Origin: Stenomitos frigidus ULC18
Lineage (GTDB): Bacteria; Cyanobacteriota; Cyanobacteriia; Leptolyngbyales; Leptolyngbyaceae
Direction: 5' to 3'
Assembly: GCF_003003795.1 (NCBI RefSeq)
Contig: NZ_PVWK01000119.1
Coordinates: 1-32,251, forward strand
DNA length: 32,251 bases
A model generated the notes under the pieces. The model made no database searches. It saw only the letters and a list, made by a program, of their open reading frames with translations, and had not been told where the DNA came from. Both the position numbers and the translations under genes were made by a program. Positions 1-32,251 of the stretch are shown piece by piece (position 1 is the first letter of the stretch; each line of letters opens with the position of its first letter).

Positions 1-304
1 TCATTTCACGCGTGACTCATCTCTTTCTAGCTTACAGAGACAGATGTAGAATTACATCTTAATAAATCCACGATCCTAAGGGACTTGCAAACAAATCGTA
101 TCCCAGCTTAGAGGCATGCCTCTAACAAAATTCGTGATTGACTGGCACTTTATTTCTGCGCCTGTCCCTAACAACGTCTTTCGGCTTTTAGCCTTTCTTC
201 CTTGTCGCCCTCAACAAATGCAAACAGATGAGAGTGATGGGGCTGTAAGTCGGTATGCTGGAACAATATTGTTTGAGAGCATAGCCTCGGTCACTTAACA
301 CGTC
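1..304. other. non-coding region upstream of acs
   Basis: I see no convincing gene here. The only sizeable frame (116-298, plus) has no family resemblance and no ribosome-binding site. The region presumably holds the acs promoter and leader, but no clear -35/-10 pair stands out. The preceding gene lies outside the window. Confidence 0.5.
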
Positions 305-2272
305 ATGTCACAGCCGACTATCGAATCGATCCTGCAAGAAAAGCGCTTATTTCAGCCACCGGCAGCATTCTCCCAAAGCGCTCATATCAAGAGCCTGGCT
401 GACTATCAGCGTCTGTATGAGAAGGCAAAAGCGGATCCGCAAACCTTCTGGGCGGAACTGGCAGAAACAGAACTGGACTGGTTTCAGAAATGGGATGCGG
501 TACTGGATTGGCAACCGCCGTTTGCGAAGTGGTTTGTTAATGGCAAGCTGAACATTTCTCATAACTGCCTCGATCGCCATCTCACCACCTGGCGACGCAA
601 CAAAGCCGCCTTAATTTGGGAAGGGGAGCCAGGAGACTCGCGCACGTTCACCTACGCTCAACTGCACCGAGAAGTCTGTCAGTTTGCCAATGCGTTAAAG
701 CATCTGGGTGTGCAAAAGGGCGATCGCGTCGGTATTTATATGCCGATGATTCCTGAAGCGGCGATCGCCATGCTGGCGTGTGCCCGGATTGGTGCGGCAC
801 ATACTGTTGTGTTTGGCGGTTTTAGTGCTGAGGCCTTGCGCGATCGCCTGATCGACGGGCAGGTAAAAGTGGTCGTTACAGCCGATGGTGGCTGGCGGAA
901 AGACGCGATCGTGCCCTTGAAAGACCAGGTAGACAAAGCGCTGGCAGATGGTAGCGTTCCTAGCGTCTCGGCAACGCTAGTGGTGAAGCGCACAGGACAG
1001 GGTGTGTTAATGCAGGGCGATCGTGACTACTGGTGGCACGAACTCCAGTCACAAGTCTCTGCCAATTGTCCCGCTGAGCCAATGGATAGCGAAGACCTGC
1101 TCTTCATTCTCTACACCTCTGGCAGTACGGGCAAACCCAAAGGCGTCGTCCACACTACAGGCGGCTACAACCTTTACACCCACATCACCACCAAGTGGAT
1201 TTTTGACCTGCAAGACACTGACGTTTATTGGTGTACAGCTGACGTCGGCTGGATTACTGGACACAGCTACATTGTCTATGGCCCACTGTCAAACGGCGCA
1301 ACCACGGTGATGTATGAAGGTGCGCCCCGTGCCTCTAATCCTGGTTGCTTCTGGGATGTGATTGAAAAACATGGTGTCAATGTTTTCTACACCGCCCCTA
1401 CGGCCATTCGCGCTTTTATCAAGATGGGTAACGAGCATCCTAACGCCCGCGATCTATCCTCGTTGCGGTTACTGGGCACCGTTGGCGAACCCATTAACCC
1501 AGAATCCTGGATCTGGTATCAGCAAGTGATTGGCGGGGGACGCTGCCCGATCGTCGATACCTGGTGGCAAACCGAAACCGGTGGCATTATGATCACCGCC
1601 TTACCGGGTGCTATTCCGACAAAACCTGGTTCAGCCACGCTACCGTTCCCTGGCATTCTGGCCGATGTGATTGACCTGGAAGGACATTCTGTTGGTGCGA
1701 ATGAAGGTGGCTACCTGGCAGTGAGGTATCCGTGGCCCGGTATGATGCGAACGATATATGGTGATCCCGATCGCTTCCGTCGTACCTATTGGGAGCACAT
1801 TCCACCCCAGGATGGTCAGTACATCTACTTTGCAGGGGACGGTGCCCGTCGTGATGAAGATGGCTATTATTGGATCATGGGCCGCGTCGATGACGTCATC
1901 AATGTCGCTGGACATCGCCTCGGCACAATGGAAATTGAGTCTGCGTTGGTGTCCCACCCAAGCGTTGCTGAAGCGGCAGTGGTCGGTAAACCCGATGAGC
2001 TTAAAGGGCAAGACATTGTGGCGTTTGTCACGCTTGAAGGAACATACAGCCCCAGCGATGAGTTGCTCAGGGAACTCAAGCAGCATGTGGTGCAGGAAAT
2101 TGGCGCGATCGCCCGTCCGGGTGAAATTCGCTTTGCCGATGCCCTACCCAAAACGCGTTCTGGTAAAATTATGCGTCGGCTGCTGCGTGACCTGGCCAGT
2201 GGTGTTGAAATTTCGGGCGATACTTCCACACTAGAAGACCGTAGCGTACTAGAAAAACTTCGCGAAGGTTAA
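305..2272 (+). CDS. acs: acetyl-CoA synthetase (AMP-forming)
   Basis: Activates acetate to acetyl-CoA via acetyl-AMP in the cytosol, feeding lipid synthesis and central carbon metabolism. At 655 residues it has the normal full length. The ANL adenylation signature [11 protein letters not shown] is at residues 270-280, and the family-typical segment GGYNLY follows. The C-terminal [11 protein letters not shown] motif carries the adenylation lysine at about residue 621, the residue that protein acetyltransferases switch off in other bacteria (known of the family). The start was chosen because the N-terminal ACAS region begins shortly after it; no strong Shine-Dalgarno is visible, which is common in cyanobacteria. 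The stop codon lies inside a tandem 10-bp repeat. The gene appears to stand alone, with psb28 145 bp downstream. Confidence 0.97.
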
Positions 2273-2289
2273 GTAAAGGTAAGTAAAGG
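2270..2289. repeat. tandem 10-bp duplication at the acs stop
   Basis: Two exact copies of TAAGTAAAGG. The first copy contains the acs TAA stop codon, so the duplication leaves two further in-frame or near-frame stops. It is probably a slippage product; no function is evident. Confidence 0.7.
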
Positions 2290-2292
2290 CGG

Positions 2293-2312
2293 TTCGCGTT
2301 TCTTGGATGCCA
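2293..2312. repeat. dispersed 20-bp repeat, copy 1
   Basis: TTCGCGTTTCTTGGATGCCA occurs here and again, identically, at 7687-7706. Both copies are in intergenic DNA just after a plus-strand gene (acs and alr). It looks like a piece of a dispersed cyanobacterial intergenic repeat. Confidence 0.7.
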
Positions 2313-2417
2313 CAGGCTATACCGCCCCTACTTAACTTTTTTTGAGAGCCTGGTTTGTCTACTTGCCGCGACGTGGGAGAATAGTGTTTTGCACAATACA
2401 ATTGCTGACTGAGAATT

Positions 2418-2753
2418 ATGGCTCAAATTCAATTTTCTAGAGGTATTGATGAGGATGTAGTGCCTGATGTTAGCTTGACCCGTGCTCGCGATGGTAGCAA
2501 CGGCAAAGCCATTTTCTACTTCCAAAATCCGAAAGCACTCAGTGGCAGCAGTACTGAAAGTATTACTGGGATGTATCTGGTTGACGAGGAAGGTGAGTTA
2601 GTGACTCGAGAGGTCAACGCCAAGTTTATTAACGGTCAACCCGATGCTTTAGAAGCAACCTACGTGATCAAATCGGCTGCAGAGTGGGATCGCTTTATGC
2701 GCTTCATGCAGCGATATGGCGAAGACCACGGGCTAGAATTTAACAAAGCCTAA
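2418..2753 (+). CDS. psb28: photosystem II assembly protein Psb28
   Basis: Small soluble thylakoid-associated factor that binds PSII assembly intermediates (RC47/CP47) and protects them during biogenesis and repair; it is absent from mature PSII (known of the family). Its 111 residues match the usual length. The N-terminus [17 protein letters not shown] and the central [19 protein letters not shown] block are hallmark Psb28 sequence, and the C-terminal part carries the [14 protein letters not shown] segment. The ATG follows directly on an AT-rich leader with no obvious Shine-Dalgarno. It is probably a separate unit from acs; moaB starts 40 bp after its stop and could be read through. Confidence 0.96.
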
Positions 2754-2792
2754 CCGTAATCGGGCTCAAGCACTAAGTCGATTTGACAACCA

Positions 2793-3305
2793 ATGGCGGT
2801 TACTCCTCATCCTGACACTGCCGCTCCAGCTATTCATTGTGCGGTGATTACTGTTAGTGATACCCGCACAGTGGATACCGATCGCAGCGGGCAGTTAATC
2901 CAGCAACTGTTGCATGATGCAGGGCATCACGTCATGGCGTATACCATCGTTAAAGATGAGCCTGCACAGATTCAAGCAGCCTTACAACAGTTGAGTCACC
3001 AGGTTGGGCTAGCAGCCGTCATCGTCAATGGTGGTACGGGCATTGCACCAAGAGACACCACCTATGACGCGCTCGCAATACTGTTAGAAAAGACCCTGCC
3101 CGGTTTTGGGGAACTCTTTCGTTCGCTGAGTTATCAAGAAATTGGCTCACGGGCAATGGCTTCGCGAGCGATCGCGGGTGTTTACGGTAGCCAGCTCGTC
3201 TTCTCGGTGCCTGGGTCTACAGGGGCCGTAACCCTTGCCATGCAGGCATTGATTTTGCCAGAACTGAGGCACCTGGTGAGCCAGATCCAGGCGGGTAGTC
3301 CTTAA
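2793..3305 (+). CDS. moaB: molybdenum cofactor biosynthesis protein B (MoaB/Mog fold)
   Basis: Member of the MoaB/MogA family that binds molybdopterin and, in its MogA relatives, adenylylates it before molybdenum insertion. At 170 residues it has family length. Visible motifs are ITVSDTRT (19-26), the glycine-rich binding loop NGGTGIAPRDTT (79-90) and the SVPGSTGA turn (138-145). In cyanobacteria the cofactor serves nitrate reductase and related enzymes. It follows psb28 by 40 bp on the same strand and converges on ctpB. The first 12 residues (proline/alanine-rich) lie outside the conserved fold. Confidence 0.94.
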   Translation: MAVTPHPDTAAPAIHCAVITVSDTRTVDTDRSGQLIQQLLHDAGHHVMAYTIVKDEPAQIQAALQQLSHQVGLAAVIVNGGTGIAPRDTTYDALAILLEKTLPGFGELFRSLSYQEIGSRAMASRAIAGVYGSQLVFSVPGSTGAVTLAMQALILPELRHLVSQIQAGSP

Positions 3306-3407
3306 GCGCTCGATCGCACCCCAATGATAACGACGAAAAAAAGGGACGCAGGATACGAGCTTGCGTTGCTCACACCCTACGTACCGCTAACGATCGATCC
3401 GATGCCG

Positions 3408-4724
3408 TTATTTCTGGCTTTGACTCGCCTGTTGCACTGTAGAGGCAGGGGCTGTCAATGCAACTTTTTGCAGAGTGGCGAGGGCACGAGCGTACTGAGG
3501 ATCTTCTTTAGTCGCCAAGAGTTTGGGGTTAGATGCCAGTTTTTGACGCTGTTCATCACTCAGGTCAATCTTGACATCTGGCGTGATGCCTTTATGGCTG
3601 ATATCAGTTCCCTTGGGTGTGTAGTAATGGGCGATTGTGACGGCCAGCCCTGATCCATCAGAGAGGGAATGCACCGACTGCACCAGCGCTTTACCAAAAG
3701 TTTGGCTACCCACTACGGTTGCGCGTCCATTATCTTTCAGCGCACCTGTCAAAATTTCGCTGGAGCTGGCCGAATTGCCATCGACTAAAACAACGAGTGG
3801 CAGTTTAGTGAGAGACGTCCGATTATTCGCAATATCCTCGTTGTTGCCCTTGCGATCGACCGTGCGGACAATCGACCCTTTATCCATCCACATCCGGCTA
3901 ATATCGATGCTCGCTTGCAGCAACCCGCCGGGATTGCCCCGCAGATCGAGGACATAGCCTTCCACTTTCTGATTACCCAAATCCTGAATGGCTCGACGCA
4001 TCTGGTCGGCCGCATGGGCACTAAACTCATTTAAGCGAATGTAGCCGATGCGTTGGGTGCCTTCTTGCTTTAGTGAGTACCGCACAGTGGGTAACTCGAT
4101 ACGAGCACGCGTCAGCGCCAACATCGAGCTTTCTTTGCCTTGTCGCCCAATCTCAAGCTTCACTTTGGTACCGACATCGCCACGAATCAGGGTAGAAGCA
4201 TCCTCAACAGTCATGCCTTTCGTCAGCTTACCGTCGATCGCTAAAATCTGGTCGCCTGCTTGAATCCCTGCTTTGAGCGCCGGTGAATTTTCGATTGGCT
4301 CCACCACTGTCAGCACTTTAGTTTGCTCACTGACCTCCAGTCGAATACCAACCCCAGACAACTCGCCAGAGGTTTGATTACTCAACGCTTCATATTGCTT
4401 TGGATCCATGAAGCGAGTGTAGGGATCATTGAGCTTCTCTAGAGCCGATCGCAGTGCTAGATAGGCTTGTTCGCGCGACGAGTAATTTTTGCCCAACAGT
4501 GATTTCCGAACTTCCTGCCAGTCTGTTTGATTAAAGGTGCCGTCAACGTATTCACGGTTCACAATCTGCCAGGCTTCATCAATCACGGTCTTCGGACTTT
4601 CTTGCAGTGCCGCACGTACGCGACTGAGACCCGGACCAAAGAGTGATATTGCCGCCGTGGTAGCGACAGCCCCACCACAGAGAGCAACTTGAAGCAAGGG
4701 AAAGCGCTTTAATAGTCGGTTCAT
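3408..4724 (-). CDS. ctpB: carboxyl-terminal processing protease (CtpB-like, S41A)
   Basis: Serine protease of the tail-specific/CtpA family, acting in the periplasm or thylakoid lumen. The 438 residues give a hydrophobic N-terminal export segment (about 8-32), a PDZ domain (about 120-205) and the S41 catalytic core. The Ser/Lys dyad is S320 (NSASSSEIL) and K345 (TFGKAL), 25 residues apart as in the D1 C-terminal protease. The substrate loop LDLRGNPGGLLQ is intact (259-270). The run YTRFMDPKQYEALSNQTSGELSGVGIR looks to me like CtpB rather than the D1-processing CtpA, but that paralogue call is from memory. It is transcribed toward moaB and its promoter lies in the 4725-5165 gap. Confidence 0.93.
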   Translation of the reverse strand: MNRLLKRFPLLQVALCGGAVATTAAISLFGPGLSRVRAALQESPKTVIDEAWQIVNREYVDGTFNQTDWQEVRKSLLGKNYSSREQAYLALRSALEKLNDPYTRFMDPKQYEALSNQTSGELSGVGIRLEVSEQTKVLTVVEPIENSPALKAGIQAGDQILAIDGKLTKGMTVEDASTLIRGDVGTKVKLEIGRQGKESSMLALTRARIELPTVRYSLKQEGTQRIGYIRLNEFSAHAADQMRRAIQDLGNQKVEGYVLDLRGNPGGLLQASIDISRMWMDKGSIVRTVDRKGNNEDIANNRTSLTKLPLVVLVDGNSASSSEILTGALKDNGRATVVGSQTFGKALVQSVHSLSDGSGLAVTIAHYYTPKGTDISHKGITPDVKIDLSDEQRQKLASNPKLLATKEDPQYARALATLQKVALTAPASTVQQASQSQK

Positions 4725-5165
4725 TGAGGGTAAAGATAAATGAAGTGGCTTGGAAATATACAGAGAGACGCGCTACGGCAGCCAGGCTAACTGAAGGCGA
4801 TCCATAACATGTACAACACTCATCAAACAGCAACAGAGAAGTTAAGCGATCCCAACTAGTTGTGAATCCAGCATACTCAAGTAGCATGGCGACAGTCCAC
4901 CGCATGGATGACAGTTTGCCAAGCATTCTCAACACTTAACCTACGCTCATGCAAACACCCTAGTGAGATTTAGACTGAAACCTTTCAGCCAATCTAACCG
5001 AATCTCAATAAATTGGCATAGGGGTAGTTGTATTAACTTTGCTAAAGCCTTGCTTTAAGTTCTATAGTTTTTTGTAAATTTTTTTTAAGCCGCGAGCTAC
5101 GAGCCCTTGAAAGCGGGACAACTAAACATGTGAGAGTACGCGTGTAGCAGCGATACGGGTGAATA
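4725..5165. other. divergent intergenic region, ctpB / membrane-anchored protein
   Basis: No gene is visible in these 441 bp. They separate two divergently transcribed genes, so both promoters should be here. The right half is AT-rich, with a candidate promoter at 5039-5068. Confidence 0.5.
5039..5068 (+). promoter_or_regulatory. candidate sigma70-type promoter for the 5166 gene
   Basis: TTGCTA (5039-5044) and TATAGT (5063-5068) are separated by 18 bp, close to consensus -35 and -10 elements, about 100 bp before the start codon. Predicted by eye only. Confidence 0.3.
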
Positions 5166-5981
5166 ATGGAAGCAAAAAGCGCGGGAGTTAAGGCAAACGG
5201 GTGGCGATCGTTGCTAAGTGGGGCGATCGTACTTTCAGCGTTGACTGGAGTGATTGTGCTGCAGCGATCACAACTGGCACGCCCGTCGATGTGGCAATCT
5301 GACCCCAAGCAAGCAGAACAACAGGAAGCGGTCAAACTACGCCTGATTAAGCAACTACCAACCTTGGGGTTTAGTAATCTGATCGCAGATTGGACGTTTC
5401 TGAACTTTTTGCAGTATTACGGAGACAATGACGTTCGCGCCAAGACGGGCTATGCCCTCAGTCCACAATATTTCGATATCATCACGCGGTTAGACCCACG
5501 CTTCGTTGATATTTACCTCTTTCTTTCCGGTAGTATCTCTTACCAACTGGGTGATCCGCAGACAGCCGTGAAGCTGATGGATCGAGGTACCGCTGCCTTA
5601 TCGCCCCAAGTTAGCCCCAAAGCATTTCAGGTGTGGCGCTTCAAAGGTTTAGATCAACTGCTGCTATTGGGCGATGTGCCAGCCTCCATCCACTCCCACG
5701 AAATGGCCGAAAAATGGGTGCAAGGAACACCCTATCAAGCGCTAGCGCCCCTCTTTCAGCAGACAGCCGAGTTTTTGCGTCGAGACCCTAACAGCGTTCC
5801 CGTGCGATTCCAGGCCTGGATGTCAATCTACTATCAGGCAGGGGCTGCCCACGATAAGACCACTCAGGCACGAGCCAAACGGGAAATTTTGGCGCTAGGT
5901 GGACAGACGCGCATGCAGGATGGCGAACTAACCTTTTTCTTACCTGAGCCGCAACGTAAGGACTCGAAGGCGCAGCAGTAG
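5166..5981 (+). CDS. conserved membrane-anchored protein of unknown function
   Basis: 271 residues with one N-terminal membrane anchor (about residues 15-34) and a basic extreme N-terminus, so most of the chain should face the periplasm or lumen. The rest is largely helical; segments such as DPRFVDIYLFLSGSISYQLGDPQTAVKLMDRG and the following stretch have the small/large spacing of TPR-like helical hairpins. The motif LIADWTFLNFLQYYGD after the anchor looks conserved. I think homologues exist across cyanobacteria but I cannot name a function. The start is ATG 5166; no strong ribosome-binding site is seen. Codon use matches the neighbours. It is followed by heptamer-repeat DNA. Confidence 0.8.
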   Translation: MEAKSAGVKANGWRSLLSGAIVLSALTGVIVLQRSQLARPSMWQSDPKQAEQQEAVKLRLIKQLPTLGFSNLIADWTFLNFLQYYGDNDVRAKTGYALSPQYFDIITRLDPRFVDIYLFLSGSISYQLGDPQTAVKLMDRGTAALSPQVSPKAFQVWRFKGLDQLLLLGDVPASIHSHEMAEKWVQGTPYQALAPLFQQTAEFLRRDPNSVPVRFQAWMSIYYQAGAAHDKTTQARAKREILALGGQTRMQDGELTFFLPEPQRKDSKAQQ

Positions 5982-6021
5982 GGAAAGGGGAGTGGGGGAA
6001 AGGGGAAAGTTTTGAGTTGAT

Positions 6022-6085
6022 TCAGCGGTCAGCGGTCAGCCGTCAGCCGTCAGCGGTCAGCAGCGGTCAGCGGTCAGCGGTCAGC
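6022..6085. repeat. heptanucleotide (STRR-type) array, CGGTCAG
   Basis: About nine 7-bp units alternating between CGGTCAG and CCGTCAG, with one partial unit (CAG) breaking the register near 6060. This is the short tandemly repeated repetitive class known from filamentous cyanobacteria. Confidence 0.9.
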
Positions 6086-6200
6086 TTTTTCTAACAACTA
6101 ACAGATCTGGCCTTTAGCTGTATCGACAAACAACGTTGTCCACTTAGGGTGCCGTTAACGTAATGCACTAAGCAAAGGGGCTAATGTCACATGTCAGTAC

Positions 6201-6230
6201 CTTTAGCCTTTAGCCTTTAGCTTTAGCCTC
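6201..6230. repeat. heptanucleotide array, CTTTAGC
   Basis: Four tandem copies of CTTTAGC, one missing a base, in the alr upstream region. The heptamer differs from that of the neighbouring arrays. Confidence 0.8.
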
Positions 6231-6353
6231 GTACCTTCTGCTGTCCTAGAGCGCGACTATCGATCGCAAACTGTTTTGTTAAGCGTAAAAAGCTGCTAAG
6301 GTTTTGTTCACTTATTGAAAGTGCTCAGGAGTCAGGAGCCAAACCTCTTATTT

Positions 6354-6388
6354 GTAGCTGACCGCTGACGGCTGATCGCTGACCGCTT
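6354..6388. repeat. inverted heptanucleotide array, GCTGACC
   Basis: Reverse complement of the 6022-6085 family: GCTGACCGCTGACGGCTGATC and further units. Together the two arrays form an imperfect long inverted repeat around about 270 bp, ending 26 bp before the alr start. Confidence 0.8.
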
Positions 6389-6414
6389 TCATGGTGTAGG
6401 AGGAGTCGATCGCA

Positions 6415-7617
6415 ATGTTGAGTTGGGAGCAAAGTCCAAGTATGGCGTTGATGCCGCGGGAGCGGGCGTGGGTTGAGGTGAACTTGAGCGCGATCGCCCA
6501 CAATGTTCAGCAAATTTGTCGCTTGTTATCAAACCAGACGGCACTGATGGCGGTTGTCAAAGCTGATGCCTATGGCCATGGAGCCACCACTGTCGCGCAG
6601 ACAGCACTGCAAGCAGGAGCGACCTGGCTAGGTGTTGCCACGATCCCAGAAGGCATTGAACTCCGTGAAGCTGGCATTCATGCGCCTGTTTTGGTGCTGG
6701 GCGCGAACCATACACCAGAGCAAATTCGGGCGATCGCCCATTGGAAGCTCCAACCGACGCTTTGCACGCCTCGCCAAGCGCTCATTTTTGCCGAAGTGCT
6801 GGCAGAACGCCCACAGTCTGATCCCTTACCAGTGCATCTCAAGCTAGACACTGGCATGTCGCGTCTGGGCACTGCATGGCAAGAGGCCGCCGCTTTTGCA
6901 CAACTGGTACAACGTTTACCGCATCTCAAGCTTGCCAGCGTTTATTCTCATCTGGCAACGGCAGAAGATCCAGACCAAACGATCGCCCGACAGCAGCAAC
7001 AGCGCTTTGAAACTGCTATTGCTCAAATTAGAGCCTGTGGCATTCACCCACCCTGTCTACATCTAGCAAACTCTGGTGGTACCCTGTCCGATCCGACCTT
7101 CCACTATGACCTGGTGAGAGTCGGCTTGGCGATCTATGGACTCTATCCGGCAGCCCATTTGGGAGCCACTGCGAAACTCAAGACCGCTCTACAGGTAAAA
7201 GCCCGAGTCACTCAGGTGAAGACCATTGCGGCAGGGACAGGTGTTAGCTACGGACATCGGTTTGTGGCAGATCGGGAAATGTGCCTTGCTGTAGTCGCGA
7301 TCGGGTATGCCGACGGAGTACCGCGTAATTTGTCGAACAGCATGGAAGTGCTGGTCAGAGGGCAACGAGTAGCGCAGATTGGCGCAGTAACGATGGATCA
7401 AATCATGCTGGATGTCAGTACTGTTCCTGATCTGCAGGAAGGGGAAGTCGTCACACTACTGGGGCAAGACGGCAACCAGTCGATTTCAGCCGATGATTGG
7501 GCAGCTACGTTGGGGACGATTTCCTGGGAAATTCTCTGTGGCTTCAAGCATCGACTGCCAAGAATTGCGATCGGACAAGCGCTGTCGGATTCAGTAAGCA
7601 GACGGTATGAGGGATAA
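6415..7617 (+). CDS. alr: alanine racemase
   Basis: PLP enzyme interconverting L- and D-alanine; D-Ala goes to peptidoglycan. 400 residues, normal length. The PLP lysine is K49 in AVVKADAYGHG (46-56). The second catalytic base is Y279 in GTGVSYGHRF. Other signatures are HLKLDTGMSRLG (141-152), HLANSGG (216-222) and the C-terminal IGAVTMDQIMLDV. The N-terminal TIM-barrel and C-terminal beta domains are both present. ATG 6415 is supported by AGGAGG (6398-6403); a second ATG at residue 10 would also keep the fold. The gene lies between two repeat-filled gaps and has no operon partner. Confidence 0.97.
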   Translation: MLSWEQSPSMALMPRERAWVEVNLSAIAHNVQQICRLLSNQTALMAVVKADAYGHGATTVAQTALQAGATWLGVATIPEGIELREAGIHAPVLVLGANHTPEQIRAIAHWKLQPTLCTPRQALIFAEVLAERPQSDPLPVHLKLDTGMSRLGTAWQEAAAFAQLVQRLPHLKLASVYSHLATAEDPDQTIARQQQQRFETAIAQIRACGIHPPCLHLANSGGTLSDPTFHYDLVRVGLAIYGLYPAAHLGATAKLKTALQVKARVTQVKTIAAGTGVSYGHRFVADREMCLAVVAIGYADGVPRNLSNSMEVLVRGQRVAQIGAVTMDQIMLDVSTVPDLQEGEVVTLLGQDGNQSISADDWAATLGTISWEILCGFKHRLPRIAIGQALSDSVSRRYEG

Positions 7618-7836
7618 GGACTGGGTTTGAGTTTTGATTTTTGATTTTTGCGTAGCGCTTTGCGCCGCTGAGTCCGTTGGACACGCTTCGCGTTTCTTGG
7701 ATGCCAGAGTCTCTACGCTAGAGAGTTTTGAATTTTGAGTTTTGAGTTTTGAGTAGCGCTTCGTGCCATTGCGCTAGAGAGTTTTGAGTTTTTTGTCCTA
7801 ACCACTGGCTACTGCCAAAGGCCCACTGACGACTGG
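7618..7836. repeat. heptamer and dispersed repeats after alr
   Basis: Intergenic DNA made almost entirely of repeats: TTTTGAG/TTTTGAT heptamers (7625-7650, 7723-7754, 7780-7794), the second copy of TTCGCGTTTCTTGGATGCCA (7687-7706), and short CACTGGCTACTG-type direct repeats (7801-7850). It separates convergent genes and contains no recognisable terminator. Confidence 0.75.
7687..7706. repeat. dispersed 20-bp repeat, copy 2
   Basis: Identical to 2293-2312. It is embedded in a longer repetitive block that begins GCGTAGCGCTTTGCG. Confidence 0.7.
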
Positions 7837-8259
7837 CTACTGACCACTAAATAACTCCAAAACACTTCTAAGAAAGGCTTTCAGTTTCTCCCCCATTTCC
7901 TGTGTGGGGTAGCTGTTGCCTTCAAACGTCCAGTTTTCAATGGTTGAAAGCCACCACTGCTTGCCACGGTGGTCAAAACCTGCAATTTCAGCGCCGATCG
8001 CTCGCTTTTCGCCTGTTTGCCGATCTTCGTAAAAGCGGATTTGCAATAAAAGACTCCGACTTTGAAGCAGGCGCGAAAAACCAGGAAAGTGAAACCCGAT
8101 GTCGATCGACTCAGGGTCAATCAGTTCTTGCGTGTCGGGATCGTTCACCCAGGGCTTCAGATCTGACCTGGCATCAGGGAATGCGGTTTTGAAGAGATTG
8201 GCCGCCGCTGCGATTTTGCTGGTTCTTTCCAGAGAGGTTGCCTGTTCGGCTGCGTTCAT
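7837..8259 (-). CDS. conserved small protein of unknown function
   Basis: 140 residues, soluble, with no signal peptide or membrane span. Notable blocks are DIGFHFPGFSRLLQSRSLLLQIRFYED in the middle and a tryptophan-rich KQWWLSTIENWTFEG further on, ending in an amphipathic helix. This composition suggests a compact alpha/beta domain. I recognise no catalytic motif. The start ATG at 8259 is preceded on the minus strand by an AAAGGA-type ribosome-binding site. It probably has homologues in other cyanobacteria (inference from how protein-like the sequence is). Transcribed convergently with alr. Confidence 0.75.
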   Translation of the reverse strand: MNAAEQATSLERTSKIAAAANLFKTAFPDARSDLKPWVNDPDTQELIDPESIDIGFHFPGFSRLLQSRSLLLQIRFYEDRQTGEKRAIGAEIAGFDHRGKQWWLSTIENWTFEGNSYPTQEMGEKLKAFLRSVLELFSGQ

Positions 8260-8444
8260 GCGCCATTCCTTTTGAGCAGTTAATCAAAGCGCCACGAAAG
8301 CAGACGTGATGCCAGGTTAGGTTCAAGACCGGTTAAGTTCAAGATTATTCACAAAACGCCAGAATTTTCAAGGGTTTAGCGCTGAGCTGACTGCGATCGC
8401 GTGCTGACATGTTTGTGTCATATTCGCTCGTCACACTAAGAGCA

Positions 8445-8489
8445 TGGGTTTGGAGAGTTGATACACAACAACTTTAGACACCAAACCCA
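8445..8489 (+). promoter_or_regulatory. nested inverted repeat upstream of the 8593 gene
   Basis: Perfect 9-bp arms TGGGTTTGG (8445-8453) and CCAAACCCA (8481-8489). Inside them is a second dyad, AGTTG / CAACT (8456-8460 and 8469-8473). It could be an RNA stem with an internal bulge, or a DNA operator. Confidence 0.45.
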
Positions 8490-8525
8490 GATTTGCGAGA
8501 CGGTTACACAACTGAAGCGATCAGC

Positions 8526-8566
8526 CGTTAGCTGCTAGCTAATCCCTAACAGCTAACGCTTTTTCT
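8526..8566 (+). terminator. terminator-like stem in the leader of the 8593 gene
   Basis: Arms CGTTAGCTG (8526-8534) and CAGCTAACG (8550-8558) are followed by CTTTTTCT, the shape of a rho-independent terminator, but located only about 27 bp before a start codon. It may be an attenuator, or merely a TTAGCTG-type repeat. Confidence 0.4.
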
Positions 8567-8592
8567 AGCACAGCAGTAGGAGCTTTCAAGCC

Positions 8593-8967
8593 ATGTCTAA
8601 ACAAGGACTGATCGATGCCGCTATCACAGCAGCGTCGATCGCTACTTTTCTGGCCGCTGACGCTGATCCCGCCAGTGCTGATGAGTATGAGAGCGCTTCT
8701 GATCACGAGCAACTGCTGAATCTAGCGGGTGAAATTCGACAGATTAAGTACAACAATCTCCACGCCACACTACAGGTAACGTCTAGAGATCACGTCTGGG
8801 TAATCATTTTGCCGCCATCGTCACAGTTGCAGCAGCCTGATTTGTTAGGCGGGGTACTCCATGTTGGGCAACACATTAGCCTGCTTGGCTATCGGGATCA
8901 TCGCAGCGCCTATGAGTTGTGGGCAGAGCAAGTCGTGGTCGGCGATCGCACCATTGAATTGCGTTGA
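8593..8967 (+). CDS. small protein with N-terminal hydrophobic segment, unknown function
   Basis: 124 residues. The N-terminus has a short hydrophobic helix (about 5-22, AITAASIATFLAA) followed by ADADPASADEYE, which could be a weak signal peptide with an Ala-rich cleavage region. The remainder (about 45-124) alternates hydrophobic residues in several strands (HATLQVT, HVWVIILP, QHISLLGYR, YELWAEQVVVGD), a pattern reminiscent of a small beta-barrel such as an OB fold; this is inference. ATG 8593 has TAGGAG about 11 bp upstream. htrA begins 145 bp downstream on the same strand, separated by tandem repeats. Confidence 0.65.
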   Translation: MSKQGLIDAAITAASIATFLAADADPASADEYESASDHEQLLNLAGEIRQIKYNNLHATLQVTSRDHVWVIILPPSSQLQQPDLLGGVLHVGQHISLLGYRDHRSAYELWAEQVVVGDRTIELR

Positions 8968-9032
8968 AGCCCTGGGGTTGCGATAGTGCATCGGCTGGGT
9001 CGATCGCGCAGGAGCATCAGGTTGATCAACCC

Positions 9033-9080
9033 AAGCAAAGACAAGTCCAAGCAAAGACAAGTCCAAGCAAAGACAAGTAA
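9033..9080. repeat. three tandem 16-bp repeats upstream of htrA
   Basis: AAGCAAAGACAAGTCC is repeated head to tail three times (9033-9048, 9049-9064, 9065-9080; the last copy ends in AA). A fourth partial unit AAACAAGC follows. The array ends 32 bp before the htrA start, so it lies in the promoter or 5' leader. Confidence 0.9.
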
Positions 9081-9112
9081 AAACAAGCATTTCTTTCATT
9101 AGGAACCGTGCC

Positions 9113-10270
9113 ATGTCTCACCCTTCTTCCTTTAAGCCTTCCGTTAAAGCGCTCTCACTCTTTTCTATGGGTGCTTTAGGTGGATTGCTCGTCGGTACGC
9201 AGTTTCTGCCAACCAATGCCTCTCAAACGCAGCAGCCAGCTACCCAGTCCATAGCACAGGTACCCGCGGCACAGATGCCAACAGCGCCAGTGCTATCCAA
9301 GCCAGTGACAAGTCCTGATGACAACTTTATTTCGGCAGTGGTAGACAAAACGGGTGCTGCTGTTGTCCGTATTGATTCTTCTCGCACCCTCAGGAGTCGA
9401 AGGACCCAAGCGAATCGAGTTGTACGGGGCACGGGCTCTGGTTTCATCATCAAGGCGGACGGTCTGGTGTTGACGAACGCTCATGTTGTCGATGGTGCTA
9501 GCAGCGTGACCGTCACGTTGAAAGATGGGCGCGAGCTCGCAGGGAAGGTATTGGGTAAAGATGAACTGACGGATGTCGCTGTGGTGAAAATTCAGGCAAC
9601 AAACTTACCAGCTGTGGCGATCGGTAACTCGGAACAAATTAAGCCGGGTGAATGGGCGATCGCGATCGGCAATCCGCTTGGTCTAGATAATACCGTAACG
9701 GCTGGGATCATCAGCGGCACGGGACGCTCTAGCGGCACGATCGGGGCACCTGACAAGCGCGTCAGTTTCATCCAGACCGATGCAGCCATTAATCCTGGTA
9801 ACTCTGGTGGACCGTTGCTAAATCAAAAAGGGCAGGTCATTGGCATGAATACTGCCATCATCGGGGGTGCTCAGGGGCTGGGCTTTGCGATCCCAATCAA
9901 TCAGGCGCAGCGAGTCGCCAACCAGTTGATCGCCAGCGGTAAAGCCGAACACCCCTATCTCGGTGTTCAAATGACCAACCTTACCGCCGCTACCAAAGAC
10001 GCATTGAACCAAGATTCTGAATTGGGTGTGACCGTCAAAGCCGACCAGGGTGTTGTGATCGTCGGTATTGCTCGCAGTTCGCCTGCTGCCAGTGCTGGAC
10101 TAAAAGCTGGGGATGTGATCCAGGCTGTAAATGGGCGATCGGTGAAGACAGCGGACGATGTGCAGCAGGTGGTTGAAGCCAGCAAGATTGGTACCAGCTT
10201 ACCCATTCAAATCAATCGGGGTGGTCAGAACATCACCCTATCGGTTAGTCCGGGAGCGTTTCCAACTTAG
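9113..10270 (+). CDS. HtrA/Deg-family trypsin-like serine protease with PDZ domain
   Basis: Envelope protease/chaperone that degrades misfolded proteins under heat and light stress (known of the family). 385 residues: an N-terminal hydrophobic anchor or signal (about 12-30), a Gln/Ala/Pro-rich linker (36-65), the trypsin-like domain (about 70-275) and one PDZ domain (about 280-380). The catalytic triad is complete: H124 (TNAHVV), D154 (LTDVAVV) and S231 (GNSGGPL). One PDZ domain and this length fit the cyanobacterial HtrA/HhoA/HhoB trio; I do not choose among them. AGGA about 9 bp upstream supports ATG 9113. The leader carries a 3 x 16-bp tandem repeat. Confidence 0.96.
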   Translation: MSHPSSFKPSVKALSLFSMGALGGLLVGTQFLPTNASQTQQPATQSIAQVPAAQMPTAPVLSKPVTSPDDNFISAVVDKTGAAVVRIDSSRTLRSRRTQANRVVRGTGSGFIIKADGLVLTNAHVVDGASSVTVTLKDGRELAGKVLGKDELTDVAVVKIQATNLPAVAIGNSEQIKPGEWAIAIGNPLGLDNTVTAGIISGTGRSSGTIGAPDKRVSFIQTDAAINPGNSGGPLLNQKGQVIGMNTAIIGGAQGLGFAIPINQAQRVANQLIASGKAEHPYLGVQMTNLTAATKDALNQDSELGVTVKADQGVVIVGIARSSPAASAGLKAGDVIQAVNGRSVKTADDVQQVVEASKIGTSLPIQINRGGQNITLSVSPGAFPT

Positions 10271-10298
10271 ACGCGATCGCTCAAGCATTAGTCGGCAG

Positions 10299-10325
10299 GT
10301 AAGGGCGCATGGCCTGCGCCCCTAC
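10299..10325. terminator. palindromic repeat after htrA
   Basis: GTAAGGGCGCA / TGCGCCCCTAC arms (one mismatch) around a 5-nt loop, 28 bp after the htrA stop. It resembles the dispersed GTAGGGGCGCA-type cyanobacterial palindrome. It could end htrA transcription, though no T run follows. Confidence 0.6.
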
Positions 10326-10461
10326 GGGGAATGTGGGAGTGATTAAATTCTTGTTCCTCAGACTCAAGAGCCTCGCCGAGAAATTCGGTTTTTGCGTCGT
10401 TCTTGTTGAACCGATGCACACATCATGGCGTCAAATCATTGTTAATCCAAGGAGTTAACCC

Positions 10462-11049
10462 ATGCCCACGACTCAGCAGTCCGACAGCTCGCCTACGCCC
10501 AAGCGCAATAAAACCACCGCTCAACGCTTATGGTTTGTGCATTGGCTGATGGCAGCGTTCTATCTCTTGCTGTTTGCAAGCGGGCTTTATATGACCGGTC
10601 TATCCAGAGAAGTCTCTTACCGGGGATCGCTCTACGGTTTACACAAAACGCTGGGCGTGGTCGTGATGAGTTTACTGTTGGCAAGAATTTCGGTGCTGCT
10701 GAGCGTGGTGCTGCACAAATATCGACGTCGCTTGCCCAAAACCACGCTTCGCTGGTGGCGAATGTTTGCACTTCATGTCGCACTTTACACGTTCATGCTG
10801 CTCGTCCCACTAAGTGGCTATCTCTTTTCAAATGCTAATGCCAAAGATGTAGTTCTTTGGGGCACAAATATTATTCTACCGCCCCTGGTTGGTGCCGATA
10901 AAGGGTTGGCTGAATTCGGTCGCAGTGCACACTTTTGGTTGAGCTACACATTTTTGGCATTTATTGCACTACATGCCTTAGAACAGCGACGCTACCTATA
11001 TGCAATGTTACGTCGTTCTTATAGCGCGATCGCCAAAATAACCGCCTAG
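10462..11049 (+). CDS. cytochrome b561-family membrane protein
   Basis: Di-haem b-type membrane electron-transfer protein of the bacterial b561/YceJ type. 195 residues with four predicted membrane helices (about 24-46, 60-83, 102-123, 155-175). Histidines suited to bis-His haem ligation are H27 (VHWLM), H61 (LHKTLG), H105 (ALHVALY) and H171 (IALHALEQ), with H157 as an alternative. The N-terminal 20 residues are polar and probably cytosolic. AAGGAG lies just upstream of ATG 10462. The electron donor and acceptor are not evident from the neighbours (htrA and comFB). Family call is confident; partner is unknown. Confidence 0.9.
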   Translation: MPTTQQSDSSPTPKRNKTTAQRLWFVHWLMAAFYLLLFASGLYMTGLSREVSYRGSLYGLHKTLGVVVMSLLLARISVLLSVVLHKYRRRLPKTTLRWWRMFALHVALYTFMLLVPLSGYLFSNANAKDVVLWGTNIILPPLVGADKGLAEFGRSAHFWLSYTFLAFIALHALEQRRYLYAMLRRSYSAIAKITA

Positions 11050-11456
11050 AAACTACCAACCAAAGAACAAGCCAGTGTCCGTTTGAGAACGGCACGTGGT
11101 GGAGACGCATCGTAGGCTAACGAAAGACTGTACAGCTTTGGGGCTTTAGACTTTAGGGCTATAGATTGTACGGGAAGCAAGCGGCAAATGGCAGGGTAAG
11201 TTCGCAACAGCTTTGTTACAGATATGCTTGAACATTATCCGTTTGAGCTGTTATTTTTTCTAACAAAGAATTGCCTCCGCCTTTACCAAGTTTTGTGAGC
11301 AAATAGACTTCATGACTAGTCATGGTGGATGTCTCAGTGGCAGCTAAGATATACTACATATCTAAACTGATTGATTTTCACACCGCCTCAAGTCACTGAG
11401 AAAACTCTTTGTCACTTTTAAGCTCCTGCTTAGCCCTTTCGTTCCTGGAAATCGTC
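11050..11456. other. intergenic region upstream of comFB
   Basis: No gene is visible in about 400 bp. The left half has degenerate CTTTAG-type repeats (11130-11165). The right half contains a perfect 14-bp palindrome (11311-11324) and a dyad overlapping TATACT (11347-11363), which look like the comFB control region. Confidence 0.5.
11311..11363 (+). promoter_or_regulatory. candidate comFB promoter with upstream palindrome
   Basis: CATGACTAGTCATG (11311-11324) is a perfect palindrome. TATACT (11350-11355) is a good -10 box inside a second dyad, AGATAT-5 bp-ATATCT. If transcription starts near 11361, the palindrome is centred at about -43, where a class II activator would bind; there is no good -35 box. 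By eye only. Confidence 0.35.
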
Positions 11457-11960
11457 ATGAGTACTATGCAGCACAAACCTGCCCAGACTTACCGTAACGT
11501 TATGGAGTCTCTAGTTGTTGAAGAAGTTGAGAAACAGCTTCAGAAGTTGCCTGCAAAGGTGAGCAGCTATGTTAACAAGGCAGAAGTCATTGCCTATGCG
11601 TTGAATCGTCTACCGGCGCTTTACGCCACAAGTGAAAAAGGCTGGGAGCAGCAAGTTATTCGAGCACGACGAGAGTTGGGCAACCAGATTTTGGCAGCCG
11701 TGCGACAGGCGATCGCAGCTGTACAGCGAGACCCCCTTCGAGCGGTTGTGCCGCTAAAAATTGGTGCCGAGCAAGAGTCACAGGTGGTATTGCAAGAATT
11801 GAAAGAATTATTAGGACAGGAAGAACTGTCCTGGCGTAACGTAGTGGATGGAGTTGAAAACGCCCTGATCCGCACCGCCCGTGGAGAAGTGACCTGGCGT
11901 AAACGAGGCAATGCAGCAGCCCAACGCAATGAGTGGCACGACAGCCGATACTATCTATAA
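11457..11960 (+). CDS. ComFB-family (late competence development) protein
   Basis: 167 residues. The segment YRNVMESLVVEEVEKQLQKLPAKVSSYVNKAEVIAYALNRLPALYATSEKGW is a clear ComFB domain (about residues 10-95). ComFB-type proteins in cyanobacteria have been reported as cyclic-dinucleotide receptors linked to motility and pilus functions, so a signalling role is plausible but inferred. The C-terminal 60 residues are a helical extension (VVLQELKELLGQEELSWRNVVDGVENALIRTARGEVTWRKRG). ATG 11457 is preferred over a TTG 48 bp upstream, whose extra residues look non-conserved. The 3' end overlaps the next gene in another frame. Confidence 0.88.
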   Translation: MSTMQHKPAQTYRNVMESLVVEEVEKQLQKLPAKVSSYVNKAEVIAYALNRLPALYATSEKGWEQQVIRARRELGNQILAAVRQAIAAVQRDPLRAVVPLKIGAEQESQVVLQELKELLGQEELSWRNVVDGVENALIRTARGEVTWRKRGNAAAQRNEWHDSRYYL

Positions 11961-12681
11961 ACGTTTGTGGATCAAAGGCGATAGACCGTTGAGAAAACTG
12001 CTGCCAGCGGTCTCGATTGCCGTGTTTACTGTCACTGCAAGTTTCGGCTGTGTTGCCAGCGTGCACGACAGCGCGATCGCGGCTGAGGTCACTCCTTCTG
12101 ATGCTAGTGCCAATCTCCAGCCTGATCGGGAGCCTCTGGATCTGGACGCTTTGGATCCAGCCAAGACCCCGGCCGGATTGATCACAGCCGCTCGTATTTC
12201 TCTGACTCGACTGACAATTCCCAGCCTTTGGTGGCTGCAAACCCAGATTGCCAGCGAAGATGCCTACGGCAGTAAACTTCTGGCAGATTGGCTAGCGTAT
12301 CCCAACAGTGGCAATCGCCCTGGTCGCGTTGATCTGGTGGTCAATCGACAGTTTTGGAGTTTGCTTGATTACCTTGATCGCTATGCATTTATTCACGTGT
12401 TTGGCGAAGCCGCTCGTGATTATGGTTACAACGTCCGGGTGTTTGATGGACAGGCAACGCTGTTAGGCGCTTCGACTTGTGACTTCAGCAACGTCAGCAT
12501 TGACGCTTTGCAAAAAAGGCAGCTAGCCGAGCGAGCAAACCCGTCTGATCGCGTGCCCTTTGACATAAACGCCATTGCCTGTAGCATTTTGCTCGATTCT
12601 TCAGGCAAAGGAGGCCTCAGAGGTGGCTCTAGACAACCTGGCGCAGGTGCTGCCAAAGCGCTTGATATTCTTCAGCCGTAG
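11911..12681 (+). CDS. exported protein of unknown function
   Basis: 256 residues from ATG 11911; ATG 11929 and TTG 11965 are alternative starts, the last removing the overlap with comFB. A hydrophobic segment (LLPAVSIAVFTVTASFGC) with a lipobox-like cysteine suggests a secreted or lipid-anchored protein. The mature part contains SLTRLTIPSLWWLQTQI, WLAYPNSGNRPGRVDLVVNRQFWSLLDYLDRY and ARDYGYNVRVFDGQ, which look strongly conserved and probably belong to a cyanobacteria-wide family, but I cannot name a function. The last 17 codons run antisense over the 3' end of the lipoprotein gene. The tail GKGGLRGGSRQPGAGAAKA is low-complexity and may be a late extension. Confidence 0.78.
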   Translation: MQQPNAMSGTTADTIYKRLWIKGDRPLRKLLPAVSIAVFTVTASFGCVASVHDSAIAAEVTPSDASANLQPDREPLDLDALDPAKTPAGLITAARISLTRLTIPSLWWLQTQIASEDAYGSKLLADWLAYPNSGNRPGRVDLVVNRQFWSLLDYLDRYAFIHVFGEAARDYGYNVRVFDGQATLLGASTCDFSNVSIDALQKRQLAERANPSDRVPFDINAIACSILLDSSGKGGLRGGSRQPGAGAAKALDILQP

Positions 12682-13846
12682 CGCGATCGAGCGGTTTGAG
12701 AAATTCGCTTGACTGCCGGATGGCAGCAACTGGTAAGAGCAACGAGTTTTGGCGCAAGGCGTCAGGCAAGTTTGCTAGAGGCATTTCTAGCACAGCTGGC
12801 GAAGCGGCTCGACTGATTAGTGAGAGCTGCGTTGCGATTTCAGGACGCCAACAAAAGCTGATCCAATGAGCGATCAGAGAAGAGAGTTCAGGCCTGGCGG
12901 CAGTGGGACGTACCCAAAGATCGGCCCACAGCGCAGTGCCTGCTTTGGGTACGATGGCTGCAATGGTTTGATTGCGTTGAGTCAACGGCAAAATGTCTGT
13001 TGACCACCCAACAGCGAGCCAGGTATCGCCTAGCAGCAATGGTTGCAGGTAGGCATCGGAGCTGTAAAGCTTGACTTGCTGATTCAGCGCTGTTAATTCA
13101 GCCTTCAGCTGAGACACTGCCTGTAAGTTGGTAGTGTTGTAAGATTTCCCCAGTTTTTTAAGCGTTAAACCGATGACTTCACGCGGTTGATCCAGGAGAG
13201 AGAGGTGTCCTCGCAGATCCGATCGCCACAAGTCTGACCAATCTGTTGGTGGCTGCAATCCCTTCTCTTTGAAAATATCTTGGCGATAAGCAATGACGGT
13301 ACTACCCCAACGATACGGTGCTGCCCAGACGCGAACGGGTGTTTCTGCCGATGCTCTCCTTGTCACCAGTGCTTGCCATTCGGACGGTAGCTGTTCCCAT
13401 CCTTGCCACTGCGTTGGGTCGAGTGGCTGAATCAACTCTTGTTGGATGGCTTTTTCTAGCCAGTAATCACCCAGCGTGACCAGATCGGGCACGGCAGTAC
13501 TGGTACGCTTGCCAACGAACGGAACCCAACTGAACCAACCGGACGCATTCACCTGTCCTTGACGCTTCCAGGTTTGCAGTTGTTCAAAGAGCTGTAACAA
13601 CTGTGGCTCGATCGCGACATCCAGGGCTCCAGCGGTCGAAGTTTGTTGCAGATACTTACGAAACGCCACTACAAGCTGTGGTGGAATTGAGCCATTGAGC
13701 ACACGTAAACTAAGCGTCTGGCCGTTTTGCCCAGAGCACCCCATAAGGAGATTACTAAGGGTAAGACCGATCGCACCTGTCAGAAAAGAACGGCGATTGA
13801 AGGGATGGAGTGTGGTGTGTGAGGGCTGAGTCGAAAGACGGTTCAT
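12629..13846 (-). CDS. Tat-type lipoprotein, ABC-transporter extracellular solute-binding protein (polyamine/PotD-like)
   Basis: 405 residues. The N-terminus has the twin-arginine motif NRRSFLTG, a hydrophobic stretch and the lipobox LLMGC, so it should be a Tat-exported lipoprotein. The body has the periplasmic-binding-protein type II layout, with segments typical of PotD-like proteins: PYRWGSTVIAYRQDIF, PPTDWSDLWRSDLRGHLSLLDQPREVIGLTLKKLG and LAVGWSTDILPL. The ligand cannot be predicted. No permease or ATPase genes are adjacent. I chose ATG 13846 over an upstream ATG at 13990 because the Tat signal starts there and it lies 4 bp after the preceding stop. It is probably cotranscribed with the CpcS-like gene. 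Confidence 0.88.
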   Translation of the reverse strand: MNRLSTQPSHTTLHPFNRRSFLTGAIGLTLSNLLMGCSGQNGQTLSLRVLNGSIPPQLVVAFRKYLQQTSTAGALDVAIEPQLLQLFEQLQTWKRQGQVNASGWFSWVPFVGKRTSTAVPDLVTLGDYWLEKAIQQELIQPLDPTQWQGWEQLPSEWQALVTRRASAETPVRVWAAPYRWGSTVIAYRQDIFKEKGLQPPTDWSDLWRSDLRGHLSLLDQPREVIGLTLKKLGKSYNTTNLQAVSQLKAELTALNQQVKLYSSDAYLQPLLLGDTWLAVGWSTDILPLTQRNQTIAAIVPKAGTALWADLWVRPTAARPELSSLIAHWISFCWRPEIATQLSLISRAASPAVLEMPLANLPDALRQNSLLLPVAAIRQSSEFLKPLDRATAEEYQALWQHLRQVV

Positions 13847-13850
13847 GAAG

Positions 13851-14501
13851 CTATGCCACCTGCTTGCGTTCAACACCAAACCCAACGAGATCAATGATGG
13901 TGGGTGGCTCATTGGCTTCGGGCCGTTGGTAGGTGACAATCGTCCGAAGCCGCAGATCAGGGGCAATGATGCGCATCTGATCGACTGCAACTGATCGCCG
14001 ATAATAGGTGGTCATTTCAAGCGTCTGGCGAGTCGGCTGGTAGGTAAAACGCCCCGCAATCGCGCCCACTTCGGAATACCCCTCATCGCGGAGATAAAAG
14101 CCCTGGATCGCTTCTCCCAATGGTTCCGCCACAACCTGCGCCGCGATCGGCAGTGGTGGGGTAGCCACTGGCTGTGTGATCGTGAGGTAGTGATCGGGAA
14201 CAAACAACGCTTTGAGGCTCATGGAAACCTGCTCACCTTTTTCGGAACGGGTGTCAAACGCGATCGCAAAACCAGGGCAAAGAGTCTCCTCATCTGCTAG
14301 CTTTACCGTGTCTAAAGGTAGTGCTTGGATCGCCGCGCTGGATTGAGACGAGAGGATCTGTTGCTTGTCTGCGGTCGTCAGTGAATCGACGCGGAACTCT
14401 GTGTACGACCGTTCAACCTCACCGCGCAGCGTGGAATGGTAGGTTCTCTCAGTGGTCCACAGCCCTGTGCAGGTGGTAAAAAAATCTTGAAAGTTTAGCA
14501 T
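13851..14501 (-). CDS. CpcS/CpeS-family phycobiliprotein lyase
   Basis: 216 residues. Lyases of this family attach phycocyanobilin to conserved cysteines of phycobiliproteins; they have a lipocalin-like beta-barrel fold. The N-terminus NFQDFFTTCTGLWTTERTYHSTLRGEVERSYTEF is the CpcS/CpeS signature. The C-terminal half has the typical GFYLRDEGYSE, AGRFTYQPTRQTLEMTTYYRRSVAVDQMRI and LRLRTIVTYQRP blocks. It is slightly longer than classic CpcS, owing to a central insertion. Phycobilisome genes are not adjacent, which is normal. The lipoprotein gene starts 4 bp after its stop; the functional reason for that pairing is unclear. Confidence 0.88.
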   Translation of the reverse strand: MLNFQDFFTTCTGLWTTERTYHSTLRGEVERSYTEFRVDSLTTADKQQILSSQSSAAIQALPLDTVKLADEETLCPGFAIAFDTRSEKGEQVSMSLKALFVPDHYLTITQPVATPPLPIAAQVVAEPLGEAIQGFYLRDEGYSEVGAIAGRFTYQPTRQTLEMTTYYRRSVAVDQMRIIAPDLRLRTIVTYQRPEANEPPTIIDLVGFGVERKQVA

Positions 14502-15118
14502 TTCTCGTTAAAAACCTGACTGAATAAACCCTTTTTTAGCAATTGTTGTTGTAGAAATTACTACCGACTCGATCGAGGGAGCGCTACTAAGAGTTTGCCT
14601 CTCCTCCGCTGCTCATTGCTTCAAACTAACTATAGCAAGCCTCCATGACCTGCAACACAGAAAAAGTTGGTGGCGATCAGTCATCAGTGAAGGCATTAAT
14701 CCACAGCAAGCAAGTGATCTTTACACGGCAACGCAAGCCTCAGCCATTGCCCACTATGTAAAATTAACGCGAGATGAATGCCTGTTATTAACAGCAATCC
14801 ATGCCTAAAATCAAACCATTTTGTAAGCAATCATCTGCTTTAGCGTGCACTCACAGATTGAGGACGCAGGCAGCGAAACCGTAGGGTGAGATCGTGCGTT
14901 TCTCTGCATAATGCATGAGAATGCGTAGAAATTAATCGGGTTTTTGCAGTTTAGCCCTTGCGTGAAAATGGGCTCTAAACTCGTTTGACGCAGCTTGAGC
15001 GCATCCTATACCCTCTCGGCTACGAAATTCAAAGGTTAAATGATTCAGGAATAACCTCGATTAACGCAAAGAACTCTTTAGAATAGCTGCCAGACGTTAG
15101 GGCGAATTGGGGCACTGA
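14502..15118. other. 617-bp region without a conventional gene
   Basis: No standard ORF above 60 codons with a start codon. The left part (14524-14805) is an open frame lacking ATG/GTG/TTG, described separately. The right part has a bulged inverted repeat, GTTTAG-CCC / GGGCTCTAAAC (14949-14980), of unknown role. I see no tRNA or recognisable ncRNA. Confidence 0.5.
14524..14808 (+). pseudogene. start-less open frame, possible gene remnant
   Basis: Frame open from just after TGA 14521 to TAA 14806 (94 codons) with no ATG, GTG or TTG. The C-terminal half reads like protein: SWWRSVISEGINPQQASDLY, then TATQASAIAHYVKLTRDECL and LLTAIHA before the stop. A CTG at 14650 would be the only plausible non-standard start. 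It could be a decayed gene, a gene with a non-canonical start, or chance. I recognise no family. Confidence 0.25.
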
Positions 15119-15493
15119 ATGGATACCCTGCAACAGCAGATCAATCTCATGAGTAAGAAAGTTGATGCTTTATATCAACTTATTGAGCAGCTCAGCAGCA
15201 AACTGTCGGATGTAGCCACTGAGTGCAAGTTTGGAGCCGATCAACTGCAGCACTCTGACAGCGGCTCAACGAATCACTATCGTTCCTATCAGCAATATGC
15301 TGGTCTTGATTCCAGTATGGAACACAAAGATGTTCTGGCTGATCACACGGGTATCGATTCAACGGCTCACAGCGGCGAAAGACAGCTTGCTCCAGAAGTT
15401 CAAGTGCAACGTCTGACGGCACAATTGACTGCTGCTTACAACAGAATTGCCGCACTAGAAGAGCAGTTGCTTTCTAGACGAATCCACAGCTAG
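15119..15493 (+). CDS. small protein with terminal coiled coils, unknown function
   Basis: 124 residues. The N-terminal 35 residues (QQQINLMSKKVDALYQLIEQLSSKLSDV) and the C-terminal 35 residues (PEVQVQRLTAQLTAAYNRIAALEEQLLSRRIHS) each show heptad spacing typical of coiled coils. They are joined by a polar linker rich in His, Ser, Asp and Gln (about 36-85). No membrane span or catalytic motif. The well-formed coils and codon use support a real gene; I think it is a conserved cyanobacterial hypothetical, perhaps a scaffold or oligomerising protein (inference). It stands alone, with a strong hairpin 14 bp after the stop. Confidence 0.7.
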   Translation: MDTLQQQINLMSKKVDALYQLIEQLSSKLSDVATECKFGADQLQHSDSGSTNHYRSYQQYAGLDSSMEHKDVLADHTGIDSTAHSGERQLAPEVQVQRLTAQLTAAYNRIAALEEQLLSRRIHS

Positions 15494-15506
15494 TAATCGA
15501 GTACAT

Positions 15507-15539
15507 GAGGTAGGGCTTGGCAATGCCAAGCCCTACCTC
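15507..15539. terminator. perfect 15-bp-arm hairpin after the coiled-coil gene
   Basis: GAGGTAGGGCTTGGC (15507-15521), loop AAT, then the exact reverse complement (15525-15539). It shares the GGCAATGCC core with the hairpin at 26329-26351, so it belongs to a dispersed palindrome family. It probably terminates or stabilises the upstream transcript; only a weak T run follows. A half copy of another palindrome (GTAGGGGGCGCACGG) is at 15608-15622. Confidence 0.75.
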
Positions 15540-15765
15540 GTATTGTTAAATGACTGATTCTATGTACTTGCTAAGGAAGCAGAATTAAATAACTCCGCCA
15601 TTCCTCCGTAGGGGGCGCACGGTCATCCCCTCCATCAAGACAAATTCTCGGCCTTGTTAAATCTGCAATCCTAAGCAGTCATCTCATTGTTTGGGGTGAG
15701 GTCAGCCATCACTCGTCAATGCTTCATCCACTGCTAGATGGTGATTTCTAGCAGCTGAGCGACAC

Positions 15766-17013
15766 CTAGTTGTGGTGTTTCAAGCGTCGTCGGCTCAGCT
15801 GCTGGTGCTGCTCGGCTAGTGTTTCGATCGCTTCCAACAATTCAGCTTGACTCCAGTGCTTGTAGAGGCAAGCAGCGATCGCGCAGCCTCCCGCACCAAC
15901 GCCTTCTTTAACAAAGCCCTGTTCATACGCCCGTAACTGTTCGTAGCGTGATGAGGCAAAGCTAAGCTGAGTGGCTAGCAGAGGGACATCACCCACCAGC
16001 TTTGCCAGGCCAACCGTATCCCCGGTGCGATCGTCGGCGACCCAGCGAGTGGTACCAACGACAATTTGATCGGGTTGCCATGCCAGGTAATGGGAGTCTG
16101 CGATCGCCCTTAGCAAGGCGTACACTGCCAGCATCTGGGTGCCACCTGCCAACAAAACGCCACAGGTTCGGCTTGCCGCGATCGCCATTCCAGCAACGAC
16201 AATCTGCATGGGATCACCGACGGCTGCAACGATTTGAAGGGGTGTGGGATGTGGGGTGTGGGGTGTGGGATCTGTCTTTTCCTCCTCCAGGCTCAATGTC
16301 CATAGACCGGAACGCTGCAAGCCTGCTTGTACCAGTGACCATTTTTGGTCATGGTTGCAGTCAGGATGGCTACTGTTCACCTTGCCTGCTGCTGCGATAC
16401 CTAAGCCTGCCAAGACCGCCAGCGCTGTTGTGGTACCGCCAACCACACATTCCCCCAGAATGAGGTAGCCCGGTTCTGTCGCCGCTAATTTTTCGCCCCA
16501 GAGTAAGCCTTGTTGCAGTAAGCGCTCAACGATCGGTAGTGCCATTGCTTTGCCTTGGCTCACGCAGCTGGCAGGGACACCATGCAAGTCGATCGCCGGT
16601 ACAGCGGGTGGAGACGGTAGGCCAGCATTAAAAAGGTAAAGCGGAATCTGCTGCCCTGCAAGAATGGCACGAGAAATCAGGGCTGGCGATGCGCCCACTA
16701 TAAGGGGTGGTAGAGGATAGGCCGGATGTGTTTGTGGCCCGTGGTATAAAAACTCGGCATCCGCGATCGCGGTGTACTGGCGATCGGCTGGCGTTGCGCC
16801 CGCTGCCGAAATTCCCGGTAAAAGCCCCGTTTCTGTGAAACCCAACACACAAGCAAAAACAGGCAGCTGTCCTTGATGCCGCTCTAACCAGCGCTCTCCC
16901 TGCAGCTTTTGAGTGTAAACACGAACGAGAGGATAGGAGGCAGAGGCGCAAAGAAGTGGAGACACAGAATGCTCGTTTCCCTCCCGTTCTTCAACTATGC
17001 CTTCATCCTGCAT
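15766..17013 (-). CDS. cobT: nicotinate-nucleotide-dependent phosphoribosyltransferase, CobT-like
   Basis: 415 residues, matching the cyanobacterial/archaeal CobT branch (TIGR00303 type), which makes the alpha-ribazole moiety for the lower ligand of cobamides. Recognisable blocks: PVFACVLGFTETGLLPGISAAGATPADRQYTAIADAEFL (51-89), GECVVGGTTTALAVLAGLG (187-205) and the C-terminal VLLAGGTQMLAVYAL region. Residues 242-259 (SLEEEKTDPTPHTPHPTP) are a repeat-encoded insertion. The first ~28 residues before VRVYTQ are also not family-like and come from repeat-like DNA, so the annotated ATG may be a replacement start. The DUF2232-like gene is 49 bp upstream on the same strand and probably cotranscribed. 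Confidence 0.88.
   Translation of the reverse strand: MQDEGIVEEREGNEHSVSPLLCASASYPLVRVYTQKLQGERWLERHQGQLPVFACVLGFTETGLLPGISAAGATPADRQYTAIADAEFLYHGPQTHPAYPLPPLIVGASPALISRAILAGQQIPLYLFNAGLPSPPAVPAIDLHGVPASCVSQGKAMALPIVERLLQQGLLWGEKLAATEPGYLILGECVVGGTTTALAVLAGLGIAAAGKVNSSHPDCNHDQKWSLVQAGLQRSGLWTLSLEEEKTDPTPHTPHPTPLQIVAAVGDPMQIVVAGMAIAASRTCGVLLAGGTQMLAVYALLRAIADSHYLAWQPDQIVVGTTRWVADDRTGDTVGLAKLVGDVPLLATQLSFASSRYEQLRAYEQGFVKEGVGAGGCAIAACLYKHWSQAELLEAIETLAEQHQQLSRRRLKHHN
16238..16290 (-). repeat. heptamer array inside cobT (CACACCC type)
   Basis: On the coding strand the unit CACACCC/CACATCC repeats about four times in a 7-bp register, next to a short purine-rich stretch. It is read without a frame break as the peptide DPTPHTPHPTP. 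Confidence 0.85.
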
Positions 17014-17062
17014 TCCTTACACTTTCTCCTTCTTATCCTTTCTCCTTTATTCTTTATCTCTC

Positions 17063-17890
17063 TCACTCATAGTCCATCAATACCTGCACCCACTTCGGCG
17101 GCCTGGGAATGGGATTGCCTAAACGGTCTAGCAGCAGCCAGGCAACAAGGTGGACGACAAACACATAGACAATGTTATTGAGGACAATCATGGCAACGAT
17201 CGCCGCCTGCACCAGTTCAAGGCTGGGCTGAGACAAAAAGCCGAGCTTAATAAACAGCCACTCCAGTAAATCGGTTGTTTGAGTGGTGGCATAGAGCCAA
17301 AGGTCATCGCCCAGCAGCAGGGAGACGAGCCAGATGCGAAAGAAAAACCCTAGCGAACCGAGAATGCTACCAATACCGATCGAGAAACTCCATTGAGCAC
17401 CTCGTCGCCAGAGCACACCGAATGCCACACCCATCAAGCCATAGGGCATTACAAAGAGAATGCTGCGCGCAGGCCCCATCAGCACGCTAAGTAGCAAACC
17501 AGAGACTAACGCACCCATCCAGGCAGCACGACTGCCCCAGCGCAAATAAGTCAGCGCGATCGGAATGGAGAAGAAGAGCCTCAGTAAAGGACCGATCGGA
17601 AAGTAATAATTCACCAAAAATACAAGGCTGGCGGCACTCGCTAAAAAGGCTGTCTCCACCATCATGAGGGGAACTGTTGGGTCTACTATGCGTTGTCCAG
17701 CATGATAGCGTTGTCCAGCAGTGTCCTTTTGAGATGGTTCTTGATCGCCCGACTTACCAGTAGGGGTCTCCAACTCAGCTTCTGCTGCGAGCCAAGATGC
17801 CTCCTCTGAAGCAATCTCATCCTTACCGACCTTAGCCGGATCAGAACTGCCAGCGCGATCGGATGCGTTGTCTTCAGAAGAATCAGTCAT
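17063..17890 (-). CDS. DUF2232-like multispanning membrane protein
   Basis: 275 residues. The first ~70 residues are acidic and polar (cytosolic), containing an imperfect duplication AGQRYH/AGQRIV. Then follow about five to six hydrophobic helices from residue 73 to 260, with PLLRLFFSIPIALTYLRWG and the MPYGLMGVAFGVLWRRG loop typical of the DUF2232/YybS-like family. Function is unknown; the fold resembles small substrate-binding membrane subunits (inference). It precedes cobT by 49 bp, so a role near corrinoid metabolism is possible but unproven. ATG 17890 is followed by a clearly polar start. Confidence 0.8.
   Translation of the reverse strand: MTDSSEDNASDRAGSSDPAKVGKDEIASEEASWLAAEAELETPTGKSGDQEPSQKDTAGQRYHAGQRIVDPTVPLMMVETAFLASAASLVFLVNYYFPIGPLLRLFFSIPIALTYLRWGSRAAWMGALVSGLLLSVLMGPARSILFVMPYGLMGVAFGVLWRRGAQWSFSIGIGSILGSLGFFFRIWLVSLLLGDDLWLYATTQTTDLLEWLFIKLGFLSQPSLELVQAAIVAMIVLNNIVYVFVVHLVAWLLLDRLGNPIPRPPKWVQVLMDYE
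17690..17720 (-). repeat. 13-bp direct repeat in the DUF2232 gene
   Basis: GCGTTGTCCAGCA occurs at 17690-17702 and 17708-17720, an 18-bp (six-codon) in-frame duplication giving AGQRYH-AGQRIV. Confidence 0.75.
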
Positions 17891-18037
17891 GCAGTCATAG
17901 AAAAGGTAGCAGTTTTACTCTAGATCTAAATTCGCGATCGCGTCTAATTGGTGCGAAGCAAACCGGTTTGCCAATAGAACATTACATGTAAACGTTCCAT
18001 ACGCAATGAGCCACATGTGTGGAACACAACCAGCCTT

Positions 18038-18538
18038 TTAAGCGTGCGGTTCAGTCTCACCCTGTACGACCAGCACTGAACAATGAGCATTGTGCACAGC
18101 GTAGTTACTCACGCTACCCAATAAGGCTTCTGATAATCCCTTGCGTCCTCGCCGCCCGACCACAATCAGGTCTGCACCCCAATCTTGAGCCGTGGCACAC
18201 AGCAACGCTTCAATGTCACCCACTTCAAAGGCTGTTTGCACTTGCAACCCAAGCTGCTGCGCGGCTGCTTCATACTGCTGAAGCAAACTTTTTGCTGTTT
18301 CAGTCTGATGCTCAAGGTTAGCCTGTTGTGCCTGGTAGGTAGTGCTGCCCATTATTTCCTGGGGAAACAAGCCGATCTCTGCGGTCAGGTTGGTTGGTGG
18401 AACAAGCGTCAGATCAGCGAGACCGCTATATAAAAGCAGGCTTGCCTTATTGTTCTGGGCCAATGTAATCGCTTGATTGAAAACCGCTTTGCTCAGTTCG
18501 GAGTCGTCAAGAGCAACCACGATCTTATGAAAACTCAT
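18038..18538 (-). CDS. universal stress protein (UspA family)
   Basis: Single Usp domain, 166 residues. It begins with the typical first strand KIVVALDDSELSKAVF (5-20) and ends with the ATP-binding signature GRRGRKG-9-GS (128-142), then a final strand SVLVVQG. An ATP-binding type is therefore likely. A longer alpha insertion lies at about 45-95 (GSTTYQAQQANLEHQTETAKSLLQQYEAAAQQLG). Probably a monocistronic stress-responsive gene. ATG 18538 has a GGAG-like ribosome-binding site a few bases upstream. Confidence 0.94.
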   Translation of the reverse strand: MSFHKIVVALDDSELSKAVFNQAITLAQNNKASLLLYSGLADLTLVPPTNLTAEIGLFPQEIMGSTTYQAQQANLEHQTETAKSLLQQYEAAAQQLGLQVQTAFEVGDIEALLCATAQDWGADLIVVGRRGRKGLSEALLGSVSNYAVHNAHCSVLVVQGETEPHA

Positions 18539-18627
18539 GATTTTTTCTCCATTCGCTCCCTACATTCACCTTACAAGCGTTTGGAGGATCTGGAATCAAC
18601 CCTGAAAGATACGCTTTAACGACACAA

Positions 18628-18999
18628 TCATGAGAGTGATGCAGTGCCTGTCCGCAAAGTACCTAAACGGCGACCGAGGATGTCGAGAAACCGACGTAAA
18701 CTCTGAGGATGCAGGATGACCCACAAATTGATGCTCAGACAGACGCCTCCTAAGGACAGCAACACAAAGGTTGGCACCATCACAACACCGATAATGAACC
18801 AGGTGAGCACATGTAACACCATCAAAAGGGCAAAGACGCTTGCCAGTCCAGAGACCTGCCAAACCTGACTCACAGGACGCTGTAGCCACACAAGCACGAT
18901 CGCGTAAAAGGTAGAAAGTACGTTAGCAGGCACTAACGCGGCACAGATAGCGATGCAGTGATTGTGGGAAAACTCAAGCAGATTGCTGAAATCAAACAT
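18628..18999 (-). CDS. small membrane protein of unknown function
   Basis: 123 residues with three predicted membrane helices (about 12-37, 45-65, 68-97) and a short basic tail (RRFLDILGRRLGTLRTG). It begins MFDFSNLLEFSHNHCIAICAALVPANVLSTFYAI, a histidine-bearing first helix that looks conserved. No catalytic motif; I cannot assign a function, though the hydrophobic pattern and codon use support a real gene. It lies 89 bp upstream of the usp gene on the same strand and the two could be one unit. Confidence 0.7.
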   Translation of the reverse strand: MFDFSNLLEFSHNHCIAICAALVPANVLSTFYAIVLVWLQRPVSQVWQVSGLASVFALLMVLHVLTWFIIGVVMVPTFVLLSLGGVCLSINLWVILHPQSLRRFLDILGRRLGTLRTGTASLS

Positions 19000-19176
19000 T
19001 AGCTCACTGAAGTTAGTACGGTGAAGTCAAGCGCTAAGCACTTGTTCACGTTCATTATATGTAACCCAGTCAGGAGTACGGTCAGAGAAAAACATAGAAA
19101 ACTCAAGCTTTACCTAAACAATTACGAATTTAAGTTACAGCATGTAAACTTCCACGCCGCTGGAGAGCCAGCGTTT

Positions 19177-19911
19177 ATGCAAACTACTATGCAAACGACA
19201 GAGATTTCACAGCGTCGATCGCAGCACTCTATTGATAGCCTGACTCGCCGCATGGCTTCAACTCTGATTGCTGGCTACCAAAAACAGATCTCTCCTAGGA
19301 AAGGCTTTTCCTGTGCCTACCGCGTGTTGCATCGCAGTGAATCCTGCTCTCAATACACTAAGCGCACGATTTTAGAAGGCGGTCTTGGGCAGGCGTTCCC
19401 ACTCATCCAGCAGCGGTTTCAGGCATGTAAAGCGGCCAATCAAGTCCTTAAAGCTAGGCTGCACAAAACCAAGCTCCACTGTCAGGCTAAGCCGCAAGAA
19501 GATGGTTCTGTTTTGCCTGTAACGTCTTTTTACAGACATTCCAGTCGCTCTCAGCCTCAGCCCGGGTGGGCGATGCAGGATGAACCGTTAGACAACGATG
19601 CCATTGAGCCAGACAGCGATGCCGAAGCTGACGAGACGCAGAAGCACCAACGTGAACGGATTGGCGGCGGCAGTTTTAAGAAACCTCCGATCGTGACCAA
19701 CGGTGAATCGACAGAGACAACAAATCAGAACAACTGCTCAGACTGGAATTGCGATGCGTTGGACTGCGCCAGTTTAGGATGTGATGCGATCGACTGTTCC
19801 AGCGCTGACTGGAGTGCAATGGACTGTGGTGCTGCCGATTGCAATGGACTCGATTGTAGTGGTTTGGATTGTGGCAGCTGCGATTTTGGTAGTTGTGATT
19901 GCAGTTTGTAA
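19177..19911 (+). CDS. yidD: YidD-type membrane insertion efficiency factor with Cys/Asp ladder tail
   Basis: 244 residues. The YidD core lies at about 28-85: IAGYQKQISPRKGFSCAYRV, then the CSQY motif (C57-Y60), then the LIQQRFQACKAA helix. YidD helps YidC/Sec insert membrane proteins (known of the family). The C-S-Q-Y segment has about four extra residues relative to the classic RFYPTCSQY. A polar linker (about 100-185) follows. The last 58 residues carry cysteines in an exact five-residue register (C187 to C242), each preceded mostly by Asp. I chose ATG 19177 over a GTG at 19021, because the extra 52 residues look non-protein and GGAGAG precedes 19177. Confidence 0.85.
   Translation: MQTTMQTTEISQRRSQHSIDSLTRRMASTLIAGYQKQISPRKGFSCAYRVLHRSESCSQYTKRTILEGGLGQAFPLIQQRFQACKAANQVLKARLHKTKLHCQAKPQEDGSVLPVTSFYRHSSRSQPQPGWAMQDEPLDNDAIEPDSDAEADETQKHQRERIGGGSFKKPPIVTNGESTETTNQNNCSDWNCDALDCASLGCDAIDCSSADWSAMDCGAADCNGLDCSGLDCGSCDFGSCDCSL
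19735..19911 (+). repeat. pentapeptide-period cysteine repeat in yidD
   Basis: Residues 187, 192, 197, 202, 207, 217, 222, 227, 232 and 242 are Cys; the two gaps in the register are W212 and F237. Extra Cys are at 235 and 240. The consensus is small-Ala/Gly-Leu-Asp-Cys. Confidence 0.9.
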
Positions 19912-19951
19912 AGGGAGCTAGGGGAAGGCAAGAGGAGGCAAGGGGGGCATG

Positions 19952-19983
19952 AACTCAAAATTCAAAACTCAAAACTCAAAACC
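19952..19983. repeat. heptamer array TCAAAAC
   Basis: About four copies of TCAAAAC/TCAAAAT between yidD and the GH57 gene. The same heptamer appears in frame inside the methyltransferase gene at 25928-25959. Confidence 0.8.
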
Positions 19984-19995
19984 ATTCCTCATCTC

Positions 19996-21498
19996 TTACC
20001 CGATCGCCGCTTCTCCTTGCTGGTAAAACTCGCGGGCATAATCTGTCCAGGCTCCCTGACCCCAATAGCGGAAGCAGCTTGTTTGCAGCAGCAGGTTGTA
20101 TAGCAATGCTTTGCGGTAGCGAGGGGTTTGCGTGATAGGTGTTTGGCTTGACTCAGGTGTAGCTTGCAGTAGTGGATCGAACGTCTGGTGAAAGTGAGCG
20201 CTGAGTTGGTTCATGGGCGTCAGCACATTGTCGTAATCCTTGACCCAACTGCGATCGTTCGTCCAGGAGGAACCTTCCATATGAAAGTTGGGGTTCTCTT
20301 GCTGAATGGCCGCGATCGCCGCTGCTACTGCGTCTGGTGTTGTGTTTTCGGGTGAGACGCGCTGCCAGAGTTGGTGTTGTGCGATCGCCTGACAGGTTGG
20401 AAAAGCTTCCGACTTCACGCCTGCTGCTTCCAGTAATTCCAGATATTCTGTCCCGTTCACGCCAAGGACTCCAGATTTACCACCGTTCTGTGCCATCTGA
20501 TGCCAGGCTTGTTTGAAGGCAGGCGGAAACTCGTTCATCATGACGCCACCGTTTTCACCATCGCCAATTTGCGACACGATCGGGGGAATCGAGATGCCGT
20601 TGAGCGATCGACGCGACAGCGTCTTTGCTTCGTAATAGGGCTGCATCTGCGCGACGAGCTTGGTATCCGAACCCTGCGTTTTGATCAGCACTGTGATGCT
20701 GACGGTTTCCCCAGACGAGTTTCGCGCTACAAGCTGATGGGGCAGATGTTTGTCCTGGAGCGGTTCTCCTTGCAGGGTTTCGACTGAGTGTTCTTGCACC
20801 AACAGCCAACGGTAGCCGCACTCTTTCAACGCTTTGACAAATTCGTAGAGCGTATCCGGTTGATTGGGCAAATGCATTTCTGGCGGCGAGAAGCCTTTCA
20901 CGCGTGCCAACGCTTCCCAACCGAAGACTGCAGCAAAATAGTGTTGCCACGCCTGAATGTGTAGTTTAATGTCTGGGATCGGCGTCGAGGGCACGACTGA
21001 ATGGCTCCACATGGTTCCCAGCCACTCGACATAGGGCTGATAGGTGGGATCGCAGGTAATCCGCTTCAGGTTGTCCAGCACGTCGCCGCGCCCCATTTGT
21101 CGCAGTCCCCACAGCAAATTGCCAGAGTAGTCCAGCATGACGCGAGGATTGCAACCATTGGCGACCAGTTCGGGGATAAAGTCGCCCATACGGGAATAGC
21201 ACCAGGCAAAGGTACCTGCGTTGTGGTTATCGCCTTCGCCAGAGTGCTCAAACATGTACTGCAAATGACCGATCGGCGCACCGTTATAGCCTGTTGGAAC
21301 GGTTGGTTGATGCATGTGCAGCGCGATCGCAAACGTAGCCGAAAGATCGTCTAACCGCAGATTGGTCGTGGGCAAAAAAACGGGATAATTCTCGCTCGTT
21401 ACTGCCTGTACATCCGCCTCCCAGCCTGAAATGTTGGGCAGATCATCAATCAATTCAGGAATCAGCGCAGGACTGGTTGTAAGCGTGGAGGAAACCAT
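19996..21498 (-). CDS. glycoside hydrolase family 57 protein
   Basis: 500 residues. Carries the GH57 region I motif in ALHMHQPTVP (H61-H63), followed by a long conserved stretch (YMFEHSGEGDNHNAGTFAWCYSRMGDFIPEL, MLDYSGNLLWGLRQMGRGD) typical of the cyanobacterial GH57 group. GH57 members are alpha-amylases, 4-alpha-glucanotransferases or branching enzymes on glycogen or starch; which activity applies is not evident. No signal peptide, so probably cytosolic glycogen metabolism. Start ATG 21498; no obvious operon partner, since the GDSL gene ends 126 bp upstream. Confidence 0.92.
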   Translation of the reverse strand: MVSSTLTTSPALIPELIDDLPNISGWEADVQAVTSENYPVFLPTTNLRLDDLSATFAIALHMHQPTVPTGYNGAPIGHLQYMFEHSGEGDNHNAGTFAWCYSRMGDFIPELVANGCNPRVMLDYSGNLLWGLRQMGRGDVLDNLKRITCDPTYQPYVEWLGTMWSHSVVPSTPIPDIKLHIQAWQHYFAAVFGWEALARVKGFSPPEMHLPNQPDTLYEFVKALKECGYRWLLVQEHSVETLQGEPLQDKHLPHQLVARNSSGETVSITVLIKTQGSDTKLVAQMQPYYEAKTLSRRSLNGISIPPIVSQIGDGENGGVMMNEFPPAFKQAWHQMAQNGGKSGVLGVNGTEYLELLEAAGVKSEAFPTCQAIAQHQLWQRVSPENTTPDAVAAAIAAIQQENPNFHMEGSSWTNDRSWVKDYDNVLTPMNQLSAHFHQTFDPLLQATPESSQTPITQTPRYRKALLYNLLLQTSCFRYWGQGAWTDYAREFYQQGEAAIG

Positions 21499-21623
21499 AG
21501 AAAGCCTTTAAGTAGGTTGACTTGCGATCCTGACACCTTACCCTACACTGCATGTTTAGTTTATCCAACTCTGTTAAATCGTTAGCGGCTGGCTACCAGC
21601 AGTCAGCTAGCAGCAGTCGGCTT

Positions 21624-22376
21624 TTATGGGAGTACATGGGGTTCAATAAGTTTTGCCCAACGTTGATAGGCTATACCGTTTAAGTGAATCCCATCGGATG
21701 TGTACTGTGCATCTAGCTGATGATGAGCACCCAAAAAATGAGCATGCAAATTAATGTAGGGGTAGGAAAATTCGTTGGCTAAGCGCTGGAGTTGTTCGTT
21801 TAAGGTTTGAATATTGCTGTTCGTCACAAAGCCTAGAAATAGGCTTGGATGAATGGGCAAAACGCTCTGGATAAAGACGTTGGTTTGTGGCGATTGCTCA
21901 CGTATTTGAGTGAGAATTTCTTTATGGGTCTGAACCACGTCAGCGGGCGATCGTCCGAGATTGGATAAATCATTGACACCAATCATCAAAAAGATTTTCT
22001 GTGGCCGTGGTGCAATGATGTCCTGTAAGCGATCGAGAACGCCGATCGTTGTATCGCTGGAAATACCACGATTGCGGATAGCTGGATTATTGAGCAGTTC
22101 AGCCCATTCGCCTTCATCCGTGATGCTGTCTCCTAAAAAAATGATGTTGGATGCGTTAACGGGTAGTAAGGAAAGTTGACTTTTACGATGATCGTAATAA
22201 GGGAAGTTAAAGGGCGATCCCTGAGTGCTCTTAATTCCAAGCTTTCTCAGTAGCGGTACTCTTGTTGCCAGATAAGACAAACCACCACGCTTGAGAATGA
22301 TCCAAACGCCCAATGAAATGAATAGAGCATTCAAACAAACTGAAAGCCCCAACAAAGTCTGAATAGTCTGATTCAC
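21624..22376 (-). CDS. GDSL/SGNH-family esterase with N-terminal anchor
   Basis: 250 residues. An N-terminal hydrophobic helix (about 8-28) should anchor it or act as a signal. SGNH blocks are complete: block I GDSITDEGEW with nucleophile S84, block II glycine in RGISSDT (G104), block III IGVNDLS with N135, and block V SDGIHLN with D228 and H231. It resembles the TAP/PAF-acetylhydrolase-like lipase group; substrate is unknown. It follows the M1 aminopeptidase on the same strand, but a perfect hairpin between them argues for separate transcription. Confidence 0.9.
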   Translation of the reverse strand: MNQTIQTLLGLSVCLNALFISLGVWIILKRGGLSYLATRVPLLRKLGIKSTQGSPFNFPYYDHRKSQLSLLPVNASNIIFLGDSITDEGEWAELLNNPAIRNRGISSDTTIGVLDRLQDIIAPRPQKIFLMIGVNDLSNLGRSPADVVQTHKEILTQIREQSPQTNVFIQSVLPIHPSLFLGFVTNSNIQTLNEQLQRLANEFSYPYINLHAHFLGAHHQLDAQYTSDGIHLNGIAYQRWAKLIEPHVLP

Positions 22377-22393
22377 AGCAACTCTTTCCCTTC

Positions 22394-22426
22394 AGACCTC
22401 CGAAGTCTTGAAGACTTCGGAGGTCT
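22394..22426 (-). terminator. perfect 16-bp-arm hairpin between aminopeptidase and GDSL genes
   Basis: AGACCTCCGAAGTCTT, one base, then its exact reverse complement. It lies just after the aminopeptidase stop (minus strand) and 18 bp before the GDSL start, so it can terminate the first or sit in the leader of the second. It looks like a dispersed palindrome. Confidence 0.75.
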
Positions 22427-22439
22427 AACCACAACCACA

Positions 22440-25082
22440 TTATTTCGTTTTCGCTTCTAGATTCTCCAGCCGGCTCCTAAGCTCCTGGTTCTCTTGCTTC
22501 AGTTGATCCAATTCTTCACGAATTTGTTTGACAGCTTTGTCAGAACCAACGTTCTTTTGCACGCGCTGGACGGCTTCTTCCGCAATGCGACGCACACGCC
22601 CGTCAGGCGTTTGGTCTGCGAGGGCTTGCAGAATGCCGATCGCCCGTGCAGTTTCCATCTGCCCCAGTGAAACGGCTACCGCTACTTGCGTCAGGAAGAA
22701 CGTTTCGCGTGACAGCTCTTGCAGGCGATCGAGAATCCGTTCTAAATTGCTGTTGCTTTGTCCGGTAGAAATGGCACCCAACGCGCGGATGGCAGACAGG
22801 CGTAATGCCTGGGGTGTAACGGGCACCGTGTATTCCAGGATTAAGTCCAAAGCGGTTTCGGAGGTTTTCATTTGGCTCAGGGCACCGATCGCGCCCGATC
22901 TCACCACTTCATTCCAACCCTGGCGCTCTTTCAGCACTGACTTTAGTAGCTTCAGCACTTTCTCTTCTTTCGTTTCGCCTAAGCTGGAGGTGAGAATACT
23001 GCCAAGCGCCCGTATAGCAGCCGCTTCAACGTAGTAGCTGGCGTCGCCTTTTTCAGCAATGGGCTTGATTGCCTTGTAGCTGTCGTTGGTCTTAATCGTT
23101 GCCAGCGCTTCGATCGTGGCTCGGCGCACTCGCGCATCGACGTCGTTGAGTCCTACCAGGAGCCCACTAAAGGCTTGATCGAGTTTGACTGTAGCCAGAT
23201 TTTTGGCGATTTCGACGCGTACACCCCAGAAGTGCTCGGCTGTTAGTGCTTCAGTGAGGGCGTTTACAGCTTCCAGTCCACCTTTCTTTGCCAGCATTTC
23301 AGCAGCAACAATCCGCGCTAAAGGATCGGGATCAGACTGCAACTGGGCTTTGAGTTCCGGGACGGGATACTCCAGCGTGACCGTTTTGAGCATGTGGTTG
23401 CCAACATCAAAGCTAACGAAGTCTGGCTTTTTCTCTAGAGGGAAGTAGAAGGTTTGCTCTCGTTCGTAGATGCGGACGGGGAAGAGTGTGAGGTGTGAGG
23501 TGTGAGGTGTGAGGTGTGAATCGTTTTGGCGTTCTTGCCCCTCCCTCCTCTCTCCTCTCTCCTCACTGATGTAGCCAAACCCGATCGGCACTTTGAGATC
23601 AAACAATTCATTCTGGCTACCGTTGCCGTCTTTGGCTTGCGTTTGAGTGACGGTGACTTTGGCGAGATTGCTGCTGGTATCCCAGGAGTAAGCCACTTTG
23701 TAATCGGGGTGTCCGCCACGATAAACGTATTGATCGAAGAGGAACAGGAGGTTACGTCCGCTGGCTTTTTCGATCGCCCTGAGTAGATCAACGGTCTCGA
23801 CTGTTTTGTGTGCGTTGTCGTTCACAAACGTCGCCACTGCTTTCCAGAATAAGTCGTCCCCTAGCTCCGCACGGATCATGTGATAGACACAGGCACCTTT
23901 TTCGTAAAGGTGGCGATCGTAGAGTTCGATCGCTTCACGGTAGACATGCGTGACGATCGGACGACGATAGCGAGAACTGTCTTCATCTAGATAGCTGCGA
24001 GCTTCGCCAAGACGATAGTAGGCAGCATCTTCCGCACCGTATTCATGATCCGTCCACATGATTTCTGAGTAGGACGCCATGCCTTCCTTCAGCCAGGCGT
24101 GCGACCAGTGCTTGATGACAACCAGATCGCCGAACCATTGATGCGCCAGTTCGTGGGCCACCAGGCTTTCGGTATTGCGGTTGTCTAACGCCGCGCGTTC
24201 ATCCAGTAGGCAGCGATCGGTGAGCAGCGTGGTGGAAGTATTCTCCATGCCACCAAAGATGAAGTCATCAACGCAGACCTGAGCGTACTTGGGATACGGA
24301 TAGGCATAGCCGTATTTTTCACTGAAGAACTCGATCATCTGGGGCGTTTTGCCCATGCTAATGCGGGCTTCCTGCTCTTTGCCTTTCTCGACATAGTAAG
24401 TAACGGGCTTGCCCTTCCACTCATCTTGCAGTTCAGCAAAATCGCCAACTGCCAGCGTCATCAAGTAGGTGGGATGCACTTGTTTTTGGTGCCAGTGGTA
24501 GATCTTGTCGTCACCATCAGCCTCGGTCTTGACCAACTCACCGTTTGAAATTGCCATGAGCTGCTTGGGGACACGCACCCGAATTTCAGACGTTGCCAAC
24601 TGCCCAGGATAGTCAAAGCAGGGAAACCAGAAGCGCGAATCTTCGTCTTCGCCTTGAGTCCACACCTGAACCGGTTTATTGGGATAGTGCTTGTCGGGTG
24701 CAATGAAGTAGATGCCACGTTGGGGTTTGTTGACGCTGTAGGCGATCGCCACTTCAATCGGCTTCCCTGCTTGCGTCGTAGGCTCTAATTGAATGTGTAG
24801 CTGTTCGCCATCATAGTCAAATGTTTGTTGCGTCTTGCCCACGTGCACAGACGCGATCGTCAAATTGACTGCATCCAACGTCAGCCGATCAATCCCATCA
24901 CGCACCGGATTGAGCCGAATCGTGCAGGTGCCCTCGTAGCGCTGGTTGGGAATATCAAGGCTCAGATCCAGAAAAATGTGCTCAACTTGTCCAGGGCGAT
25001 CGGGGTTGTAGTGGGGTTTTGCACCAGGCAGCTCAAAGGACTTATGGCCATTGGTTGCAGGATCAAAATAGACATGTGGCAT
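22440..25082 (-). CDS. M1-family aminopeptidase with C-terminal HEAT repeats
   Basis: 880 residues. Zinc metallopeptidase of the aminopeptidase N/LTA4 hydrolase type, removing N-terminal residues from peptides. The exopeptidase motif GGMEN is at 277-281, the zinc site HELAH at 310-314 and the third ligand E333 in LKEGMASYSE. No signal peptide. After the catalytic part, residues about 575-845 form HEAT-type helical repeats (DPLARIVAAEMLAKKGGLEAV, DARVRRATIEALATIK), and the last 30 residues form a coiled coil. Residues ~506-533 are an in-frame insertion made of heptamer-repeat DNA within the domain junction. Start ATG 25082. The substrate is not predictable. Confidence 0.95.
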   Translation of the reverse strand: MPHVYFDPATNGHKSFELPGAKPHYNPDRPGQVEHIFLDLSLDIPNQRYEGTCTIRLNPVRDGIDRLTLDAVNLTIASVHVGKTQQTFDYDGEQLHIQLEPTTQAGKPIEVAIAYSVNKPQRGIYFIAPDKHYPNKPVQVWTQGEDEDSRFWFPCFDYPGQLATSEIRVRVPKQLMAISNGELVKTEADGDDKIYHWHQKQVHPTYLMTLAVGDFAELQDEWKGKPVTYYVEKGKEQEARISMGKTPQMIEFFSEKYGYAYPYPKYAQVCVDDFIFGGMENTSTTLLTDRCLLDERAALDNRNTESLVAHELAHQWFGDLVVIKHWSHAWLKEGMASYSEIMWTDHEYGAEDAAYYRLGEARSYLDEDSSRYRRPIVTHVYREAIELYDRHLYEKGACVYHMIRAELGDDLFWKAVATFVNDNAHKTVETVDLLRAIEKASGRNLLFLFDQYVYRGGHPDYKVAYSWDTSSNLAKVTVTQTQAKDGNGSQNELFDLKVPIGFGYISEERGERREGQERQNDSHLTPHTSHLTLFPVRIYEREQTFYFPLEKKPDFVSFDVGNHMLKTVTLEYPVPELKAQLQSDPDPLARIVAAEMLAKKGGLEAVNALTEALTAEHFWGVRVEIAKNLATVKLDQAFSGLLVGLNDVDARVRRATIEALATIKTNDSYKAIKPIAEKGDASYYVEAAAIRALGSILTSSLGETKEEKVLKLLKSVLKERQGWNEVVRSGAIGALSQMKTSETALDLILEYTVPVTPQALRLSAIRALGAISTGQSNSNLERILDRLQELSRETFFLTQVAVAVSLGQMETARAIGILQALADQTPDGRVRRIAEEAVQRVQKNVGSDKAVKQIREELDQLKQENQELRSRLENLEAKTK
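23484..23568 (-). repeat. heptamer array inside the aminopeptidase gene (TCACACC type)
   Basis: About four tandem TCACACC units on the coding strand (23486-23519) beside a GGAGAGA-type purine stretch. Read as SHLTPHTSHLT; the 21-nt (three-unit) superperiod equals seven codons. Confidence 0.9.
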
Positions 25083-25298
25083 AAATGGGATGCTCTGTGA
25101 CTGGGGGAATCTGTGCTTGGAGGACTAACTCTAGTCTTGCAGGACTGTGAATGCGCCTTTTCAGCGTAACCTGTGTACCGCGTCTCGATTGTCTCGATCG
25201 TTAAGGTTGTTGCTTTAGCAAGCGATCGTACTCGCCTCAACCGTCCCGACACCTGAGATAATCAATTCAACTCAATCAAACCTTTTATTATCGTACTC

Positions 25299-26321
25299 AT
25301 GACGGCTACAAGTTTTGCGCCAAATCTCGCTGCTCGTCTCATTAATGGCCTGCTTGCGGTTAAACCGCTGGCAAAGCTGGCAAAGCAGCAAGCGCGTCAG
25401 ATGATGATCAAGCGAGCCGAATCCGTTGGGGTCTATTGGACAAAAGAAGTAGAAGCGCTGCGATCGCGAGCCTGGGACGATGACTTGGCGCAAGTGCAGC
25501 AGCCTGACCTGACCTACCCAAACTACTACGTGACCTCGTTCCACGCGTATGACGAAGGTAATTTGGGCTGGAATCCGGCTTTGGAAGTCGAAGTTGCCGC
25601 TTACGCTGCTCATGCGCGGATCTGGCAGGATGCAGGTGCACAAGGTGATGCTCGCTTGCGGCAAACCTATCATGCTGTCTTGAAGGCCCAATTGCCCACA
25701 GCACCTACCAACATTTTGGACATTGGCTGTAGCGTGGGTATGAGTACGTTTGCCCTGCAAGAGACCTTCCCCAAGGCGCAGATTACGGGCTTGGACTTAT
25801 CGCCGTATTTTTTGGCAGTGGCGAAGTATCGAGGGGAGGTAAGGGAAGGTTCAGAGAGTCGGGAGTTGGGAGTTGGGAGTCGTCGGGGTGCGGAGGAAGC
25901 AAGGGAAGCCGGGGAAGCCGGAGATTTAACTCAAAACTCATCACTCAAAATTCAAAGCTCTCCGCTGTGGCTCCACGCCGCCGCTGAAGCCACAGGCTTA
26001 CCCGATGCCTCGTTTGATCTAGTGTCTGCCTGTTTGCTCTTCCATGAGCTGCCGCAAAGCGCTGCTATTGACATCATTCGAGAAGCACGTCGTTTGCTAC
26101 GCCTGGGTGGGCATTTCGCGATTATGGACATGAACCCACGATCGGAGCTGTTCGCTAAGTTGCCGCCTTATGTGATGACGCTGCTGAAAAGTACGGAACC
26201 ATATTTGGATGAGTACTTTTCGCTGGATTTGGAAGGCGCGATCGCCTCTGCTGGGTTCACGCAACCAACGGTGACGTTTAATAGTCCACGCCATCGGTCG
26301 ATCGTCGCTCAAGCCAAATAA
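25299..26321 (+). CDS. class I SAM-dependent methyltransferase
   Basis: 340 residues. The SAM-binding motif I is NILDIGCSVGMSTFALQETFP (138-158), and motif II GLDLSPYFLAVAKY ends with an acidic residue (D166). Later blocks WLHAAAEATGLPDASFDLVSACLLFHELP and LLRLGGHFAIMDMNPRS are motifs of the UbiE/BioC-like group. A 90-residue N-terminal extension, rich in AKLAKQQARQMMIKRAES, precedes the core. Residues ~180-222 are a repeat-encoded insertion between motifs II and III. The substrate is not clear. Start ATG 25299, with no strong ribosome-binding site. It is divergent from the aminopeptidase gene. Confidence 0.9.
   Translation: MTATSFAPNLAARLINGLLAVKPLAKLAKQQARQMMIKRAESVGVYWTKEVEALRSRAWDDDLAQVQQPDLTYPNYYVTSFHAYDEGNLGWNPALEVEVAAYAAHARIWQDAGAQGDARLRQTYHAVLKAQLPTAPTNILDIGCSVGMSTFALQETFPKAQITGLDLSPYFLAVAKYRGEVREGSESRELGVGSRRGAEEAREAGEAGDLTQNSSLKIQSSPLWLHAAAEATGLPDASFDLVSACLLFHELPQSAAIDIIREARRLLRLGGHFAIMDMNPRSELFAKLPPYVMTLLKSTEPYLDEYFSLDLEGAIASAGFTQPTVTFNSPRHRSIVAQAK
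25838..25968 (+). repeat. two heptamer families inside the methyltransferase gene
   Basis: GGGAGTT units (about 25852-25882) and TCAAAAC/TCAAAAT units (25928-25959), with a GGAAGCCG duplication in between. All are in frame, encoding ELGVGSRRGAEEAREAGEAG and LTQNSSLKIQSS. Confidence 0.85.
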
Positions 26322-26328
26322 AGCTGTA

Positions 26329-26351
26329 GGGCTATGGCAATGCCATAGCCC
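26329..26351. terminator. bidirectional hairpin between convergent genes
   Basis: GGGCTATGGCA (26329-26339), one base, TGCCATAGCCC (26341-26351): perfect 11-bp arms. It lies between the methyltransferase stop and the subtilase stop, well placed to end both transcripts. It shares the GGCAATGCC core with 15507-15539. Confidence 0.7.
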
Positions 26352-26360
26352 CGACCACAT

Positions 26361-28094
26361 TCAACGGGCAGGCACTGTCCACCAGGCAAGCGCATAAGGC
26401 TGGATGGGTTCATTCACCTGACGCTGAAACTGGACGCGAAGTTTGTAACGTCCCGTGGCGGGCACCGGATGAAAGATGTGCTGCACGCTATCCACATCGC
26501 TGATGCCTGACCAGATGCTTTGACTGACATCAGTATCCTCGACACGCATTAAGTAGAGCGTGAGGGTATTCAAGCCACGATCGTGAAAGCTCTCGCCGAT
26601 GTCAAATTCGCGGTCGTCATTCTTGTCAACCAGATCCACCAGACGATTCCACACCAGCGTTGCCGAGACAAAACTCCCTTGTTGCAATGGTTTTTCCAGC
26701 ACATAGTCCCGAAACGATGGTGCGTCAGCTTCTACCTTTTTCGCTTCGCCTTTCTCCTTTCTGTCTTCTACTTCTTCGCCTTTCTCCTTGATCCTTTCGC
26801 CTTTCGCCTTTACCTCTACCGTCCGATAATCCCACCCGATCGCAGGCACTGCTGCTCCTGGCAGGTATTGGCCGGCGCTAAACTGCTGATAGGCTCGAAA
26901 GGCATTAAGTTGACCCACTCCCATTTGCGTATCTAAAGGGAGTTTGCGATCGCTGTACGCATCGGACTCAAGCCAACTGCGGTTGTTCTTATCTAAAATG
27001 GTGCGGCTCATGCCTAAAGCCAGCCCATCACCAGTATCTTTAATTTTATCAGCTGAGTTGAGCAGTACCGCTTTCATGACTTGCTCACGCCGAGCATCCA
27101 GCGTCCAGGGAAGCGAACACCCCGGTTGCTTACAGCTTTGGCGTAGCTGGCGATCGCCATACTCTTGCAGCAACGCGACGGTTGCCGTGACGTGAGGAGC
27201 CGCAAAGCTAGTGCCACTGGAGGTCGTGAGATTGCCGTTTAAAGTGACTAAACTCACATCGTTACCAGGCGCTACCAGCCCGATCGCGCGGCGAGGGCCA
27301 ATATTGCTTTCAATCCCTGCGATCGCCGATCCCGACCCGGAGGCATCGCCTAAATTCGCAAAATCAAGCTTGCGAAACACGCCGTCTAGCCGCGTGGTAA
27401 AGGCAACGTTGATCCCGTTGAAGTTATCGGTCGGGATCGAAATCCCGCCTTTGCCCTGGTTGCCTGCAATGACGTACAGGACGTTGTGCACACGGGTAGA
27501 CCAATCGATACATTGAGTGAGTAGCGCGTTACCATCCAGCGTTGCGTTAGGTCGAGGATCTTGGCGCAGCGCTTCCCCAAAGCTAAAGTTGATGGCTCGT
27601 ACGTCGCCACCGTTTTGTTCGGCAACATACTGAGCCGACAGACATTCTTCTGGTTGCCCATAGCGCTTGGGCGTTCCTGCCGCTGATGAATACAATCGCG
27701 CTCCCGGTGCCACTCCCTGCAGCCCCTTCGCAGCGCTAATCATAATGCTGGCAACGTTCTGAGCGTGACCATCCACGTTGGCATTCATACGAGCGGGCGA
27801 ATCGCGGAAGAAGACGCGCGTCAGGGGTACCGTGCGGTTGTGTGTCACCGCTTTGTCAATGCCAAACTGACCGGGACGCCCAATCTCCACTTGCCCGATC
27901 GCAATTTTGCGTCCAATTAAGTTGTAGGGCTGTATGTGTAGCCGTAGCGCATCAATGCCTGCTTCACCGATCGAGGTCGACTGCGGTGCACCACCCAATG
28001 CAGCAGTTGTGCCTAAGACGATCGCGCTTACTCCGCCACTGAACCAAACCAAGGTTCTTGGCACCTGTCGCCTCAAAACTTGCCGCCGCGCCAC
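26361..28094 (-). CDS. S8-family (subtilisin-like) protease with Glu at the Asp position
   Basis: 577 residues. An N-terminal hydrophobic region (about 13-35) suggests export. The S8 domain spans about 58-330: H110 in DGHAQNVASIM, oxyanion N212 in VIAGNQG and nucleophile S296 in SSGTSFAAPHV. The position of the catalytic Asp reads KIAIGQVEIGRPGQF, i.e. E70 where subtilisins have D (AVIDTG). The C-terminal part (about 455-577) resembles a beta-sandwich (LNTLTLYLMRVEDT, TGRYKLRVQFQRQVNEP), possibly a P-domain. Residues ~426-454 are repeat-derived and lysine/glutamate-rich. Start ATG 28094. No operon partner; rpe is divergent. Confidence 0.88.
   Translation of the reverse strand: MARRQVLRRQVPRTLVWFSGGVSAIVLGTTAALGGAPQSTSIGEAGIDALRLHIQPYNLIGRKIAIGQVEIGRPGQFGIDKAVTHNRTVPLTRVFFRDSPARMNANVDGHAQNVASIMISAAKGLQGVAPGARLYSSAAGTPKRYGQPEECLSAQYVAEQNGGDVRAINFSFGEALRQDPRPNATLDGNALLTQCIDWSTRVHNVLYVIAGNQGKGGISIPTDNFNGINVAFTTRLDGVFRKLDFANLGDASGSGSAIAGIESNIGPRRAIGLVAPGNDVSLVTLNGNLTTSSGTSFAAPHVTATVALLQEYGDRQLRQSCKQPGCSLPWTLDARREQVMKAVLLNSADKIKDTGDGLALGMSRTILDKNNRSWLESDAYSDRKLPLDTQMGVGQLNAFRAYQQFSAGQYLPGAAVPAIGWDYRTVEVKAKGERIKEKGEEVEDRKEKGEAKKVEADAPSFRDYVLEKPLQQGSFVSATLVWNRLVDLVDKNDDREFDIGESFHDRGLNTLTLYLMRVEDTDVSQSIWSGISDVDSVQHIFHPVPATGRYKLRVQFQRQVNEPIQPYALAWWTVPAR
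26731..26818 (-). repeat. heptamer array inside the subtilase gene (AAAGGCG type)
   Basis: On the coding strand AAAGGCG occurs in a 7-bp register with variants AAAGGAT and AAAGGAG, read as KAKGERIKEKGEEVEDRKEKGEA. It lies between the protease and C-terminal domains. Confidence 0.85.
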
Positions 28095-28179
28095 GAAGGT
28101 TTCTCCACAAGACTAGGGACTTGAATCACACTTTGTTAAACTAACTACATTACAGCGCCGTTAGGAGACCCCGCCAGCC

Positions 28180-28890
28180 ATGACCCAAACGCCATCCAGT
28201 AAAAAGCCGATTGTCATTGCTCCCTCGATTCTATCAGCCGACTTCAGCCGCTTGGGTGATGAAATTCGGGCAGTTGATGCTGCCGGAGCCGATTGGATCC
28301 ATGTAGACGTGATGGATGGTCGGTTTGTTCCTAATATAACGATTGGACCCTTGATTGTAGAAGCGATCCGTCCAATCACGACGAAGCCGCTTGACGTGCA
28401 TCTGATGATCGTTGAACCAGAGAAGTACGTTGAAGACTTTGCCAAAGCCGGAGCTGATCATATCTATGTTCACTGCGAACATAATGCGTCGCCGCACCTA
28501 CACCGCACACTGGGACAAATCAAAGAATTGGGTAAAAAAGCGGGTGTTGTTCTAAATCCCGGCAGCCCTCTAGAGCTAATCGAATATGTGCTTGAGCTTT
28601 GCGATCTAGTTCTGATCATGAGCGTTAACCCTGGCTTTGGCGGACAGAGCTTTATCCCTGGTGTCTTGCCCAAAATTCGCCAACTGCGTCAAATGTGCGA
28701 TGAGCGGGGACTCGATCCCTGGATTGAAGTAGACGGTGGCTTAAAGGTAAACAACACCTGGCAAGTGCTCGAAGCAGGCGCAAACGCTATCGTTGCTGGT
28801 TCTGCGGTCTTCAATGCACCCGACTATGCTGCAGCGATCGCAGGCATCCGCAACAGCAAGCGCCCAACCCCAGAACTCGCAAAAGTCTAG
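28180..28890 (+). CDS. rpe: ribulose-phosphate 3-epimerase
   Basis: Interconverts ribulose-5-phosphate and xylulose-5-phosphate in the Calvin cycle and pentose-phosphate pathway. 236 residues, a full TIM barrel. Signatures: [16 protein letters not shown] (14-29), [17 protein letters not shown] (41-57, catalytic D43), VHLMIVEP (73-80), [13 protein letters not shown] (148-160) and EVDGGLK (183-189, catalytic D185). GTTAGGAGA before ATG 28180 is a good ribosome-binding site. It is divergent from the subtilase gene and ends in a strong terminator. The last eight residues are a short variable tail. Confidence 0.98.
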
Positions 28891-28922
28891 AGGTAAAAGA
28901 AACCGGGTTTCTGTGCCCATAG

Positions 28923-28960
28923 AGAGGGGGCGATCGTTATGCGATCGCCCCCTCTTTTAA
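28923..28960 (+). terminator. rho-independent terminator of rpe
   Basis: 14-bp perfect arms AGAGGGGGCGATCG (28923-28936) and CGATCGCCCCCTCT (28942-28955), loop TTATG, then TTTAA. The HIP1 octamer is built into the right arm. It also faces desC, which ends at 29011. Confidence 0.85.
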
Positions 28961-29010
28961 TGTCTATTGCCTGTGAGGATTAGCCAAGATGGTTTCCCAA
29001 GAGACTACCT

Positions 29011-29853
29011 TTAGTTGGTAGGCGGCATCACAATTCTCTTCGCTAAGCCCAGACTTCTAAGGACGCTAATAGACCACCAGGTCATATCAATTTCCCACCA
29101 TTTCAACCCTGCCTTTGCCACATTGGGATACGCGTGGTGGTTGTTGTGCCAGCCTTCGCCGTAGGTCAAAACCGCTGCCCACCAAAGGTTACGCGAATTA
29201 TCATCAGGCTCAAACGTGCGATAGCCGCTCATGTGGCTTGCCGAGTTGATCAACCAGGTGCTGTGCCAGAGCAAGACCGCTCTGAGAAACACACCATAGA
29301 TAACGAATGACCAACCGCCTAGCAGGTAAAGCACCACGCCGACGGGAATCTGGAGCATTAAGAAGTAGCGATCTAAGAAGCGGTAGAACGGATCTTTATC
29401 AATATCAGGCGCAAACTGACGATACGATTCGCGATCGAAAAAGCGGTCTTGTGGGTAGAACAACCACATCATGTGGCTCCACCAAAACCCCTTTTGCGCC
29501 GAGTAGGGATCTTTTTCGTTATCTTCGGTGTAGAGATGATGCATGCGGTGTCCAGCGACCCAGAAGGTCGGCCCACCCTGTAGCGCTAAGGCACCGATGA
29601 GCGTGATCGTCCGTTCCAGCCATTTGGGTACATGGAAACTACGATGCGTCAGCATGCGATGATAGCCCAAACAAATGCCGATGCTGCCAAAGAGCCAGTG
29701 CAAGACCAGCGTGACGCCGAGCGCTGACCAGGAGAAAAACCAGGGCGCTAGTAACGCCAGTGCATGAAACGCTCCAAAAAACACCACATTAGTCCAACTC
29801 AGCGCGAGCGGCTTCCTGCCCTCGGAGGCAGTTTGAAGAGAATTAGAAGTCAT
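29011..29853 (-). CDS. desC: delta-9 acyl-lipid desaturase (stearoyl type)
   Basis: 280 residues, integral membrane di-iron desaturase that introduces the first double bond into C18/C16 acyl chains; key for membrane fluidity in cold. All three histidine boxes are present: HRMLTH (65-70), HRMHH (102-106) and HNNHH (236-240). Membrane helices are predicted at about 22-57, 85-99 and 170-195. The absence of a carrier-specific extension fits the cyanobacterial DesC type. It is divergent from the TetR/recombinase fusion 287 bp away. Start ATG 29853. Cold regulation is likely by analogy only. Confidence 0.95.
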   Translation of the reverse strand: MTSNSLQTASEGRKPLALSWTNVVFFGAFHALALLAPWFFSWSALGVTLVLHWLFGSIGICLGYHRMLTHRSFHVPKWLERTITLIGALALQGGPTFWVAGHRMHHLYTEDNEKDPYSAQKGFWWSHMMWLFYPQDRFFDRESYRQFAPDIDKDPFYRFLDRYFLMLQIPVGVVLYLLGGWSFVIYGVFLRAVLLWHSTWLINSASHMSGYRTFEPDDNSRNLWWAAVLTYGEGWHNNHHAYPNVAKAGLKWWEIDMTWWSISVLRSLGLAKRIVMPPTN

Positions 29854-30003
29854 GAAAATCCTTGTCGAGATGACCGAAACAAACCAGTGTCCAATGTTGC
29901 AGCACTGGCAGGCTGACTCCCTCTATAAACTGTCTCATGTGAGTGGCGAGACACCCCGCGAGGCAATCTCTAGCAACACTCCTAGCGAAGCGATGACACC
30001 TTT

Positions 30004-30027
30004 AACGCGTGAGTCAACGCGTGAGTT
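30004..30027. repeat. tandem 12-bp repeat between desC and the TetR-fusion gene
   Basis: AACGCGTGAGTC followed by AACGCGTGAGTT; 11 of 12 positions match. It lies in the divergent promoter region, 40 bp left of the operator pair. Confidence 0.7.
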
Positions 30028-30068
30028 GGCGGCTCGTCTGCCCAAGAACCCGTTACAGTAGGAGAGAA

Positions 30069-30131
30069 TGCAAGTGTTACTTACACCTGTAGCCTAACAG
30101 CGAATTTCAGATTCTGCAAGTGTTACTTGCA
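30069..30131 (+). promoter_or_regulatory. pair of palindromic operators before the TetR-fusion start
   Basis: TGCAAGTGTTACTTGCA (30115-30131) is a perfect dyad with 7-bp arms and a GTT spacer. TGCAAGTGTTACTTACA (30069-30085) differs at one base. The copies are direct repeats with centres 46 bp apart. The second ends 8 bp before ATG 30140. TetR-type regulators typically bind such dyads next to their own gene, so these are probably the autoregulatory and possibly desC-regulating sites. Confidence 0.8.
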
Positions 30132-30139
30132 TTTTGCCT

Positions 30140-31378
30140 ATGGTTACCCAACGAAACCCAACTCGACAGCGTTTAATTCATGCAGCGTTGGAGTTGTTTG
30201 CCGTTCAGGGTGTCACCGATACAACGACGCGGCAAATTGCAGAACTGGCGGAGGTGAATGAGGTCACGCTCTTTCGTCATTTTGGTAATAAACATGGGCT
30301 GTTGCTGGCAGTGATCGAAGATGCTGGTGCTTTTGCTCATCTAGGGCAAACGCTGATCCGACAGGCAAACCAGACCAGTAGCATTTACCAGGCGTTGAAA
30401 GAATATGCCACTGCCTGTTTAGCCGCTATGGATCAAGTGCCTGCAGTGGTGCGATCGGTCGTTGGTGAAGCAGGGCAGTATCCGGCGAAAAACCGAGAAG
30501 CGATCGGTCGAGGCTTTACGCAAGCCAATCGCTACGTTGCCAAATATTTTGAGACGGTGATCAAGCGAGGACAACTCAATACTCACCTCCCTGCCGAGAA
30601 ACTAGCGAGTTTACTCAACGGCATGCTGTTGGGGTATGCCGTCATTGAATTTACCAGCGAGTTCCATCAACTTTGGCAAGACCGGGATGATTTTCTGGAG
30701 AATCTCGTGACCTTGTTTTTGCAGGGTGCAGTGTCACCCTCGTCAGACGTCAGCCCAGAATTTTCGGGTTTAGTGCCCTTTGAGCTTGCTACGATCGCCG
30801 AAAAAGTGGCTGATTTGCCATCACCATTAGTCCATGCCCTCCTGCAACACGCCAAGAAACTGGGACTGCAAGAGTATGCGATCGCCTATGTTCTCTTTGG
30901 TGCAGGCTTAAGTGCGGTAGAGCTTTGTCGGTTGGAACGATCGCACCACATCAACGATCCTCACCAGCAGCTTCTGCAAATTACGCAAGGAACCGTGCGT
31001 CAGGTGCCAGTGAATCAATGGATCATGGGCAAACGCTATGGCTCCTACACACGCAACCCCCTCACTCAGTGGCTCCGCAGTCGCAAAGACAATCAACTAG
31101 CCATGTTTCTAAACCAGTCTGGACAGCCCTTGTCGGCGGCTGAACTGCAGCAGCAATGGCAGGTGATCAGTGATGGTATTTTGACCCTTAGCGGACAACC
31201 ACCCGCGATCGAGCAAACCCAACAAACCTGGTGTGTGGAAATGCTGATGCGAGGCATGACCCTGGCCGATCTGCGCCTTCTCATTGGCTGGGATGCGGCC
31301 AGACTGCAACCCTATGCCGATCGAGCCAGAGAAAAAGCCGCGTTGGAACAGGCCATTCGGTTGGATCAAAAAGCCTAG
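30140..31378 (+). CDS. TetR-type regulator fused to an inactive tyrosine-recombinase-like domain
   Basis: 412 residues. The N-terminal TetR helix-turn-helix is clear at 8-55 (RQRLIHAALELFAVQGVTDT, RQIAELAEVNEVTLFRHFGN), followed by the helical ligand-binding part (about 60-197) and a linker. Residues about 228-395 resemble a phage-integrase core: GAGLSAVELCRL (255-265) aligns with the Arg-I motif GLRISEL, EQTQQTW (358-364) with HxxRHT, and LLIGW (380-384) with LLGH. The catalytic Arg, His and second Arg are all replaced; only Y392 could match the nucleophile. It therefore probably binds DNA or oligomerises without recombining. ATG 30140 is preferred over a TTG at 30134. Divergent from desC. 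Confidence 0.82.
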   Translation: MVTQRNPTRQRLIHAALELFAVQGVTDTTTRQIAELAEVNEVTLFRHFGNKHGLLLAVIEDAGAFAHLGQTLIRQANQTSSIYQALKEYATACLAAMDQVPAVVRSVVGEAGQYPAKNREAIGRGFTQANRYVAKYFETVIKRGQLNTHLPAEKLASLLNGMLLGYAVIEFTSEFHQLWQDRDDFLENLVTLFLQGAVSPSSDVSPEFSGLVPFELATIAEKVADLPSPLVHALLQHAKKLGLQEYAIAYVLFGAGLSAVELCRLERSHHINDPHQQLLQITQGTVRQVPVNQWIMGKRYGSYTRNPLTQWLRSRKDNQLAMFLNQSGQPLSAAELQQQWQVISDGILTLSGQPPAIEQTQQTWCVEMLMRGMTLADLRLLIGWDAARLQPYADRAREKAALEQAIRLDQKA

Positions 31379-31415
31379 CGAATAGGTCTTTCTAAAGGAC
31401 TTTGACAAATTCAAC

Positions 31416-32165
31416 TTAAATGAGTGGCAGTGCATTGAGCATGCCAAGTTTTTCCAATGCATGGGCGATCGCCTCTGTGCGGCTTTGTACGCCCAATTTG
31501 TGAAAGATGCTTTCCATGTGCTTGCGGACTGTGCTTTTGCCAACACTCAGTTGAGCTGCGATCGCTTTGTTATCGTTGCCTTGCATCACCCGCACTAAAA
31601 CCTCAGCTTCTCGCTGGCTCAATCCCAATAGTTCTAGCGACTCCAATAACGATAGCGTCTGTTCTTCCAACAGCAGCAGATAGCGCTCTGCCATCTGCTC
31701 AACGACCAAACGAATCGTCAACTGCTTACCATCCTGTTCGATTCGGAGCGGCAACCAGGCTTTTGGCAGGTCTGTTTTTTGAGTGAAACAATTGATTTGA
31801 TGCTTGACCCATGCCCATAAATGATCTGGAAGTTGAAGAGAGCCAGTGGGTTTGGGGAAATAGGCTTCCAGCCACGCTGTGGCTTGGGGCGTGATCCACT
31901 GCACCTGCCCTTCAGTGTTCAAAATCACTAAACCAAGAGGGTTGAGGGACTGCTGAAATTGGTTCAAATCTTGTTGCAGTTGTTGATAGTGTTGAGCATT
32001 GCCATATGCCTGGGATAAGTGAGGGCGCAGGAGGTTAAGGATGAGGCGATCGCGCTCTGTAAAGCTGCGTTGAGGGCGATGCAGCGCAAACCCTACCAGA
32101 GTTACATCTGTTTGCGAAAATTCGCTCCAACTGCCCGAGTTAGCATTCGGCAAGAAAAAAACCAT
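31416..32165 (-). CDS. LuxR-type transcriptional regulator, probably 5'-truncated
   Basis: 249 residues from ATG 32165. The C-terminal LuxR helix-turn-helix is complete (about 180-240): LGLSQREAEVLVRVMQGNDN, then KAIAAQLSVGKSTVRKHMESIF. Before it lie FTERDRLILNLLRPHLSQAY and a PAS-like middle part (NPLGLVILNTEGQVQWITPQA), an architecture seen in ~350-residue cyanobacterial LuxR regulators that carry about 100 more N-terminal residues. The codons just upstream of the ATG read QGIEDQ, which fits that family, but a TGA closes the frame at 32184-32186. The intact start is therefore lost or frameshifted, or the truncated product begins at ATG 32165. It converges with the TetR-fusion gene. Confidence 0.8.
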   Translation of the reverse strand: MVFFLPNANSGSWSEFSQTDVTLVGFALHRPQRSFTERDRLILNLLRPHLSQAYGNAQHYQQLQQDLNQFQQSLNPLGLVILNTEGQVQWITPQATAWLEAYFPKPTGSLQLPDHLWAWVKHQINCFTQKTDLPKAWLPLRIEQDGKQLTIRLVVEQMAERYLLLLEEQTLSLLESLELLGLSQREAEVLVRVMQGNDNKAIAAQLSVGKSTVRKHMESIFHKLGVQSRTEAIAHALEKLGMLNALPLI

Positions 32166-32251
32166 CTGATCTTCTATACCTTGTCAGGGAATAGAATTCA
32201 CTTTTTTAAAGGATTGAAAACGTAAGGTTAATAATGACGCTAGCTCTTGTT

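Follow-up and report, generated by a model that had tools for sequence, protein, structure and literature searches.

Why should a transcription factor encoded next to a lipid gene end in what looks like the catalytic domain of a tyrosine recombinase? The gene that raises this question lies in a stretch of 32,251 nucleotides from the cyanobacterium Stenomitos frigidus ULC18 (the window), where an open frame at 30140..31378 on the plus strand runs from ATG to TAG and encodes 412 amino acids. A first-pass annotation had read the product as a TetR regulator fused to a degenerate recombinase-like domain, beside desC; profiles, a structure model and homologues bear out the fusion. That annotation gave the TetR part the N-terminal third of the protein, which was right as to family and too short as to extent, the TetR matches (TetR_N at residues 12-58, TetR_C_7 at 85-194) taking up about half.

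The protein falls into four parts. The TetR_N helix-turn-helix (30173..30313, plus strand) matches Pfam PF00440 at E 1.4e-13, and in the ligand-binding and dimer region that follows (residues ~61-200; 30320..30739, plus strand) the TetR_C_7 match has an E of 7.7e-6 and a score of 26.3 bits against a cutoff of 22; by profile the TetR half is an ordinary TetR family member. Next come a variable linker (residues 202-219; 30743..30796, plus strand) with pLDDT below 50 and the recombinase-like domain (residues 223-412; 30806..31375, plus strand), identified by profile, AlphaFold model and fold matches as a catalytically dead version of the tyrosine recombinase catalytic domain. Directly N-terminal of that domain stand only the TetR part and the linker of ~20 amino acids, and a core-binding domain is absent. 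In the full-length model the recombinase-like domain is confident and the TetR part modest (pLDDT block means 53-84) and, given the low values in the linker, the model does not fix the relative placement of the two halves.

The annotation had proposed comparing the domain with integrases by profile and by structure, and both comparisons give strong matches. Against residues 222-412 alone, PF00589 (Phage_integrase) reaches E 5.7e-6 and 26.6 bits, where the curated Pfam cutoff is 27.1; it is not reported in a Pfam scan of the whole fusion protein, and from the NCBIfam XerC model the full-length sequence gets a weak match (E 4.4e-4, 19.7 bits). Scores below the PF00589 cutoff may be why a relative on a Gloeothece plasmid is named only TetR/AcrR. 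For structure alignments we used 61 proteins, the window protein and those of 60 of 80 retained loci at pairwise identity below 93%, with locus L043 left out; 59 of the 61 match PF00589 at E<=1 (best 7.9e-12), and other Pfam families match fewer of them and more weakly (CPSase_L_D3 in 23 members, best 0.0018; Sigma70_r4_2 in one, 1.9e-4). The domain profile matches the recombinase XerA (PDB 4a8e) at 7.5e-6. An AlphaFold model of the domain has a mean pLDDT of 93.6 and, as a predicted model rather than a solved structure, finds tyrosine recombinases with Foldseek at E 2.4e-8 and TMq 0.74; every one of the 50 PDB chains reaching E<=0.001 is a tyrosine recombinase or an integrase, and VIA-align superposes the model on XerA with Z 20.6 and rmsd 3.3 over 176 aligned residues. 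As modelled, then, the domain has the tyrosine recombinase catalytic-domain fold. That the integrase motifs had been read into the translation by chance is ruled out by the PF00589 match, the profile alignment to XerA, the fold matches and the 59 matching family members.

Its active site has gone. In the XerA profile alignment S258, E358, Q361 and Y392 of the window protein lie under the catalytic Arg, His, Arg and Tyr, the same assignment for the first three as in the first-pass annotation; the catalytic Lys is not recognisable in this alignment. The loss of Arg, His and Arg proves to run through the whole family, save for some members at one or both Arg positions: among 115 distinct full-length proteins, position 258 is Ser in 99 and Arg in two, position 361 is Gln in 97 and Arg in 12, and position 392 is Tyr in 110 and Phe in five, while none of 120 full-length members has His at position 358. 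Two members (L034 and L099) carry both Arg along with Trp384 and Tyr392, and are without the His. Judged by its sequence, with the active site lost and the core-binding domain missing, the domain is not a tyrosine recombinase in the working sense.

Other residues are kept instead. R287, N292, G301, N306, P307, R315, W340, Q359, T363, W364 and D409 are invariant in all 115 distinct proteins; residues 292-317 form a conserved stretch, part of which stands opposite a gap in XerA in the profile alignment; and the C-terminal helix at 386-410 is strongly conserved (e.g. E398, K399, A401, L402, E403, A405, L408 and D409). The net charge of the domain is +3 in the window protein and +2.5 on average in the family, compared with +6, +7 and +6 in three recombinase-like comparators.

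A search of genome contigs returned 182 stretches encoding relatives, of which the 80 mentioned above were retained. The collected set holds 124 loci encoding 119 distinct proteins; 120 are full-length and 115 of these are distinct, which rules out a frame error or a peculiarity of one genome, the outcome that the annotation had named as counting against it. Matches at E<=1e-20 occur in 50 of 386 genomes of the phylum: 41 read as full fusions, spread over 11 family codes, three (G011, G177 and G332) have TetR-only orthologues, and six (G116, G255, G262, G306, G328 and G336) match the TetR part alone at the level of paralogues. For fusions outside cyanobacteria, genome contigs, phage records, plasmids and viral contigs were searched. 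Phage records gave three matches with a best E of 0.8, PHROGs a best E of 0.14, and viral contigs 54 matching stretches of which none was confirmed; the plasmid search gave one record, carrying the Gloeothece member. A profile search for the domain standing alone, in 146 genomes of the phylum, recovered 14 members of the family plus three weaker recombinase-like frames, 311-314 amino acids long, in which the motif HxLRH can be read.

The domain is kept by selection. Mean pairwise identity over 1500 random pairs is 0.76 in the helix-turn-helix, 0.66 in the ligand region, 0.15 in the linker (taken over 201-221) and 0.64 in the recombinase-like domain. In 12 of 13 pairs chosen by hand the domain's dN falls well short of its dS, the thirteenth pair being identical, and in all 12 informative pairs it exceeds dN of the ligand-binding region. 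From these sequence comparisons the domain is under purifying selection and therefore kept, though less tightly than the TetR part.

The constant partner of the fusion is a fatty acid desaturase gene, its presumed target, which in the window lies divergently at 29011..29853 on the minus strand. Its product matches FA_desaturase (PF00487) at E 3.3e-23, and its best solved relatives are acyl-CoA desaturases (E 1.3e-29). The name desC given to it beforehand fits and the desaturase assignment stands; the more specific part of the name finds no backing in the models, since no DesC-specific model is met and a DesA-family match is below cutoff. A divergent desaturase homologue lies upstream in 123 of the 124 loci and in 115 of the 115 distinct full-length ones, so the pairing that the annotation had suggested looking for elsewhere is common to many cyanobacteria; the one exception, L043, is without its start and upstream DNA (just 127 bp lie upstream) and was excluded from site counts. 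The home genome encodes a second DesC-like protein of 272 amino acids, 50% identical to that of the window (L159, on contig C70), and two more distant ones. For PCC 7120, two genes, all1599 and all4991, are given as d9 (Table 1, PMC2593844).

Between the two divergent genes lie two palindromes, TGCAAGTnnnACTTGCA, bracketing a predicted desC promoter. Predicted operator 1, TGCAAGTGTTACTTACA, is at 30069..30085, on the predicted desC start site; predicted operator 2, the perfect palindrome TGCAAGTGTTACTTGCA, is at 30115..30131 and overlaps the predicted -35. Allowing at most two mismatches, 117 of 123 loci have two sites and six have one (two sites in 111 of the 115 distinct full-length loci); among the 117, spacing is 46 bp in 35 and 47 bp in 67. 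Sites number 9.2 per kb in the intergenic DNA, as against 0.021 per kb in the remainder of the same loci. Genome-wide in the home genome, operator 2 is the sole perfect match to the site pattern, and five places match with one mismatch, among them operator 1 and three that form a short array on contig C30. The three matches on C30 (G000:C30:3225-3267) come from overlapping TGCAAGTTGAAG-like units, which probably form a small tandem array. Allowing up to two mismatches, that genome has 30 matches to the site pattern and 37 to its reversed control, and we therefore make no claim of a wider regulon.

The predicted desC promoter, on the minus strand, consists of a -35 element TTGCAG at 30114..30119, overlapping operator 2, and an extended -10, TGTTAGGCT, at 30091..30099 with its hexamer at 30096-30091, 17 bp from the -35. 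The case for it is the conserved geometry: on the desC strand the TTGCAN of operator 2 is followed 15-19 bp on by TGnTAnnnT in 111 of the 117 two-site loci, at exactly 17 bp in 104, against a mean of 0.93 (maximum 5) for shuffled spacers and one on the other strand; 103 of the spacers are distinct. A consensus promoter scan reported no promoter, and the predicted hexamers match the consensus poorly. For the regulator gene a weaker candidate -10, TACAGT at 30054..30059 on the plus strand, was read by eye and is moderately conserved. By the window coordinates of the -35 and -10, operator 2 would lie over the -35 and operator 1 over the probable start site, an arrangement of sites and promoter that a desC repressor would use; we infer that the palindromes are its operators. 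The same promoter geometry can account for the fixed site spacing with no contribution from the fused domain; the promoter by itself may dictate that spacing.

How much the domain contributes can be approached through relatives without it. TetR-only relatives divergent from a desaturase gene are found in two genomes of one genus (G011 and G422) and in the family coded f25. In L127 and L178 both sites are kept, 47 bp apart; in f25, L168 (genus g145) and L180 (g144) have two sites 49 bp apart and L162-L167 (g56) have a single site at up to two mismatches. The regulator frame of L180, which is the same place as L169, is split. A remnant of the domain was sought in ten TetR-only loci and none was found (best E 0.032). 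A tree of 61 proteins, with fusions thinned to below 82% identity (a few kept regardless) and three paralogues as outgroup, nests L127 and L178, of the genus of G011 and G422, among the fusions at nodes of 96/91, 97/92 and 100/100, although its bootstrap had not converged and long branches in other parts of it drew a warning from the program; L166, L169/L180 and L179, being broken, split or truncated by the end of a contig, were left out, and L170-L177 were not used. By this nesting, absence of the domain in L127 and L178 is a loss, and going by these sequences the domain is dispensable in their genus. Family f25 is a long branch of unsettled position, in which the missing domain may be ancestral or a loss; the idea that the domain was gained after f25 branched off finds no support in the tree, where that branch is long and poorly placed. 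Nor do paired sites go with the domain, an idea suggested by the first two f25 TetR-only loci, each with one site, and overturned by L168, L180 and L178 with two. Since TetR-only loci can have paired sites, the sites and their two-site layout can both persist without the domain. With domain lost and both sites intact, L127 and L178 offer a natural comparison for what the domain contributes.

The reading we prefer, to which as a whole we give an even chance, is a self-regulating repressor of desC. By analogy with known regulators, the protein most likely represses the desaturase gene and its own gene. TetR dimers would bind the two palindromes around the desC promoter, at its -35 and at its start site, and silence the two divergent genes. 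They would come off the DNA once a lipid-derived ligand, probably an acyl thioester, occupies the TetR pocket. Fold matches of the full-length model include FadR proteins, among them the acyl-CoA-bound FadR of T. thermophilus; with a TetR-half pLDDT of 53-84 they are suggestive only, as a hint of an acyl-CoA-type ligand. The dead recombinase domain would be an accessory module that contacts DNA and bridges dimer to dimer, strengthening binding at the paired sites. We hold this role for the domain to be the most likely one because its fold matches act on DNA and because MrpR, described below, uses a dead recombinase fold as a repressor.

The domain might instead bind a small molecule, a protein or the membrane, off the DNA, leaving the operators to the TetR part alone. 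Such a sensor or partner-binding role is possible, if unlikely: TetR-only relatives retain similar sites, and the domain's own invariant set, with the stretch at 292-317 partly opposite the XerA gap, is what a new binding site would be expected to show, but the fold matches listed are all DNA-acting proteins (recombinases, topoisomerases IB and phage repressors) with no sensor among them. The low net charge of the domain is weak for a clamp on DNA and, with the TetR-only loci, speaks for a sensor or scaffold role over bridging. As a scaffold the domain would merely stabilise or dimerise the TetR part, for instance through its long C-terminal helix; that helix is strongly conserved and in active recombinases the C-terminal end packs on a neighbouring protomer, but TetR proteins dimerise unaided and relatives with TetR alone survive next to the desaturase gene, and we find this role doubtful. 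About as improbable, and a shade less so, is a synapse-like assembly in which TetR dimers sit on the two operators and their dead domains swap C-terminal helices between dimers, gripping the promoter in between; if true, a recombination scaffold would have been turned into a cooperative, lipid-controlled switch.

Two further readings are very hard to credit. Some members could still cut or recombine DNA, as Tyr392 in 110 of 115 distinct proteins and the two Arg pairs of L034 and L099 might suggest; yet His is missing from all 120 full-length members, the window protein is also without both Arg, five members have Phe for Tyr, and there is neither a recognisable catalytic Lys (XerA alignment) nor a core-binding domain. 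MrpR likewise retains its Tyr, and no recombination by it was seen (PMC10516654). Equally remote is the domain as decaying, functionless baggage from an accidental fusion. In favour are its rate of change, higher than that of the TetR part in the 12 informative pairs, and its loss from one genus. But the domain persists in 115 distinct full-length proteins of many families, with at least 11 positions invariant in every one, and its dN lies far under dS, which already makes this reading difficult to maintain.

Parts of the preferred reading have precedents. DesT of Pseudomonas aeruginosa and MadR of mycobacteria are TetR family members, and neither is known to have an extra C-terminal domain. 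Both regulate desaturase genes and respond to acyl-CoA (PMC8872791). Like them, the fusion regulator is genetically tied to a desaturase gene, here in 123 of 124 loci; DesT is not named among the 28 profile matches or 50 fold matches listed, which excludes no relation. Cyanobacterial desaturases act on lipid-bound acyl chains, and the ligand of the fusion regulator may differ from the acyl-CoA of DesT and MadR.

For the domain the nearest precedents are phage repressors. MrpR (YopR) of the Bacillus prophage SPbeta (PDB 8A0A, 8BPZ and 8BJ6) is a repressor of recombinase fold in which the first Arg and the His are replaced, V257/R258 stand at the second Arg position, and Lys and Tyr are kept (PMC10516654). 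SroF of phi3T (PDB 9RD5 and 9RGL), judged by its PDB entry titles, is another recombinase-fold repressor; no paper on it was found in the open-access literature. The domain of the fusion resembles MrpR in fold and in lost residues, and would resemble it as a repressor part. However, MrpR and SroF are phage proteins without TetR, whereas here the domain is joined to TetR and encoded in host DNA next to a lipid gene; MrpR also retains a core-binding domain, which the fusion lacks. The domain model aligns with MrpR and SroF structures at VIA Z 11.8-13.1 and is nearer to XerA and XerH than to MrpR. With XerA, XerH and the Tn1549 integrase it shares the catalytic-domain fold over ~176 residues and differs in the replaced Arg, His and Arg, the missing core-binding domain and the joined TetR. 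By analogy, the fusion protein would work most like a DesT-type regulator with an MrpR-like part.

No description of the combination of TetR and dead recombinase was found in the open-access literature, which mostly does not cover subscription papers and preprints. Also new here are the paired palindromes bracketing the predicted desaturase promoter, and with them is proposed a dedicated regulator with predicted operator sites for a cyanobacterial membrane desaturase gene. The family suggests the takeover of an enzyme fold for a regulatory task; if so, a dead recombinase fold has entered a transcription factor outside phages and has been maintained across many cyanobacterial families.

Just downstream of the fusion gene in the window, and convergent with it, lies a gene for a LuxR-type regulator (31416-32165, minus strand; GerE E 2.1e-17); no match to it at E<=1e-8 was found in the other 123 loci, some of which have little downstream DNA. 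The plasmid-borne member (L181, on pP742403 of Gloeothece citriformis PCC 7424, NC_011730.1) has a desaturase gene upstream and both sites. This pair adjoins a gene for an orange-carotenoid-protein N-terminal domain and an ssl1498-family light-harvesting-like gene, a neighbourhood hinting at a mobile cassette for light or cold stress.
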